DNA of 64,000 nt from Pelagibacterium limicola. Its GTDB lineage: Bacteria; Pseudomonadota; Alphaproteobacteria; Rhizobiales; Devosiaceae. The stretch lies in contig NZ_JADQDB010000005.1 in the NCBI RefSeq assembly GCF_015694405.1, forward strand, positions 210,589-274,588. The letters are read 5' to 3'. The translations under genes were made by a program, and so were the position numbers. Of the stretch, positions 1 through 64,000 are shown piece by piece. Within the stretch, counting starts at the first letter, position 1. Every line of letters begins with the position of its first letter. The notes under the pieces are model-generated. The model was not told where the DNA came from and made no database searches. It worked only from the letters and a program-made list of their open reading frames with translations.

Positions 1-110
1 ACGTTCTCGATCCTTTCGCTAACCACCAGTGACCTCAGGGGTTGCGGGATCGAAGACCGCAGGCCCGAACGCGCGCGAAGACTCGCGGACGCACGGCCGG
101 TCCAAATCCC
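1..110 (-). other. Leader of an FMN-controlled gene lying off the left edge
   Basis: This stretch continues the minus-strand transcript between the FMN aptamer and its gene. It holds GC-rich sequence able to fold, which is likely to be the expression platform, and an AAAGGA ribosome binding site at about 11-16. That site places the start codon at or just beyond the window edge. The gene itself is not visible. Alphaproteobacterial FMN aptamers usually precede riboflavin synthesis genes or a riboflavin importer, so that is the expectation rather than something seen. Confidence 0.5.
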
Positions 111-252
111 GTTCTCTTCCATCCGGACTATGACCGTCGGCTTCGGAATCGCACCGAATCTGCTGACCCTTTCCAACAGGAAAGGCGCTCGCGGGCTTCG
201 GGCATTGGAGCCCGTTACCGCCGGTGGGGACTTCCACCCCGCCCTGAGAACG
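111..252 (-). promoter_or_regulatory. FMN riboswitch (RFN element)
   Basis: Read on the minus strand, this region carries the conserved RFN blocks in order: CAGGGCGGGGTGGAAGTCCC, CACCGGCGGTAA, AGCCCGCGAGCG, a variable stem, GGTCAGCAGATTCGGTG, TTCCGAAGCCGACGGTCATA and GTCCGGATGGAAGAGAAC. These are the junction and helix sequences of the FMN aptamer. FMN binding would repress the gene to the left, outside the window. The aptamer family is secure. Whether control is by termination or by hiding the ribosome binding site cannot be decided without the start of the gene. Confidence 0.95.
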
Positions 253-288
253 TCTATGCGGCACTTCATCGTGAAGCGCCGATGAAAT

Positions 289-317
289 AGATAGCGCCGC
301 GGATATTCGGGATCAAG
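289..317 (-). promoter_or_regulatory. Candidate promoter for the FMN riboswitch transcript
   Basis: On the minus strand, CTTGAT (312-317) and CTATCT (289-294) are separated by 17 bases. They resemble the alphaproteobacterial housekeeping pattern CTTGAC-N17-CTATAT. The transcript would start about 30 bases upstream of the aptamer and just downstream of the terminator at 332-364, which is a sensible position. Confidence 0.5.
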
Positions 318-331
318 CACTTTAAGCCAAC

Positions 332-364
332 AAAAAAGGACCACCCGGATTTCGAGTGGTCCTT
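332..364 (-). terminator. Rho-independent terminator
   Basis: On the minus strand a 7-bp stem GGACCAC/GTGGTCC (356-362 with 338-344), extended by two A-T pairs, is followed at once by a run of six T. It ends the transcript coming from the right, either the small RNA/peptide unit at 422-527 or sulP read-through. It insulates the FMN-controlled gene from upstream transcription. Confidence 0.85.
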
Positions 365-421
365 CCATGATACCGTCACGCAAAGAGTGACTGAACCATC
401 AGATGGTTCGGAGGAAGAAGA

Positions 422-499
422 TCAAAGCGCCGAGGGCTGCCTCGCCGCTATCACCTCACACCCAAAGCCGCTCCCGCCTGCGCGGATCTCACTAGACAT
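422..499 (-). CDS. 25-aa unknown peptide with an extreme Shine-Dalgarno
   Basis: The ORF runs from ATG to TGA and encodes a peptide starting MSSEIRAGG, with one cysteine, four arginines and a GGSGFG stretch. It has no membrane segment or recognised domain. The reason to call it is the translation signal: 15 bases upstream of the ATG (501-515) are exactly complementary to the 3' tail of 16S rRNA, with AGGAGG seven bases from the start. Chance is an unlikely explanation for so long a match at the right spacing. The peptide might be functional, or ribosome recruitment itself could be the function, for example regulation of the RNA. Function unknown. Confidence 0.45.
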   Translation of the reverse strand: MSSEIRAGGSGFGCEVIAARQPSAL

Positions 500-607
500 T
501 GGATCACCTCCTTTCAACTGGTTGAAAACGGTTACAATGCTGCCTGCGTTCTTGATGCATGACAAGCCCATATCGACCGGGGATCGGCGCGAAAGCGCAG
601 TTCACAA

Positions 608-626
608 ATCGGTTTTTCTTACCGAT
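608..626 (-). terminator. Weak hairpin after sulP
   Basis: A 6-bp stem ATCGGT/ACCGAT with a 7-base A-rich loop lies about 30 bases past the sulP stop and is followed by TTTG on the minus strand. It may be a leaky terminator. If so, part of the sulP transcription would continue into the small RNA region. Confidence 0.3.
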
Positions 627-657
627 AATGCGCGCGCTGATCGGGCGGCGCCCGCTT

Positions 658-2361
658 TCATCCCCCATCCTTGTCGAGAAATGCCAAAGCCGAGGCGACA
701 TCGGGCTTGTACTTGACCATGGGCGGGCGGACGCCATGGGTCAGGAGCATCCGCCGGATGGGAGCGCGCGCACCGGCGATGATGAACCTTATGCCCGATT
801 GACGTGCCTTGCGCGCGGCACCTTCGAGCGCGTGGGCGGCGGTCGAGTCGAGCACCGGCAGGTCGGTGCAATCGAGCACAAAGTTTTTGCGCTGATCGGC
901 TATGCGATCGAGGATCGCTCCAACGCTCGCCGCTGCGCCGAAAAAGAAGGCCCCGGAAATCTTGTATACGACCGTAGCGTTATCGGTCGCTTGCCTGGGG
1001 TCGTATGGAGACTTGTCATCAGTCTCGGGATGGGTATGCGTTGCCTTGCGTTCTTCGATGGCCACCGCAGCCGCCATGCGGTGAATGAACAAGAGCGCGC
1101 CGAGCGCAAAGCCCACGACGATACCCTCGGTCAGGTCGCGGAAAACGACCAGCAGGAAAGTCACTGCCAAAACCGCGGCGTCCCCGCGCGAGCCGCGGAA
1201 CAGCGCCGAGATCGCGTGACGCTCGATCATGTTCCAGGCGACGACCACCAGTACCCCCGCCAGGGCAGCGAGGGGGATGTAGCTGGCAAGTGGTGCGGCG
1301 ACCATCACGAAGCCGAGCAGGAAGAGCGCATGGAGCATTCCCGAAACCGGCGTGCGTCCGCCCGAGCGCACATTGGTCGCGGTGCGCGCGATGGTCCCGG
1401 TGACACAGATGCCGCCGAAAAGTGCCGAACCGATATTGGCAATGCCCTGACCGAGAAGCTCGGAATTGGAGCGGTGCCGCCGCCCCGTCATGCCGTCGGC
1501 GACGACAGCAGAGAGCAGCGATTCGATCGCCCCCAGGAGCGCAAATGCAATGGCATCGGGCAAGACCGCGATGATCCGCTCCCCACTGATCTCAGGCAAG
1601 GCGGGAACGGGTAGCGCATTGGGAATACCGCCGAACTGGCTCCCGATGGTTGCGACCGGCAGGCCGAACAGGCCGGCAATTAGCGCTGTAGCGGCCACCG
1701 CAATCAACAAGGCCGGCAATCTCGGTGCGAAACGGTTGAGCGCAAGGATCATCGCGATGGTTCCGAATCCCACCGCAACCGCAACACCATTCATGGTGGG
1801 GAGCGCGACCCAAAGTACGTGGAGCTTTTCGACGATTTCGCCCGGCTCCCGCCCGTCGAGCGTGAGTCCGAACAAATCCCGTAGCTGGCTGGCCAGGATG
1901 ATAATCGCAATGCCGGCGGTAAATCCCACCGTCACCGGATATGGAATGAACTTGATGAAGGTGCCCAGGCGCAGCAATCCGATGCCGATCATCAACACCC
2001 CCGACAGCGCGGTGGCGAGCAGCAAGCCGTCAACGCCGTGGCGCGCGACGGTCGCGGAAACGAGCACAATAAATGCGCCCGCGGGACCACCGATCTGGAA
2101 CCGGCTGCCGCCGAACAGCGAAACAAGGAACCCCCCGACGATCGCCGCATAAAGTCCACGGTCCGGGGTCACCCCCGACGCGATGGCGATCGCCATCGAA
2201 AGCGGCAGCGCAACGATTGCGACAGTCAGCCCGGCGATTGCGTCTGCCCGCAATTGGGTAAAGCCATACCCTTCGCGCAGCGTTGTGAGGCTTTTGGGCG
2301 TGAACTCTTCGATGAAGCTCGGCTTGTCCGCGGCTACCGGGCGGTGGGAAGTTGAGGTCAT
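658..2361 (-). CDS. SulP-family inorganic anion transporter with STAS domain
   Basis: This 567-aa inner-membrane protein has a hydrophobic core of many membrane helices (about residues 40-425). The amphipathic N-terminal part includes the family stretch GLTVAIVALPLSMAIAIASG, typical of SulP. A cytoplasmic STAS domain follows (about 450-560), whose loop motif LDSTAAHAL is the anti-sigma-antagonist-like signature. Family members move sulfate, bicarbonate or dicarboxylates by proton or sodium coupling. No neighbour fixes the substrate: a carbonic anhydrase or sulfur assimilation gene would, and neither is present. The gene is preceded by a 140-base leader with a strong hairpin and stands alone. 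Family confident, substrate unknown. Confidence 0.92.
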   Translation of the reverse strand: MTSTSHRPVAADKPSFIEEFTPKSLTTLREGYGFTQLRADAIAGLTVAIVALPLSMAIAIASGVTPDRGLYAAIVGGFLVSLFGGSRFQIGGPAGAFIVLVSATVARHGVDGLLLATALSGVLMIGIGLLRLGTFIKFIPYPVTVGFTAGIAIIILASQLRDLFGLTLDGREPGEIVEKLHVLWVALPTMNGVAVAVGFGTIAMILALNRFAPRLPALLIAVAATALIAGLFGLPVATIGSQFGGIPNALPVPALPEISGERIIAVLPDAIAFALLGAIESLLSAVVADGMTGRRHRSNSELLGQGIANIGSALFGGICVTGTIARTATNVRSGGRTPVSGMLHALFLLGFVMVAAPLASYIPLAALAGVLVVVAWNMIERHAISALFRGSRGDAAVLAVTFLLVVFRDLTEGIVVGFALGALLFIHRMAAAVAIEERKATHTHPETDDKSPYDPRQATDNATVVYKISGAFFFGAAASVGAILDRIADQRKNFVLDCTDLPVLDSTAAHALEGAARKARQSGIRFIIAGARAPIRRMLLTHGVRPPMVKYKPDVASALAFLDKDGG

Positions 2362-2425
2362 GGGCCTGCTGCCTTTTCAGAGGTGCCAAAAAGGCGGCGG
2401 GATCGTCGGCAGGGCTGTCGGCGGT

Positions 2426-2449
2426 CGCCGTCGCATCGAAACGACGGCG
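2426..2449 (-). promoter_or_regulatory. Perfect hairpin in the sulP leader
   Basis: CGCCGTCG and CGACGGCG form a perfect 8-bp stem around an 8-base loop, about 65 bases upstream of the sulP start. No T-run follows, so it is not a simple terminator of the upstream permease gene. It may be an mRNA structure or a protein-binding inverted repeat. Confidence 0.4.
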
Positions 2450-2505
2450 AGCTTAGGCGTTTGCGCCCTAATAAGGCAATAACGCTTACGTAATAGGGGT
2501 GGTCC

Positions 2506-3393
2506 TCAGGTGAGCACGTATCGTCGCCGGTATTCGCTTGCGAGGAAAACGAGGATCACTGCGACGGCAAGCCCGCCTGCGAGCGACGTCCAGTTTACCC
2601 CCGCGAACATTCTCACGATGAGCCCGGGCGCATTCCACGGCTCGCCCAAAACCCAGACAGTTTCGAAATCGAGCCCCTGGAACCGGAAATTCATCCGCTC
2701 CTTGAGGAAGTTGAGGATCAGCCCCCCGTCGCGTTCCCAGCGGCGGGTCAACAGATTCTCGAAAAGGCCGGCCGTCACCGGGATAAGAAAGGCGAGCGGG
2801 ATGGCCCAGCGGCGAAAGAGGACGCTCAGAAGTCCTACCCACGCAAAGAACGGAGCGTACCAGAGCAAGCCGAGGGCGTAGAACACGATGGCGACCGCGA
2901 GGATATTGAAATAGGCGCCAATGGTTTCGAACGGCCCGGGAGGCGAAAAGCCGGCAAGCACATTACCTGCGCTGAATGCAGGGAGATAGGCGATCACCCC
3001 ACTGATCGCCACGGCAAGAAGGATGGCCGTGGGAAAAACCGTAAAGGCGGCTGTCATCTTGGCGCCGAAAATCTTGAAATCGGTCTGCGGCATGGACTTC
3101 CAGAACAGCATCGAGTTGTTCCTGCTGTCTGACGAAAACGCATCGGCGAAATAGAAGAACAGCATGACGAGCAGATAGATCCACCAGCCGGCCGCAAGGA
3201 AAGCAAAGGCGGCTTCATAAAAGCGCAGCGCGCTCGACATCTCCTCGTGCAGCCGGGCATCAAAGCTCACGGACCACGTCATATAGAGCGAAGCGAGCAG
3301 CATGAGCCCGAGGAGAATGGCGGGCCCGAAAACGAATGCGCCGCGATGTTCGAGATATTCGCGTTTAACGAGAGCAATCATCGCCTGCATCAT
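2506..3393 (-). CDS. ABC transporter permease (ABC-2 type)
   Basis: This 295-aa hydrophobic protein has about six membrane helices and a charged N-terminus (KREYLEHRG) typical of ABC-2 permeases. It overlaps the ATPase gene by ATGA, so the two are translationally coupled. Together with the GntR regulator they match the three-gene YtrA-type layout: small GntR repressor, ATPase, permease. Such systems often export cell-envelope-active compounds or lipids and respond to them. There is no duplicated second permease, so the transporter probably works as a homodimer. The substrate cannot be read from the sequence. Confidence 0.85.
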   Translation of the reverse strand: MMQAMIALVKREYLEHRGAFVFGPAILLGLMLLASLYMTWSVSFDARLHEEMSSALRFYEAAFAFLAAGWWIYLLVMLFFYFADAFSSDSRNNSMLFWKSMPQTDFKIFGAKMTAAFTVFPTAILLAVAISGVIAYLPAFSAGNVLAGFSPPGPFETIGAYFNILAVAIVFYALGLLWYAPFFAWVGLLSVLFRRWAIPLAFLIPVTAGLFENLLTRRWERDGGLILNFLKERMNFRFQGLDFETVWVLGEPWNAPGLIVRMFAGVNWTSLAGGLAVAVILVFLASEYRRRYVLT

Positions 3394-4274
3394 GCCGCTC
3401 CGGCGTTAACCGTTTCGCGCTGCATGAGCGCAACGAAAAGGTCTGAAAGCGTGGGTGTCGAAAGCTGCCCCAGGGGCGCAAGCGAAGCGCGCGGGACGCC
3501 GTCGAAGATCATGACGGTCTGGCCGAAACGGGTCTCGCCGAATACCGGCCCCAAGGCTCGTGCCTTTTCGATATTCCCAGGATCCGAAACAACGAGCTGG
3601 ACGTACTTCTCATTGACCGTTTCCATCTGCATATGGACGATCAACTCGCCATCGCGGATAAACATGATATCGGAGAGCATGAATTCGATTTCGTCGACTT
3701 GGTGGGTGGTGATGAGCAGGGTGCGTTCCTCGGTCATGTAGTCTTCGAGGAGGCGACGGTAGAACCGTTTCCGATAGGTGATATCGAGGCCGAGGGTGGG
3801 TTCGTCGAGCACCAGGAGTTTCGCATCGATGGCCATGACCACGGCCAAATGAAGCTGGGCAATCATCCCCTTTGAGAGATTCTTGATTCTGGCCTCGGGC
3901 CGGATATCGGTTCCCGCAAGGAAATCGCGCGCCTTTTCCTGGCTGAAATTAGGGTGGATGTTGGTAAGCAGGGCGAAGAGCTCGCGCACCCGCAGAAAGC
4001 GCGGCAGGCTCGCCACGTCGGAGATGAACGCCACGTTGTTCATCAGTTCCGCGCGATGGGCAAAGGGGTCGAGCCCAAGAACCTCGATCCGACCCTCGCA
4101 TTGGGTCAGGCCCAAAAGCGCGTTGAGTGTTGTCGTCTTACCCGCGCCGTTGTGCCCCACAAGGCCGTAAATGCGTCCGGCGGGAATATCGAAGTCCAGC
4201 CCGTGCAGCACTTCGGACTTGCCGAACCGCTTGCGCAAGCCGCGCGCGGATATGATGGGCGCCTCGATGGTCAT
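3390..4274 (-). CDS. ABC transporter ATP-binding protein
   Basis: This 294-aa ATPase has a Walker A GHNGAGKTT at residues 40-48, signature LSKGM at 133-137, Walker B LLVLDEPT at about 153-160, a D-loop LGLD and the switch histidine in THQVDE near 191. The signature replaces the usual LSGGQ, as is common in drug and lipid exporter ATPases. The C-terminal 80 residues form an accessory region. The gene overlaps both neighbours by ATGA (GntR upstream, permease downstream), so all three proteins should be made from one message. Confidence 0.93.
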   Translation of the reverse strand: MTIEAPIISARGLRKRFGKSEVLHGLDFDIPAGRIYGLVGHNGAGKTTTLNALLGLTQCEGRIEVLGLDPFAHRAELMNNVAFISDVASLPRFLRVRELFALLTNIHPNFSQEKARDFLAGTDIRPEARIKNLSKGMIAQLHLAVVMAIDAKLLVLDEPTLGLDITYRKRFYRRLLEDYMTEERTLLITTHQVDEIEFMLSDIMFIRDGELIVHMQMETVNEKYVQLVVSDPGNIEKARALGPVFGETRFGQTVMIFDGVPRASLAPLGQLSTPTLSDLFVALMQRETVNAGAA

Positions 4275-4627
4275 TTGCGATCTCCGTTATCCAGAAGGTC
4301 CTTTACGTCGAGCCCAAGGGCAGCGATCCGGGTGAGAATCGCCGGCCAGTCTTCGGCCAGAAATTTTTCGCGCTCGTGGTGCAAAAGGGCGGCGCGCGCG
4401 CCTGTGGTCACGAATATGCCCAGTCCCCGGCGCTTTTCCACGATGCCCAGATCGACCAACGCCTCGTAGGATTTTGTGACGGTCAGGGGATTGACGGAAA
4501 GGTCGGTTGCGACCTGACGCACGGATGGCAGGGCATCGCCTTCATCGATGGAGCCATTGAGGATCATCTCGATCATCCTTTGCCGGATTTGGATAAAGAT
4601 CGGCTGGTCGTCACGCCATTGGGTCAT
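4271..4627 (-). CDS. GntR-family regulator, YtrA subfamily
   Basis: The 118-aa protein begins MTQWRDDQPIFIQIRQRM and carries a winged helix-turn-helix (about 10-78, including DALPSVRQVATDLSVNPLTV). It has only a short C-terminal tail and no effector domain, as in YtrA-type regulators of ABC operons. I chose the ATG at 4627 because GGAA lies at suitable spacing and the family starts here. An in-frame ATG at 4639 would add four residues. It probably represses its own operon through the inverted repeat at 4643-4664. Because that repeat lies between this operon and the divergent antiporter gene, it might affect both. Confidence 0.9.
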   Translation of the reverse strand: MTQWRDDQPIFIQIRQRMIEMILNGSIDEGDALPSVRQVATDLSVNPLTVTKSYEALVDLGIVEKRRGLGIFVTTGARAALLHHEREKFLAEDWPAILTRIAALGLDVKDLLDNGDRK

Positions 4628-4642
4628 GTGCAGTTCCATATA

Positions 4643-4664
4643 GTGTAGTATATCAGTATAACAC
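4643..4664. promoter_or_regulatory. Candidate GntR/YtrA operator
   Basis: The 22-bp sequence has the interrupted dyad GTGTnnTA...TAnnACAC. YtrA-type repressors bind GTGTA-like half sites, and this one sits a few bases upstream of the regulator's start codon, inside its predicted promoter. It is a strong candidate for autoregulation. Confidence 0.55.
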
Positions 4665-4681
4665 CAGATCGCTTTCGTCAA
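4653..4681 (-). promoter_or_regulatory. Candidate promoter of the GntR-ABC operon
   Basis: TTGACG (4676-4681) and TACTGA (4653-4658) are spaced by 17 bases on the minus strand. The operator overlaps the -10 region. Transcription would start near 4645, leaving a leader of about 18 bases before the ATG at 4627. The -10 match is only moderate. Confidence 0.4.
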
Positions 4682-4747
4682 CCGGGCTTCTTGCGGACGC
4701 TCCGGCGTTGGTCTAGCCTCCCGCTCCATCTTCAAGGGGCGGATTTA

Positions 4748-6595
4748 ATGGCAGGCGAAGCGGCACACGGCAGTATCGAACTTTTCCCGGTTGTCGCGAT
4801 CCTTGCGGCGGGCGTCGCCGCGGTGCCCATCTTCAAACGTATCGGGCTGGGTTCGGTTCTAGGCTACATCGCCGCCGGTCTTGTCATCGGCCCATTCGGG
4901 CTGAGGATCGTCACCGAACCCGAATTGATCCTGCACACGGCCGAGTTGGGCGTGGTCATGTTCCTGTTCGTCATCGGACTGGAAATGCAGCCGCGCAGGC
5001 TCTGGAGCCTGAGGCGCGAGATTTTCGGGCTGGGGGTATTGCAGGTCGCCACCTGCGCCATGCTCCTCACCGGGGCGGGCGTGCTTATTGGGCTGCCGCC
5101 ACTCATTGCACTGATATCGGGTTTGGGCTTTGTGCTCACGTCCACGGCGATCGTTTTCCAGACGCTTGAGGAGCGCGGCGAATTGACGACCCCTGCCGGG
5201 CAGAAAATGGTGTCTGTGCTGCTGCTCGAAGACCTCGCCATCGTACCCCTGCTTGCCTTCATCGCATTCATCGCCCCACAGGCCGGCGAAGTGACGCTGA
5301 TCGACCGGTTGACCGGCATCGGCATTGCAGTCGGGGCCATCGTCGGGCTGGTACTGGTCGGGCGGTTCCTGCTCAATCCTCTCTTCCGCATCCTCGCTAA
5401 CGCCCATGCGCGAGAGGTGATGACCGCGGCGGCGCTGCTCGTCGTGCTCGGGGCGGCGCTGGCGATGGATATCAGCGGACTCTCGATGGCGATGGGCGCG
5501 TTTCTGGCCGGCGTGCTACTTTCGGAATCGAGCTTCCGCCATCAGTTGGAAGCCGACATCGAACCGTTCCGTGGCATCCTTTTGGGTCTGTTCTTCATTG
5601 CCGTCGGCATGTCGCTCGACCTTGCGGTGATCGCGGCGAACTACCCGTTCATCATCTTGGCGGTCATTGTCTACATGATCGTCAAGGCGCTGGGTATTTA
5701 CCTGATCGCGCGACTGCTGCGCTCGACCAATCTCGAAGCGCTCGAACGCGCAGTACTCATGGCGCAGGGTGGGGAGTTCGCCTTCGTTTTGTTCTCAGCC
5801 GCATTGGGCGCAGGGATTCTCACCCCGGAGATGAACGCGATCCTTGCGACTACGGTGATCGTTTCGATGATCCTCACTCCGCTCATCATCGTCGTCTTCA
5901 ACCGCTACAAACCCAAGGACGGTTTGAGCCTCGATGGCGTGGAGGAAGTGGCGGACGGGCTGTCGGGGACCGTGCTCATCATCGGCTTCGGGCGCTTCGC
6001 GCAACTGGTATGCCAGCCGCTGCTGGCGAAGGGGGTGGACGTCACCATCATCGACAACGACGTCGAGATGATCCAGGCCGCCGCCAGATTCGGCTTCAAG
6101 GTCTATTACGGCGATGGCACGCGGCCCGACATCCTTCACGCGGCAGGCGCGGGTAGCGCGCGGATGATTCTCGTCTGCATCGACCGGCCGGACGATGCGA
6201 CCCTGATCGCCGAGCATATCAAGCACGAGTACCCGCTGGCGACGCTCTTTGTGCGCGCCTTTGACCGCGAACATGCCCTCAAGCTCACCGGTATCGGGGT
6301 CGATTACCATCTGCGTGAAATGCTCGAGTCCTCGCTCGTTTTCGGACGCCAGGTGTTGATTGCCCTCGGAGTCGACCCGGAAGAGGCACAGGACGTCGTC
6401 GAGGAGGTCCGCAGCCGCGACGCCGAGCGGCTCGAGATGCAGATGGCCGGCGGGCTGATGGCGGGTGCCGATCTTTTGCGCGGCAATACAGGCGGCCCTC
6501 TGCCGACCCCGCTCACCACGCCACGTCGCAAGGGGCAGGCGTTGACAGAAGAAACCGCCGAGATCGTTTCGGGTGTGTCGGGCGAGGCGACTTGA
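4748..6595 (+). CDS. KefB/KefC-type monovalent cation:proton antiporter (CPA2)
   Basis: This 615-aa protein has an N-terminal sodium/proton exchanger domain of about 12 helices (roughly 1-390, with LGYIAAGLVIGPFGL near the start). A cytoplasmic RCK/TrkA-N domain follows (about 405-525) with the Rossmann motif IIGFGRFAQ and the acidic end-of-strand IIDND. The tail of about 90 residues is charged. Family members exchange potassium or sodium for protons and are gated by nucleotides or glutathione adducts. No KefF/KefG ancillary gene is adjacent. I start at the ATG at 4748, behind a weak GGGGCGG site, because the upstream extension is arginine-rich and not family-like. Confidence 0.9.
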   Translation: MAGEAAHGSIELFPVVAILAAGVAAVPIFKRIGLGSVLGYIAAGLVIGPFGLRIVTEPELILHTAELGVVMFLFVIGLEMQPRRLWSLRREIFGLGVLQVATCAMLLTGAGVLIGLPPLIALISGLGFVLTSTAIVFQTLEERGELTTPAGQKMVSVLLLEDLAIVPLLAFIAFIAPQAGEVTLIDRLTGIGIAVGAIVGLVLVGRFLLNPLFRILANAHAREVMTAAALLVVLGAALAMDISGLSMAMGAFLAGVLLSESSFRHQLEADIEPFRGILLGLFFIAVGMSLDLAVIAANYPFIILAVIVYMIVKALGIYLIARLLRSTNLEALERAVLMAQGGEFAFVLFSAALGAGILTPEMNAILATTVIVSMILTPLIIVVFNRYKPKDGLSLDGVEEVADGLSGTVLIIGFGRFAQLVCQPLLAKGVDVTIIDNDVEMIQAAARFGFKVYYGDGTRPDILHAAGAGSARMILVCIDRPDDATLIAEHIKHEYPLATLFVRAFDREHALKLTGIGVDYHLREMLESSLVFGRQVLIALGVDPEEAQDVVEEVRSRDAERLEMQMAGGLMAGADLLRGNTGGPLPTPLTTPRRKGQALTEETAEIVSGVSGEAT

Positions 6596-6649
6596 CGGCT
6601 CGGGGCGAAGGGGAAGAAAAGCCGGTCATTTCCCGTTCACCGGTTGGTG

Positions 6650-6655
6650 CTATAT
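6650..6655 (+). promoter_or_regulatory. Candidate -10 element, possibly leaderless message
   Basis: A perfect alphaproteobacterial CTATAT lies only seven bases before the ATG at 6663. If used, transcription would begin at or next to the start codon. No good -35 hexamer is visible and no ribosome binding site precedes the ATG. Confidence 0.35.
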
Positions 6656-6662
6656 TGGCGCG

Positions 6663-7364
6663 ATGAACAACATGAACCCGATTGTGCGTCACCTCGATAC
6701 AGTCACCGACTGGGTGTTCGATCTCGATAATACGCTCTATCCGCGAGCCTGTAATCTTTTCGCCCAGATCGATATCCGTATCACCCATTACGTAATGGAG
6801 CTGGCACGCCTCGATTTCGAGGCGGCGCGCGCGTTGCAGAAAACCTATTACCGCGATCACGGCACCACGCTCAACGGCCTCATGCACTCCCACGCCGTGG
6901 ACCCAGATCACTATCTCAATGCGGTCCACGCCATCGATTATTCCCCGGTCGAGCCGCATCCCGAGCTGGTCGCAGCCATCCGCGCGCTGCCGGGGCGCAA
7001 GTTCATCTTCACCAATGCTGACGAAGGCCACGCCCGCGCCGTGCTTTCGCGCCTGGGTGCCGACGATCTCTTCGAAGCCATCTTCGATATCCGTTCGGCG
7101 CGCTTCCAGCCCAAGCCCTTGCGGGAGGCCTACGAGTCCTTCCTTGCCGAGCATGCGGTCGATCCCGGGTCGGCGATCATGTTTGATGATCTTGAAAAGA
7201 ATCTCGTGGTCCCTCACGAAACGGGGATGATCACGGTGCAGGTCGTCGCTGGAGAGGACTTCGTGCACGAACAGGTCGATGCATGGGAGCTTGGGCGGGG
7301 GGACGCACAGCCCCACGTCCATCACGTGACCGACGACCTCGTGGGCTTCCTGCGCTGGCGCTGA
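6663..7364 (+). CDS. HAD-family pyrimidine 5'-nucleotidase-like hydrolase
   Basis: This 233-aa HAD hydrolase has motif I DLDNTLYP (catalytic aspartates about 20 and 22), motif II in IFTNADEGHA, the motif III lysine in QPKPL and motif IV MFDDLEKN. The layout matches the SDT1/YjjG-like group, which dephosphorylates pyrimidine nucleotides and similar phosphates in the cytoplasm. The start at 6663 is chosen because MNNMNPIVRHLD runs directly into the first strand. The upstream extension overlaps the antiporter gene. It stands alone between two unrelated genes, so the physiological substrate is open. Confidence 0.88.
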   Translation: MNNMNPIVRHLDTVTDWVFDLDNTLYPRACNLFAQIDIRITHYVMELARLDFEAARALQKTYYRDHGTTLNGLMHSHAVDPDHYLNAVHAIDYSPVEPHPELVAAIRALPGRKFIFTNADEGHARAVLSRLGADDLFEAIFDIRSARFQPKPLREAYESFLAEHAVDPGSAIMFDDLEKNLVVPHETGMITVQVVAGEDFVHEQVDAWELGRGDAQPHVHHVTDDLVGFLRWR

Positions 7365-7511
7365 ACGCCGCCCGTCATCTAATTGCCAAACACTCAGCGC
7401 AACAAATGCCGCTAGCTCTTGCTGCGGGCGATGATTATAAATCCCGCTCATATTGCCCCTGATAATCAACAGACGCGCTACGCACGGCGCGATAAAATGA
7501 GGATACGGACC

Positions 7512-8720
7512 ATGCTCAATCAGGTTTCGCGGATCGCGCTTGCCAGCGCCATTGCTCTTGCGGCGCATCCGGCTTGGGCACTCGATGCCGACGATTTCGG
7601 CTCAAAGCTCAAGGCCGCGGTTCAGTTTTTTGGCGTCTCCGTCGATTATGCCTCGGCGACCGCGGAGGGTAATACGGTGACGCTCTCCGATTTCACCATC
7701 TACATTCCCGGCGAGGACGATGTGGAAGTGCCGGGCGATATCGTTTTTTCCGGTGTCAGTGAAGCGAGCGACGGGGGCTATGAGGTCGAACGCGCCTCGA
7801 CTGCCGATATCGAAATCGATGACCTCGAGGAGGATGTATCGGTTTCCCTGCGGAACATTGCCGTAACAGGCATCACCATTCCGGCGGCCCTCGACTTCAG
7901 CAATATCCTGCCTCAGGCCCTGCGGCTTTACGAAACGGCGTCGATGGGGCCGCTTTCGATCTCCAAGGACGGTGAGGAAGTTTTCTCGGTTGCCTCCATA
8001 TCGGGCGTCATGGATCTTGGCGAGGATATGAGCGCGATCGCAACGAGCCTCGAGATCAGTGGTATCAGCGGCGATCTTTCGTCGATTCCCGATGAAGAGG
8101 CGACCGAAGTCCTCGCCGCGTTCGGGCTGGAGCAGTTCAATGGGTGGGTTGGCGCCACAACCGTCTGGTATCCCGAAACGGGACAAGCGGTGTTGGAAGA
8201 CTTCGTATTTACCGTCGACGATCTGGCGGCGCTGAGGTTCAGCGCAACGATCGGCGGCTATACCCGGGCATTCTATCAGGAGATGCTCAAGATCAATCTC
8301 AAGATGGCCGAGCTTGCCCAGGCCGGCGAAACGATCCAGGAAGCGGAGATGGCCGCTTTCGAAGAGGCCATGCTCGAAAAGCTGATGGAGATTCAGGTCG
8401 AAAAACTGGCTATCCGCTACGAGGATGCCTCATTGTTTATGAAAATCCTCGATTTCGCTGCCGCGGAGCAGGGCATCGACGGGGCCACGCTTGCGAGCGG
8501 ACTCAAATTCATGGTTCCGATGGTGCTTGCCGAAGTTCCCGATGCTGCATTCAAGGCGTCGGTTACCCGCGCGGTCAACGCGTTCATCGATAATCCCCAG
8601 AGCATCGAAATCGTCGCCGAACCCGATAGCCCGGTGGGCGTTGCCGAATTTGCCGCCGCCGAGGACGATCCGTTCGTGCTGGTCGATCTGCTCAATGTGC
8701 AGGTGCGCGCCAACCAGTAG
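7512..8720 (+). CDS. Exported protein of unknown function
   Basis: This 402-aa protein has a clear Sec signal peptide (MLNQVSRIALASAIALAAHPAWA, cut before LDADD). The mature part is acidic and rich in D, E, S and V, with no cysteine pair, lipobox or membrane helix. The first 250 residues alternate hydrophobic and polar residues as in a beta-rich fold (repeated TVTLSDFTIYI-type strands). The last 150 are more helical. I recognise no domain. I start at 7512 because AGGA sits eight bases upstream; an ATG at 7497 is possible. A strong terminator follows, so it is a single-gene unit. It is probably periplasmic. Confidence 0.8.
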   Translation: MLNQVSRIALASAIALAAHPAWALDADDFGSKLKAAVQFFGVSVDYASATAEGNTVTLSDFTIYIPGEDDVEVPGDIVFSGVSEASDGGYEVERASTADIEIDDLEEDVSVSLRNIAVTGITIPAALDFSNILPQALRLYETASMGPLSISKDGEEVFSVASISGVMDLGEDMSAIATSLEISGISGDLSSIPDEEATEVLAAFGLEQFNGWVGATTVWYPETGQAVLEDFVFTVDDLAALRFSATIGGYTRAFYQEMLKINLKMAELAQAGETIQEAEMAAFEEAMLEKLMEIQVEKLAIRYEDASLFMKILDFAAAEQGIDGATLASGLKFMVPMVLAEVPDAAFKASVTRAVNAFIDNPQSIEIVAEPDSPVGVAEFAAAEDDPFVLVDLLNVQVRANQ

Positions 8721-8743
8721 GCCAGGATGACAGGACACAAGGA

Positions 8744-8770
8744 GGCCCGGCGCGCAGCCGGGCCTTTTTT
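8744..8770 (+). terminator. Rho-independent terminator
   Basis: A perfect 8-bp GC stem GGCCCGGC/GCCGGGCC with a 5-base loop is followed by six T. It ends the exported-protein gene at 8720 just before the convergent LOG gene, whose stop is only a few bases away. Confidence 0.92.
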
Positions 8771-8772
8771 GT

Positions 8773-9621
8773 TCAATCCACGGCTATGACAGGCAGGTTG
8801 TAGGCCATCCGGACGCATTCCCAGGCTTCGTCCGCCGTGTCGACGATCCTGAAGAGCTTGACGTCGTCAGGCGAGATGGTGCCTTCTTCAACAAGCGCAT
8901 CGAGATTGATGACGCGGCCCCAGAACTCGCTGCCGAATAACAGCAACGGTATGCGCTCCATGCGCCCGGTCTGGATCAGGGTGAGGGTTTCGAAAAACTC
9001 GTCAAGCGTGCCGAAACCGCCCGGGAAGATCGCCACAACCTTTGCGCGCACCAGGAAGTGGATCTTGCGCGTCGCGAAATAGTGGAAATTGAACGAATAG
9101 TCGGGGGTTACGAACAGGTTCGGTGCCTGCTCGTGCGGCAGGACGATATTGAAGCCTATCGAAGGCGCGCCGACATCGGCGGCGCCGCGATTCCCCGCCT
9201 CCATGACGCCCGGACCACCGCCGGTGGCCACGACATAATCCCGGTAGCCGGTCGCCTGGGACGTTTTCGATGCCAGTTGCGCAAAGCGGCGGGCCTCCGC
9301 GTAGTATTTTGCGTTCTTTTCGAGATTTTTCTTTGCCAGCTCGGTCTTGGCGGCCCAGGCAGGCTTGCCGGGCTCGGGAATCCGCGCACCGCCGAACAGA
9401 ACCACGGTCGAATCGATCTCGGCCATACGCAAGCGACTTTCGACCTTGAGGTATTCGAGGTGAAAGCGCATTCCCCGTAGATCCTCGGAGGTCAGAAACT
9501 CCTCGTCGGCAAAAGCGAGGCGATAGGCAGACGACTTGCTCTGAGGGGTTTGCGGGACATGGCGGACGACCTCTATGTCTTCGACGGAAGTCCTGAGCGG
9601 AGAATGGCGCTTGCGGCCCAT
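8773..9621 (-). CDS. LOG-family Rossmann-fold protein (TIGR00730-type)
   Basis: This 282-aa protein contains the two signatures of the LOG/lysine-decarboxylase-like family: GGGPGVMEAGNRGA and PGGFGTLDEFFE. It has an N-terminal extension of about 70 residues, as in longer bacterial members. Characterised relatives hydrolyse the N-glycosidic bond of nucleoside monophosphates (cytokinin riboside monophosphate in plants, AMP or pyrimidine monophosphates in bacteria). It is divergent from dapD and shares no obvious pathway with its neighbours. The usual loose label lysine decarboxylase would be misleading. Confidence 0.9.
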   Translation of the reverse strand: MGRKRHSPLRTSVEDIEVVRHVPQTPQSKSSAYRLAFADEEFLTSEDLRGMRFHLEYLKVESRLRMAEIDSTVVLFGGARIPEPGKPAWAAKTELAKKNLEKNAKYYAEARRFAQLASKTSQATGYRDYVVATGGGPGVMEAGNRGAADVGAPSIGFNIVLPHEQAPNLFVTPDYSFNFHYFATRKIHFLVRAKVVAIFPGGFGTLDEFFETLTLIQTGRMERIPLLLFGSEFWGRVINLDALVEEGTISPDDVKLFRIVDTADEAWECVRMAYNLPVIAVD

Positions 9622-9792
9622 TTGGGGGCTCCTTGATTTGGTTCGATCTATTTTCGCAGCCGGGTGTTAAGGATCAATGGCCGCTGTGCAAGGACAATCT
9701 GAATCGGGGGTCAAGGGTTTCGTGGGCTGGCGCCTTGGGCTATGTTCCGCGCCGAACAAGATCCGCCACCGATTTCGAGGCTCACACCACAT

Positions 9793-10638
9793 ATGTCATA
9801 CCGCGACCTTGCCGCAACTATCGAAGCCGCTTTCGAGAACCGCGACGCCGTCAACTACCAGACGGCGGGCGAGGTTCGCGAGGCCGTCCGTGAGGCCCTC
9901 AATCTCCTCGATACCGGCCAGGCCCGGGTGGCGGAAAAGGTCGAGGACGACAACTGGCAGGTCAACCAATGGCTCAAGAAGGCCGTGTTGCTCTCGTTCC
10001 GGCTCAACGACATGGAAGCGATTTCGGGAGGGCCGGGCGGCGCCAGTTGGTGGGACAAGGTGCCCTCGAAATTTGCCGGCTGGAGCGAGAACCGTTTTCG
10101 GGAGGCCGGGTTCCGCGCGGTGCCCGGCGCTATCGTGCGGCACTCCGCCTTCATCGGCAAGAACGCGATCCTGATGCCCTCCTTCGTCAATCTGGGCGCC
10201 TATGTCGACGAAAGCACGATGGTCGATACCTGGGTCACGGTGGGGTCCTGCGCGCAGATCGGCAAGCACGTACATCTTTCGGGCGGGGTCGGGATCGGCG
10301 GCGTGCTTGAGCCTTTGCAGGCCGGGCCGGTCGTCATCGAGGACAACTGCTTTATCGGGGCCCGTTCGGAAATCGTCGAGGGTGTCGTCGTGGGCGAAGG
10401 CTCGGTCATCTCGATGGGCGTTTTTATCGGCCAGTCCACCAAGATCATAGACCGCTCAACGGGTGAAATTCATATCGGCAAGGTGCCGCCCTATTCTGTG
10501 GTGGTTTCGGGGTCGCTGCCGGGCAAGCCGCTGCCCAATGGCGAGCCGGGTCCGAACCTTTATTGCGCGGTGATCGTCAAGCGTGTCGACGAGCAGACAC
10601 GCTCCAAGACCTCGATCAACGATCTGTTGCGGGACTGA
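9793..10638 (+). CDS. dapD: 2,3,4,5-tetrahydropyridine-2,6-dicarboxylate N-succinyltransferase
   Basis: The 281-aa enzyme matches DapD along its length. A helical N-terminal domain ([15 protein letters not shown]) is followed by a left-handed beta-helix of hexapeptide repeats ([20 protein letters not shown], then [31 protein letters not shown]). It succinylates tetrahydrodipicolinate in the succinylase branch of lysine and diaminopimelate synthesis. The ATG at 9793 gives the usual length; an in-frame ATG at 9742 would add 17 atypical residues. dapE follows ten bases later, so the two consecutive-branch genes are co-transcribed. Confidence 0.97.
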
Positions 10639-10648
10639 GCCGACCACG

Positions 10649-11818
10649 ATGACCAGCCCCTCGGTTTCCCTTCTTGCCGATCTCATTCGCCGGCCTTCGG
10701 TGACGCCCGCGGAAGAAGGCGTGCTCGATGTACTCGAGGCCTTTCTGGTCCCACTGGGCTTTACCTGCACGCGTCTCGGATTTGAAGGTGACGGCTCCTA
10801 TCCCGTCGATAATCTCTTTGCAACCCGCGCGGGACACGCCCCTGGCCCTCACCTGCTCTTTGCCGGGCATACCGATGTGGTCGCGCCAGGCAATCTCGAA
10901 GCCTGGACCCACGACCCCTTTTCAGGGGAGATCATCGACGGGATCATGTGGGGGCGCGGAGCGACCGACATGAAAAGCGGCGTCGCCGCTTTTTGCGGAG
11001 CGATGGCCAGGCTCGTGCATGACGGAGGGCTAAACAAGGGCACCGTTTCGCTCGCCATTACCAACGACGAAGAAGCCGATGCGGTCAACGGCACAAAAAA
11101 GCTGCTCGAATGGGCGGCTGACCAGGGTCACAGGTTCGATTTTGCAATAGTGGGCGAGCCGTCCTCGTTTGAGGTTTTCGGGGATTCGATCAAGATCGGG
11201 CGCAGGGGCTCGCTTTCGGGCAAAATCACAGTCCTGGGCAAGCAGGGTCACGTCGCCTACCCCCAGCGCGCCAACAATCCAATGCCGGTTCTCGCGGAGT
11301 TGGTGCGTGTGCTCTACAATCCGCTCGATGGCGGGACCGAACATTTCCAGCCTTCCAATCTTGAGGTGACCTCGATCGATACGGGCAACCCCACGGCCAA
11401 CATCATCCCGGGCCGCGGCGAACTGCGTTTCAATGTCCGTTTCAACGAAACATGGACGGGCGAAACTCTAAAAGCGGAGATCAAGCACCGCATCGCCGGT
11501 CTCAACGACACGCGCGGCTGCGAAATCGCTTTTGAGGTTCTGGGGCCGATTTCGCGATGCTTCATCTCCCCGCCGGAGGGACATGTTGCCCATCTCTGTG
11601 CTGTGATGGAGGAAATCACCGGAATGGTGCCGACACATTCTACGATCGGGGGCACCTCCGACGCCCGGTTCATCGCCGATTATTGCCCCGTGGTCGAATG
11701 CGGCCTGGTTGGCGCTACCATGCATCAGGTGGACGAGCGTGTGCCCGTTGCCGATGTCGACCGGCTAACGGATCTTTATGCGGTTTTCACCGCACGGTTT
11801 CTCGAAGGGAGCCGATAG
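10649..11818 (+). CDS. dapE: Succinyl-diaminopimelate desuccinylase
   Basis: This 389-aa M20-family zinc hydrolase has the metal ligands in GHTDVV (H74; D76 is the activating residue), RGATDMK (D107) and NDEEAD (E141/E142, catalytic and metal-binding). A dimerisation lid domain lies in the middle and a C-terminal histidine in MHQVDE. It releases succinate from N-succinyl-LL-2,6-diaminopimelate, two steps after DapD. The start at 10649 follows the dapD stop by ten bases. The stop adjoins the next start exactly (TAG-ATG), extending the operon to two membrane proteins. Confidence 0.97.
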   Translation: MTSPSVSLLADLIRRPSVTPAEEGVLDVLEAFLVPLGFTCTRLGFEGDGSYPVDNLFATRAGHAPGPHLLFAGHTDVVAPGNLEAWTHDPFSGEIIDGIMWGRGATDMKSGVAAFCGAMARLVHDGGLNKGTVSLAITNDEEADAVNGTKKLLEWAADQGHRFDFAIVGEPSSFEVFGDSIKIGRRGSLSGKITVLGKQGHVAYPQRANNPMPVLAELVRVLYNPLDGGTEHFQPSNLEVTSIDTGNPTANIIPGRGELRFNVRFNETWTGETLKAEIKHRIAGLNDTRGCEIAFEVLGPISRCFISPPEGHVAHLCAVMEEITGMVPTHSTIGGTSDARFIADYCPVVECGLVGATMHQVDERVPVADVDRLTDLYAVFTARFLEGSR

Positions 11819-12352
11819 ATGAGCGTGAACGAGACTGTAACTGCCGCATTCAAGGGTTGGTCGAGGATTCTGGGCGGGCACAGCGACTGGCGGAGCTTTT
11901 TCACCTTCGATGCTCAAGCGCTTAATCTGGGCTTCGTCCTCTATTTCGCCGCCGCGACGCTCTCGGTGATCGCACTGGTCATGCGCGTCGGCATGCCCGC
12001 ATCTCAGACGATGATCACGTTGATCGCAGGCCATGCCATGCCGGTGCTTGCACTCGTCATTTCAGCGAGCTTCGCTCGGCGGGCACTGGCGCTGCCGAAC
12101 CCCGTCACCGAATTCTATGTTCCGGGGCTTTTCCTTCTGGCCTTGATGAATTTTGCCGGAGCGGTGACAATCCTCATCGGCGTCCCGCTATGGGGTGCCA
12201 TTCTCGCGCTGACCGCCGTATTCTTTCATAAACTTGGCCGCGCCGCCGGGCTGGCCTTCGGCCCCGCGCTCGCGTTTGCACTGTTCAACTTTGTTGCAGG
12301 CCTGCCCTACTCACTCTACATGATGGGCGGCATGTTCGCCGTCTCCGCCTAA
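11819..12352 (+). CDS. Small integral membrane protein, paralogue A
   Basis: This 177-aa protein opens with an amphipathic segment, TAAFKGWSRILGG, followed by a W/F-rich turn and four or five hydrophobic helices. Its start directly follows the dapE stop. The first 60 residues align by eye with the next gene's product: helix ending in GW/AW, an R-x-L-x-G motif, then FTFDAQAL versus FEIDLRGL. The two therefore look like a tandem duplication. I recognise no family name. A membrane scaffold or small-solute role is possible but unsupported. Confidence 0.8.
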   Translation: MSVNETVTAAFKGWSRILGGHSDWRSFFTFDAQALNLGFVLYFAAATLSVIALVMRVGMPASQTMITLIAGHAMPVLALVISASFARRALALPNPVTEFYVPGLFLLALMNFAGAVTILIGVPLWGAILALTAVFFHKLGRAAGLAFGPALAFALFNFVAGLPYSLYMMGGMFAVSA

Positions 12353-12377
12353 CTTTCTCGTCGAAAGGCCCGTTATT

Positions 12378-12932
12378 GTGTCCGCAATCCCGCCAACCTT
12401 CCAGCAGGAAGCTGCGAATGCCGCTCAGGGCGCCTGGAGGCTGCTGATCGGGCGTCGCGATGCACCGGGCTATTTCGAGATCGATCTTCGCGGCCTGGTT
12501 TCGAGCTTTATCGCGCTGATGGTCTCGATTGCCATAACCCTGGGCGCCGCGGCGCTCACCCGAACGGGGGCCGGAATTACGAGCTTGGTGCTCGTTTTCA
12601 CCAATGTCGTGCTTTACGCCGCCCTGGTGGCGGCGAGTTGGGCCGTGCTTCGGGCCTTGGGAAAATCCGACAAGTTCGTGCCGTTCCTTACGGTCGACAA
12701 CTGGCTCAATGCATTCATTTCCATCATCCTGGCGCTCGCGGGACTTGTGGGGTTGAGCGGCGAAGTCGTGATGTTTGTTGCAATCGTCGCCGGGCTCGCG
12801 GCGCGGATCAATAACGCCCGGCTGGTCGTCGGGCTCAATGTCGGGCAGATCGTAATGCTGATGATCGCACAGGTTGTCGGCGTGGTGCTCGGACTCGGGA
12901 TACTGGGGCTGTTCGTCCCCGTCCCGGTCTAG
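12378..12932 (+). CDS. Small integral membrane protein, paralogue B
   Basis: This 184-aa membrane protein starts at a GTG. Its N-terminus, [21 protein letters not shown], resembles the preceding product and is followed by about five hydrophobic helices. It lies 25 bases downstream and is probably the last gene of the dapD-dapE operon. Its stop TAG overlaps the stop of truA on the other strand through the palindrome CTAG, so the two genes meet tail to tail with no spacer. Function unknown. Confidence 0.8.
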
Positions 12933-13666
12933 TAGTCAACCCTTACAAGGTAGAGACCCGCTGCGGGCGCCATCGCGCCACAGCGGGAGCGGTCGCGCGC
13001 GTCGAGCGCGTCGCGCAATCCCTCGACCCGCCATTTGCCCTCGCCGACCAGTTTCAACGATCCGGTAAGCGAGCGCACCTGATGGTGGAGGAAGGAAAGC
13101 GCGAACGCGCGAATGACGACCATCTCGCCCTCTCGCGACACATCGAGCCGGTCGAGTGTCCTGACCGGCGATTTGGCTTGGCATTCGGCGGCGCGGAAGG
13201 TGGTGAAGTCGTGCTGGCCGAGTACCTTTTGCGCGGCCTCGTGCATGGCGCCGGCATCGAGGGGGACAGGAACGTGCCAAACGCGGTTCATCTCGAGCGC
13301 GGGCCGTCCCCGGCGATTGAGGATACGATATTCGTAATGCCGGGCGTGCGCGGAAAACCGCGCCTCGAAATCCTCTCCAACCTTCTGGCACGACAGGATC
13401 GCGACAGGATGCGGCCGCAAATGATAATTGAGGGCTTCCGAAACCCGGAAGGGATCCCAGTCTTTTTCGAGATCGAAATGAGCCACCTGACCCAGCGCGT
13501 GAACGCCCGCGTCGGTGCGACCCGCCGTCTGGGTACGGACCGTCTCACCACTGAAGGCGGTGATCGCCGTTTCCAGGGTTTCCTGAACCGAAGGCTGGCC
13601 GTCCTGGCACTGCCAGCCGGAGAACGGGGTTCCGTCATATTCGATCGTGAGTTTGTACCGGGGCAT
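12929..13666 (-). CDS. truA: tRNA pseudouridine(38-40) synthase
   Basis: This 245-aa enzyme has the TruA signature [17 protein letters not shown] with catalytic aspartate D52, the N-terminal [10 protein letters not shown] motif and the C-terminal FLHHQVRSL motif. It isomerises uridines 38-40 in the anticodon arm of several tRNAs. It lies two bases after fmt in the order def-fmt-truA, the common alphaproteobacterial arrangement, which links start-codon formylation, deformylation and tRNA modification. Confidence 0.97.
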
Positions 13667-13668
13667 GG

Positions 13669-14592
13669 CTAGCCCACCTCGATGCCCGCGAGGTCGCCGG
13701 TGCCGCGCAGGAACGCCTGCGCATCCATTGCCCCCTTGCCCTCGCGCTGGACGTGCGTGATGCGGATCGCGCCCGCGCCGCAGGCAATGGTCAGCCCGTT
13801 AAGAATCTTGCCCGGCCTGCCTTGCCCGTCGGCATATTGCGAGCGCAGAGCCTTGATGCGGGTGGGCTTGCCGCCCAGTTCGATCTCGAACCAGGCCCCG
13901 GGAAACGGCGACAGGCCGCGGATGTGATTGTGAACCTCGTGCGCAGGCTTCGAAAAATCGATCCGGCTTTCCGCCTTTTCGATCTTTTGCGCGTAAGTCA
14001 CGCCCTCTTGCGGCTGCGGGGTAAAGACCAGCGCGTCGCGTTCGAGCGCAGCGAGCGCCCTTCCCATCAGATCGGCGCCGCGCCACATCATCTCGTCATG
14101 CAGTTCGCCGGCCGTCATGTCCGGGCCAATGGGGATTTCCTCGACCAGACCCACCGGACCGGTGTCGAGTCCCTCTTCCATCTTCATGATCGAAACGGCC
14201 GTGCGCTGGTCTCCGGCCATGATCGCGCGTTGGATCGGAGCGGCGCCGCGCCAACGGGGCAGAAGTGAGCCATGAAGGTTCAAGCAGCCTTTTTCGGGCG
14301 CTTCGAGCACTTCGATGGGCAGGATCAGCCCATAGGCAACGACCACGGCAGTCTCGGCCCCCAAAGCCGCAAAGGTCGCGCGTTCGGCCGGGTCCCGAAA
14401 ATTGCGCGGTGTAAAAACGGGGATACCAAAGCCTTCCGCAGCCTCATGCACGGGGCTCTTGCGCTCGGCCTGTCCGCGTCCGGCGGGCTTGGGCGCGCGG
14501 GTATAGCAGGCGATAACCTCATGCCCGCGCATCACGATCTCGGTCAGGGTGGGCACGGCGAAATCGGGCGTTCCCATGAAGACGACCTTCAT
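13669..14592 (-). CDS. fmt: Methionyl-tRNA formyltransferase
   Basis: This 307-aa protein has an N-terminal Rossmann formyltransferase domain beginning [14 protein letters not shown]. The active-site residues are N105 and H107 in [16 protein letters not shown] and D143 in EEGLDTGP. An OB-like C-terminal tRNA-binding domain follows. It transfers a formyl group from 10-formyltetrahydrofolate to initiator Met-tRNA. It is 24 bases downstream of def, the enzyme that removes the same formyl group from new proteins. Confidence 0.97.
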
Positions 14593-14616
14593 CGCCGATT
14601 CTCCGTCGTTTCCGAA

Positions 14617-15132
14617 CTAGCCGGCCTGCCGCGCGCGCTTCTGGAACTTCTTGATCACGCGGTCGCGCTTCAGTCGTGAGAGGTAATCGATATAAAGCAC
14701 GCCATCGAGGTGGTCGATTTCGTGCTGCATGCAGACCGCGAGTCGCCCGGTCGCATGGCGCGTCACTTCTTTGCCTTCGGGCGTGAAGAATTTGACCGTC
14801 ACCTCGGTGGGGCGTTCGACCTCGTAATAGAGCTCGGGGATCGAGAGACAACCTTCTTCGGAAACCGCTGTTTCCTCGCTCATTTCAACGATCTCGGGGT
14901 TGATCATCGCGATCTTGCCCGAGTCCGGGTTTTCCGGATCGGCGAGGTCGATCACCACGACGCGCTTCATATAACCGATCTGCGGCCCCGCCAGTCCGAT
15001 GCCGGGCGCGTCGTACATGGTCTCGAACATGTCCTCGATCGTCTTCTTGAGCTCGTCATCGAAAGTGTCGACCGGCTCAGTCACCTGGCGCAGGCGTGGA
15101 TCGGGCAGGATAAGGATCGGGCGTATACTCAT
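14617..15132 (-). CDS. def: Peptide deformylase
   Basis: The 171-aa enzyme shows all three deformylase motifs: GIGLAGPQIG (44-53), EEGCLSIP (metal ligand C95) and QHEIDHLDG (H137, E138, H141). It removes the N-formyl group from nascent polypeptides and uses Fe2+ or a similar metal. It is the first gene of the def-fmt-truA unit. The promoter should lie in the 105-base gap to the divergent rmuC gene. Confidence 0.97.
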   Translation of the reverse strand: MSIRPILILPDPRLRQVTEPVDTFDDELKKTIEDMFETMYDAPGIGLAGPQIGYMKRVVVIDLADPENPDSGKIAMINPEIVEMSEETAVSEEGCLSIPELYYEVERPTEVTVKFFTPEGKEVTRHATGRLAVCMQHEIDHLDGVLYIDYLSRLKRDRVIKKFQKRARQAG

Positions 15133-15237
15133 CTGGGCCTCGGTTCCGGGAGATTGCGCATTTCGTTAATGCACCTTGGCGGGCGCGGTCAAGCAAAGCG
15201 AGATATGGGCACCTGCGAATCAGATAACAAGAACATT

Positions 15238-16386
15238 ATGGAAACAGTCCTTTTCGATATTGGCGGACGGTCGGTGACGGTTCTCGAGACGCTTGCCGTG
15301 GGCCTGGGCGTTACGGTCTTACTGCTGGTCGTCATGGTCATCGTCCAATTGCGCGCTTCGCGCCAGCGGGCGACGGAGGCCGTCGAGGAAGCACGGCGGG
15401 CCGGTGAGATGGAGCGCCATATCGCCGACATGATGCGCATCCAGTCCGAGATGACCGGGCGGATGCAGACGATGAGCGAGATCTTCGGCTCCCGCACCAC
15501 CGACCTCGCCCGGCTTTTGACCGAGCGGATCGATGCGTCGAGCCATCGCGTCAACCAGTCGATGACCGAAAGCCGCGAAAAGACAGATGAAACTCTGACC
15601 AAGCTCGCTGAGCGGTTGGCGGTTATCGACCGCGCGCAGACCAATATCACGCAGCTTTCGAGCGAGATCGTCTCGCTGCAATCGATCCTTGCGAACAAGC
15701 AGCAGCGCGGTGCATTCGGGCAGGGGCGGATGGAAGCGATCATCGCCGACGGGCTTCCTATGGGGGCCTACAGTTTCCAGACAGCGCTTTCCAACGGCTC
15801 GCGGCCGGACGCCCTCATTTTCATGCCCAATGACGCGCCACCTCTGGTGATCGACGCCAAATTCCCGCTCGAGGGTTGGCAGCGAATCAGCGAGGCCGAA
15901 GGGCCGGAGGCCTTGCGTGCTGCGATGACGACATTCCGCGGCGACTGCGGAGTTCATATCAAGGCGATTTCGCAAAAGTACCTGCTCACCGGCGAAACGC
16001 AGGACACGGCATTCATGTTCGTGCCTTCGGAATCGATCTTTGCCGACCTTCACGAGCGGTTCGAGGACGTCGTCCAGAGCGCGGCGCGGGCGCGGGTGGT
16101 GATCGTCTCTCCTTCACTCCTGATGCTTTCGATCCAGGTCATCCAGGCGCTATTGCGCGATGTGCGGATGCGCGAGCAGGCCCATGTCATCCAGAAGGAA
16201 GTGATCGCCCTGCTCGCGGATGTCGGACGGCTCAACGAGCGCGTCAACAAGCTTCAAACCCATTTCCGGCAGGCCAATCAGGATATCGACGAGATTCTGA
16301 TCTCGACCGGCAAGCTCACAAAACGGGGCGAGCGGATCGAGGCGATGGAGTTCGAGGAACGGCCCAGACTCGAGGACCAGTCCTAG
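15238..16386 (+). CDS. rmuC: DNA recombination protein RmuC homologue
   Basis: This 382-aa protein has one N-terminal membrane helix (about 17-37) and a long charged coiled coil (40-150). The RmuC nuclease-like domain follows (about 165-350), with IDAKFPLEGWQRI, DCGVHIKAISQKYL and DTAFMFVPSES. RmuC limits inversions at short inverted repeats in E. coli, and its fold is related to restriction nucleases. The ATG at 15238 is chosen so that the membrane helix lies close to the start; an ATG at 15205 is in frame. Its stop shares CTAG with the opposite DUF72 gene. Confidence 0.9.
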   Translation: METVLFDIGGRSVTVLETLAVGLGVTVLLLVVMVIVQLRASRQRATEAVEEARRAGEMERHIADMMRIQSEMTGRMQTMSEIFGSRTTDLARLLTERIDASSHRVNQSMTESREKTDETLTKLAERLAVIDRAQTNITQLSSEIVSLQSILANKQQRGAFGQGRMEAIIADGLPMGAYSFQTALSNGSRPDALIFMPNDAPPLVIDAKFPLEGWQRISEAEGPEALRAAMTTFRGDCGVHIKAISQKYLLTGETQDTAFMFVPSESIFADLHERFEDVVQSAARARVVIVSPSLLMLSIQVIQALLRDVRMREQAHVIQKEVIALLADVGRLNERVNKLQTHFRQANQDIDEILISTGKLTKRGERIEAMEFEERPRLEDQS

Positions 16387-17171
16387 ATTCGCCTGATCAG
16401 CGCCTGCGCGGCGGCGGGGTTTTTCTCCTTGGCGCCGGCAATGACATAAGCAAAGACGTCGCGCGGCTTTTTCTCGGGCGCCGGGCCATAGCTTGGTAGG
16501 TCGCTGGGGACACCGCCCCCGGCATAGATTTTCAACCGCTCGGCCCAGGCATCGAGATCGGCATCGGAATAGCCTTTCTCGTTATCGGGGCTCGTCCCCA
16601 TCAGGCGCAGATATACGAAGTCGGCCGTGGGATCGGCAATCACGGGAAATTTGCTGTCGCAGCCGGTGATCAGCGCCACACCATTCTCGCGCGCCAGTGC
16701 GATAGCCTGGGGATCGCAAAAACTCTCGTGGCGCGGCTCTACCGCGTGGCGGATACGCAGGCCGTCCATCTCATGGGGCAGGAGCTTCAAAAACGCTGCG
16801 AAATCGTCGGGATCGAATTTCTTGGTTCCGGCCAGTTGCCAGTTGATAGGCCCGAGCTTTTTGCCAAGCCGGGTCACTCCGCTCGAAAGGAACTTCGAGA
16901 GGGATTCTCCGGCCTCCGCGAGCACGCGGCGATTGGTGGTAAACCGCGAGCCCTTGAGCGAGAAAACGAAATTCTCCGGCACCTCATCGTGCCACTTCTG
17001 GAAACTCTCGGGCTTCTGGCTGCCATAGAAGGTGCCGTTGATCTCAACCGAAGTCATATGCTCGCCCATATATTGGAGCTCGCGCTTCTGGGCGAGGCCT
17101 TGTGGATAGAACGTCCCCCGCCAAGGTTCGAAGGTCCAGCCGCCGACGCCGATATGAATTGATCCCGCCAT
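16383..17171 (-). CDS. DUF72 domain-containing protein
   Basis: This 262-aa protein has the DUF72 pattern: GVGGWTFEPWRGTFYP at the start, SVEINGTFYGSQ, FVFSLKGSRF and a central AVEPRHESF strand, giving a TIM-barrel-like fold. The family is widespread and no enzymatic activity is firmly established. The gene is divergent from recQ (147-base gap) and ends tail to tail with rmuC through the CTAG overlap. Its position between two DNA-repair genes is suggestive but not evidence of a repair role. Confidence 0.9.
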   Translation of the reverse strand: MAGSIHIGVGGWTFEPWRGTFYPQGLAQKRELQYMGEHMTSVEINGTFYGSQKPESFQKWHDEVPENFVFSLKGSRFTTNRRVLAEAGESLSKFLSSGVTRLGKKLGPINWQLAGTKKFDPDDFAAFLKLLPHEMDGLRIRHAVEPRHESFCDPQAIALARENGVALITGCDSKFPVIADPTADFVYLRLMGTSPDNEKGYSDADLDAWAERLKIYAGGGVPSDLPSYGPAPEKKPRDVFAYVIAGAKEKNPAAAQALIRRI

Positions 17172-17318
17172 TGCTCTCTCCCTTGGACATCTGCAGCCTT
17201 ACCGGATTCTTCGCTGCCCGCAAGGCTTGCCTCGGCTCCTTGATGCAGGTCACAAAGAGACCGGGCACCGAATCGCCCTCTGCTTGTCCTTTCCCGCCAG
17301 ACCATTTCGAGCGCGCCT

Positions 17319-19142
17319 GTGTCATCGCTTTTCGCATCCACCCAGACCAGAAGAGATCCGCTGGATATCCTCGCCTCGGTGTTCGGACATCAGCGGTTTC
17401 GCGGCCAGCAGGAGGTCGTGGTGCGACACGTCACCGGGGGCGGGGATGCCGTGGTACTGTTTCCTACGGGGGCGGGTAAATCGCTGTGCTACCAAATCCC
17501 GGCGCTCTGCCGGCCAGGCGTTGGGGTTGTTATCTCGCCGCTGATTGCCCTGATGCGCGACCAGGTCGAAGCCCTCAAGCAGGCCGGGGTCAATGCGGGC
17601 ACCCTCAATTCCTCGATGAGCGGGGCGGATCAGCGCGCCGTGCGCGACAGACTGTTCGCCGGCGAACTCGACCTCCTTTATGTCGCGCCCGAGCGGTTTT
17701 CGGCCCCCGGTTTTCACGATCTGCTCTCGCGGGTCGATATTGCGCTCTTTGCCATCGACGAAGCCCATTGCGTAAGCCAGTGGGGACACGATTTCCGGCC
17801 CGAATATCGCGAACTGGTCCAGCTCAAGGAGCTTTACCCCCATATTCCGCGCGTTGCGCTGACCGCCACTGCAGACCCCACGACGCGAGCCGATATCATC
17901 GAGCGGCTCGGTCTCGAGCAGGCCGCAGTATTCACGGCCAGCTTCGACAGGCCCAATATTGCCTATACGATTGTCGAGCGCGCCAATGCCAGAAAGCAGC
18001 TCCTTGCCTTTCTCGCCCCCCACAAGGGCAATTCGGGCATTGTCTATTGCCTTTCGCGCGCCAAGGTGGAGGACACCGCCGAATGGCTGACGGGGCAAGG
18101 CATTCCGGCACTGCCCTATCACGCGGGGCTCGATGGCGCGGTGCGAGAGCGCAACCAGGATGCTTTTTTGCGCGAGGACGGTGTATGCCTTGTGGCAACC
18201 GTCGCTTTCGGAATGGGGATCGACAAGCCTGACGTGCGTTACGTGGCGCATCTCGACCTGCCCGCCTCCATCGAAGCCTATTATCAGGAGACCGGGCGTG
18301 CGGGCCGGGACGGGCTGCCGGCGGATGCATGGATGAGCTACGGGATGGCCGATGTCGCCCAGCGGCGGCGCATGATCTCGGAGGGTAATGCACCCGAGGC
18401 CGTCAAACGGGTCGAGAACGCCAAGCTCAATGCGCTGCTGGGCGTCTGTCAGACCGCCTCGTGCCGCCGGCAGGCGATTCTTACCCATTTCGGAGAAAAC
18501 CATCCGGGCAATTGCGGCAATTGCGATACGTGCCTCAATCCTGTCGAGACCTGGGAAGGAACGGAAGAGGCGATCAAGGCGCTGGCCGCGATCTACCGCA
18601 CCGGCCAGAGGTTCGGCGCAGCCCACATCATCGATGTTCTGGTCGGGCGGGTGACGGACAAGGTCACGCGTTTCGGGCATGACAGCCAGCCGGTGTTCGG
18701 GGCGGGGCGCGAGCTGGACGCCAAAATCTGGCAGTCGGTCCTGCGGCAGTTGACGGCCATGGGGCTGCTCCATGTCGACCACGATTCCCACGGCGCGCTC
18801 AAGCTCGATGAGGGCGCGCGTGCAGTCTTCAAAAAAGACCGTCGGATCATGTTCCGGCGCGATCCGGTGCGCAAATCAGCGGACGTCAGAAGAGCGCTGA
18901 GCGCCACCGCCGATCTCGACCCTCAGGCCCGCGGCGTGTTTGAGGCCCTGAGAGAAACGCGCGCAAAACTCGCCAAGGCGCAGGGCGTGCCGCCCTATGT
19001 GGTCTTCCACGATTCAACGCTCAAGGCGATGGCGATGGCGCGCCCTGCAACGCTTGAGGCGATGGGCACGCTTCCGGGCGTCGGGGCAGCCAAGCTCGAA
19101 CGCTTTGGCAGGGCGTTTCTTACTGCGATCGCGGGCGTTTAA
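17319..19142 (+). CDS. recQ: ATP-dependent DNA helicase RecQ
   Basis: The 607-aa helicase contains FRGQQEVV (Q-motif region), Walker [25 protein letters not shown] and the arginine finger region [10 protein letters not shown]. The zinc-binding domain has cysteines in [12 protein letters not shown] and [12 protein letters not shown] winged helix and a C-terminal HRDC domain ending [13 protein letters not shown] complete it. It unwinds DNA 3' to 5' in recombination and fork repair. The predicted start is a GTG that gives the family N-terminus. Its TAA stop overlaps that of tadC in TTAA. Confidence 0.96.
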
Positions 19143-20125
19143 AGCGATGTCGCCGTTATGATCGCTGGCGCCATGATGACGATGAACAGCACGGGCAAGA
19201 AGAAAATGATCAGCGGCACGGTCATCTTGGGGGGCAGGGCCGCCGCCTTTTTTTCCGCTTCCATCATGCGCTGATCACGACCTTCCTCGGCCATGACGCG
19301 CAACGCCTGGCCGACCGAGGTACCATAGCGATCGGCCTGGATAAGCGCGGTCATCACCGAGCGCACCCCATCGAGCCCGGTGCGACGCCCCAGATTTTCA
19401 AAGGCCCTTGTCCGATCCTCGAGAAAGGACAGTTCGGCGGTCGTGAGCGTCATTTCTTCGGCAAGTTCGGCGCTTTGAAGACCGATTTCCTTGGCCACGC
19501 GCTTAATGGCATGCTCGATCGACATGCCAGCTTCGACGCAAAGCAGCATCAGATCGAGGGCGTCGGACCAGGCTTTCCGGATTGATGCCTGGCGCTTGTC
19601 GATCCTGTTCTTGAGGAGCAGCACCGGCAGGTAGGCGCCGACGAGCCCCACGCCTAGAGCATAAACCACATTGAGGAAGGGCGGCCTGTCGCCCGGCATC
19701 ACAACAATCAGGTAGAACGCCGCGACGATAAACAGTGCAATCGGGCTTACGAAGCGAAGAAACAGGAAGCGGGTCAACGCTGCCTGTCCGCGCAAACCGG
19801 CCTGGGCGAGCCGGTCGGTGGTATTCTCGTCCATGAAGGCCTTTTGCAGTGAAAACCGCTCGACCACGTCCTTCATGTAGGACTTGCTCTCGGCGCCACG
19901 GATATTGCGTCCGCCCTGTCCCTTGGCCGCTTCCTGGTTGCGCAGGCGCGCCATCTCCTTTGCGCGCATCTGTTCGCGCTCGGTGGCAACCCGCTTCATC
20001 CGGTCATTGCGTTCGAACCGCTCGGCCATGTGCGCGCCGAAGGTGAAGACGATCGCTGCAGCCGAAATCGCCGCAAAGAGCGCGGTCAGGAATTCGGGTT
20101 TGACGATCTGATCGACAAGGCTCAC
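19139..20125 (-). CDS. tadC: Tad pilus inner-membrane platform protein TadC
   Basis: This 328-aa GspF-like membrane protein has an N-terminal helix, a cytoplasmic basic region and the T2SSF domain (about 175-300, with [19 protein letters not shown] and [20 protein letters not shown]). Hydrophobic helices end the protein. With TadB it forms the platform on which the CpaF ATPase drives Flp pilus assembly. It is the last gene of the cpaB-C-E-F-tadB-tadC run. The tadD gene often found next is absent because recQ follows tail to tail. Confidence 0.93.
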
Positions 20126-20136
20126 GCGGGGAACTC

Positions 20137-21114
20137 CTAGTAGTCGAACTGGATCATCCGGTTCATCACGAACATGCCGGCGGCGAGCATGAGCCCGGCG
20201 ACGCCAAGGCAGATGATACCGACATTGGTCGTGATCAGCGGGAGAAGATATTGCGGGCTGATTACCGAAACCGCACCGGCCACGAAGATCGGCAGCGAGC
20301 CGATGATAATTGCGGAAGCCTTGGCTTCCGAACTCATCGCCTTGACCTTGGCCTTCATCTTCTTGCGATCGCGCAAGACGCGCGCAAGGTTGCCAAGCGC
20401 TTCGGAGAGATTGCCACCCGCCTGCTGCTGAACGGCAATAACGACAATGAAAAAATTGACCTCGGGCAGCGGGACACGTTCGAACAGCACCTCCACCGAT
20501 TCCTGGATTGTTCGGCCCACCGACTGCTGTTCGAGAACGCGCGTAAATTCGGATCGGACCGGCTCCTTGACCTCCCGGGCGACGAGGCGGATCGAATCGT
20601 TGAGCGGCAGGCCCGATTTGACACCGCGCACGATCGCCTCAACGGCATTAGGCAACTCATCGAGGTATTTGCTCTGATAGGCCTTGCGCCGGTTGGCCAG
20701 ATACATGTTGGGCAGCACGTAGGCGCCAGCAGCGGCAAAAACCGCCGCATACCAGATCGGCACTTGCAGGACGATGAGGACGACGAAAAGAACCACCCCA
20801 AGGATTATGCAATTGCGTATCCAGGCGCGCGGGTCGATCTTGATGCCGGACTGAAAGATGCGGGCCCGCAACGTTTTCTTGGCCTTGCGGGCATTGAGCT
20901 GCTGGCTCTGAGCCTTGAGCGCATCCTGCACAGTGCGGCGGCGACTGTCGCGGGTCTTCTGGGCGCTTACGGCCTGACGCTGGACCGTCACGTCGCCTTT
21001 GAGTGCTTTCTTGCGCTTCTCGGCCCGACCGGAGCCGGCCAGTTGGGGCACAAACGCAAAGCCCAGCGCCCCGACGCAGACCATGACCAGAATTGCCAAA
21101 AGGAGGGGGGACAT
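20137..21114 (-). CDS. tadB: Tad pilus inner-membrane platform protein TadB
   Basis: This 325-aa protein has a membrane anchor at the N-terminus, a basic linker (about 30-85) and the T2SSF domain (about 155-285). That domain has LPNAVEAIVRGVKSGLPLNDSI and FFIVVIAVQQQAGGNLSEAL. C-terminal membrane helices follow. It partners TadC in the pilus platform. Three bases separate it from cpaF and eleven from tadC, so translation is likely coupled along the operon. Confidence 0.95.
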   Translation of the reverse strand: MSPLLLAILVMVCVGALGFAFVPQLAGSGRAEKRKKALKGDVTVQRQAVSAQKTRDSRRRTVQDALKAQSQQLNARKAKKTLRARIFQSGIKIDPRAWIRNCIILGVVLFVVLIVLQVPIWYAAVFAAAGAYVLPNMYLANRRKAYQSKYLDELPNAVEAIVRGVKSGLPLNDSIRLVAREVKEPVRSEFTRVLEQQSVGRTIQESVEVLFERVPLPEVNFFIVVIAVQQQAGGNLSEALGNLARVLRDRKKMKAKVKAMSSEAKASAIIIGSLPIFVAGAVSVISPQYLLPLITTNVGIICLGVAGLMLAAGMFVMNRMIQFDY

Positions 21115-21117
21115 CGT

Positions 21118-22608
21118 CTAGATATCCCTGAATTCGACATTGGCGCGCTCGAGTGCCTCGACAAGGGCTGCCTCCTCGTTGAAATAGCGCGCCTTTTCGG
21201 TGAAGTTGGGCTTGGTGATACCGGTCGAGCGATGCCGTCCGATAAGGTTGCCCGCCGCGTCCTCGCCCATAATGTCGTAAAGGACAATGTCCTGGGTCAC
21301 GATCACGTCGCCTTCCATGCCCAGCACTTCGGAAATGTGCGTGATGCGGCGCGAGCCATCGCGCAGACGGGCAGCCTGAACGATGACGTCGATTGAAGAG
21401 ACGATCATTTCGCGAATCGTGCGGCTGGGCAGGGCAAAGCCTCCCATCGTGATCATCGATTCGAGACGGGATAGCGCCTCGCGCGGAGAGTTGGCGTGGA
21501 GCGTGCCCATCGAACCGTCGTGACCGGTGTTCATGGCCTGTAGCAGATCGAACGCCTCGGGTCCGCGCACTTCGCCCACGATGATGCGTTCGGGCCGCAT
21601 ACGCAGGCAGTTGCGCACCAGTTCGCGCATGGTGATCTCCCCCTCGCCCTCGAGGTTGGGTGGGCGGGTTTCGAGGCGCACCACGTGAGGCTGCTGGAGT
21701 TGAAGCTCGGCCGAATCCTCGCAGGTAATGACGCGCTCGTCCTTCTCGATAAAGCCGGTGAGGCAGTTCAAAAGCGTTGTCTTGCCCGAACCGGTACCGC
21801 CTGAAATCAGGATGTTGGCGCGTATACGCCCCAGAATACGGAGCACTTCGGCTCCCTCCGGGGAAATCGAGGCGAATTTGACGAGCTGAGCGAGTGTGAG
21901 CTTGTCTTTCTTGAACTTGCGGATGGTGAGCGCGGGTCCATCGATCGAAAGCGGAGGCGCGATGACGTTGACGCGCGAACCATCGGGCAGGCGCGCGTCG
22001 CATATGGGCGAGGATTCATCGACGCGGCGGCCGACCTGGGAAACGATGCGCTGGCAGACATTCATCAGGTGTGCGTCGTCGCGGAAGCGCACATTGGTGA
22101 GCTTCACCTTGCCGCCCACTTCGATGTAGCACCTCTGCGAGCCGTTCACCATGATGTCGGCGATGTCGTCGCGCGCGAGCAGGGGCTCGAGCGGGCCGTA
22201 GCCCAGCACGTCGTTGCAGATATCCTCGAGCAGGTCTTCCTGCTCGGCAATCGACATCACGAAATTCTTGAGCGCGATGATTTCGGCGACGATGTCGCGG
22301 ATTTCCTCGCGCGCCGAGACCTGATCCATCGCCGCGAGTTGAGAGAGATCGATCGAATCGATCAGGGCGTTGAATATCGAGGACTTGGTCTGGAAATAAT
22401 TCTTGTCGCGCGCCGCGGACTCGGTCGCGTGGATATCCAACACTTCTTCGCGCGCCGGGCGAACGGGGGTGGACGGGGCTGCGTCCGGCCTGGCGGCGGG
22501 CGCGGCGCGGGGGACCTCGGCGCGCGGAGGAGGCGTCTCTGCCACGGGCCTCGGGACCGGAGGCGTCGCCTGCGTGTTACCGCCAAAACTCGTGCGCTTG
22601 CCAAACAT
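21118..22608 (-). CDS. cpaF: Tad pilus assembly ATPase CpaF/TadA
   Basis: This 496-aa secretion ATPase has a proline/alanine-rich N-terminal tail (1-60) and an N-domain. The catalytic core has Walker [15 protein letters not shown], an Asp box with acidic residues in [11 protein letters not shown], Walker B region [14 protein letters not shown] and a His box [14 protein letters not shown]. It powers assembly of Flp pili, and of retraction in some species. It lies directly downstream of cpaE, whose product positions the machine. Confidence 0.96.
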
Positions 22609-22635
22609 CTCAGGTTAGTCCTTCCCTCGCCTTCC

Positions 22636-23916
22636 CTATGCGCGCTTGAGCTGGCGCAAAAGGTCGGGGAGCTTGAAACCCGCGGAACGCGATTGAGGCG
22701 CGGAAATGGTGCGGCCCGTAGCCTCGAGCCCGATGGTCTTGAGTTGGTCGTTGATCTTGTGGGTAGCGGAAACCTCGGAGATCATCTGTCCGTTATTGGC
22801 CGCGGTGCCGAATATGGCGGCATCGAAGGGAATCTGGCCGATCAGGCGACATTCAACGGCGCCGGCGAATTCGTCGGCCGGAATTTCCGGTCTTTTCGGA
22901 ATGCCGGCCTTGTTGATGACGAGAAGGGGTTCGTGTTCGCCCGGCCGCAAACCTTTGACGATATCCGCGATGTTCTTTGCGTTCCGCAGGTTGGCAAGGT
23001 CAGGCTCGGCGACGATCACGATCTCGTCGACAGCGGCCAGCGTGTAGCGCACCCACTCAGTCCACACATGCGGGATATCGAGAATGACGCAGGGAACCTG
23101 CTTCTGGCTCAACTCGATGATCTGCTCAAAGCTGCGCTCGGAAAGATCGTAGGTCCGGTCGAGGACTGCAGGCGCCGTCAGCAGATGGACGTGGGCGGCG
23201 GCCTTGCTCATCAACCGCTCGAGCATCACCACGTCCATTTTTTCGTTGGCGAATACGGCATCGCCCATGCCCTGGGGCGGATCCTGGTTGAAATCGAGCC
23301 CCACGGTGCCGAAGGGCAGATCGAGATCGAGCACCAGAACGTCCTGACGGATGGCACGCGCGATCGACCAGGCGGTATTATGGGCGATGGAGGACGAGCC
23401 GGCGCCCCCCTTGGCCCCGATAAAGGCGATGGTGCGCCCGATCGGGGCTGCACCCTCCCCGGCGAACAATTCGGAAATGGCGTTGACGAGGACAGGCGTC
23501 GTGGCCGGCATAACGATATAGTCCGACACGCCCGAGCGCATCAGCTCGCGGTAAAGCACCACGTCGTTGACGTGACCGATGACAATGACGCGGGTCGAGG
23601 CATCGCAAACCTCGGCAAGCCGCTCAAGGCCCGCGAGCATGGTTTCTGAGGGAAGGGTCGTTTCAACGATGATGAGGTTGGGAGTCGGGTTGCTCCTATA
23701 GGTCTCGACCGCGCCTTCGAGCCCCCCGTTATGGGTTGTCAGGGCAACCTTGGCCATGCGCCGATCATGGGCCGCATCCTCGATCATCTGGGCGGTCTGG
23801 GATTGCTCGCAGAAGGCCTGGATGGTTATGCGCGGCACCAGCCGCGCCCCGGTCGGCGCTTCGGCCGCGGGCGCCTGATTGGCGGGATCGGACTTGTCGT
23901 TGTCGATAAAGCTCAT
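22636..23916 (-). CDS. cpaE: Pilus localisation ATPase CpaE (MinD/ParA-like)
   Basis: The 426-aa protein has an N-terminal receiver-like domain (about 30-145), without the full phosphorylation triad obvious. A MinD/ParA-type ATPase domain follows with the deviant Walker A FIGAKGGAGSSSIAHN (lysine and serines) and LVLDLDLPFGTVGLDF. CpaE proteins set where the Tad machine assembles, often at a pole. The start at 23916 is preceded by AAGAAAAG and leaves 19 bases to cpaC. The longer frame upstream runs into cpaC and is not family-like. Confidence 0.93.
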   Translation of the reverse strand: MSFIDNDKSDPANQAPAAEAPTGARLVPRITIQAFCEQSQTAQMIEDAAHDRRMAKVALTTHNGGLEGAVETYRSNPTPNLIIVETTLPSETMLAGLERLAEVCDASTRVIVIGHVNDVVLYRELMRSGVSDYIVMPATTPVLVNAISELFAGEGAAPIGRTIAFIGAKGGAGSSSIAHNTAWSIARAIRQDVLVLDLDLPFGTVGLDFNQDPPQGMGDAVFANEKMDVVMLERLMSKAAAHVHLLTAPAVLDRTYDLSERSFEQIIELSQKQVPCVILDIPHVWTEWVRYTLAAVDEIVIVAEPDLANLRNAKNIADIVKGLRPGEHEPLLVINKAGIPKRPEIPADEFAGAVECRLIGQIPFDAAIFGTAANNGQMISEVSATHKINDQLKTIGLEATGRTISAPQSRSAGFKLPDLLRQLKRA

Positions 23917-23935
23917 CTTTTCTTCCGCCTTGCCC

Positions 23936-25363
23936 TTAATCCAGAACGAAGCCGACAGAACCGCGGAACTGTCCGCCGCCTTGCCCGCCGCCAACCCCGT
24001 AAAGGCTTTCCATACGACCAAGGAAGATCGCTTCGGCTTCGGTTGGCAGAACATAGGTGTCGGTCGGCAGTTGCGGCTGGGCATAGCTCGGCTGCACGAT
24101 CATGGGGGTAACGAGAATGACCAGTTCGGTCTGCGAGTGGACAAAGTCGCGGCTGCGGAACAGCGCACCGAGGATCGGGATGTTACCCAATCCGGGCAGC
24201 GCGTTGATTTGCTGGCGCACACGGTCCTCGATCAGCCCGCCGATGGCCAGTGTTGCGCCATTGGGCAGTTCGACCGAAGTCGAAGCGCGACGTTCGCGCG
24301 TGGCCGGTATGGTCACGATGGGTGTGTTGATGCCACCCTCGGTGGTCAGTTCGGAAACCGAGGTTTCAACCACGAGGCCCACGATGCCGTTCGAGCGCAC
24401 CGTCGGCGTGAAATTGAGCCTGACGCCGAATTCCTTGAATTCGTAGGTGATCTTGCCGTCAGCGTCCACCGAGACAGGAACGGGGAATTCTCCGCCCGCG
24501 AGGAACTCGGCCGACTGGCCGGAAATGGCGGTCAGCGTGGGTTCGGACAATGTGCGCATCGCACCGCGCCGTTCGAGCGCGCGCAACTGGGCGGTAAGCG
24601 AGAAATTGCCGGCGCCGATATTGGCGGTCAGCAGGTTGGGGTTGCCCGAGACACCGGAAGCGCCACCCAGAGACGGATTGGTCTGGAGAATTGCCGAGGT
24701 CCCGAAGGAGGCGTTGAGATTGATTCCAAGCTGGCGCACCGCCTCGCGGCTGACTTCGGCGACGGTCACCTTGAGCATGACCTGCTGGCCGCCCGCGACA
24801 TTGATGACGCTGGTCACCGAATCTGGCCCGCCGACGAACTGGCCGGCTATGGCGACGGCCTTTTCGAGGTCGTCTGCGGAATTGACCTGCCCGGAAAGCA
24901 CCACGGCATCGGCAAAGGACTGCACCTGCACGCGCGCGCCGGGGATGAGTCGGTTGATGGTGGCGGCGAGACCGGTTGCATCCTGCGCGACGGAAATCTC
25001 GATCACAGCAATGCCTGAGCCGCGGGAATCGAGGAAGAAGATATTGGTTTCGCCGGCCGCGATGCCCTGAATGACGGCCCGCGAGCGGGTGCGCATGATC
25101 GCGTTGGCCACCCCCGGCTGGGAAACGATCACCTCACCGGCTTCGACCGGCAGATCGATGATGATCGACTTGTTGACGCCGATCTGGATGTGCTGGGTGC
25201 GCCCGATCTCGTTATGCCCGATCAACAGATGGGCCGAGGAATTGGCAACCGCCGGCGCGGCCGCCATTGCCAGGCCAAGCGCGGCTAATCCCGCCAGAAG
25301 GAGACGGCGGACGCTGAGAGGGATGCAGGCGCTGTTCATTATTTTCGTCGGCATCTTGAACAC
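23936..25363 (-). CDS. cpaC: Tad pilus outer-membrane secretin CpaC/RcpA
   Basis: This 475-aa secretin precursor has a signal peptide (LLLAGLAALGLAMAAAPAVA) and a pilus-formation N-domain (about 45-115, with NKSIIIDLPVEAGEVIVSQP). BON-like and secretin domains follow, with the C-terminal beta motif VPVLGNIPILG-like sequence GLGNIPILGALFRSRDF. It forms the ring through which the pilus leaves. A glycine/glutamine-rich tail ends the protein. The usual partner cpaD is missing from the 19-base gap to cpaE. Confidence 0.95.
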   Translation of the reverse strand: MFKMPTKIMNSACIPLSVRRLLLAGLAALGLAMAAAPAVANSSAHLLIGHNEIGRTQHIQIGVNKSIIIDLPVEAGEVIVSQPGVANAIMRTRSRAVIQGIAAGETNIFFLDSRGSGIAVIEISVAQDATGLAATINRLIPGARVQVQSFADAVVLSGQVNSADDLEKAVAIAGQFVGGPDSVTSVINVAGGQQVMLKVTVAEVSREAVRQLGINLNASFGTSAILQTNPSLGGASGVSGNPNLLTANIGAGNFSLTAQLRALERRGAMRTLSEPTLTAISGQSAEFLAGGEFPVPVSVDADGKITYEFKEFGVRLNFTPTVRSNGIVGLVVETSVSELTTEGGINTPIVTIPATRERRASTSVELPNGATLAIGGLIEDRVRQQINALPGLGNIPILGALFRSRDFVHSQTELVILVTPMIVQPSYAQPQLPTDTYVLPTEAEAIFLGRMESLYGVGGGQGGGQFRGSVGFVLD

Positions 25364-26284
25364 CTATCTCAGCTCGCCCGGCGCGGCGTCGGGTGGGGTT
25401 GAATCGAACATGGGAACGGGATCGGACTCCGACCCCGAACCAGACTGGCTGAAGCCGGCAGACTGCCCTGAATCCGAACCCTGATAGCTACCGGCCATCA
25501 CGGCTTGAGTTTGCCCGTAGCGAATGAGGCGGACGGCCTGGGTGCGACCTTGCTCGGCGCTCGGGGCCTGCGCGAAATCGATCACCGAGCGCAGCACCAG
25601 CGCGAGCCTTCCGGCGGTCGTCGCATTAAGAATGGTTTCAGCCTGAACCGGCGTCAGCTCCAGCGTCGCCACCTGATTGCCATCGAAGACCTGAGACGTA
25701 GGCTCCTGAGGATCGGCCGCGCCGGCAGTGGTCCCGACCTCGCCCAACCGCTTGCCGATGGCGAGAACGCGCACATTGGCCAAAATGGTTTCCGAATAGG
25801 CCGAGCCCGAGCGGGTGAGAACGACATCGACCCGATCGTTGGGCACGATATAGCCGCCCGAGGCCGACTCCGGTGTGACAGGGATTGAGACCGCCCGCAT
25901 CCCTTCGGTGATGACGGCGGAAAGATAACCCTGCTCGGAACGGACGAGCTTGGCCTCGCGGATCGGCTCACCGGGGAAAAATTCGAACCGCGCCACCGAG
26001 CCCGCAATTTGCGCCGGTGCGTCGGGGATCTGTTCTGCTGTCAGGTATTCGGAGCGGATGGCGCCTTGCGGCCAGTCCTGCCAGGAAACATCGTTCGCCG
26101 TCAGCCGTTGGCCGAGGCCGATGGCACGAGTGGCCACCAGCACGCGTGTCTTGGGCTCTTCCCGGATCTGGGTGACCTCGACGGTCTGCGGCTGGGGTGT
26201 GTTGCCGCCCCGGGTTGCAAGAAACGCCGCCAGGCCTCCGGCCACAAGGGCAACAACAATAAGCAGAATACGCGCCGGTTTCAT
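25364..26284 (-). CDS. cpaB: Flp pilus assembly protein CpaB/RcpC
   Basis: This 306-aa protein has an N-terminal membrane helix (ILLIVVALVAGGLAAFLATRG) and an SAF domain (about 45-110, VLVATRAIGLGQRLTANDV). The RcpC periplasmic domain follows (about 125-260, with SIPVTPESASGGYIVPNDRVDV). Its tail is a low-complexity S/G/Q/D segment. CpaB is thought to line the pilus channel in the periplasm, supporting the secretin. It is the first gene of its run and is preceded by the unusual phased TTAA region. Confidence 0.94.
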   Translation of the reverse strand: MKPARILLIVVALVAGGLAAFLATRGGNTPQPQTVEVTQIREEPKTRVLVATRAIGLGQRLTANDVSWQDWPQGAIRSEYLTAEQIPDAPAQIAGSVARFEFFPGEPIREAKLVRSEQGYLSAVITEGMRAVSIPVTPESASGGYIVPNDRVDVVLTRSGSAYSETILANVRVLAIGKRLGEVGTTAGAADPQEPTSQVFDGNQVATLELTPVQAETILNATTAGRLALVLRSVIDFAQAPSAEQGRTQAVRLIRYGQTQAVMAGSYQGSDSGQSAGFSQSGSGSESDPVPMFDSTPPDAAPGELR

Positions 26285-26359
26285 AGCCTTACTCCAACAA
26301 CCGCCGCTCGCGGCAGGCAGACTTTGGGCGCAACTATGGGGTTCAAAGGGTCAAAACTT

Positions 26360-26413
26360 GGTTAACCGTGGCTTTTTTCTAAAGGTTAACCAATGGTTTA
26401 ATGGATGCTTTAA
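26360..26413 (-). promoter_or_regulatory. Phased TTAA array upstream of cpaB
   Basis: The 189-base gap between cpaA and cpaB contains TTAA at 26362, 26386, 26398 and 26410. These are exact multiples of 12 bp, with one step (26374) occupied by a T-run. Two of them lie in identical GGTTAACC palindromes (26360-26367 and 26384-26391). CtrA sites use TTAA-N7-TTAA (11 bp), so the phase is close to but not the CtrA rule. It is a plausible binding region for a regulator of cpaB-tadC. Confidence 0.45.
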
Positions 26414-26473
26414 CAGGGTGCAGCGAACGGCCACCGAAAAAGCCGCCTGGGCAGTACTTCACTTCGCGGTCGG

Positions 26474-26980
26474 TTATTTCACCAATGCAAGAAAAACCGG
26501 GCTCGCGGGATAGACCATCAAGGCGGCGGCAGCGAGGGCGATGCCGTAGGGAATGCCGGTCTTTTCGTTGTGCAGGCGCTCTATCCAGCCAATCTGCATC
26601 AGGGGCGCCGGAAGCATGTAGCGGCGGCCTATGAGAATGAGAAGCGTCAGCGCGCCGCCATAGATCGAAGCATAAAGCAGGAAGGGCAGCATCGGCTCGA
26701 ACCCGAACCACAGCGCGATGGCCGCTGCGAGCTTGGCGTCGCCGCCGCCGATCCATCCGGCGGCAAAAAAGCCGAAGGTGATGGCGAGCACCAGGGCACC
26801 GGCTGCGATGTGCCAGCCGATCTGTGCGATATCGAAGCCCACAACCAGCGCCAGGACAAAAAAGCTCGCCGCCGTCGCCAGCACGAGCTTATTGGAAATG
26901 CGCATGGTCAGAAGGTCAGAAAAGGCCGCGAAGGCCATGAGGGCGGGGAAGACAAATAGCAGAGCCCAAGCCACGTGCAA
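26474..26980 (-). CDS. cpaA: Prepilin peptidase CpaA/TadV
   Basis: This 168-aa polytopic protein has the two catalytic aspartates of type IV prepilin peptidases: D in AAFSDLLTMRISN near the N-terminus and D in WIGGGDAKLAAA (GxGD motif). It cleaves the leader of Flp prepilins and of the TadE-like pseudopilins. Its short length, lacking the methylase domain, is normal for the Tad class. It is ten bases downstream of the second pilin gene, forming a pilin-pilin-peptidase unit separate from cpaB onward. Confidence 0.94.
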   Translation of the reverse strand: MHVAWALLFVFPALMAFAAFSDLLTMRISNKLVLATAASFFVLALVVGFDIAQIGWHIAAGALVLAITFGFFAAGWIGGGDAKLAAAIALWFGFEPMLPFLLYASIYGGALTLLILIGRRYMLPAPLMQIGWIERLHNEKTGIPYGIALAAAALMVYPASPVFLALVK

Positions 26981-26989
26981 TCGGGTCCG

Positions 26990-27172
26990 TCAACCAAATG
27001 AAATATTCGAGAAATACTCGGGAATTCTTCCAAATAAGCCGCCGACCGGCGTATTAATCAGCGAAACCGCAGCCAGAACTATGATCGACAGCAACGCTGC
27101 GATAAGGCCATACTCTATGGCTGTTGCGCCAGATTCATCTGCCAACATCCTTTTCACGGCTCTACCGAACAT
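26990..27172 (-). CDS. Flp-family type IVb pilin (second copy)
   Basis: The 60-aa prepilin has a basic leader (MFGRAVKRMLAD), then the Flp signature ESGATAIEYGLIAALLSIIVLAAVSLI. Cleavage is expected just before the E-Y-containing hydrophobic helix. The C-terminal 20 residues differ from the first pilin and end in NISFG, with no glycine-threonine tail. The ATG at 27172 is preceded by GAGGGGG. It lies downstream of a strong terminator, so it should be expressed at a lower level than the first pilin or from its own promoter. Confidence 0.9.
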   Translation of the reverse strand: MFGRAVKRMLADESGATAIEYGLIAALLSIIVLAAVSLINTPVGGLFGRIPEYFSNISFG

Positions 27173-27263
27173 GAAGCGCCCCCTCAAACGGTTTGCAAGC
27201 TCTACGCAGACCCTAGGGTTGTGGAGTGAATTTGCCGTTAATATCAAACCCAATATATACAAT

Positions 27264-27288
27264 AAAAAGGGGGGGCAATGCCCCCCTT
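27264..27288 (-). terminator. Terminator between the two pilin genes
   Basis: On the minus strand, GGGGGG-CATTG-CCCCCCC followed by TTTTTA forms a very stable hairpin 24 bases past the first pilin stop. It should end most transcripts from the first pilin gene, letting it be made in excess of cpaA and the second pilin. Confidence 0.9.
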
Positions 27289-27311
27289 CTCGACTGCACG
27301 CAAATGCGCAC

Positions 27312-27491
27312 TTAGCCGCCGGTACCAGCGCCGGTCAGCGTGTTGCCGATATTCTGGAATGCCTGCTGGAGGGGTCCCCCAATCAAACCGATAGCGGTGA
27401 TCACTACCACAGCCATCAAAGCCGCGATAAGACCATACTCAATCGCGGTTGCACCGGATTCGTCAGCGGCAAACTTCTTGAAGAGATTCAT
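27312..27491 (-). CDS. pilA: Flp-family type IVb major pilin
   Basis: The 59-aa prepilin has a short basic leader (MNLFKKFAAD) and the Flp core ESGATAIEYGLIAALMAVVVITAIGLIGG, with a small C-terminal domain ending TLTGAGTGG. The start at 27491 follows AAGGAG at ideal spacing. Position first in the unit, a dedicated terminator and a CtrA-like site upstream all suggest that this is the major pilin. CpaA would process it and CpaF would polymerise it. Confidence 0.93.
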   Translation of the reverse strand: MNLFKKFAADESGATAIEYGLIAALMAVVVITAIGLIGGPLQQAFQNIGNTLTGAGTGG

Positions 27492-27873
27492 AACTTGCTC
27501 CTTGTTCGTGCGTCCATGAAGTGACTGCATCGTTCGACGCGTCACACATCGAACTCGGGCATGACGCTAGACTTGAGCCGTTGAAATTGAGTTAATCGAA
27601 AGCCCCAAAACTGTTGCTCTCAGGCCAATAATTCCTATGATTATTAAGTCGTTACGGCGATAGATAAAGTTGAATGAATTGCCGACCTTGAGCCTTAACT
27701 GGCGCTCTTTCCAGCCGAGACGAAACGTTGCGACCGTTCTCCGGTTCCACGCCCATGGGATAATTGCCCCAGGTGCAAACGGCTGCCGCCTGCTCATTTG
27801 CCAAATATAAACCATTGCCCGCCATCATCGGGTAACCATAGCGGGGTTGCCCGCGTATCCACGGGAATAAGTC
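27492..27873. other. Divergent regulatory region of the pilus locus
   Basis: This 382-base gap separates pilA (-) and the solo secretin N-domain gene (+). It is more AT-rich than the surroundings and contains the CtrA-like box at 27581-27595 and the pilA leader of about 60-90 bases. An 82-codon frame on the minus strand (27567-27815) lacks a ribosome binding site and domain, and I treat it as non-coding. No other gene or terminator is seen. Confidence 0.6.
27581..27595. promoter_or_regulatory. CtrA-like binding site upstream of pilA
   Basis: TTGA-N7-TTAA, or TTAA-N7-TCAA on the minus strand, deviates by one base from the CtrA consensus TTAA-N7-TTAA. It is about 90 bases upstream of the pilA start. 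CtrA activates pilA in Caulobacter, which makes this placement meaningful. The regulator gene is not in the window. Confidence 0.5.
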
Positions 27874-28335
27874 ATGCCGCGTTTCGTTCGCAGTGCGTTA
27901 ATAGCCGCAAGCCTTGCCTTACCAGCCCTGGGAGGCGTCGGCCCGGTTGTGGCCAACGAGGAAACGACGCTCGTTTCGGTTAATGCCAATATGGCCCGCG
28001 TCCTGCGCCTTTCAGCTCCCGCGGCGACGGTCATCATCGGTAACCCCGCGGTTGCCGACGTCACCATCCAGGATCCGCAGACGCTGGTATTGACCGGCAA
28101 GAGCTATGGGCGGACCAACATGATCATTCTCGACAGCCGGGGCGACCCGATTGCCGATACCATCGTCGAGGTGACCCAGCTGGTTAGCGATACTGTGACC
28201 GTCTTCATGGGGAGCCAGCGCACCTCGCTTTCGTGCGCACCGGCCTGCCAGCCCACGATAACGCTTGGCGACGACGGCAGCTACACCTCGACCGTCATCA
28301 TGTCGAGCTCGATGGTGAACGACGCAGCGCGGTAG
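27874..28335 (+). CDS. Solo pilus-assembly N-terminal domain protein (CpaC-like)
   Basis: This 153-aa exported protein has a signal peptide (SALIAASLALPALGGVGPVVA) followed only by the secretin N-terminal domain (about 32-105, with LRLSAPAATVIIGNPAVADV and GRTNMIILDSRGDPI), as in CpaC residues 45-125. No secretin ring domain follows. The tail has two cysteines in SCAPACQP. Such solo domains accompany Tad loci and may assist secretin assembly in the periplasm. It is transcribed away from pilA and is followed by a 247-base gap with no recognised element. Confidence 0.85.
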   Translation: MPRFVRSALIAASLALPALGGVGPVVANEETTLVSVNANMARVLRLSAPAATVIIGNPAVADVTIQDPQTLVLTGKSYGRTNMIILDSRGDPIADTIVEVTQLVSDTVTVFMGSQRTSLSCAPACQPTITLGDDGSYTSTVIMSSSMVNDAAR

Positions 28336-28582
28336 AACGGCTTTCACAAGTCCTGCAATCTCATACGTTCACTTCGTCGGCCTTCACCCGAACGGCGAAG
28401 ACGAAAGCGAGGCTGCTTGCTTAATAGTAGTGACAGACAAGCATTCTGGCGCCGTACTTAACTCCGGATTCACCCTTCCCCTAATTAGGCCGCACTTTAG
28501 GAATTGGTCTAAGGGTGCATTAGGGTAGCCGTGCTTAAAGTCTTCCCGGTTTTCGGACAATCGTTACCGGCTGTGGACGCAA
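28336..28582. other. Intergenic region before the TadE-like genes
   Basis: This gap of 247 bases has several AT-rich blocks and the palindrome CCTAATTAGG. No good ORF, terminator or tRNA is visible. It probably holds the promoter of the two TadE-like genes. Confidence 0.4.
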
Positions 28583-29161
28583 ATGAAATCGGCGCATCGT
28601 TCCCCCCTTTCGCTGGCGAGGCTTTTTGCGCGACGCGTGATGCGCGCCGATGGCGGCGCCACCGCGGTCGAGTTCGGCCTCCTCGCGCCCATCTTTTTCG
28701 CCATTATCGGAGCCGCGATGGAGACCGCACTGGTCTTTTTCGCCGGACAGGCGCTCGACAGCGCGGTCCACGATTCCTCGCGCCTCATTCGCACCGGGCA
28801 GGTACACCAGCAAGCATTGTCGGCCAGTCAGTATCGGGCCGATATCTGCGGGCGGCTTCTCGGCATGTTCGATTGCAACCAGTTGCGCATAACGGTTCGG
28901 GAGATTCAGGCGTTCACCAATTTCTCCACCGGCAATCCGCTGGACGCGGAAAGCGGGGAGTGGAGCATTCAGGAACAATACCAGCCCGGCACGGGGGGCA
29001 GCATTGTCGTCGTCGAAGCCTATTACAAGTGGCCCACGATCATTGCTGTTCCGGGCCTGATGACCGGGGTGACCGCCGATGGAAAGCGGTTGCTCGCCTC
29101 AGCGCGCGTGTTCCGCAACGAACCCTTCACCTTCCCCGCGCCGCCCCCCGGCAATTCATGA
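28583..29161 (+). CDS. TadE-like pseudopilin
   Basis: This 192-aa protein has a basic leader (RRVMRADGG) and the prepilin-like motif ATAVEFGLLAPIFFAIIGAAMETALVFF. This is the TadE-family helix with a conserved E at position five after cleavage. The periplasmic part includes a cysteine pair in DICGRLLGMFDCNQ. TadE/TadF pseudopilins are cut by CpaA and are needed for Flp pilus formation. It overlaps the next gene by ATGA. Confidence 0.9.
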   Translation: MKSAHRSPLSLARLFARRVMRADGGATAVEFGLLAPIFFAIIGAAMETALVFFAGQALDSAVHDSSRLIRTGQVHQQALSASQYRADICGRLLGMFDCNQLRITVREIQAFTNFSTGNPLDAESGEWSIQEQYQPGTGGSIVVVEAYYKWPTIIAVPGLMTGVTADGKRLLASARVFRNEPFTFPAPPPGNS

Positions 29162-29730
29162 GGGTGGCGATGTCGATGTTCCGCGTTCGTTTCCGCAAAT
29201 TGCTTGCCCTCCTCCAGCGCTCGGAGAAGGGTGTCGCAGCGGTGGAATTCGCCCTGGTTGTCCCGGTGCTCCTCGTCCTCTATCTCGGTTCGGTCGACAT
29301 TTCCCAAGGGATACAGGCCGATCGCAAGCTAGCCTCGGTGGCGGGCACGTTGGGCGATCTCGTCGCGCAAACGCGGACCACGTTGCCGGTTTCGACGCTG
29401 AACGACTATTTCTCGGCCAGCCAGGCGATCATGCTGCCGTTCGACGGCAGCCAGACTTCGATGCTGCTGACCATCGTCTACGTCGATGCGGATGGCACGG
29501 CACGGGTACGAACCAGCCGTGGCGCAAACGGTGCCACCCCGCAAAGCCAGAACGCGACCTACCCACTCCCCGCCGAAATCACCAATCTGGCGCGCGACAA
29601 CTATGTGGTCGTCTCGGAGGCCTGGTACACCTACCATCCGGTGGTCGGCTATGTGATCACCACCGATATCCAGCTCTATAAGCAGTTCTTCTATATCCCG
29701 CGCTTCGGCCAGGAGATCGTCATACAATAA
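29158..29730 (+). CDS. TadE/TadF-like pseudopilin
   Basis: This 190-aa protein has the prepilin-like segment KGVAAVEFALVVPVLLVLYLGSVDISQG, with the same AVEF core as the preceding gene, and a 150-residue periplasmic domain without cysteines. It starts either at the coupled ATG (29158) or at 29170, which has GAGGG five bases upstream. It converges on the beta-keto acid cleavage gene with 22 bases between stops. No TadG with a von Willebrand domain is present here. Confidence 0.88.
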   Translation: MRVAMSMFRVRFRKLLALLQRSEKGVAAVEFALVVPVLLVLYLGSVDISQGIQADRKLASVAGTLGDLVAQTRTTLPVSTLNDYFSASQAIMLPFDGSQTSMLLTIVYVDADGTARVRTSRGANGATPQSQNATYPLPAEITNLARDNYVVVSEAWYTYHPVVGYVITTDIQLYKQFFYIPRFGQEIVIQ

Positions 29731-29752
29731 CAGGCGGCGAGGCCTGGCGCCC

Positions 29753-30583
29753 TCATCGAAGCCCCAGCGTGGCGAGGGCGGTAGCACGATCGGGACGTTT
29801 CCGCCCGAGGCTTTCAGCAATTGCTGCAATCGTCGCGACACTTTCGGCGTTGTCCCGCGGTGGCGCCCCGTCAGGCTTTTCGATAGAGTTCTCGAAACCC
29901 ACCCTGGCGTGGCCGCCGAACGCGAGGCTGCAGCCGAGGCCGGCGATTTCTCCGCGGCCGAATGCGCAGGTCATGAACGGTCCCACCGCGTCTCCTGCCT
30001 CTCGCATTGCTGCTAGAAACGGCACAAGATCGCCGGGTGCGCTCTGCTGGTCTGTTGTATAGCGCCCAAGCACCAACAGTATCGACTGCTCCCGCCCCGG
30101 CACGATGCCGCGCGCAACGAAATCTGCGAGCCGTGTCAGTTCCCCCGGCGCGTAAAGGATATGCTGGACGGCTACGGCCCGCTCACTGCACCTGGCATAA
30201 AACGCCGCCGCTTGGCTTTCCTCGCTTACATCCGGGAGCATTTCCCGTAGCGCAACGGAGACCGCTTCGGGCCGGGCTGCATCGACCACCGCGCGTTGCT
30301 CGGCTGGCGAATAGCGGCCAACGGCTTCGGTGGTTATCTGTACGACCATATCGGGACCGGCTTGGCGCGCGATTGCGGCCATCAGTTCACGGTAGCCATC
30401 GGCATCGAGGATATGCGCCCCATCTCGGTCACGCAAATGCGCATGGATGGCGTCGGCCCCAGCCTCCCGGCACTCAGCCGCAACCCGCGCCGTTTCTGCA
30501 ATGGTCAGGGGGATTGCCTCGTGGTCGGCCTTGGTGCGGCGCGCACCGTTGGGGGCGACCATGATGAGGGCGGGAGCGCTCAT
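29753..30583 (-). CDS. Beta-keto acid cleavage enzyme (BKACE, DUF849)
   Basis: This 276-aa TIM-barrel enzyme has the BKACE hallmarks MVAPNGARRTKADH at the start, the zinc-binding HAHLRDRDG and RVGFENSIE near the C-terminus. The family condenses a beta-keto acid with acetyl-CoA to yield acetoacetate plus a new CoA ester; 3-keto-5-aminohexanoate and dehydrocarnitine are known substrates. The protein is somewhat shorter than the typical 300 residues. Its start overlaps the aminotransferase stop (ATGA), which points to a keto product of that enzyme as substrate. The family is confident and the substrate unknown. Confidence 0.85.
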   Translation of the reverse strand: MSAPALIMVAPNGARRTKADHEAIPLTIAETARVAAECREAGADAIHAHLRDRDGAHILDADGYRELMAAIARQAGPDMVVQITTEAVGRYSPAEQRAVVDAARPEAVSVALREMLPDVSEESQAAAFYARCSERAVAVQHILYAPGELTRLADFVARGIVPGREQSILLVLGRYTTDQQSAPGDLVPFLAAMREAGDAVGPFMTCAFGRGEIAGLGCSLAFGGHARVGFENSIEKPDGAPPRDNAESVATIAAIAESLGRKRPDRATALATLGLR

Positions 30584-31917
30584 GCAGACGCAAAGGCCGT
30601 TTTAAGCGTCTTGTCGAGTTTTTCGGCCAATTCGCCGATCTGCTCGTCCGTTATGATGAAGGGCGGTGCGAGCAGGATATGGTCGCCGTTTTCCCCATCG
30701 ATAGTGCCGCTCATGGGATAGCACATCAGACCGTTGCTCATCGCCTGGGCCTTGATCCGCGCGGCAATGCGTTCAGCGGGGGGAAAGGCCGTCTTGCTCT
30801 GGCGATCTTGGACGAGCTCAAGGCCGATGAACAATCCTCTGCCACGAATGTCTCCGACGAATGGATGCTGCCCGAAATCTGCGCGCAGGCGATCCATCAG
30901 AGCGGCACCCCGCTTTCGCACCTGCGCCAGCATATGCGGATCGGCAATCTTGTCCAGCACCGCACCAGCCGCCGCTGTCGCCACAGGATGGCCGATATAG
31001 GTGTGGCCATGCTGGAAAAACCCGGTACCAGCCTCGATGGCGTCATAGATATTTCCGGCAACAAGCAACGCGCCGATGGGCTGGTAACCCGCGCCCAGCC
31101 CCTTGGCGATGGCGATCATGTCGGGAACAACCTTGTCCTGCTCGCAGGCGAACAGCGTTCCCGTCCGCCCCATGCCGCACATCACCTCGTCGAGAATCAG
31201 GAGCACGCCGTATTTGTCGCAAACGGCCCTGATCTTTTTGAAGTAGCTTTCGACCGGCGGGACGGCGCCCATGGTTGCGCCCACCACCGGTTCGGCAAGA
31301 AATGCCGCAACGGTGTCTGGACCCAATTCGAGAATTTTTTCTTCCAGCTCGGCCGCGAGGCGGTCGGCGTAGGCGGCCTCGGTTTCGCCGTCCTCCATAT
31401 AGCGCCAGGCGTGGCAGGGCGAGACGTGGTGCATGGCCTCGACCATGAAGGGCGCGAACTGCGCTCTGCGCCATCGGTTGCCGCCGGCCGAGAGCGCGCC
31501 GAGTGTATTGCCATGATAGCTTTGCCAGCGGGCGATGACGTTCCTGCGCTCGGGCTGGCCGATCTCGAGGAAATATTGGCGCGCGAGCTTTATCGCCGCT
31601 TCCATTGCCTCGGACCCGCCAGAGACGAAATAAGCCCTCTCGATCCCCTCTGGCGCCAGGTTTGCCAGTTTGTCGGCAAGGGACTCGGCAGCCTCGGTGG
31701 TAAAGAATGCAGTGTGCGCGTAGGCGAGCGTCTCGAGCTGGCGCTTGATCGCAGCAACGACATCGGGATCGGAATGCCCCAGGCACGAGACCGCGGCGCC
31801 GCCACAGGCATCGAGATAGCGCTTTCCATCACTATCGATCAGATACGCGCCATCGCCGGCGACGGCCACCGGCAGGTCCGCCTGGGTATGGCGGGGAAAG
31901 ACGTGACGCGACTTCAT
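30580..31917 (-). CDS. Class III PLP-dependent aminotransferase
   Basis: This 445-aa fold-type I aminotransferase has VSGGSEAMEAAIKLARQY (phosphate-binding), YHGNTLGA, ILDEVMCGMGRTG (cofactor aspartate) and AKGLGAGYQPIGA with the PLP lysine. This group includes omega-amino acid and diamine transaminases. It lies between a universal stress protein (44 bases upstream) and the BKACE gene (overlap). The natural reading is that it turns an omega- or beta-amino compound into an oxo-acid for cleavage. Specificity cannot be assigned by eye. Confidence 0.9.
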   Translation of the reverse strand: MKSRHVFPRHTQADLPVAVAGDGAYLIDSDGKRYLDACGGAAVSCLGHSDPDVVAAIKRQLETLAYAHTAFFTTEAAESLADKLANLAPEGIERAYFVSGGSEAMEAAIKLARQYFLEIGQPERRNVIARWQSYHGNTLGALSAGGNRWRRAQFAPFMVEAMHHVSPCHAWRYMEDGETEAAYADRLAAELEEKILELGPDTVAAFLAEPVVGATMGAVPPVESYFKKIRAVCDKYGVLLILDEVMCGMGRTGTLFACEQDKVVPDMIAIAKGLGAGYQPIGALLVAGNIYDAIEAGTGFFQHGHTYIGHPVATAAAGAVLDKIADPHMLAQVRKRGAALMDRLRADFGQHPFVGDIRGRGLFIGLELVQDRQSKTAFPPAERIAARIKAQAMSNGLMCYPMSGTIDGENGDHILLAPPFIITDEQIGELAEKLDKTLKTAFASA

Positions 31918-31960
31918 CTAGGACAACTCCCCGATTACACGGTTCGTACAGTCGATACCC

Positions 31961-32395
31961 TCAATCGTCGTTGCGCACCACAAGGACCGAACAGCGCGCG
32001 TGGCGGACGACGCGGGCGGCGTTAGGCCCGAGCAGGTAGTCCTCGAGATCGGGACGGCCCGACGACATGACGATCAGGTCGCACTTGGTCTCACGCGCAT
32101 AGTGGAGGATGATCCTATAGATGACGCCGTGATCGACGATATGGCGGTGCCTGATTTCAGCTGGAATCGCCTTGGCGGTGAAGGCATGGAGGTCGGCATC
32201 GGCCTTGGCGACGGCCTTCTTCTCGTGGTCGGCCGGGAAAAATCCACCCACGATCGACATGCCGAAATCGGGTACGACCGTGAGGATATGGAGCTGCGCA
32301 CCGAACGCGCGGGCGTATTCGACCACCGTTTCGACGGCCTTTTTGTCCTGCTCGATATTGGCGATGTCCACCGCCAGGAGAATATTGGTGTACAT
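31961..32395 (-). CDS. Universal stress protein (UspA family)
   Basis: This 144-aa protein begins MYTNILLAVDIANIEQDKKA and has the ATP-binding-type C-terminal pattern DLIVMSSGRPDLEDYLLGPNAARVVRHARCSVLVV. The G-x2-G-x9-G/S motif is only partly kept (GPNA in place of G-S-T/V). It is ten bases downstream of the TRAP permease gene. Usp proteins encoded with TRAP transporters can bind nucleotides and tune uptake, as TeaD does for the ectoine system, so a similar role is likely here. Confidence 0.9.
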   Translation of the reverse strand: MYTNILLAVDIANIEQDKKAVETVVEYARAFGAQLHILTVVPDFGMSIVGGFFPADHEKKAVAKADADLHAFTAKAIPAEIRHRHIVDHGVIYRIILHYARETKCDLIVMSSGRPDLEDYLLGPNAARVVRHARCSVLVVRNDD

Positions 32396-32404
32396 GGCTG
32401 CTCC

Positions 32405-35176
32405 TCAGGCGTTGGCCTTGACGGCCCTGGCGCCCTCCTCCTTGGCCTTCCGCCGGCGTTGGACGAAGTAGATGCCGCCCAGCAGAGCTAGGGCCGGGAT
32501 GAATATGATTTCCTTGGGTGGCCGGGTCTCGTCGGGAACCAGGACCTGGGTAATGTCCATGCCGAATTCGATGCCGACCCGCTCGGCCTGGGACGAAAAG
32601 TCGACGGCCATGACCTGGACATTGCCCCCCATTTCCATGACTTCGAGGCCTGCATGGCGAAGTCGCTCTATGGGCGGGGCGTCCGGCCCGAGATTGAGCA
32701 TCACCGTCTTGGTGACTTCGCCCGAAAGCATCGAGAAGCCCTCGACCTGGAGCCGGATGAATTCGTTGGGGCGCTTGGTCTCGACGATTTCCATGAGTTC
32801 GCTGCCTGGCCGAATGTCGTAGGGCGGATCGATCATGTCCATCCAGAAGCCGGGCCGGAACATGGTGAAGGCGACCAGAAGCAGCAGGAGGGATTCATAG
32901 ATGCGACTGCGCGTGACAAAAAAGCCTTGGGTTGCGGCAGCAAAGACCAGCATCGCGACGAGACCCGAAAGGAAGACGACCGCGAAGGTGAAAAGATCGT
33001 CGACGCCGATCAGCAGAAGCTGAGTGTTGAAGATGAAGATGAAGGGCAGGATGATCGTGCGGATGTCGTAGGAAATCGCGACGATACCGGTCCTGATCGG
33101 ATCGCCGCGCGAGATGGCCGCCGCCGCGTAGGCCGCAAGTCCGACGGGCGGGGTCACATCGGCCATCAGCCCGAAATAGAAGACAAACAGGTGGACCGCA
33201 ATCAGCGGCACGATAAGGCCCTGCTGGCTGCCCAGTTCCACGATCACCGGCGCCATGAGCGTCGCGACGATGATGTAATTGGCCGTGGTGGGGAGTCCGA
33301 GCCCGAGCACGATGCAAATGGCCGCAGTCATCAGCAACATGACGATCAGATTGCCGCCGGAAATGAACTCGACCACCTCGATGAGGACGCCACCGATTCC
33401 GGTCTGGGCAACCGTACCCACGATAATGCCTGCCGAGGCCGTCGCAACGCCGATTCCCACCATGTTGCGGGCGCCCTGTGCAAGTCCTTCAATTAATTCG
33501 CGGAAGCCCTGGATCAGCGCCGGCACCAGTTCGCGCGACCGGCGGAAGGCGGCGATGATCGGCCGCTGGGTCACAAGGATGAACATGAGGAAGCTGACGG
33601 CATAAAAGGCCGAAAGGCCCGGGGAAAGGCGCTCGACGATCAGGGTCCAGACAAGGACGACGACCGGCAGGAGAAAGTGGAGCCCGCTGCGCACGGTGGT
33701 GCCGACCTCGGGCAGTTCGAGCACCGGACTGTTGGGATCGTCCAGTTCGAGGTCGGGTTCACGGGCGGCCACCCAGAGCAGACCCACATAGGCGGCGAGA
33801 ACGCCGATCGCCACCATCCAGCTTGCCGCCGGCCCAAAGACCGTGCGCGTCCAGCCGATACCGTAATAGACGGCTCCGGCGAGAATGATGATGCTTGCAA
33901 CCGTAATGCCGAAGTTGATGGCGCTGCGGGCAAATGTCGTCGGATGACGGCGTGGCAGACCCTCAAGCCCGTCTTTGAGCGATTCGAGGTGAACAAGATA
34001 GATAAGCCCGATATAGGCGAGAACAGCGGGCAGGAAGGCGTGACGGATGACCTCGAAATAGGGGATGCCGACATATTCGACCATCAGGAACGCCGCGGCG
34101 CCCATGACCGGAGGCATGATCTGGCCGTTTGTCGAGGCGGCAACCTCCACGGCCCCTGCCCGTTCGGGCGGAAAGCCGACGCGCTTCATCAAGGGAATGG
34201 TGAAAGTCCCCGTGGTCACGACATTGGCGATGGACGAGCCCGAAATAAGCCCGGTCATGCCCGAGGCGACCACGGCCGCCTTTGCCGGGCCACCGCGCAG
34301 ATGCCCTAAAAGGGAAAACGCGACCTTGATGAAATAATTGCCGGCTCCAGCCCTGTCGAGCAATGCGCCGAAAAGGACGAAGAGGAACACAAAGCTGGTC
34401 GAAACCCCGAGCGCGATGCCGAAAACGCCTTCGGCCGTCAGCCATTGCTGGCTCATCACGCGCTGGAAGGAAGCGCCGCGGTGGGCGATCATGTCCGGCA
34501 TATAGGGGCCGGCAAAAGTGTAAAAAAGAAAGATCACGGCAATGACCAGCAGAGCAGGGCCCAAGGCGCGCCGCGTCGCTTCGAGCAGGAGCACCAGGCC
34601 CATGCCGGCAATGACGAGATCGAAGAGTTGAGGCGCGCCGGGGCGGCGCGCCAGATCATGATAGAAGATATAGAGGTAAGCGGCCGCGAACGCCGCGCCG
34701 AAAGCCAGAATCCAGTCGACAGCCGGCACCCTGTGGAGGGGGGCGGGCCGCGCAGCGGCATAAGCGGCGAGTGCCGTTGCGCCTGCCATGACGGCAAACG
34801 CGACCCATTGGGGATTACCCGCTAGTCCCTGATTGCCGGCGAAGACTGCGAGAGCCAGGGCCACGATCCCATAGATTATCGCAAAGACAGGGATCGCTGC
34901 GGTGCGCTTGACGATTCCTGGATAAGCCGTGAAGGCCAGAAACAATGCGAAGGCGAGATGGATCGAGCGCGCCTGCGTATCGTTGAAAATCAGGAAATTG
35001 AAGGCGAAGGGGAGAGGGGAAACGTACCAGAGCTGGAACAGCGACCACGCAAGAGCGACGCCGAACAGCATTTTTGCGGGAAATCCCTCCGGCGCCCGCG
35101 CGCCGGTATCGGCTGCTGCTACGAGATCCTCCGGACTTGCCGTTTGCCCGGAGTCTTTTTCACTGATCGCGCTCAT
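32405..35176 (-). CDS. Fused TRAP transporter permease (TAXI class) with C-terminal domain
   Basis: This 923-aa inner-membrane protein fuses the small DctQ-like and large DctM-like subunits, as is typical of the TAXI group. About 20 membrane helices include ASGMTGLISGSSIANVVTTG and GLGLPTTANYIIVATLMAPV. A soluble C-terminal stretch (about 770-900) is DUF3394-like, followed by a last helix and a basic tail. It is driven by a sodium or proton gradient. The ATG at 35176 has a strong GGGGAAGG site, better than an upstream ATG at 35197. The binding protein gene precedes it by 69 bases. Confidence 0.92.
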   Translation of the reverse strand: MSAISEKDSGQTASPEDLVAAADTGARAPEGFPAKMLFGVALAWSLFQLWYVSPLPFAFNFLIFNDTQARSIHLAFALFLAFTAYPGIVKRTAAIPVFAIIYGIVALALAVFAGNQGLAGNPQWVAFAVMAGATALAAYAAARPAPLHRVPAVDWILAFGAAFAAAYLYIFYHDLARRPGAPQLFDLVIAGMGLVLLLEATRRALGPALLVIAVIFLFYTFAGPYMPDMIAHRGASFQRVMSQQWLTAEGVFGIALGVSTSFVFLFVLFGALLDRAGAGNYFIKVAFSLLGHLRGGPAKAAVVASGMTGLISGSSIANVVTTGTFTIPLMKRVGFPPERAGAVEVAASTNGQIMPPVMGAAAFLMVEYVGIPYFEVIRHAFLPAVLAYIGLIYLVHLESLKDGLEGLPRRHPTTFARSAINFGITVASIIILAGAVYYGIGWTRTVFGPAASWMVAIGVLAAYVGLLWVAAREPDLELDDPNSPVLELPEVGTTVRSGLHFLLPVVVLVWTLIVERLSPGLSAFYAVSFLMFILVTQRPIIAAFRRSRELVPALIQGFRELIEGLAQGARNMVGIGVATASAGIIVGTVAQTGIGGVLIEVVEFISGGNLIVMLLMTAAICIVLGLGLPTTANYIIVATLMAPVIVELGSQQGLIVPLIAVHLFVFYFGLMADVTPPVGLAAYAAAAISRGDPIRTGIVAISYDIRTIILPFIFIFNTQLLLIGVDDLFTFAVVFLSGLVAMLVFAAATQGFFVTRSRIYESLLLLLVAFTMFRPGFWMDMIDPPYDIRPGSELMEIVETKRPNEFIRLQVEGFSMLSGEVTKTVMLNLGPDAPPIERLRHAGLEVMEMGGNVQVMAVDFSSQAERVGIEFGMDITQVLVPDETRPPKEIIFIPALALLGGIYFVQRRRKAKEEGARAVKANA

Positions 35177-35245
35177 CGCCTTCCCCTCGGATTCCAAACG
35201 GATGGCAGGGCGGTCCAGGCCGCCCTGCCATAAAGGCGTGGCCGA

Positions 35246-36235
35246 TTACATCAGGCCGGCTTCCTCGTAATAGCGTACCGCTCCATCATGAAGCGGGGCA
35301 GAGTTGCCCGTTGTAACCATCGTTTCCCTTTCGAGAACCCCAAAGGCCGGATGGAGCGCTGTGAACTCGTCGAAGTTCTCAAAAACCGCCCTTACCACCT
35401 GATAGACGACCTCGTCGGAGGTATTGGTCGACGATACGACCGTGGCACCCACGCCGAAGGTGTGAACGTCCTCGCTGTTGTTATACATTCCGGCGGGGAT
35501 GGTGGCGTGGAAGTAGTAGGGGTTATCTTCCACCAGGCGGTCGATGATGTCGCCTGTCACATTGACGAGGACGGCGTCGCAGGTCGCTATGGGCTCGGAA
35601 ATCGAACCCGAAGGGTGGCCAACGGTAAAGACGAAGGCATCGAACCTGTTGTCGCACAGCGCCTGGGCCTGCTCGCGCGAAGGCAATTCGGCGGCCAGCG
35701 CGAAGTCGTCTGCGGTCCAGCCGTATTCGGCCATCAGCAGTTCCATCGTATTGCGCTGACCCGAACCGGGGTTGCCGAGGTTCACGCGCTTGCCCAGCAG
35801 ATCCTCGAAATTGGTAATGCCGGCATCGGCACGAGCCACGACGGTAAAGGGCTCGGGATGAAGCGAGAACATGGCGCGCAGGTCTTCATAGGGACCGGCA
35901 TCGGCGAACTGCTCGATTCCATGGAGCGAATTGTATTGCACGTCCGATTGAACGACGCCCATATCGAGCTCGCCCTCACGAATGGTATTGAGGTTGAACA
36001 CCGAGCCGCCCGTCGATTCCGCCGAGCAGCGGATGCCGTGTTCGGAGCGCCCCTGGTTCACGAGGCGGCAAATCGAGCCGCCCGCAGGGTAATAAACACC
36101 GGTCACCCCGCCAGTGCCGATGGTCACGAACTGCTGTTGGCCCAAAGACGGAGCCGCGGAAAAGGCCAGCATGGCGCCGGCCGCGGCTACAACAGCGGCA
36201 GTCTTGGTTCCCATACGCTTGAGATGTGTGCTCAC
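35246..36235 (-). CDS. TAXI-family TRAP solute-binding protein
   Basis: This 329-aa periplasmic protein has a signal peptide (TAAVVAAAGAMLAFSAAPSLG) and the TAXI signature FVTIGTGGVTGVYYPAGGSICRLVN. A second lobe carries RVNLGNPGSGQRNTMELLM. I chose the GTG at 36235 because AGGGAG precedes it and it puts the signal peptide at the start; ATGs further upstream lack a site. Known TAXI proteins bind glutamate and related dicarboxylates, but many are uncharacterised. Downstream catabolic genes suggest an amino-group-bearing ligand. Confidence 0.92.
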   Translation of the reverse strand: MSTHLKRMGTKTAAVVAAAGAMLAFSAAPSLGQQQFVTIGTGGVTGVYYPAGGSICRLVNQGRSEHGIRCSAESTGGSVFNLNTIREGELDMGVVQSDVQYNSLHGIEQFADAGPYEDLRAMFSLHPEPFTVVARADAGITNFEDLLGKRVNLGNPGSGQRNTMELLMAEYGWTADDFALAAELPSREQAQALCDNRFDAFVFTVGHPSGSISEPIATCDAVLVNVTGDIIDRLVEDNPYYFHATIPAGMYNNSEDVHTFGVGATVVSSTNTSDEVVYQVVRAVFENFDEFTALHPAFGVLERETMVTTGNSAPLHDGAVRYYEEAGLM

Positions 36236-36391
36236 GTTATTCTCCCTGGTGCTTTTGTTGTGCATGACGATAGCCATGAGAATATTGCATATTTTCAGGA
36301 AGACGTCCTACGGATCAACCCCAAAATGGAAAAACGTGCTCATGCGCGCGGCCGCAAGGCCACGTGCATGAAATTCACCGGTAGGGTGCGA

Positions 36392-37366
36392 TCAGGCCGG
36401 AAGCAAGGTTTCCTCGCGCCGGGCGAGGCGCACCAGCGCTTTTTGCAAGAGGATGAAGGCCAGGACCAGCAGCCCGATAACGATCTTGGTCCACCAGCTC
36501 GAAAGCGTGCCGTCGAAGACGATATAGACCTGGATCAGCCCCATGGTCAGGACGCCGATAAAGGTGCCGAACATGTAGCCCGCCCCGCCCGTCAGGAGCG
36601 TGCCGCCGATGACGACGGCCGCGATCGCCGTCAGCTCGGTGCCGACGGTGGCCAGCGAATAGCCCGAGCCGGTATAGATCGAGAAGACGATCCCCGAGAG
36701 CCCGGCCATCAGGCCGGAAAAGGCGTAGATCATCACGGTGACGCGGCCCTTGCGGATGCCCATCAGCCGTGCGGTCGCTTCCCCGCCGCCAAAGGCATAG
36801 ACGGCCGTGCCGAAGCGCGTCTTGTGGACGATCAAAATGCCGGCGATGAATACGAGGATCATCAGGAAACCGATAAGCGTCAGCCGCCCGCGCCCCGGCA
36901 GGGCAATGTAGGACTGCAAGAGGCCATAGAATTCGTGCTGGATCGGCACCGAGTCGATCGAGAGCATATAGGCGGCACCGCGTGCGAGGAACATTCCCGC
37001 CAACGTCACAATGAAGGCGGGCATGGCGAGAGCATGGATCAGCCCACCCATCGCTGCCCCGAACAGGGTGGTGATCGCGAGCAGCATGGCAAAGACGATC
37101 ATCGGGTGAAGGCCGGTATCGCGCAACACGACGGCAATAAAGACGCCGGAAAACGCGATAACCGAGCCCACCGAGAGATCAATCCCGCCCGAAAGAATGA
37201 CCACCGTCATCCCGACCGCAACGATACCGAGATAGGCGTTGTCGGTCAGAAGATTGCCCAGCACCCGGGTCGAGAACATATTGGGAAACTGGATAAAGCA
37301 GATCAGGAGAGCGAGCAGAAAGATCGCGATGGTGGCGAAAAGCGGCAGGAGACGCGGGTTTCTCAT
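36392..37366 (-). CDS. yjfF: Sugar ABC transporter permease YjfF
   Basis: This 324-aa BPD_transp_2 permease has about ten helices, with the family motifs GMTVVILSGGIDLSVGSV and the C-terminal GTELTAIAAVVIGGTLLTGG. With YtfT it forms the heterodimeric channel of the galactofuranose-type importer. The start ATG at 37366 overlaps the ytfT stop (ATGA). A much longer reading frame extends upstream but reads ytfT in the wrong frame. Confidence 0.92.
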   Translation of the reverse strand: MRNPRLLPLFATIAIFLLALLICFIQFPNMFSTRVLGNLLTDNAYLGIVAVGMTVVILSGGIDLSVGSVIAFSGVFIAVVLRDTGLHPMIVFAMLLAITTLFGAAMGGLIHALAMPAFIVTLAGMFLARGAAYMLSIDSVPIQHEFYGLLQSYIALPGRGRLTLIGFLMILVFIAGILIVHKTRFGTAVYAFGGGEATARLMGIRKGRVTVMIYAFSGLMAGLSGIVFSIYTGSGYSLATVGTELTAIAAVVIGGTLLTGGAGYMFGTFIGVLTMGLIQVYIVFDGTLSSWWTKIVIGLLVLAFILLQKALVRLARREETLLPA

Positions 37367-38397
37367 GGCTTTGGCTTTCCGGTTTGTTGCACTTGCTCCG
37401 AGGGCCGGCGCGTGGGCAGCGCTCCGCGCAGGAAGGCGAAGTGCGTGACGAGATTCGGCGACTGCAGCACAAGGATCACGACGACCAGCGCGGCCTTGAT
37501 GACGAGGTTGTATTCGGGCGGAAACCCGCCGAGCAGGATGCCGGCATTGATGGTCTGAATGATCAGCGCCCCGATCACCGAAGCGGCGATCGAGAAACGG
37601 CCGCCGAGCAACGAGTTGCCACCGATAACCACGGCCAGAATGGCGTCGAGTTCGAGCCAGAGACCGGCGTTGTTGGCGTCGGCTCCGCGGATGTCGGCGG
37701 TGACCACCAACCCGGCCAGTGCCGCACAGAAGCCCGACGCAGCGTAGACCGCGATGAGCAGCACCCTGGCGTTGACCCCCGAAAGCGCGCTGGCGCGGCG
37801 GTTTATGCCCACGGCCTCGATGAGCATCCCGAGCGCAGTGCGCCGCAAGAGGAGCGCCATCAGCACGCCGGTCGCCAGCCACAGCCAGACGGGAACCGGC
37901 AGTCCGAACAAGGTGCCCGATCCGATCCAGCCGAAGCTGGGATCGGTAAAGGTCAGGATGCGTCCTTCGGTTATGAGCTGGGCGATGCCGCGCCCGGCGG
38001 TCATCAGGATGAGCGTGGCAACAAAGGGCTGGATGCCGACCATCGAGACCAGGACCCCGTTCCAGAGCCCGCAGGCAATCCCGGCGGAAAGCGCGATGAC
38101 GAGGGCCGGCCCGAGCCCGTATCCGGCGCTCACGGCCCAGGCCGCCGAAGCGCCACAGATGGCGATGATGGCGCCCACAGAAAGGTCGATCCCCTTGGTG
38201 GCGATCACCAGGGTCATGCCGATGGCGAGGAGCGCCACAGGAGCGCTGCGCTTGGCGACATCGACCAAGGGCCCCACGAGACGCCCATCGACCATCGAGA
38301 GGTTGAGAAACGAGGGAAATATGAAGGTAATCAGAATGATCAGCGCAACGAGGGTGCTCAGTTGCGGCGCGATGCGTTTCAGGGTTGGCACCATCAT
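37363..38397 (-). CDS. ytfT: Sugar ABC transporter permease YtfT
   Basis: This 344-aa inner-membrane permease carries GMTLVIATKGIDLSVGAIIAIC near helix two and the EAA-like WLELDAILAVVIGGNSLLGG stretch. It is paralogous to YjfF downstream. It overlaps the ATPase gene by ATGA, so ytfR, ytfT and yjfF are tightly coupled. The pair is specific for furanose forms of galactose in E. coli. Confidence 0.92.
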   Translation of the reverse strand: MMVPTLKRIAPQLSTLVALIILITFIFPSFLNLSMVDGRLVGPLVDVAKRSAPVALLAIGMTLVIATKGIDLSVGAIIAICGASAAWAVSAGYGLGPALVIALSAGIACGLWNGVLVSMVGIQPFVATLILMTAGRGIAQLITEGRILTFTDPSFGWIGSGTLFGLPVPVWLWLATGVLMALLLRRTALGMLIEAVGINRRASALSGVNARVLLIAVYAASGFCAALAGLVVTADIRGADANNAGLWLELDAILAVVIGGNSLLGGRFSIAASVIGALIIQTINAGILLGGFPPEYNLVIKAALVVVILVLQSPNLVTHFAFLRGALPTRRPSEQVQQTGKPKP

Positions 38398-39911
38398 GCC
38401 GTCGCCTCCTTTGCGGTCCCGGGCGCGGCGATGGCACGCACGATGGTGTCAGCCGTCATGTCGGCTCCGGTCAGTTCGGCCACATGCCGCCGGTCGCGCA
38501 CCACGATGATGCGGTCCGAAGCTGCCACCAGTTCCTCAAGTTCTGAGGAAATGACGAGCAACGACATGCCCTGGGCGTTCAGCTCGCGGATCAGGCGCAA
38601 AATTTCGGCATGCGCGCCGACGTCGATGCCACGGGTCGGTTCATCGAGAATGAGAAAGCGAGGATTCATGGCCAGCCAGCGCGCAAGGATAACCTTTTGC
38701 TGGTTGCCGCCCGAAAGCTCGCCGATCATCTTTTCGCGCCCCGTCGTGCGGATATCGAGGCGGCGGATATAGTCGTCGGCCAGCCGGTTCTGCTCGGCGC
38801 GTGGGATGGGGCGCATCCAGCCCTTGCTCGCCTGCAACGCAAGAACGATGTTCTCGCGGATCGTCAGGTCGGCAACGATGCCGTCCGTCTTGCGGTCCTC
38901 GGGAGCAAAGCCGAAACCCGCCGCAATGGCGGCCCGCGGATTGCGGATATTGATCGGGCCATTGGCGTCGCGCGCTTCGCCGGTCAGGGCGACCCTGACC
39001 CCATATAACAGTTCGGCGCTCTCGGTGCGGCCGGAGCCGAGCAGGCCGGCGAGCCCCACAACTTCGCCCTCGTGGATGTCGAGATCGAATGGTTCGATCA
39101 TCCCCTGGCGTCCGATGCCGCGGAAACTGAAGGCGAGGGGACGGACAGGCTGCTCGTCCGCATGGGCCGCCATCTGGGCCTCGACCTCATGTTCGAGCGC
39201 GTGGCCGAGCATGTGCTCAATCAGTTTGACCCGATCGAGTTCGGCTGTCTTTTCGGTGATGATCTTGCGCCCGTTGCGCAGGACCGTGATACGGTCGGAG
39301 ATCGCGAAGACCTGATCCAGAAAATGCGAAATGAAGATGATTCCGAGCCCTCGGCTGCGCAGGTCTCGCACGACCTTGAACAGCATTTCGACTTCGCGCG
39401 CATCAAGGCTCGCGGTGGGCTCATCAAGGATCAATACCTTGCCCGAAAGCGACACGGCGCGCGCAATGGCAACGATCTGCTGGATGGCGACCGAATAGCT
39501 CGACAGGTCGCGATTGACGTCGATATCGAGGCCATAGCCTTCGATCATTTCTCGCGCCATCCGGGTGCGGGCGCGCGCATCGACGAGCCCGAAACGGGTC
39601 GGTTCGCGGCCGAAAGTCAGGTTCTGCGCCACAGTGAGATTGGGCAGGAGGTTCACTTCCTGATAGACGGTGCCGATGCCCAGATCCTGCGCTTGCGAGG
39701 TCGAACGCGGATCAATGGGCTGGTCGTCCAGCGCGATCTCGCCCGCATCGCGGTGATAGGCGCCAGTCAGACATTTGATGAGGGTCGATTTGCCCGCGCC
39801 ATTCTCGCCCAGAAGAGCGTGGACTTCTCCGGCTGCCAGATCGAAATCGACAGCATCGAGCGCCCTTGCGCCAAGGAACGACTTGGACAGGCCTTTTACG
39901 GTCAGCAGCAC
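38394..39911 (-). CDS. ytfR: Sugar ABC transporter ATP-binding protein YtfR
   Basis: This 505-aa protein has two tandem ATPase domains. The first has Walker A GENGAGKST (35-43) and the signature-region plus Walker B KVLILDEPTASLD. The second has a degenerate Walker A (GLLGSGRTES), LSGGNQQKV and FLILDEPTRGID. This is the usual plan for ribose/xylose/galactofuranose importers, where the second site is weakened. It lies 71 bases downstream of the binding protein gene and overlaps the permease by ATGA. Confidence 0.94.
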   Translation of the reverse strand: MLLTVKGLSKSFLGARALDAVDFDLAAGEVHALLGENGAGKSTLIKCLTGAYHRDAGEIALDDQPIDPRSTSQAQDLGIGTVYQEVNLLPNLTVAQNLTFGREPTRFGLVDARARTRMAREMIEGYGLDIDVNRDLSSYSVAIQQIVAIARAVSLSGKVLILDEPTASLDAREVEMLFKVVRDLRSRGLGIIFISHFLDQVFAISDRITVLRNGRKIITEKTAELDRVKLIEHMLGHALEHEVEAQMAAHADEQPVRPLAFSFRGIGRQGMIEPFDLDIHEGEVVGLAGLLGSGRTESAELLYGVRVALTGEARDANGPINIRNPRAAIAAGFGFAPEDRKTDGIVADLTIRENIVLALQASKGWMRPIPRAEQNRLADDYIRRLDIRTTGREKMIGELSGGNQQKVILARWLAMNPRFLILDEPTRGIDVGAHAEILRLIRELNAQGMSLLVISSELEELVAASDRIIVVRDRRHVAELTGADMTADTIVRAIAAPGTAKEATA

Positions 39912-39982
39912 GGGGCAGGACCTTTCGGATTTACAAGTATTGGTGGACGCGGGCGGCTGCGCCCGCGTCCTTTGGGCTCAAA

Positions 39983-40936
39983 TCAGTAGCCGAGATCCTT
40001 GCGGCGGTCATATTCACCCTGCGGATCGTCGTCCTGGGTGTAAAGGGCCGATTCGGTCTGGATGAATTTGGGCGGCATGGTGCCATCGGCCCAATAGGCT
40101 TCAAGGGCATCGAATGCCGGACCGGCCATGTTGGGGGTCAGTTCGACAGTCGCGTTGGCTTCGCCTGCCGCCATGGCAAGGAAGATATCGGGCACGGCAT
40201 CGATCGAGACGACGAGGATATCGGTGCCGGGGTTGAGACCGGCTTCCTTGATCGCCTGGATGGCGCCGACGGCCATATCGTCATTGTGGGCATAGACCGC
40301 ACAGATATCGGCCCCGCCGCCTTCGGCCTGCAGGAACCCTTCCATGACGCTCTTGCCGCCCGAACGGGTGAAGTCGCCGGTCTGGCTGCGCACGATTTCG
40401 ACATTGGCATGATCGGCAATGGCCTGTTCGAAGCCGTTCTTGCGATCGATGGCCGGGCTCGAGCCAGTGGTGCCCTGAAGCTCGACCACGCGGCAATCTT
40501 CGCCAGCAACGGTATCGACCAGCCATTCGCCGGCCACATAGCCCTCATGGACGAGGTCGGAGCCGACGGCGGTGAGGTAGAGATCGTCGGAGCTGTCGAC
40601 CATGCGGTCGAGCAGAATGACCGGGATTTCGGCCTCGGCCGCTTCCTGGAGCACCGCGTCCCAGCCGGTCGCAACGACCGGTGCGAGCAGGATGGCGTCC
40701 ACATCCTGTGCGATGAACGAACGGATGGCGGCAATCTGGTTTTCCTGGCGCTGCTGGGCGTCGGAGAAGCGCAGATCATAACCGCGTTCTTCAGCCTGCA
40801 TGCGGGTCAGCGTGGTTTCGGCAGCGCGCCAGCCCGATTCCGAACCGATCTGGGAAAAGCCGATTACCTGTGCATGGGCACCGCCCGCAGACAGGGCCAC
40901 AAGGGCCGTAGTGGCCAGAAGTGTCTTATAGGTCAT
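39983..40936 (-). CDS. ytfQ: Galactofuranose-type sugar-binding protein YtfQ
   Basis: This 317-aa periplasmic protein has a signal peptide (LLATTALVALSAGGAHA) and the YtfQ N-terminus VIGFSQIGSESGWRAAET, which contacts the sugar in the E. coli protein. The typical GSDLVHEGYVAGEWLV and VYAHNDDMAVGAIQAIKEAG blocks follow. Furanose forms of galactose or arabinose are the likely ligands. The latter fits the downstream L-arabinonate-type enzymes. A strong GGGAGGAATATT site precedes the ATG. Confidence 0.94.
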   Translation of the reverse strand: MTYKTLLATTALVALSAGGAHAQVIGFSQIGSESGWRAAETTLTRMQAEERGYDLRFSDAQQRQENQIAAIRSFIAQDVDAILLAPVVATGWDAVLQEAAEAEIPVILLDRMVDSSDDLYLTAVGSDLVHEGYVAGEWLVDTVAGEDCRVVELQGTTGSSPAIDRKNGFEQAIADHANVEIVRSQTGDFTRSGGKSVMEGFLQAEGGGADICAVYAHNDDMAVGAIQAIKEAGLNPGTDILVVSIDAVPDIFLAMAAGEANATVELTPNMAGPAFDALEAYWADGTMPPKFIQTESALYTQDDDPQGEYDRRKDLGY

Positions 40937-40962
40937 AATATTCCTCCCTAGGGTTGACCGTT

Positions 40963-40977
40963 GACAACACTTGTCAT
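40963..40977. promoter_or_regulatory. Inverted repeat upstream of ytfQ
   Basis: TGACAA-CAC-TTGTCA is a perfect 6-bp dyad with a 3-base centre, 27 bases upstream of the ytfQ ATG. It is a candidate operator for separate control of the transporter genes. The regulator is unknown, and the divergent LysR protein is one possibility. Confidence 0.45.
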
Positions 40978-41104
40978 GAAGGGAAGGTGCGCTAGGGCAC
41001 CGTCCCGCTTGCTTTGATCCTTCCGGCCCGTCGCTCTGTGGGCGGGGAGAACCAAACCGTCCGGCAAACCAGCCGGGACGTTCCTGAAAGTCCGAGGGCG
41101 GCGC

Positions 41105-42028
41105 TCATTGCGCCGCGCTCCATTCGAAAGGCTCGACGCTGTTGCGGCGTCCGAGGGTCAGCGCGTCGGCAACGTGGATCATGGGAGAAAGGTCGACGTC
41201 CGATCGCCCCTCCTCTACGAGCCTCGTCATATGGGCATAGAGTGCGGGGTATTCCCCCATGATGGAATCGTCGCCCTCGACGGCGCGTCCATCAATTTCG
41301 AGTACGTTGCCGCCCATGCGCAGAACCAGGGTCCCGGCATCGGTCGCAATCGTGATATCCCATGTCTGGGGGCCTTCCTGGCGCCAATCGAAATCGGCGC
41401 TGGCATTGCCCGTGAAGGTCAGCCGGGCAGCAATCGGGGTCTGTCGGTTAGCCGGGAAATCGAGCTCGGCGGCGGTCAGATGAACCGACAGAGGCAGGAT
41501 TTCGGTCAAGATCGAGAGTGCGTTGACGCCCGGATCGAAAACCCCCATCCCGCCGGGCTCGAACACCCAATCCTGTCCCGGATGCCAGTGGCGGACGTCT
41601 TCGCGCCAAACGATCGCCGCCGACCGGACGGTCTTGCCCGCCAGCCAAGACTTTGCCGCGGCAACGCCCTTGGCCATGCGCGAGTGCCAGGTCGCAAATA
41701 GGGTCAAGCCGTTGCTGGCTGCAATCTTTTCGAGAGCGTGCACTTCGGCGAGCGTCGCACCGGGAGGCTTTTCGAGCATCACGTGACGGCCCGCTTCGAG
41801 CGCCATGCGCGCGTAATCGAACCGGGGGACTGGCGGCATGGCCAGCGATACGACCTCGATATCGGGCCGTTCGGACAGAAGCGCGGAAAAATCGGTATAG
41901 CCGGGCACGCCCTCGACGCGTCCATGGCGTGAAAAGGTCGCCGCCAGATCCCAGTCGCCCGAGGCCTTGAGCGCGGGGACGTGCTGGTCGATGGCGATCT
42001 TGCCGATGCCTGCAAGTGCGAGTTTCAT
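41105..42028 (-). CDS. Gfo/Idh/MocA-type sugar 1-dehydrogenase
   Basis: This 307-aa oxidoreductase has an N-terminal Rossmann fold (LALAGIGKIAIDQHVPAL), the EKPPGATLAEV motif of Gfo/Idh enzymes and a C-terminal alpha/beta domain. It resembles D-galactose/L-arabinose 1-dehydrogenases, which oxidise the aldose to the lactone. That step feeds the dehydratase encoded immediately upstream. The start codon overlaps that gene's stop (TGATG). No lactonase gene is in the cluster, so hydrolysis may be spontaneous or encoded elsewhere. Confidence 0.88.
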   Translation of the reverse strand: MKLALAGIGKIAIDQHVPALKASGDWDLAATFSRHGRVEGVPGYTDFSALLSERPDIEVVSLAMPPVPRFDYARMALEAGRHVMLEKPPGATLAEVHALEKIAASNGLTLFATWHSRMAKGVAAAKSWLAGKTVRSAAIVWREDVRHWHPGQDWVFEPGGMGVFDPGVNALSILTEILPLSVHLTAAELDFPANRQTPIAARLTFTGNASADFDWRQEGPQTWDITIATDAGTLVLRMGGNVLEIDGRAVEGDDSIMGEYPALYAHMTRLVEEGRSDVDLSPMIHVADALTLGRRNSVEPFEWSAAQ

Positions 42029-43770
42029 CAGTGGCTGTCCCTTCCAACGTCGCGGCCGCGTTTGCCGCGCAGGAAATCAAGATCGGCTCCGGTATCGGCG
42101 CCCTGGACATGCTGTTGATGGAGCCAGGCATAGCCGGAAGCCGGAACCTCGTGGGTCGGGGTCCATTGCGCCAGGCGCGCGGCCAACTCCTCATCGGAGA
42201 TATCGAGATGTATCCGGCGCGCCTGGACGTCGATCTCAATCATGTCGCCCGAACGCACGACGGCCAGCGGGCCCCCGGCGGCGGCTTCGGGCGTAGTGTG
42301 GAGCACGACCGTGCCGTATGCCGTGCCCGACATGCGTGCATCGGAAATGCGCACCATGTCGGTGATGCCCTTGCGCAGCACCTTGGGCGGGAGGCCCATG
42401 TTCCCGACCTCGGACATGCCCGGATAGCCCTTGGGGCCGCAATTCTTGAGGACCATGATGCAGGTCTCGTCGATATCGAGCGCTTCGTCCTCGATGCGCG
42501 CCTTGTAGTCGTCGATATCCTCGAAAACCACCGCCCTGCCGCGATGCTTCATGAGATGCGGGGAAGCGGCAGAGGGCTTGAGCACCGCGCCCTTGGGAGC
42601 AAGGTTGCCCTTAAGGACGACGACACCTCCCGACTGGGTCAACGCCTTGTCCGCGGGAAGGATTACATCCTCGTTCCAGTTCCTGACGTCCTTGATCTCA
42701 TCCCAGATCGTCGTGCCCGAAACGGTCAGCGCGTCCTTGTGCAGGATGCCCGCCTCTCCCAGCCGCTTGAGAACGACGGGCAGGCCCCCTGCATAGAAGA
42801 ACTCTTCCATGAGGTATTTGCCCGAGGGCTGGAGGTTGACGATGGTCGGCACGTCGCGTCCGAGCCGGTCCCAGTCGTCGAGCGTCAGATCGATGCCCAC
42901 CCGCCCGGCAATCGCGAGAATATGGATGACGGCATTGGTCGAACCGCCGATCGCGGCATTTGTACGGATGGCGTTTTCAAATGCCTCCCGGGTCATGACG
43001 TCGGACGGCTTCAGGTCATCCTTGACCATCTGGACGATGCGCCGGCCCGTCAGCTGCGCCATCACACGCCGCCGGGCATCGACGGCGGGAATGGCCGCAT
43101 TGCCCGAAAGCGCCATGCCGAGCGCCTCGGCCATCGAGGCCATTGTCGACGCCGTGCCCATGGTATTGCAGGACCCCGCCGAACGCGTAACGGCGGCCTC
43201 GGCCTCCAGAAATTCGTACTGGGACATTTCTCCGGCCTTGACCGCTTCGGAGAACTGCCAAAGATGGGTGCCGGCGCCCACGGGCTTGCCGCGCCACCAG
43301 CCATTGAGCATCGGGCCGCCCGAAACGACGATCGAGGGGATATCGGTCGAGGCCGCAGCCATCAGAAGCGAGGGCGTGGTCTTGTCGCAGCCGACCATCA
43401 GCACCGCGCCGTCGATGGGCTGGCCGCGCATGGCTTCTTCCACCGCCATTGCCGCAAGGTTGCGGAACATCATCGCGGTGGGGCGGAAGGTATTTTCCGA
43501 GGCCGAGAACACCGGCACTTCGAGCGGAAAGCCCCCGGCCTCCCAGATGCCCGCCTTCACCTTTTCAGCAAGTTCATTGAGGTGCCCATTGCAGGGCGTC
43601 AGCTCTGACCATGTATTGAGGATGCCGATCACCGGGCGCCCATCGAAGAGGTCGTCCGGGTAGCCTTGATTCTTGAGCCAGCCGCGGTGATAAATCGTAT
43701 CGCGCGAGGTACCGCCATACCAATGCTGTGAGCGGAGCTTGCGGGGCCAGGGAGCGGGTGTGAACGGCAT
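42028..43770 (-). CDS. IlvD/Edd-family sugar acid dehydratase, probable L-arabinonate dehydratase
   Basis: This 580-aa iron-sulfur dehydratase has cysteines in SELTPCNGHLNELA, LMVGCDKTTPSLLMA and SCNTMGTASTMASMAEALGM, and the C-terminal SDARMSGTAYGTVVLH motif. It matches the [2Fe-2S] sugar-acid subgroup that includes L-arabinonate dehydratase from rhizobia (about 580 aa). It would convert L-arabinonate, or D-fuconate/D-galactonate, to the 2-keto-3-deoxy acid. Neighbouring AraD1/GguC and the sugar dehydrogenase favour the pentonate pathway. Exact specificity needs assay. Confidence 0.9.
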   Translation of the reverse strand: MPFTPAPWPRKLRSQHWYGGTSRDTIYHRGWLKNQGYPDDLFDGRPVIGILNTWSELTPCNGHLNELAEKVKAGIWEAGGFPLEVPVFSASENTFRPTAMMFRNLAAMAVEEAMRGQPIDGAVLMVGCDKTTPSLLMAAASTDIPSIVVSGGPMLNGWWRGKPVGAGTHLWQFSEAVKAGEMSQYEFLEAEAAVTRSAGSCNTMGTASTMASMAEALGMALSGNAAIPAVDARRRVMAQLTGRRIVQMVKDDLKPSDVMTREAFENAIRTNAAIGGSTNAVIHILAIAGRVGIDLTLDDWDRLGRDVPTIVNLQPSGKYLMEEFFYAGGLPVVLKRLGEAGILHKDALTVSGTTIWDEIKDVRNWNEDVILPADKALTQSGGVVVLKGNLAPKGAVLKPSAASPHLMKHRGRAVVFEDIDDYKARIEDEALDIDETCIMVLKNCGPKGYPGMSEVGNMGLPPKVLRKGITDMVRISDARMSGTAYGTVVLHTTPEAAAGGPLAVVRSGDMIEIDVQARRIHLDISDEELAARLAQWTPTHEVPASGYAWLHQQHVQGADTGADLDFLRGKRGRDVGRDSH

Positions 43771-43790
43771 GTGCGCTATGTCCTCCCGCC

Positions 43791-44780
43791 TTAAAGGGTC
43801 CGGACCCGCGCGACGCCGGTATCGTCGGCGCGCTCGAGTGGATTGACCAGCGGCAGGCCGAAGGGCGCCGCCTCGATTTCGAAAACGTCACCGGGTTCGG
43901 TCTTGATACCGTCGGCAAAGCTCAAGGTCGCGGTGCCGAACATATGGATGTGCACATCGCCGGGCTGACGGAAGATCGGATATTTGAAATGGTGGTGTTC
44001 GAGATTGGCGAGAGCATGGGACATGTTCGCTTCGCCAGAAACAAACGGTTTTTCCCAGATCACCTGATCCTTGCGACGGATGCGGGAAGTGCCCTCGACG
44101 CTTTGCGGGAGATCGCCCACGAGTATTTCGGGACCGAAGGCCGCCATCCGCAGCTTTGAATGCGCCAGCCAGAGATAGTTGACGCGCTCGGTCACGTGAT
44201 CGGAAAATTCGTTGGCCAGCGCCCAACCGACCCGGCACGGCGTGCCGTCCGAAGCGATGATGTAGATACCTGCAATTTCCGGCTCTTCCCCGCCATCTTC
44301 GGCGAAGCCGGGCATGGTGAGTGGAGCGCCGGGCGCCGCCAGGGCGTACCCGTTGCCCTTGTAGAACCATTCAGGCTGTGCACCGGGGAGCGCTGCGGGC
44401 TTGCCACCTTCGAGACCCATGCGAAACATGCGCATGGAATCGGTAAGGGTCTCCTCGGCCGCATTCGCCTTTGCGTGCATGGCATCGCGGGTCGCGGCGG
44501 AGCCGAGATGGGTCAGTCCCGTACCCGTCAAATGCAGATGCGCGGGGTCGGGATGGAGGATGGGCGGGAGCAGGCGCCCTTCGCGCGCTTCGGCCTCGAT
44601 ATCGACAGCCTCGCCCAGCCCAATGGCACTTATGGCGTCGGCAAGGCGCAGTTTGCGCTCCGCGCAATCGCGGGCGAATTCGTAAAGCGTTGTGTCCTTG
44701 CCGAGTGCATAGGCTTCCGGCCCGTCGCGGACAACAACCTGGGTCCGGCCATCAGCAGTGCGGCGCTGGGAAAGCAGCAT
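43791..44780 (-). CDS. AraD1/GguC-family (fumarylacetoacetate hydrolase superfamily) protein
   Basis: The protein of 329 aa starts MLLSQRRTADGRTQVVVRDG and ends with a FAH-like fold (TEPGDVFEIEAAPFGLPLVNPL). This is the AraD1/GguC group, encoded beside gguAB-type transporters in Agrobacterium and other relatives. AraD1 proteins are annotated as acting on 2-keto-3-deoxy-L-arabinonate. The ATG at 44780 is eight bases after AAGGA; an ATG at 44786 is possible. It is the first gene of the catabolic run and faces the LysR regulator across 264 bases. Confidence 0.88.
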   Translation of the reverse strand: MLLSQRRTADGRTQVVVRDGPEAYALGKDTTLYEFARDCAERKLRLADAISAIGLGEAVDIEAEAREGRLLPPILHPDPAHLHLTGTGLTHLGSAATRDAMHAKANAAEETLTDSMRMFRMGLEGGKPAALPGAQPEWFYKGNGYALAAPGAPLTMPGFAEDGGEEPEIAGIYIIASDGTPCRVGWALANEFSDHVTERVNYLWLAHSKLRMAAFGPEILVGDLPQSVEGTSRIRRKDQVIWEKPFVSGEANMSHALANLEHHHFKYPIFRQPGDVHIHMFGTATLSFADGIKTEPGDVFEIEAAPFGLPLVNPLERADDTGVARVRTL

Positions 44781-45022
44781 CGGCATAGTCCTTCTTAACT
44801 TTTCGGCGTGTGGGGGAAATCGTGTGGCAGCGGTCTTCCGGCGTGGAAGCTCGGGCACTCCCGCTTCCAACGACCGTCGACTCACAAAGTCATACTGCCA
44901 CGACACCTCCCCGGCAACGCTACCTGCAATGACGTGCTCCTTATTTTGGACCATCGCTCCCTGCAGGCGGGTGCACACTGGCTTGACTCATCATGCATAG
45001 CAAATATTCCTTTAGCCTCTGA

Positions 45023-45042
45023 ATATACCGAAAGTGATATAT
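45023..45042. promoter_or_regulatory. Candidate LysR operator at the regulator start
   Basis: The dyad ATATA-n10-TATAT contains LysR-type T-N11-A features (TATA...TATA). It ends two bases before the LysR gene's ATG, so binding there could block its translation start region or its promoter (autoregulation). No equally good second copy was seen near the araD1 start. Confidence 0.4.
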
Positions 45043-45044
45043 CA

Positions 45045-46016
45045 ATGACTCAATGGACGGGACCGGGCGGGCTACAGGATGAGTTTATCCGACGGGGCAT
45101 GAGGCTTGCTCATTTGCGGTTGCTGGTGGCTCTCGAAAGCACCGGACAGATGTCGGGCGCCGCCTCGCATCTCGCGATCACCCAGCCCGCAGCGTCCCGG
45201 CTCATGGCTGAACTCGAGCGCATCGCCGGCGCGCCTCTTTATACACGTCATGCAAAGGGTGTGTCCCTCACCCTTGCCGGCAAGCTGCTGGCCGAAAAGG
45301 CCCATGCGATCCTGCGGCAACTCAACGATGCCAAGGACGAGATCGGCGAACTGGTCGAAGGCGTGCGCGGGCAGGTCCGCATCGGGGCTGTGACCGGGCC
45401 GGCGCTCGAGATCGTCCTGCCGGCGCTGCGCGAGATGCGCATTGCCTATCCCGAAATCGAAATTTCGGTCGATGTGGAAACCAGCGACAAGCTGGCGGCG
45501 TCCCTGCTTTCACGCGAGCTCGATTTTTACATCGGTCGCCTGCCGGAGCGGTTTGACGGACGAGCCGTGCGGATGCGCCGGATCGGGCCGGAACCGGTGG
45601 CCTTCATCGCCCGGCCGGACCATCCGTTGATGCGAAAGAAGCAGGTCACGATTGCCCAGTGCCTGCCTTTCGATTGGGTGATGCAACCGACCGGCGGGCT
45701 AATGCGGCGGGAGGTCGAAACCTACCTTCTGGAAAATGGCTACCCGATCCCCCAGCGCATTCTCGGCACCGCCTCGCTGCTGCTGACGCTCGCGATCGTC
45801 AGCGAAACCAATGCCGTAGCGCCCGTTGCGCGGTCCGTGGGCGAATTTCATGCGCGGGGCAATGCACTCGGCGGCAATATCGGGCTGCTCGACATCAAGG
45901 ACCCGATCGCCGTCTCGCCCTATTCGTTCGTCCTGCCGGCGGAAGCAGAGCTCTCCCCCGCGGCGGCCCGCGTGTTTTCGGCGCTCGAGCAGAAGACCAT
46001 CCATTTGAAACCGTAA
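45045..46016 (+). CDS. LysR-family regulator, GguR-like
   Basis: This 323-aa regulator has a helix-turn-helix (about 20-80; LRLLVALESTGQMSGAASHL with ITQPAASRLMAELER) and a periplasmic-binding-like effector domain (about 105-300). The first 20 residues (MTQWTGPGGLQDEFIRRGMR) are as in GguR/GbpR-type regulators, which sense sugar acids made in these pathways. It faces the araD1-dehydratase-dehydrogenase-ytfQRT-yjfF run, and is therefore the likely regulator of the whole locus. Confidence 0.92.
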   Translation: MTQWTGPGGLQDEFIRRGMRLAHLRLLVALESTGQMSGAASHLAITQPAASRLMAELERIAGAPLYTRHAKGVSLTLAGKLLAEKAHAILRQLNDAKDEIGELVEGVRGQVRIGAVTGPALEIVLPALREMRIAYPEIEISVDVETSDKLAASLLSRELDFYIGRLPERFDGRAVRMRRIGPEPVAFIARPDHPLMRKKQVTIAQCLPFDWVMQPTGGLMRREVETYLLENGYPIPQRILGTASLLLTLAIVSETNAVAPVARSVGEFHARGNALGGNIGLLDIKDPIAVSPYSFVLPAEAELSPAAARVFSALEQKTIHLKP

Positions 46017-46077
46017 AGGTCCTGTCCGACCGTTCTGCCTGTTTCCGACGGACTTGGGCGCAAGGGCGTTGCCATCC

Positions 46078-48150
46078 TTATCTTGTATCGAGCAATTTCA
46101 GCGCGAGCACCGACTGCCATGACACATCGATCTGGCGGGCCACCTTTTTCCTGCACGCAACGTCATCGGAAGCCGTATCGATCCTGAGTTCCCATTGCCC
46201 CTTGGGCAACACGAAGCGGCAGTCGTCACCGGCGTTGAGCACGATCAGGACGCTTTCCTTTTCTCCTGCACAGATATTGAGGCCCATGCATCTGAGGGAT
46301 CCATCCTGCCAATCCTGCTCGGTCATTTGCCTGCCGCGCGGATGGAGCCATTCAGCGGTAGGTTGGATCTCCGGCTCGTCGGTCTCGGCCACCGTGAAGC
46401 GCGCCTTGGAAATTGAGACTTCGGCGCGGAAGGCGCTCAAGGCTGCTACGGCCTTCTGGAGCTCGGGACGGGCCTTGGACCAATCGATCCAGGATAGCTC
46501 GTTGTTCTGGCAATAGGCATTATTGTTGCCGCTCTGGCTGTTTCCCAGCTCATCGCCCGCCAGGATCATGGGAATTCCCTGGCTCAGCAGGACGGTGGCC
46601 AGCATGGCGCGAACGCGTCTTATGCGGGCGCCCACCACCTCGGGATCGTCGGTTTCACCTTCGACACCCATATGGTCGGACAGATTGTGGTCGTGTCCGT
46701 CCTGACCGTTCTCGCCGTTCGCCTCGTTGCGCTTTTCGAGGTAGCTGACCGTGTCCCAGAGGGTAAACCCGTCATGTGCGGCGACGAAATTGACGCTGGA
46801 GGTGGCGGGACGGTGGCTGTGATTGAACTGGAGCGGTGACCCGACCAGTCTTTGAGAGATTTCGGGCAATAACCCCGGATCCTTGCGCCAGAATGCGCGG
46901 GTATTGTCGCGGAACTTGTCGTTCCACTCCCGGAACGGCCAGCGATAGCCCCCCACCTGATAACCACCTTCTCCAACATCCCAGGGCTCGGCGATCAGCT
47001 TGACGCTCGAGAGAACGGGATCCTGGCGGAGCGCCGTGAAGAACGCGCCGTCGCGCTCGAAACCCTGGGCTTCCCGGCCGAGCGTCGAGGCAAGATCGAA
47101 CCGGAATCCGTCGACATGCATTGCCTGAACCCAGTAGCGCAGGCTGTCCAATACCAATCGCATCACCATCGGATGCGCGACGTTGAGGGTGTTCCCGGTG
47201 CCGGTGGTATCAAAGCTGTGCCGCCTGTTTTCCTCCGAGAGCAGATAGTAGCAGGCATTGTCGATGCCGCGGAAAGAGAGCGTGGGGCCAAGCTCGCTTC
47301 CCTCGGCCGTATGATTGAAAACCACGTCGAGAATGACTTCGATGCCGGCCGCATGGAATTTGCGGATGGCTTGCTTGAGCTCGCGAATCTGGCCGCTGTG
47401 CAGGTAGGGCGCATGCGGCGCAAAGAAGGCGAGGGTCGAATAGCCCCAATAATTGGTCAGCCCCTTTTCGACCAGGTGCCGATCGTTGACAAAGGCATGG
47501 ACCGGCATCAACTCGATCGCCGAGACGCCGAGTGCCTTGAGATGAGAAACGATCGCCTCGTCTGCCAACCCCGCAAAGGTGCCGCGATAGTGCTCGGGGA
47601 CATCGGGATGAAGCTTCGTAAGGCCCTTTACATGAGCTTCGTAGATGAAACTGTCCTGCCAGCGGGTACGGAGGGCGTTGTCCGCATCCCAGTCGAAGTC
47701 GGTATCCGCCACTACCGCCTTTGGCATGAACGGGGCGCTGTCGCGCGTATCGAAGCTCGTATCGTCCTCGCCGATGACATAACCAAAGAGCGCATCGTTC
47801 CAGGCGATCTCGCCTTTTATCTGCCGGGCGTAGGGATCGAGCAAAAGCTTGTTGGGGTTGAACCTGTGGCCTTCCTCGGGTGCATAAGGACCGTGCACCC
47901 GATAGCCGTAGACCTGACCGGGGCCGACGCCCGGCAGGTAGCCGAACCAGATGCCGCCCTCCATGGCCGGCAGGTCCAGGCGATGGAGCTCGGTCAAGCC
48001 GCTGGGATCGAACAGGCAGAGTTCGATGCGGGTTGCGTGCTCGGAAAACAGCGCGAAGTTGGTGCCGTTGCCGTCAAATTCGGCGCCGAGCACGTCCGCA
48101 CGAGCTGCGAATAGGTCGAATTGCGGGGGGCCGTCGTTTCTTTTAAGCAC
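46078..48150 (-). CDS. glgX: Glycogen debranching enzyme, isoamylase type (GlgX/TreX)
   Basis: This 690-aa GH13 enzyme has an N-terminal starch-binding-like domain (GTNFALFSEHATRIELCLFD) and a barrel. The catalytic sites are in VDGFRFDLAS (nucleophile), LIAEPWD (acid/base) and FVAAHDGFTLWDTVSY. It hydrolyses alpha-1,6 branches, giving linear maltodextrins for TreY. The GTG start overlaps the last 8 bases of glgC (GTGCTTAA), keeping the family start; an ATG at 48183 would add 11 residues. The order glgC-glgX on the minus strand is typical. Confidence 0.93.
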   Translation of the reverse strand: MLKRNDGPPQFDLFAARADVLGAEFDGNGTNFALFSEHATRIELCLFDPSGLTELHRLDLPAMEGGIWFGYLPGVGPGQVYGYRVHGPYAPEEGHRFNPNKLLLDPYARQIKGEIAWNDALFGYVIGEDDTSFDTRDSAPFMPKAVVADTDFDWDADNALRTRWQDSFIYEAHVKGLTKLHPDVPEHYRGTFAGLADEAIVSHLKALGVSAIELMPVHAFVNDRHLVEKGLTNYWGYSTLAFFAPHAPYLHSGQIRELKQAIRKFHAAGIEVILDVVFNHTAEGSELGPTLSFRGIDNACYYLLSEENRRHSFDTTGTGNTLNVAHPMVMRLVLDSLRYWVQAMHVDGFRFDLASTLGREAQGFERDGAFFTALRQDPVLSSVKLIAEPWDVGEGGYQVGGYRWPFREWNDKFRDNTRAFWRKDPGLLPEISQRLVGSPLQFNHSHRPATSSVNFVAAHDGFTLWDTVSYLEKRNEANGENGQDGHDHNLSDHMGVEGETDDPEVVGARIRRVRAMLATVLLSQGIPMILAGDELGNSQSGNNNAYCQNNELSWIDWSKARPELQKAVAALSAFRAEVSISKARFTVAETDEPEIQPTAEWLHPRGRQMTEQDWQDGSLRCMGLNICAGEKESVLIVLNAGDDCRFVLPKGQWELRIDTASDDVACRKKVARQIDVSWQSVLALKLLDTR

Positions 48151-49303
48151 GCGAATCGTCCAGTGCCGGGAGCAGGACCCCAAGATTGAACCGGCCGGCG
48201 GGGCGAGAGGCTGTCGAGCGAGGCCGTACGCTCGCGCGATGCTCCATCCAGCGTTCGACCATCGTCTGGTTGATCAGCACCGTGCCCCCCTCGGTGCAGC
48301 GGAACCAGCGACGATCCTCATCCGTGTCTTCACCGGTCACCAGGCCGCTTGGGATGTGGACTCCGGGCGCCACTATCGTGCGCGACAAGCGCGCGCCCGG
48401 CGAAACCAGCGCTCCCGGCATCGCAATGGTTCCACGACCCAGAAACCACGAGGTGGCGGAGGGCTCTCCCGGCAAACGACAGGGGGCTTTATGGGCGAAT
48501 TCGATCTGGGTGAGACGGAAGGCATCGAGGGTGCCGACATCCCGCCAATAGGGTCTGCCCATACCCTCGCTCGCCGGCAGACGATAGGTCGTTGCTACCC
48601 GCTGATCGACGGCCAGGGGAATAACATGGTGTCCGAAGTCGAGCGCCCGTTCCTCTTTGAGAAGGACCTCCTCCAGCCAGACACGGGAAAAAACGTAAAT
48701 ACCCATGCTGACCATGGAATATCCCGGCTCACCGATAATGGCTGGCGGGCAGGCAGGCTTTTCCTGGAAGGACGTGACGACGCCCTGCTCATCGGCGTGC
48801 ATGACCCCGAAACCCGATGCGTCCGACTGCGGCACGACATCGACGCCGACAGTGACAGCTGCGCCCGAGGCCCGGTGCGCCTCGATCATTGCCGCATAGT
48901 CCATTTCGTAAACATGATCGGCGGCCAGAACCACGATTGTATCGACTACGGGGTCGGAGACGAGAGACAGGTTGTTCCGGACCGCGTCGGCCGTCCCCCG
49001 ATAGGCACCTTTCCCATTCTGAAGAATACATTGCCCCAACTGGAAATGGTGCCCCCAGCGCAAAGGGACATGCGCTTCAAGCGTGCCCGGAGCAAATTGG
49101 GTCGCCACCACCAGACGGTCAAGGCCAGACCTCACGACATTTGCCATGACAAAATCGATAATGCGGTGCGTCCCAGCGAAATACAAAGCCGGCTTGGCTT
49201 GCCTTGCGGTCAGTTCGCAAAGCCGCGTGCCCTGGCCACCGGCGAGAAGAATCGTCGCGACCGAACCCTGTCCGGCCACACAAGAGATTCGCGTTTGTTT
49301 CAC
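48143..49303 (-). CDS. glgC: Glucose-1-phosphate adenylyltransferase, divergent short form
   Basis: The 386-aa nucleotidyltransferase has the GlgC pyrophosphorylase motif as LAGGQGTRLCELTARQAKPA, then AYRGTADAVRNNL, VLAADHVYEMDYAAM and GFGVMHADEQG. The C-terminus carries a hexapeptide-like region and an R/P-rich tail. GlgC makes ADP-glucose. It is shorter than the usual 420 residues, and has GQGT where standard GlgC has GRGS. Several FBP-contact positions cannot be recognised, so regulation may differ. glgA and glgB are not in this cluster. Confidence 0.82.
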   Translation of the reverse strand: MKQTRISCVAGQGSVATILLAGGQGTRLCELTARQAKPALYFAGTHRIIDFVMANVVRSGLDRLVVATQFAPGTLEAHVPLRWGHHFQLGQCILQNGKGAYRGTADAVRNNLSLVSDPVVDTIVVLAADHVYEMDYAAMIEAHRASGAAVTVGVDVVPQSDASGFGVMHADEQGVVTSFQEKPACPPAIIGEPGYSMVSMGIYVFSRVWLEEVLLKEERALDFGHHVIPLAVDQRVATTYRLPASEGMGRPYWRDVGTLDAFRLTQIEFAHKAPCRLPGEPSATSWFLGRGTIAMPGALVSPGARLSRTIVAPGVHIPSGLVTGEDTDEDRRWFRCTEGGTVLINQTMVERWMEHRASVRPRSTASRPAGRFNLGVLLPALDDSRA

Positions 49304-49377
49304 GCTCGCATCCTCGAAGAAAAGCCGGCCAGGCAGCGGTCTGCCTCTACAAACGCATCAGGTGTGAAGGTGTTCCA

Positions 49378-51615
49378 TCACGCCCATCCTATGGCGAGGG
49401 TCAAGGGTTTGCGCTCCGCCCGATAAAGAATGCTGGTGGCTTCCACCCGCGGATCCATGCCCCAGAACGTCCTGAGTTCCCGGCCGTTATGGGTGCGGCG
49501 CATGCAGAATGACCTGTCCCGGGCCCCGATGGACGCCGTTGCATGAGCAAGGAAATCTCCATGCTCCTTTCTGAACCCCAGGAGGAGGGCCGTCAGCCTC
49601 GCTTTCTCTCCGGAAAAAGTCTCGTCACCAGCCAGCCGGCCGAGGGCCCCGATATCCACCGGCAGGCGATTATCTGGGTCGGTGAGGGCCAGAAACTCGC
49701 CCTCGCTCCCTCGGTAGAAATCCGGGAAGCCCGGCATCAGCACCTTGAGGGCGAGTTGGGTCAGGATCAGATATTGGGCGATTGACATAAGTTCATCGAG
49801 AGCGGGCGGGCGATCCCGGCTCCAGTCATTGCAGAGTGCGTGCGCGAAATCGACTGCGGCGGTCTCTGCTTGCTGGTTCGGTCGGGTCCAGAACGTGATG
49901 TCCTTGGCCTCGCGCATCGCCTTTACCATGTGGTCACCGAGCCGCTGGGCGATATCGCCCTCGCCTCCCCAGAGGGCGAGAGCGGACTGCACGACATACC
50001 ATTGCCAACGGGCGCTGACCTGCTTTGCCTCGGGCAGGCTACCGGCCCGCTGCATGAGAGAGGCAAAGGCACGAGGGCGATGGGAGATCGCGACCAGACG
50101 CATACGCGAATCTTCGGAGCGCTTGGTATCGTGTGTCGAGGTCAGCGTCATTTCGGTCGCGGCGCGCGCCGTGAGAAAGTCGTTGGCGTCATCGAGCGTC
50201 ATGGTGGCGTGGTCGGGCTCGGCACCGACTTCGCTGAGGGCTAGATATCGTGGCCACCGGAACCCGGCAGTGTCCTCCTGCGCCTTGGCCGTGAGCGCGC
50301 CGGACACCTGCTGGAACCGCGTGACAAATCGGTGGGCCGAGGCATTTTGCGGGGAGAGAAAAAGGGATGTCAGCGCGTCGAGGGTCGTGGACGAGCGCAG
50401 ATGCGCACGCGACGTCTCGACCACAGATTTCATTAGTTCACGATCGGTCCGGCATCCAGTCCCACCCATGAAATAGGTGCGATATCTGGGCATGGCCGTC
50501 AAAAGAGCCGTTATCGCTTCGCGCAAGCTTTCCGGGCCAGGCTCCGCGATGTGGCTATCGATGCAGGCAGCTTGCGCGAGAAAGATCAGTTGATGGCGTT
50601 CGGCCGCCAGTTCGTGGTCAAGGATATCGTGCTTGGCAACGCTCAGGGCCGCGGCAAAACCATCGTCCGGCCCGACCCAATGGGACCAGAGTTCATCCAT
50701 CCGGGCGAAACCGGATTTGTCTGTCAGAAGCCTTGCGATCAGGGCGGCGGCTTCGTAGCCCGTGGTGCCGACGGTTTTCCAATCGCCCGGCAATGTCTCG
50801 TTGGCGGTCAGAATTTTCTCGACCCATACAGGAATGCCGCCCGTCGCCTCCGCCAGCCATTGGAGATAAGTCCTGGGGTCAGCCAGCCCGTCGATATGGT
50901 CGACGCGCAATCCGTCCACAAGCCCGGCGGCAACCAGTTCAACGATCAGGGCGTGCGTATCGTCGAACACCTGGCGATCCTCGACCCGCATACCAATAAG
51001 GCTCGTGACGTTGAAAAAGCGCCGATGGGTAATGCCGTCCCGCTCGATCTCCCAATGGCGCAGGCGCCAGTGTTGGGCCTTGTGGACAGTCCGCGCGTCG
51101 CCGTCACCGGTCCCGTCCGCGAGCGGAACTTTGGTATCGTCGAAGGTCAGAAAGCCGTCGGCAATGCCGATCCTGTGTTCCGCCAGCATTTTCTCGAAAG
51201 GTTCGGGCAGAAACGGCAGGACCAGCGGCCCGGCGTCCCAATCGATATCGAAATGCCGCGCGTAGCGGCTGCTTCGGCCCCGCCGGAGGACGTCGCACAG
51301 CCAGTTGTTTTCGAGCGAAAAGGCCGTGTGGTTGGGAACGATGTCGAGAAGGATGCCCAGGCCCCGCGCATGGGCGGCACGGGCCAGTTCCTCGAAAGCC
51401 TCGCGCCCGCCCAGTACGGGATCGATCCGGGTGGGATCGACGACGTCGTAGCCGTGGGTGGAATTGCGACATGCGGTGAATATCGGCGAGAGATACAAAT
51501 GCGAGATCCCGAGGTCGGCGAGATAGTCGAGGTGGCTGCGGCAGGCGTCAAAGTCGAACCCTTCACGCAACTGCACGCGATAGGTGGCGTTCGGGATTTG
51601 GCCGGGGCGCGTCAT
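49378..51615 (-). CDS. treY: Malto-oligosyltrehalose synthase
   Basis: This 745-aa GH13 enzyme begins NATYRVQLREGFDFDACRSHLDYLADLGISHLYLSPI, the TreY signature, with LRVDHIDGLADPRTYLQWL (nucleophile aspartate) and PVWVEKIL (acid/base glutamate). The helical insertions expected for TreY are present. It converts the reducing end of maltodextrin into an alpha,alpha-1,1 trehalosyl linkage. The ATG at 51615 overlaps the treZ stop (ATGA); an in-frame ATG at 51624 is less likely. Gap of 74 bases to glgC. Confidence 0.95.
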   Translation of the reverse strand: MTRPGQIPNATYRVQLREGFDFDACRSHLDYLADLGISHLYLSPIFTACRNSTHGYDVVDPTRIDPVLGGREAFEELARAAHARGLGILLDIVPNHTAFSLENNWLCDVLRRGRSSRYARHFDIDWDAGPLVLPFLPEPFEKMLAEHRIGIADGFLTFDDTKVPLADGTGDGDARTVHKAQHWRLRHWEIERDGITHRRFFNVTSLIGMRVEDRQVFDDTHALIVELVAAGLVDGLRVDHIDGLADPRTYLQWLAEATGGIPVWVEKILTANETLPGDWKTVGTTGYEAAALIARLLTDKSGFARMDELWSHWVGPDDGFAAALSVAKHDILDHELAAERHQLIFLAQAACIDSHIAEPGPESLREAITALLTAMPRYRTYFMGGTGCRTDRELMKSVVETSRAHLRSSTTLDALTSLFLSPQNASAHRFVTRFQQVSGALTAKAQEDTAGFRWPRYLALSEVGAEPDHATMTLDDANDFLTARAATEMTLTSTHDTKRSEDSRMRLVAISHRPRAFASLMQRAGSLPEAKQVSARWQWYVVQSALALWGGEGDIAQRLGDHMVKAMREAKDITFWTRPNQQAETAAVDFAHALCNDWSRDRPPALDELMSIAQYLILTQLALKVLMPGFPDFYRGSEGEFLALTDPDNRLPVDIGALGRLAGDETFSGEKARLTALLLGFRKEHGDFLAHATASIGARDRSFCMRRTHNGRELRTFWGMDPRVEATSILYRAERKPLTLAIGWA

Positions 51616-53321
51616 CGGACCCACGCCGCGAATGCAAACGGATCCGATTCAATTGCGTTGAACCGAAGACCGGCGTCCTCGTCATCCTGAGAGAAAGCAC
51701 CTACGCTCCCCAGGTTGAGCGCCACTGACAGACGGCCGTCCCGGAAGGTCCACTGGGCCTCCAGCGACCCGTCCCCGCATCGGCGCGCGATACTCGCACG
51801 GTGGCCAGACTTGAGAAGCGGCACGACATATCGGGTACGGAATTCAAGGCAAGTTCGCGTCAGGTCCTGCCATTGGCGTGACCCGTCGGTCACCGTCCAA
51901 TCGAGCCTCGACGCCTCGAACGTCTCGAGACTGGTGGGGTCGGGGATCGCGTCGCCAAGGCCCGCTATTGCCTGAAACTCAGCAGCCCGCCCTTCGCGGA
52001 CCCGTTGGCCCAATTCGCCTTCGTAGTCGGCAAAGAACAGAAAAGGTGCGGTTTCGCCGCGCTCCTCGCCCATGAAAATCATCGGGATATAGGGGCTGAC
52101 GAGCAAAAGGGAGAAAACCATCTGGAGCGCCTGGGGGTCAGCCAGGGCGATCAAGCGCTCGCCAAATGGGCGATTGCCCACCTGATCGTGGGTCTGGGTG
52201 GAATTGACAAAGGCGATGGGAGGCAGGTGCTCGGAAGGGGCGCCCCGCGGCACCGCGCGACCCTTGCGCTTCTGGCCCTGTTCGACATGTCCCTTTTCGA
52301 GAGCGAGGACAAGGTCACCGATGGGATCGACGGCAAAGCTCTCGTAATAATCCTGCTCTTCGCCGGTCAGTGCGACATGGACGGCATGATGAAAGTCATC
52401 GTTCCAGTTCGCCACATAGCCGGGCTTCTCCCGCAGCACCGGCTCGTTGCGTTCGTCTTCCAAGATGATGTGAAGGGGCCGGCCGAGCTTAAGCCCCTGA
52501 ACCGCCGTGCCGAGTTCGTTGAAGAACTGATCCGAGCCCGGGCCGGCGATCTGATGAACGGCGTCCAACCGCAGGCCGTCGAGATGGTAGTCTTCGAGCC
52601 AGGAAAGTGCGCATTCGATCCAGAAGGAGCGCACCGCAGGCTGGGAAAAGTCGATTGCGGCGCCCCAGGGGTTTTTGCGATCACTGTCGAAAAATTCCGG
52701 CGTCGAGGCATGCAGGTAGGCGCCGTCGGGTCCGAGATGGTTCATAACCACGTCGAGAATCACCATCATGCCCAGGCTATGGGCGCGCTCGACGAACTGC
52801 TTGACGTCGTCGGGCCTGCCATAAGCAAGATGCGGCGCGAAGGGCAGCACCCCATCATACCCCCAGCCCCTGTTGCCCGACCATTGCCCGATGGGCATGA
52901 TCTCAATCCCCGTGATGCCGAGCGAGGCCAGTTGCGCGAGTTTTCCCGCTGCGGCCGCAAAGGTGCCCTCAGGGGTGAACGTTCCAATGTGCAGTTCGTA
53001 GAGGACGGCCTCGGGCCACTCGCGCCCCTTCCAGGCCTCGGTCCAGCGATAGGCATCGTGATCGACGAGAACGGACGCGCCGTGCACATCTCCCATTTGC
53101 AATCTGCAGGCGGGGTCGGGAATGAGGGTATCGTCAACACGGAAGCGATAGGGGGCGCCGGGTTCGGCGGCAGCCCTCGCATGCCAATACCCGGTCGCAT
53201 CCATTCGAGCAGGAAGGGTATGCTCGCCGATCGTTACCGACACTGAACGGGCAGAAGGGGCCCAAATCCGGATTTCCCAATCGCCGTCATGGCGGATAGC
53301 GCCCCAGGTTCTCGACGGCAT
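51612..53321 (-). CDS. treZ: Malto-oligosyltrehalose trehalohydrolase
   Basis: This 569-aa GH13 enzyme has an N-terminal beta domain (WEIRIWAPSARSVSVTI), then the barrel with VVMNHLGPDGAYL, YHLDGLRLDAVHQIA, HIILEDERNEP and TQTHDQVGNRPFGERL. It releases trehalose from the product of TreY. The order treZ-treY-glgC-glgX places debranching, isomerisation and release together, a route from glycogen to trehalose. The start follows AGGAG with a seven-base space. Confidence 0.96.
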   Translation of the reverse strand: MPSRTWGAIRHDGDWEIRIWAPSARSVSVTIGEHTLPARMDATGYWHARAAAEPGAPYRFRVDDTLIPDPACRLQMGDVHGASVLVDHDAYRWTEAWKGREWPEAVLYELHIGTFTPEGTFAAAAGKLAQLASLGITGIEIMPIGQWSGNRGWGYDGVLPFAPHLAYGRPDDVKQFVERAHSLGMMVILDVVMNHLGPDGAYLHASTPEFFDSDRKNPWGAAIDFSQPAVRSFWIECALSWLEDYHLDGLRLDAVHQIAGPGSDQFFNELGTAVQGLKLGRPLHIILEDERNEPVLREKPGYVANWNDDFHHAVHVALTGEEQDYYESFAVDPIGDLVLALEKGHVEQGQKRKGRAVPRGAPSEHLPPIAFVNSTQTHDQVGNRPFGERLIALADPQALQMVFSLLLVSPYIPMIFMGEERGETAPFLFFADYEGELGQRVREGRAAEFQAIAGLGDAIPDPTSLETFEASRLDWTVTDGSRQWQDLTRTCLEFRTRYVVPLLKSGHRASIARRCGDGSLEAQWTFRDGRLSVALNLGSVGAFSQDDEDAGLRFNAIESDPFAFAAWVR

Positions 53322-53468
53322 AAGGACTCCTCATCGGTCAGCCCTCACAAACGCGCCCGAGTCTGGACCGTTCCACGCGACGGGTCGACCCGGGAGGGGC
53401 CGGCGTCGGCGACCGTCACGGATTTCCTCGTTTGCAAATGGCGCTGTCTGTCGCGCCTCGCCGCGTTT

Positions 53469-54053
53469 CTAAGGTGTCGTCACCACCAGCGCCTGGCAAA
53501 CGCCTTCGCCCGCACGGCGATAACTATGGGGCACGTTTGAGTCGAAATAGATTGCATCCCCGGCATCGAGGATGGTTTCCTCGCCCCCGACATCGACATG
53601 CAGAGCCCCGCTCAGGACGTAAATGAATTCCGCGCTGCCATGCCGGTGCGGCGCCGAAGAGGAGGCGTCAGCGGGGAACTCTGCATAAAATGCCTCCATC
53701 CTGCGATCGGCCACAGGATAATCGAGGCTCTCGAAAAGCCAGGCAGGAGGGTCCTCGCCCGGGGGGGCGGGCAGCCTGATCCTCTCGTCTTTCCGAACGA
53801 CAGCAACCAGCGGCTTGTCCTCCTGCGAGGTGAAGAAGTGTTCCAGGCCGACATTGAACACCATGGCGATCCTGAGCAGAGTGGGTAGAGTGGGAAAGAG
53901 TTGTCCCCGCTCGATCTTGGACAGCATCGCTGTCGAAAGCCCGGTGTGAGACCCCAATTGAGCGAGGCCGAGCTTTTTCTTGAGGCGTAGCGCCTTGATG
54001 CGCGGCCCAATGGCATAGCGGTGCAGTTCGTTGGTGAGCGTGTCGGAAATCAA
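53469..54053 (-). CDS. XRE-family regulator with C-terminal cupin
   Basis: This 194-aa protein has an XRE helix-turn-helix (about 17-71; QLGSHTGLSTAMLSKIERGQLFPTLPTLLRIA) and a cupin domain (about 115-190, with PHRHGSAEFIYVLSGALHVDVGGE and a conserved H in VPHSYRRAG). Such regulators sense small molecules. The start codon appears to be TTG, as no ATG exists in frame. It is divergent from the fasciclin gene, with AT-rich dyads between, so it probably regulates itself and that gene. It might also influence the trehalose genes downstream on the same strand. Confidence 0.9.
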   Translation of the reverse strand: MISDTLTNELHRYAIGPRIKALRLKKKLGLAQLGSHTGLSTAMLSKIERGQLFPTLPTLLRIAMVFNVGLEHFFTSQEDKPLVAVVRKDERIRLPAPPGEDPPAWLFESLDYPVADRRMEAFYAEFPADASSSAPHRHGSAEFIYVLSGALHVDVGGEETILDAGDAIYFDSNVPHSYRRAGEGVCQALVVTTP

Positions 54054-54098
54054 TCTGATCGAGCCTCATTTTCTCCTTGGGACATTAACCTAGATACT

Positions 54099-54117
54099 TT
54101 TTTCATTTCAAGAAAAA
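54099..54117. promoter_or_regulatory. Candidate XRE-cupin operator
   Basis: TTTTTC-ATTTCAA-GAAAAA is a 6-bp inverted repeat with a 7-base spacer, in the middle of the 169-base AT-rich gap between the XRE gene and the fasciclin gene. Further CAAGAAAA and CGAAAAA half-sites recur nearby. Placement in the divergent promoter region suggests a regulator site. Confidence 0.45.
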
Positions 54118-54222
54118 TCGATATACTGTCACGAAAAATTTACTGGCAAGAAAATTCATTTTCATCTTATGACTTCCGGGTCCCGTATTGAGGGTCGCCA
54201 AGTCATAAAGAGGAACACCACC

Positions 54223-54708
54223 ATGCAATTGAAGACCGCATTCCTTGCCGCAGCCATCAGCCTTGCCGGAAGCTTCGGCGCGGTCGCGGCTGACAAGGAC
54301 ATTGTCGAAACGGCGCTGGAAGCGGGCCAGTTCGAGACGCTGGCCGCAGCCCTCGCCGCCGCAGACCTCGTCGATACGCTCAAAGGCCCGGGACCGTTCA
54401 CGGTTTTCGCCCCGACGGATGAAGCCTTCGCCAAGCTCCCTGCGGGCACAATCGAAACCCTGCTTGCTCCGGAAAACAAGGACCAGCTCATCGCCATCCT
54501 TACCTACCACGTCGTTGCTGGGCAGGTGATGGCGGCGGATGTGGCAAATATCGACGAGGCGACGACGGTGAATGGCCAGACGATCGCCATCGCGGTCGAT
54601 GGCACGTCGGTCAGCATCAACGATGCCACCGTCATCACCGCCGACATCGTGGCCTCCAACGGCGTGATCCACGTCATTGATACGGTCATCCTGCCGGCTC
54701 AAGACTGA
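54223..54708 (+). CDS. Fasciclin-domain exported protein
   Basis: This 161-aa protein has a signal peptide ([23 protein letters not shown]) and a single FAS1 domain (about 30-158) with [21 protein letters not shown] and the closing block [19 protein letters not shown]1 proteins are secreted or periplasmic and mediate adhesion or stress-surface roles. Length and layout are normal. The start at 54223 follows GAGGA. It is 27 bases from the DUF378 gene, with which it shares a terminator at 54971. Confidence 0.92.
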
Positions 54709-54735
54709 CAAGCAACCCTTGGAAGGGGAAGTGTC

Positions 54736-54960
54736 ATGAAATACCTCAACATCCTAACGCTGATCCTCGTCATCGTGGGCGGTCTGAACTGGGGGCTTGT
54801 TGGCCTCTTCGGTTTTGATCTCGTTGCCGCTCTCTTCGGCGCCGGCTCGGCGCTCTCAAGGATCGTTTATGTACTGGTGGGCCTGTCGGCCGTCTGGCAG
54901 ATCGTGCCGCTGTTTTCCCAGTTCGGATCGGGCGAGCTTGCTGCCCCCCGAAACCACTAG
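54736..54960 (+). CDS. DUF378 small membrane protein
   Basis: This 74-aa protein has two hydrophobic helices and the DUF378 pattern MKYLNILTLILVIVGGLNWG. It has the usual short polar loop between helices (VAALFGAGSALSRIVY) and a charged tail. The family is widespread and has no assigned function. It is co-oriented with the fasciclin gene 27 bases upstream, with a GGAAGGGGAAG site before the start. Confidence 0.92.
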   Translation: MKYLNILTLILVIVGGLNWGLVGLFGFDLVAALFGAGSALSRIVYVLVGLSAVWQIVPLFSQFGSGELAAPRNH

Positions 54961-54970
54961 CGATTGCAGG

Positions 54971-55000
54971 GAGCCGCTTGACCGTCAAGCGGCTCTCCTT
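54971..55000 (+). terminator. Terminator after the DUF378 gene
   Basis: A 12-bp inverted repeat GAGCCGCTTGAC/GTCAAGCGGCTC around a single C, followed by TCCTTCTT, forms a strong hairpin 11 bases after the stop. The T-run is imperfect, so some read-through to tspO is possible. Confidence 0.7.
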
Positions 55001-55017
55001 CTTGCACGGGGTGTCCA

Positions 55018-55509
55018 ATGGACGGCTTGGAATTGCTCATGCTGGCCGCCTTTCTCAGTGCGAGCTTTGTGGCCGCGTCGGCGGGTGTAATCTTCCGCCC
55101 AGGCACTTGGTACCAACGGCTCGACAAACCGCGCTGGCGGCCGCCTGACTGGCTGTTCGCGCCGGTATGGACCGCGCTTTATGCGATGATCGCAGTCTCT
55201 GGATGGCTTGTCTGGCGCGAGGCTGGATTTGTCGGAGCGAGTCTGCCGCTGGGTATCTTTGCGGTCCAGCTTCTGCTCAACGCCGCATGGTCGCCGCTCT
55301 TTTTCGGGCTCCACCGGATGGACCTGGCTCTGGTCGAGATCGTCATGCTCTGGATCGCGATCCTTCTCACCATCATTGTTTTCCAGCCCATTAGTATCGT
55401 CGCTGCCTGGCTGCTCGCTCCTTATCTGGCATGGGTGACCTTCGCCTGCGGGCTCAACTTCTCGATCTGGCAGCGCAACGCTGTCCGACCCGTGGGGCCA
55501 GCCCAATAA
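55018..55509 (+). CDS. tspO: TspO/MBR-family membrane protein
   Basis: This 163-aa protein has five helices and the tryptophan-rich TspO pattern, including WYQRLDKPRWRPPDWLFAPVWTALY, GIFAVQLLLNAAWSPLFFGL and ICLWQRN-like NFSIWQRN. Family members bind porphyrins and respond to oxygen, light or stress. Its TAA stop overlaps the next start (TAATG), so the two genes are coupled. Confidence 0.94.
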   Translation: MDGLELLMLAAFLSASFVAASAGVIFRPGTWYQRLDKPRWRPPDWLFAPVWTALYAMIAVSGWLVWREAGFVGASLPLGIFAVQLLLNAAWSPLFFGLHRMDLALVEIVMLWIAILLTIIVFQPISIVAAWLLAPYLAWVTFACGLNFSIWQRNAVRPVGPAQ

Positions 55510-56018
55510 TGTCGCCACGCCGGATTGTCGTCGACGACCTGATGCAGCGCGAATACAGCTACGAGCTCGTCGCGCCGACCGGTCGCGATTTCCACCCTGA
55601 TTTCCGGCCCGACCTTACGCCATTAGAAATGCTGGCACTGGGGGTTTTCGGCGGCAAGTACATGACCGATTGCGTGGAGGAATTTCCCAAAGCCTGGTTC
55701 CGGGACGCCAAGCTTTCCTCTGGACGGCGAGATCCCTCCCTTAACTGGTTCGGCGTCGATGCAAGCCAACCGCTCAGTGTTTGGCGGGCCCGAGGCTGGA
55801 TCCATCCCGACGACCCGCGAGGCTGGTTCCAGTGGTATTGCCGCTATTATTACGGGCGCAGGATGATGGGCGAAGATGAGCGCCAGATCGGCCGCTGGAA
55901 GGCGATGCGCCGCCATGTTGCGCAGCTCCGCCGGGCCTGCGATCCGGGCGACCGATGGTGCCGCCCGCGCCAACGCCAGGCCCTGCTTCATTGGGCCTAT
56001 GATAGCCGCAAATTATAA
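55509..56018 (+). CDS. Conserved-looking protein of unknown function
   Basis: This 169-aa basic protein is rich in R, W, D and Y: YSYELVAPTGRDFHPDFRPDLTPLEMLALGVFGG, then DPRGWFQWYCRYYYGRRM and ending LLHWAYDSRKL. It has no signal peptide or membrane helix. The density of aromatic and arginine residues suggests a structured soluble protein. It is coupled to tspO by the TAATG overlap, but I know of no described functional link. Function not assigned. Confidence 0.8.
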   Translation: MSPRRIVVDDLMQREYSYELVAPTGRDFHPDFRPDLTPLEMLALGVFGGKYMTDCVEEFPKAWFRDAKLSSGRRDPSLNWFGVDASQPLSVWRARGWIHPDDPRGWFQWYCRYYYGRRMMGEDERQIGRWKAMRRHVAQLRRACDPGDRWCRPRQRQALLHWAYDSRKL

Positions 56019-56152
56019 TCTCGCCCTTTTTTGCGCCTTTCCGGGGTTCGGTAACCCGGTTCCGCACGGCCGAGCGTCCGGCGAGATCGTCTTCGGGGGA
56101 ACTCCCAGCGGCCGGGGGCGTTTTTCTCTCATGACCCACAAAGGAGGTTGCG

Positions 56153-56353
56153 ATGGACTGGAATCGTGTTGAAGGAAACTGGAAGCAGTTTACCGGCAAG
56201 GTCAAGGAACAGTGGGGTAAACTCACTGACGACGAGATCGATCAGATCAACGGCAACCGTGAGCAGCTCGAGGGCAAGATCCAGGAGCGCTACGGAAAAG
56301 CCAAGGACGACGTCAAACGCGAAGTCGATGAATGGCATAACCGCCTTCACTGA
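56153..56353 (+). CDS. CsbD-family stress protein
   Basis: This 66-aa hydrophilic protein begins MDWNRVEGNWKQFTGKVKEQWGKLTDD, the CsbD signature, and is highly charged and helical. CsbD-like proteins are strongly induced by general stress in many bacteria, but their molecular role is unknown. A near-perfect AAAGGAGG site precedes it and a terminator follows at once, so it forms its own highly translated unit. Confidence 0.93.
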   Translation: MDWNRVEGNWKQFTGKVKEQWGKLTDDEIDQINGNREQLEGKIQERYGKAKDDVKREVDEWHNRLH

Positions 56354-56364
56354 TCGGATAATCG

Positions 56365-56392
56365 AAAACCCCGCCCCATCTGGCGGGGTTTT
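56365..56392 (+). terminator. Terminator after csbD-like gene
   Basis: AAAACCCCGCC and GGCGGGGTTTT form an 11-bp stem with the final TTTT inside the repeat, 11 bases after the CsbD stop. It is symmetric enough to act on both strands, but no minus-strand gene needs it. Confidence 0.88.
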
Positions 56393-56453
56393 GCTTTGTC
56401 CGGCCCGCGACGCTTCACTTGATTTTTGAACAAGCGGCCTCTGGCCTTCCCCG

Positions 56454-56482
56454 TGGACCTTTCCCAAGTGTGTGCTAGTCTG
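56454..56482 (+). promoter_or_regulatory. Candidate promoter of the thiD riboswitch transcript
   Basis: TGGACC (56454-56459) and TAGTCT (56477-56482) are spaced 17 bases, and lie directly upstream of the TPP aptamer. Both boxes are imperfect. The position fits. Confidence 0.4.
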
Positions 56483-56490
56483 GCCCCGAC

Positions 56491-56590
56491 CGAGGGGAGC
56501 CCCGACAGGGGGCTGAGATTCTGCCGGCCGCATAGCAGCGCAGTGACCCTTTGAACCTGATCCGGATCATGCCGGCGAAGGGACGGGCAC
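56491..56590 (+). promoter_or_regulatory. TPP riboswitch upstream of thiD
   Basis: The conserved THI-box blocks are present in order: GGGGAGCCCC and GGGGGCTGAGATTCTG, a variable stem, then GACCCTTTGAACCTGATCCG and ATCATGCCGGCGAAGGGA. Thiamine pyrophosphate binding should repress the downstream gene. About 170 bases separate the aptamer from thiD, and the gap contains a 43-codon ORF. Confidence 0.95.
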
Positions 56591-56633
56591 AGGCGCCTTA
56601 TCCCTTTTGCCGGCCGCACCGTCGAGGGCGCCC

Positions 56634-56765
56634 ATGACAATTTCCCGTATTCCATCCTCCCCCGTCCAGCGGGCAGACGCCCCGGCCATGACGTCAGCCG
56701 GTGAGCGTCGTCAGGAAGCTCCCGGCACGGCCTTCGGCTTGCTGACGGCGGTTATCGCGCCATGA
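56634..56765 (+). CDS. Small ORF between TPP riboswitch and thiD
   Basis: This 43-codon ORF (MTISRIPSSPVQRADAP...) starts after GAGGGCG and its TGA stop overlaps the thiD ATG (ATGA). The peptide has no recognised domain and may be a translated leader that couples thiD translation to riboswitch state. It could also be a decayed gene remnant or chance. Codon use looks similar to neighbours, so I rate it as plausible only. Confidence 0.35.
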   Translation: MTISRIPSSPVQRADAPAMTSAGERRQEAPGTAFGLLTAVIAP

Positions 56766-57583
56766 TCGCCAATGTTCTCAGTATCGCCGGCACCGACCCG
56801 ACGGGGGGAGCCGGCATACATGCGGACCTAAAGGTCATCTCGGCGAATGGCGCCTACGCCATGGCTGCGGTCACGGCGGTGGTGGCGCAAAACACGCAAG
56901 GGGTGCAGGCCGTCCTCCCCCTCGAACCCGGCATCGTCTGTGCCCAGATCGACGCCGTTTTCGAGGATGTACGGGTCGATGCGGTCAAGATCGGCATGGT
57001 GGCGAATGCGGACATCGCCGAAGCGATTGCCGGTCGCCTCCGCCATCATGGCGCGGCCAACATCGTGCTCGATCCCGTCATGGTGGCCAAGAGTGGCGAT
57101 GACTTGCTCGATCCCGACGCTGTGGCCGCGGTCCGCGAATTGCTCGTGCCTCTCGCGCGGATCATCACGCCGAACCTGCCCGAAGCCGGCGTTCTGCTCG
57201 GTGCTGCTCCCGACTGGACGCTGGAGGAAATGCGAGCGCGGGTTGCGGACCTGCGGCGGCTGGGGCCGGAATGGACCCTGCTCAAAGGCGGTCACCTCCC
57301 AGGATTGACCGAAAGCACCGATTTGCTGCATGGACCAGCCGGAACGATCGAATTATCGGCGCCCCGGATCCGGACACGCAACGACCACGGGACCGGGTGC
57401 ACGCTCTCGGCTGCCATTGCGGCACTCTTGCCAAGGCATACAATGGAAGAGAGCGTGAGGGGGGCAAAGATCTATCTCTCCGGCGCGCTGGCGGCGAGCG
57501 AGGCATTGACAGTGGGGCGCGGCCACGGCCCCCTCCATCATTTTCACGAGCTTTGGGATGGCCTGGAATCCCGGTCGGGGTAA
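56762..57583 (+). CDS. thiD: Hydroxymethylpyrimidine/phosphomethylpyrimidine kinase
   Basis: This 273-aa ribokinase-like enzyme has [18 protein letters not shown] (substrate loop), [13 protein letters not shown] and the anion-hole motif [16 protein letters not shown] near the C-terminus. It phosphorylates HMP and HMP-phosphate for thiamine synthesis. It is alone on the plus strand; its last 40 bases overlap the 3' end of thiE on the other strand. Its TPP riboswitch is separate from that of thiC. Confidence 0.96.
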
Positions 57584-58254
57584 CCGATCGGGCGGCCGCC
57601 GGACCGCAGTGATTTGCCTGAGGCGCGGCTCGCTGCGATGGCCCTGGCAAGTCCATGGGCGGCAGCCTGGGGATCGGGCTGGCCGCAGATGGCCGATACC
57701 ACCGCGAGCCCTTCCGCACCGCTCGCCATCACCGAGGCAACATGATGCGGTTTCAGCCCACCGATGGCGACGGCCGGGACCGGGCTAAGCGCGACGATAC
57801 GCGCCAGCCCCTCGATACCGATCGGGCGCTCGTGGTCGGGCTTGGTCGGGGTGTCGAAAACGGGACCGACGCCCACATAGTCGACCGCCGAAGCGTCGAC
57901 CCTGCTGACAGCCGCCTCGGTTTCCACCGACAGGCCGAGGATCTTGCCGTGCCCAATCCTTTCCCGCGCTTGCCGCGCGCCCATGTCCTTCTGCCCGACA
58001 TGAAGGCCATCGGCGTCGACAGCGAGCATGGCGTCGAGGTTGTCGTTGACAATCAGGGCCGCGTCGGTGCCGGCCAGGGCCGATTTGAGCGCTCGGCCTA
58101 CCGCGACGAGGCCGGCGGTTCCCGCGGTCTTGTCGCGGAGCTGGACCATCGTTGCGCCGCCTGCCACCGCCGCGCGCGCAGTCTCCACCATGGAGAGGCT
58201 TCGGCAAAGATCGGGATCGAGCACGAGATAGAGCGAAAGGTCGAACTGCGTCAT
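57544..58254 (-). CDS. thiE: Thiamine phosphate synthase
   Basis: This 236-aa TIM-barrel enzyme has MVQLRDKT, HVGQKDMGA, YVGVGPVFDTPTKPD and PAVAIGGLKPHHV, the standard ThiE sites for the pyrimidine and thiazole phosphates. It couples HMP-PP with thiazole phosphate. The C-terminal 25 residues (S/R/G-rich) extend beyond the family end and overlap thiD in antisense. Its start overlaps the thiM stop (ATGA). Confidence 0.95.
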   Translation of the reverse strand: MTQFDLSLYLVLDPDLCRSLSMVETARAAVAGGATMVQLRDKTAGTAGLVAVGRALKSALAGTDAALIVNDNLDAMLAVDADGLHVGQKDMGARQARERIGHGKILGLSVETEAAVSRVDASAVDYVGVGPVFDTPTKPDHERPIGIEGLARIVALSPVPAVAIGGLKPHHVASVMASGAEGLAVVSAICGQPDPQAAAHGLARAIAASRASGKSLRSGGRPIGYPDRDSRPSQSS

Positions 58255-59045
58255 GCCGACACGATCCGGCCCTGGGCTTCCAGGGTCTGTGCATCGAGGG
58301 CATGGAGAGCATCGAGGAAGCGCACCGCGAAGGAGCCCGGCCCCTCGGCACCATGCGCCGCCCTTTCTCCTGCCACGGCGAAGACGGCGAGCGCGGCCAC
58401 CGTTGCATCGAACGGCTCATCCGGAGCGATTGCGGCGAAGGCGCCGACCAGCGCGGTCAGCGAACAGCCGAGCGCGGTCACCTTGGGCATCAGCGCCGAG
58501 CCGCCCGAAATGCGCACCTGCCTTTCACCATCGGTGACAAAATCGACGGCACCCGTGACGGCGACGACCGCCGCGCACGCCTTTGCCAGCTGCCGCGCGA
58601 CATCCTCTGCGCGCTCGACCGGATCGCCGCTATCGACACCCTGGCCGGAACTTTGCCCGCCGCCGAGCGCGATGATTTCCGAGGCGTTGCCACGAATGAT
58701 AGCCGGGCGCAGGTCGAGCAACTCGGCGACCGTCCTTTGCCGCAATCTGGTGGCGAAATGGGCAACGGGGTCGAGCACCCACGGCCTTTTGGCCCGGGTC
58801 GCGCCCTTCACCGCCGCCTTCATCCCGGAAATCCAGGCGGGCGACAGCGTGCCGATATTGACCGTCAGGGCCCCGGCGATCATCGCGAACTCTTCGGCCT
58901 CCTCCTCGGCATGAACCATGGCTGGAGAAGCCCCCGCCGCGAGCAGAACGTTGGCCGCGACGTTCATCGCCACATAGTTGGTGATGCACTGGACGAGGGG
59001 TGCGGCGGCGCGCATGCGGATGAAGAGAGATGAGGGCGTGGTCAT
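58251..59045 (-). CDS. thiM: Hydroxyethylthiazole kinase
   Basis: This 264-aa kinase has LVQCITNYVAMNVAANVLLAAGASPAM at the start, VTGAVDFVTDG in the middle and VTALGCSLTALVGAF, where the catalytic cysteine lies. It phosphorylates hydroxyethylthiazole, a salvage step. The motif reads LGCSLT rather than GTGCxLS, so the anion-hole region is somewhat divergent. It lies between thiE and thiC, four bases after the latter. Confidence 0.93.
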   Translation of the reverse strand: MTTPSSLFIRMRAAAPLVQCITNYVAMNVAANVLLAAGASPAMVHAEEEAEEFAMIAGALTVNIGTLSPAWISGMKAAVKGATRAKRPWVLDPVAHFATRLRQRTVAELLDLRPAIIRGNASEIIALGGGQSSGQGVDSGDPVERAEDVARQLAKACAAVVAVTGAVDFVTDGERQVRISGGSALMPKVTALGCSLTALVGAFAAIAPDEPFDATVAALAVFAVAGERAAHGAEGPGSFAVRFLDALHALDAQTLEAQGRIVSA

Positions 59046-59048
59046 TGT

Positions 59049-61050
<2,002 letters not shown>

Positions 61051-61060
61051 TGAAGGCTGC

Positions 61061-61089
61061 AAAATGCGAGTGGATGCGGGAGATGTCAA
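61061..61089 (-). promoter_or_regulatory. Promoter of the thiC riboswitch transcript
   Basis: TTGACA (61084-61089) and CATTTT (61061-61066) are separated by 17 bases on the minus strand. The aptamer begins about a dozen bases downstream. The -35 box is perfect and the -10 is weak, a plausible pair for a strongly regulated gene. Confidence 0.6.
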
Positions 61090-61119
61090 TCGCCTTTCCG
61101 ACGAGCGGTCCGCGCCGCC

Positions 61120-61770
61120 TCAGCGCGCCGCCCAGAGCAAGCCGCGCCGGAGAATTGTGCGGACATGGGGAATCTCCAGTTCGTCCGCGGTGTGGCCGAG
61201 CGAGGAATAGAACACGCGCCCCTTGTCATGGTTGGTGACGAAGACCACCGGCATGACGACATCCTTGCGCCAGGGATGAAACTCTCCCGAAAACGTCGTG
61301 GTGGCCAGCACGTCCACGGCCGGGTCGTAGTTGAGGTAATACTGCTCGGAGGTATGCTCGAAGCTCTCGATCCCAGCCATGATGGGGTGGTCCGGGCGGG
61401 TAACCTCGACCCTATAGGTCACGATATCGCCGGGGTGCTGCACCCAGTAGCAGCTGGCGGCATAGCGGAACGGGACGCTGGCGCGAAAGGTCGTGGCGAG
61501 GCCCATGTGATAGCTGGCAAGCCCGGTGCCCGCCCGGATGGCGGCTATGAGCCTCTCCATCTTCTCGGGCGCCAGAGTACCGTCGGTGATGACCGGCACG
61601 ACGAGATCGTTGCTCCCCACGTCTTCGGCCCCGAGGGCGTCGTAGTCCGGCGTAACCGTGACGGCAAACCCCTCTTCCTCGAGCAGGGTCCGCACCACCT
61701 GCGCGCCGCGCTCGGGCGTATGCAGTTCCATGCCGCCCCAGACCACGAGCGCCTTCTTTTGTTGCGTCAT
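61120..61770 (-). CDS. ThuA-like domain protein
   Basis: This 216-aa protein starts [21 protein letters not shown] and has ThuA-type features: [44 protein letters not shown]. ThuA belongs to the class I glutamine amidotransferase-like fold, linked to trehalose and other disaccharide use, though catalysis is unproven. It overlaps the acyltransferase-fusion gene by ATGA and ends before the thiC promoter, so it is the last gene of a sugar-related operon. Confidence 0.88.
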
Positions 61771-63491
61771 AGTCCGAGCCCCACCGCTTGCGTGCGATGC
61801 ACGCCCTTGGGCACGAAGGCGAAATCGTCCTCGATACCCAAGAGCTTGGCCGCCAGATGCACGACCGAGAGCCACATTTCGGTGCCCTGCAAGCCAGGTT
61901 CCTGCCCATCGGCGAAGGGAAAACCCTTTTCATCCTGCCAGCGTTCTCCGGCGCGAGCGATAATGGCGCGCGCGACCTCCTCGGCTTCGGCCCTACGGTG
62001 ATCTGTCTGACCAAGGCAGAGCAGCAGGGGATGAATGGTGTCGAGCAGGTTGCAGGCAGTATAGGTCGCACCTGAAAAGCCGCCATATTGACGGTAATTG
62101 AGCAGCACGGAATCGATCGCGCGCTCGGGCCTGGGCACGGCAATGCCGAATTGCGCATAGGTGCCGCGCGTGAGCCGGTAAAAGCCATTGACGGGCTGGA
62201 GCAGGCCTTGCTCCAGGGTGGGTGAGCCCCACAGCCCCGTCCCCCTGTCCTGATGCAGCGCCAGCCAGCCGAACAGGGTTTCGCGCACCGTGCCAGAGGT
62301 GAAATAGCGGGCGTTGAAATAGAGCGCGGTGCCGATGGTGTCCACGTCCGCGCCGGCTGCCCAGGCCCGTTCCCGCCAGGTCAGACTTTCGAGCCACTGG
62401 CAGAGTTCATGGGCCGGGAGTTCCACCGCTGAAACCGGATGGAGCGGTCGTGCGCCCAGCACCTCAAGCGCATAACCGACAGCGAGAACGTTGTAGAGGG
62501 CGAGGCCGTCCCGGCGCAATTCCGCGCCCGGAAGCGGTCGCTGCCAGGGGTCGGGAAAAAGACCGGTCACGGGCTCCTGGACGGCCTGAAGCCGCGTGAC
62601 GGCCGCGTCCCGATCCAGCCCCTCGGGCGTACCGCCGAAGCCGGTGGCGATCTCGATGGCATCGCAGAGATGCCGGATGCTCATGCGATTTTCGCCATGG
62701 TTCTCGCGCGAGAGATATTCGCCATTGTCCATGTTGCGCCTAAGAATGGCCTGGTGTTGCGCGGCGGCGCGGGCGCTCAGCGTCCGCAGCTGCTCGCGCA
62801 CCCCGTCCTGCCTGCCGCGCCCGCGAAACCGCAGCACCTTGGCCGGAACTCCGCCGACAATGGCCAGCGGCGGCACGTCCTTGCTGACTACGGCCCCTGC
62901 AGCGATCACCGCGCCGCGTCCGATGCGCACCCCGTCGACGACGACAGCATTGGCGCCGATCCACACATCGTCCTCGATTGTGATGCCGCGCGTTTCGTGC
63001 GCCTGCTTGTAGATCGGCACGTCCGGGTCGTCATAGCCGTGATTGAAGCCGACAAGCGAAGCATGACTGGCAATGCGCACGCCGTCGCCGCAACTGACCT
63101 TGCCAGACAGCGTCGCATAGGGGTTGACGGTGCAATGGGCGCCCAGCGTCACCTCTCCGCGCACCAGGGCATGACCGGCGATCCAGCTTTGCTCACCCAA
63201 GTCTAGCCGAGTGGTGAAAATGGCGGCTTCGGCGGCGATATAGGCGGTTGGGTGGATAGCGGCGCCAGCCCTTTCGCGCAGTAGCGCGAGACGCGCCTGG
63301 TGCTCGGGACTCGCAATGTCGTCGGCCTGGCGTTCCCAGGTCAGGAATTGCAGACGGGCGCGATGCAGGGCCGCTTCATCGGACTCATGCCGCGCGCCCT
63401 CCTCGGCTGCCCCTAATGCCTCTGCACGCTCTCGGTCGGTGTCGCGGTGGTGGTCCGCCAACGGGCCCGATGGGTGGGTTAGTCCGGACAT
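61767..63491 (-). CDS. Hexapeptide acyltransferase fused to a helical domain
   Basis: This 574-aa protein has an alpha-helical lead (1-75), then a left-handed beta-helix acyltransferase (about 78-225). That domain has [37 protein letters not shown] with the CAT-like catalytic His, [17 protein letters not shown] and GGVPAKV. A helical region follows (about 235-574; repeats of hydrophobic helices with [22 protein letters not shown] and [15 protein letters not shown]), which resembles an alpha/alpha-toroid. Start TAATG overlaps the dehydrogenase stop. I know of no named family for the combination. A role in O-acylation of a sugar or glycan is possible. Confidence 0.75.
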
Positions 63492-64000
63492 TACGCCAAC
63501 CTCTCGAGCAATTCGGGTACGATTTCATAGAGCAGGGGTTCGCCGCGCGTATAACGTTCGACTTCCTCCACGGCCATCAAGCCCAGCCGGGCCCGCTCCG
63601 TGCCAATGGCACCGGCGATGTGCGGGGTGAGAAAGACGTTGGGTAGCGTGAAAAAGGGCGATCCCGGCTCGGGGATTTCCGGATCGGTGACGTCGATCAC
63701 GGCATGGATGCGCCCGGTCTGCAGTTCGGCCAGCAGGGCTGCCTCGTCGACCAGGGCACCCCTTGCCGTATTGATGAACCCCGCGCCGTCCCGCATGAGC
63801 TTGAGCTGACTGGACCCGATCATGGCCCGTGTGGTTGGCAAGGAGGGGGCATGGAGCGAGACGACATCGGACCGGGCCATCAACGCGTCCAGTTCGACAA
63901 GTTCGACATGCTCGGTCACCGGATCGCCGGGCTGCACGAAGGGGTCGTAGAGCAGAACGGTGAAATCGAAACCTGCCAGCATGGCGGCCACCTTTCGACC
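63491..64000 (-). CDS. D-isomer-specific 2-hydroxyacid dehydrogenase (5' end off window)
   Basis: The visible 170 C-terminal residues include the NAD-binding fold ([20 protein letters not shown]), [36 protein letters not shown] and the catalytic-region [11 protein letters not shown] with the conserved histidine. The frame continues past the right edge, so the start is outside. Family enzymes reduce 2-keto acids or oxidise hydroxyacids with NAD. It overlaps the acyltransferase fusion by one base (TAATG), making the three genes one operon. Confidence 0.85.

Follow-up and report, generated by a model that had tools for sequence, protein, structure and literature searches.

A conserved RNA gene with a long Shine-Dalgarno sequence and a kept short open reading frame in Pelagibacterium limicola and other Alphaproteobacteria

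Introduction

A short stretch on the minus strand of the Pelagibacterium limicola genome carries 15 bases complementary to the 3' tail of 16S rRNA next to a small ORF, which raises the question of whether the locus encodes a peptide or an RNA that works through the ribosome. It lies near the beginning of the window, that is, the whole stretch of 64,000 nucleotides that was analysed. The original prediction left the choice between a highly translated peptide and an RNA for ribosome recruitment or regulation. The present analysis found the ORF to be kept open and favoured the RNA over the peptide, because conservation of the peptide is weak at best and the ORF is overlapped by covarying structures. 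The preferred reading, to which we give a probability of roughly 0.55 on sequence comparison (any guess at a target excluded), is a translated structured RNA whose folding would compete with the entry of ribosomes and whose peptide would be incidental.

Layout of the locus

By sequence, positions 332–566 of the minus strand can be read as a complete small transcription unit, from a −35/−10 pair through a terminator, with the following features:

561–566, minus strand: −35 element CTTGTC (sequence)
537–542, minus strand: probable −10 element CAGCAT with an 18-base spacer, placed by eye from the spacing and the upstream regions of relatives
511–528, minus strand: 5' leader hairpin of 7 bp, 528–522 with 517–511 (fold)
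501–515, minus strand: 15-base Shine-Dalgarno (SD) sequence GAAAGGAGGTGATCC (515–501), complementary to the whole 16S 3' tail (sequence)
422–499, minus strand: 25-codon ORF MSSEIRAGGSGFGCEVIAARQPSAL, stop included (ATG 499–497, TGA 424–422)
489–492, minus strand: 5' arm of helix P1, GUGA, codons 3–4 (alignment of relatives, helix 2 of alignment A1)
431–444, minus strand: hairpin P2, CGAGG(CAGC)CCTCG, at the end of the ORF (covariation in 53 relatives)
410–414, minus strand: CCTCC downstream of the stop, possible internal anti-SD (SD complementarity counts)
393–409, minus strand: post-stop hairpin 1, variable among relatives (sequence and fold)
375–391, minus strand: post-stop hairpin 2, variable among relatives (sequence)
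367–370, minus strand: 3' arm of P1, UCAU, at the foot of the terminator (alignment of relatives)
332–364, minus strand: Rho-independent terminator with six T at 337–332 (fold, script, and covariation)

Transcription would start near position 530. The 15-base 16S complement, the 25-codon ORF, the 7-bp hairpin at the SD, the two hairpins past the stop, and the closing terminator had all been predicted and could be read at these positions. The predicted distance of seven bases to the ATG fits the GGAGG core, while a single base (A500) separates the full 15-mer from the start codon. The terminator was recognized from the fold and by script; a consensus terminator scan of 200–1000 listed none. The leader hairpin overlaps the first bases of the SD and measures about 3–7 bp among relatives (by eye), some of which have no leader hairpin. 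Comparison of the fold of the unit with shuffled sequences revealed 3 of 200 shuffles that folded equally well or better (z = −2.26). Judging from their conservation in relatives, the 16S match and the unit are more than a product of chance.

On the plus strand the same bases read GGATCACCTCCTTTC, and an antisense RNA copying the anti-SD in this way had been proposed as a decoy. The sole promoter-like site listed in 200–1000 (601–629, plus strand) points away from the element, and conservation tracks the start, stop, and terminator of the minus strand; the decoy thus found no support and is extremely improbable.

Relation to CC2171 and distribution in Alphaproteobacteria

The unit aligned with the Rfam family RF01867 (Caulobacter sRNA CC2171) over positions 1–159 of the 159 model positions, with 42.3 bits and an E-value of 7.7e-7. 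CC2171 reportedly comes from Landt et al. 2008, and Rfam files RF01867 as an sRNA. The likeness lies in this full-length alignment, which takes in the SD block and the terminator, whereas the helix sequence beside the start codon is not alike and the score stays below the cut-off. The gathering score of 75 was not reached by the window copy, which is absent from the three gathering-threshold matches of the window, or in any of the 136 family genomes (0/136). No other Rfam family overlapped the element at E ≤ 1. A bridging member (L193), found by the model R1 that was built from relatives of the window unit, scored 90.5 bits against RF01867. By homology, the window unit is continuous with above-cut-off RF01867 members, and it is counted here as a relative rather than as a member. 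When the loci of 18 relatives were scanned, 15 gave RF01867 at E ≤ 1 and three (L173, L187, and L194) gave none there; two other Rfam families listed in these loci sit away from the element.

In the open-licence literature searched, neither the ORF nor the 16S match was described for this family in the passages available. Passages of PMC5596092 report MH_s33 of Mesorhizobium huakuii, a 215-nt RNA-seq transcript annotated as RF01867. BjsR3 of Bradyrhizobium has, according to passages of PMC5082802, a widely shared terminator and was hence considered as a possible counterpart.

The covariance search suggested along with the original prediction was strongly positive for related RNAs across the family, the order, and the class. 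Of the 136 family genomes, 115 have RF01867 at E ≤ 0.001, most of them as a single match, and R1, the model from 53 relatives, matched 278 of 397 genomes of the order at E ≤ 0.01. Across the class, R1 gave matches at E ≤ 0.01 in 134 of 385 genomes, 94 of which reach 1e-6 (hand count, including the window's genome), and the class-wide model R2 gave matches in 90 of 260 genomes, with 59 at or below 1e-8 (hand count, including the window's genome). At the level of the phylum, R2 matched 83 of 269 genomes at E ≤ 0.001, 23 of them (hand count) from other classes, where the best match (3.6e-7, genome G903) aligned over the full R2 model; every match listed below 1e-7 belonged to the window's class, and model matches above about 1e-7 are often terminators alone. 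As R1, R2, and RF01867 all score the SD, the independent tests are the ORF, P1, and the neighbouring genes only.

Named holders among the matches listed included Sphingomonas, Novosphingobium, Ruegeria, Methylobacterium, Mesorhizobium, Bradyrhizobium, and Brevundimonas. The peptide of a Pelagibacterium luteolum locus (L303) was identical to that of L116 from a genome of the window's genus (G124). Not all pattern matches are true members, an example being an Azospirillum locus with a 59-codon ORF (L302), and a few such doubtful matches, L302 among them, were kept in the class-wide set. One duplicate (L004) and four loci judged non-members, with ORFs of 77 or 16 codons (L039, L041, L042, and L050), were left out before the codon counts. 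The 142 family and order members still contain near-identical copies, and the diverse members used below were thinned by k-mer similarity alone.

A few genomes had two full-length matches, among them G523 (C1:805100-805257 and C1:2921845-2922081) and G079. The pattern of SD and start was also seen on six viral contigs (L346–L351), of which L346, L347, and L349 encode Bradyrhizobium-like peptides and L351 the peptide of a Brevundimonas locus. These copies may be host DNA at the margins of prophages.

Evidence for an independent gene

Of 105 diverse members, 49 have a CTTG motif 45–75 bases before GGAGG, compared with counts of 11 and 8 for two control stretches lying still farther upstream. Terminators accompany 138 of the 142 members from family and order and 246 of the 283 class-wide ones; the other 37, without a terminator by the rule applied, were dropped before the class-wide ORF-length, −35, and P1 counts. 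Rule-based analysis of the flanking ORFs returned mostly singletons, and most clusters were confined to one genus. The exceptions included an ABC-transporter cluster spanning two genera, a MerR-like gene (our reading) upstream in three genera of the family (L065, L071, and L079), and a release-factor-3-like gene (our reading) downstream in L066 and L070. Conserved in this way across differing neighbourhoods, the element is almost certainly a free-standing RNA gene.

An FMN riboswitch (117 bits) lies just downstream at window positions 107–255 on the minus strand, and leads into an EamA-family transporter gene beyond the start of the window, probably a riboflavin transporter. Two TPP riboswitches above the Rfam cut-off were also present in the window, at 56483–56600 (plus strand) and 60939–61058 (minus strand).

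The position of the unit directly upstream of the FMN riboswitch and transporter gene, on the same strand and in an arrangement that recurs inside the genus, would suit a leader or attenuator of the downstream gene. However, downstream genes mostly differ among genera and are often on the opposite strand, and the unit is closed by a strong terminator. We rejected a cis-regulatory leader on account of the varied neighbours and the lack of a conserved downstream gene, and regard it as very improbable.

RNA structure

In the alignment of 53 relatives, 92.3% of cells pair and both partners have changed in 17 of the 18 pairs, for a structure that was drawn by us on the same alignment on which it was counted. 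The covariation score of 0.433 was reached by none of 500 shuffles, and sliding by one column lowered the pairing to about 53%. In these relatives, the terminator had 97.9% of its cells paired and double changes in 8 of 8 pairs, and P2 had 93.6% of its cells paired and double changes in 4 of 5. By these alignment counts, the covarying structure is real. The loop of P2 alternates between CAGC-like and GUGA, and this switching suggests a structural rather than a target-binding role.

P1 pairs codons 2–6 with the terminator foot. The four inner pairs were formed in 87.7% of cells, with double changes in all four, and the outer fifth pair in 55.3%. A P1 helix score of at least 5 was obtained in 74 of 113 diverse members (39/113 fell below it), compared with 19% of swapped arms. 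There were 46 different arm pairs, including GTGAG/CTCAC, CATTGTC/GACAATG, CATGGTT/GACCATG, CATCG/CGATG, and CACCG/CGGTG. Among 228 distinct members, the duplex energy of the members' own arms averaged −12.9 versus −7.9 for swaps, with 61 members beating all of their own swaps and 121 falling in the best 5%. The P1 of the window itself is weak, with about 4 bp including a G-U pair and a duplex rank of 0.15 among swapped arms.

In Rhodobacterales-like loci, the stop codon touches the 5' arm of a P2-like hairpin (by eye).

The open reading frame and its peptide

The frame behind the anti-16S site stops after 13–31 codons in 112 of 113 diverse class members, compared with 28 (+1) and 13 (+2) of 113 in the control frames and an expected 35% of shuffles. 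A start codon was present in all 142 family and order members (ATG 88, GTG 52, TTG 2), with ORFs of 22–31 codons, and starts survive small indels that precede them, as in GGTCCAAGTG and GATCCCAGTG. ORF length is narrow within lineages; 18 codons were counted in 55 of 123 pattern matches. Since the ORF is kept open in this manner, it is very probably translated.

Conservation of the peptide was a different matter. For codon positions 1, 2, and 3, the rates of change came to 0.235, 0.253, and 0.294 in the largest group (g5). The window's genus gave 0.20, 0.19, and 0.13, and the remaining family and order members 0.375, 0.375, and 0.369. Position 3 changed least in Sphingomonadales-like (0.36, 0.39, 0.27) and Rhodobacterales-like (0.30, 0.29, 0.25) loci, and in one other small group it fell between positions 1 and 2. 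Position 3 being hardly freer, if at all, these rates lent no support to a micropeptide under ordinary purifying selection. In g5, residue identity was 0.64 in frame 0 versus 0.50 and 0.53 in the other frames, and exchanges in frame 0 were milder by BLOSUM62 (−0.51 versus −1.52 and −1.38); in group g1, position 3 and residue identity point the opposite way.

A message for a fast-evolving peptide of 14–31 residues that acts in the cell, with structures that only stabilise or tune the message, has to be considered. Its case draws on the open ORF of narrow length, the recurrence of MSSE and EQPS-like ends, and, in the largest group, a slightly freer position 3 and milder frame-0 exchanges, which make a weak peptide constraint possible there. 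Outside that group, however, change at position 3 does not exceed that at positions 1 and 2 and is often lower. The recurring residues MSSE, EQPS, and MSHC are encoded by structural elements, the MSSE and EQPS-like ends belonging to P1 and P2. In L090, L028, and L095, the P2 sequence that codes for EQPS was found in another frame. Different orders encode unrelated peptides (MSHGSA.., VSRKVLERGVGT.., and VSYLKRCHLAGIAR). Database searches returned no Pfam match at E ≤ 1 for two peptides and no NCBIfam match for four. A micropeptide message is on balance rather unlikely, and within the translated structured RNA the peptide is fairly likely to be incidental, an estimate tempered by the small position-3 excess of the largest group. 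Keeping the length of an ORF while hardly keeping its sequence suggests, on these counts, that being translated matters more than the product.

In the Sphingomonadales-like loci L231, L244, L247, and L263, the 18-codon ORF ends in a helix that spans the stop, e.g. TATCGC/GCGATA (by eye). Such a helix would explain the HYR ending that recurs in these loci.

The Shine-Dalgarno sequence and the 16S tail

The complement of the 15-mer is present at this locus alone in the window's own assembly, and the 16S tail is not readable there. The 16S tail pattern was exactly matched in 4 of 136 same-family genomes, each time as GCGGCTGGATCACCTCCTTTC, which is complementary to all 15 bases. The motif AAAGGAGGTGATCCA with an ATG within 6 bases occurred once in the 3.47-Mb genome, and the reversed control pattern 0 times. 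Among 60 RF01867 matches of the family, AAGGAGGTGATCC was exact in 51 and the remaining 9 had one mismatch; these matches were fetched without the SD pattern, although the Rfam model itself contains the SD. The order-level pattern search and the scan of named genomes require both SD and start, and thus cannot demonstrate SD conservation. The idea that the base opening the start codon (A/G) covaries with the 16S base opposite it was also considered and was rejected, because the four genomes with a readable tail span both start types and all have C at this position.

In 135 distinct RNAs, the mean unpaired value predicted for the SD was 0.21; most of it is paired in these predictions, mainly with the leader, and a 15-base 16S complement could compete with this pairing. 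Longer SD sequences are less efficient in E. coli than one of six bases (PMC2176067), so a role of the long match in maximal expression is unlikely and the "highly translated" of the original prediction is doubtful.

In the family and order set, 59 of 129 distinct segments following the stop contained at least six SD-complementary bases, compared with about 5.5% of shuffles, and such a CCUCC would suit anti-SD action in trans in this set. An internal anti-SD for the whole class was rejected, as the enrichment in the family and order set contrasts with its absence from several class members (by eye). In Rhodobacterales-like loci (L229, L238, L264, L267, and others), a CACCTCC-like anti-SD stretch often stands just before the terminator (by eye).

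These features could also belong to a sponge, whose long SD holds 30S subunits or pairs with sRNAs that carry an anti-SD (CCUCC), such as alpha-R8; its binding would alter the translation of other messages, and translation of the ORF would be a by-product. The near-invariant 16S complement of 13–15 bases exceeds what initiation needs, going by PMC2176067. CrfA of Caulobacter sponges the anti-SD sRNAs SisA-D according to passages of PMC12559287, and CCUCC follows the stop in many family and order members. A sponge, however, has no need of a stop 13–31 codons downstream, yet the stop is kept; the mostly paired state predicted for the SD and a single match in most family genomes speak against it as well. 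We consider the sponge quite unlikely.

Proposed mechanism

In the translated structured RNA, the free-standing gene would yield an RNA of about 200 bases built for ribosome binding and translation. A 30S subunit positioned on a start codon occupies about 15 bases at the beginning of the ORF. It would here cover the 5' arm of P1, and a ribosome terminating at the stop codon would cover P2. Because of these footprints, ribosome occupancy and folding would exclude each other, giving an open state occupied by the ribosome and a closed one. The ORF would be a ride for the ribosome, with a peptide that is probably incidental. As a guess, the closed or released RNA may act in trans as an sRNA or may be degraded differently, and its activity may follow ribosome availability. 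From the positions of P1 and P2, gating of folding by translation is proposed tentatively, at somewhat under even odds. A class-wide housekeeping RNA that senses free 30S subunits, with a 15-base SD and a disposable ORF that would turn its fold, and with it its activity or life span, into a direct read-out of initiation capacity, is an unlikely extension of this idea. For comparison, 6S RNA is tied to RNA polymerase.

Several observations were counted against the translated RNA. Ribosome profiling in Caulobacter found most intergenic ncRNAs untranslated, in passages of PMC4117421 that do not name a CC2171-type RNA. The weak P1 of the window, the 39 of 113 members without a P1 score of 5, the peptide signal of g5, some neighbours common to genera of the family, and the drawing of the structure on the counted alignment were weighed on the same side.

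Comparison with known systems

Conservation throughout an entire bacterial class is rare among RNAs. The present one has so far been recorded, as far as we searched, only as an sRNA family that takes its name from Caulobacter and is uncharacterised. The gene family is real, conserved, and mostly uncharacterised. Its reach, a kept ORF with a largely free peptide, and structures at the start and stop codons appear, as far as searched, not to have been combined before. If the proposed reading is true, this kept start, stop, and length of the ORF together with a largely free peptide would be an unusually clean case of translation for its own sake.

A comparable case is rnTrpL/peTrpL of Sinorhizobium meliloti, a dual-function sRNA and leader peptide, which according to passages of PMC10117765 is a small alphaproteobacterial RNA with a translated 14-codon ORF. 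However, rnTrpL is leaderless and tied to trpE, whereas the window RNA has a long SD, no fixed neighbouring gene, and a hardly conserved peptide. Regulation that involves SD and anti-SD motifs within the same class is exemplified by the alpha-R8 sRNAs SisA-D and the sponge CrfA of Caulobacter (passages of PMC12559287). SisA-D carry the anti-SD motif, in contrast to the window RNA, which carries the SD itself together with a start codon and a kept ORF.
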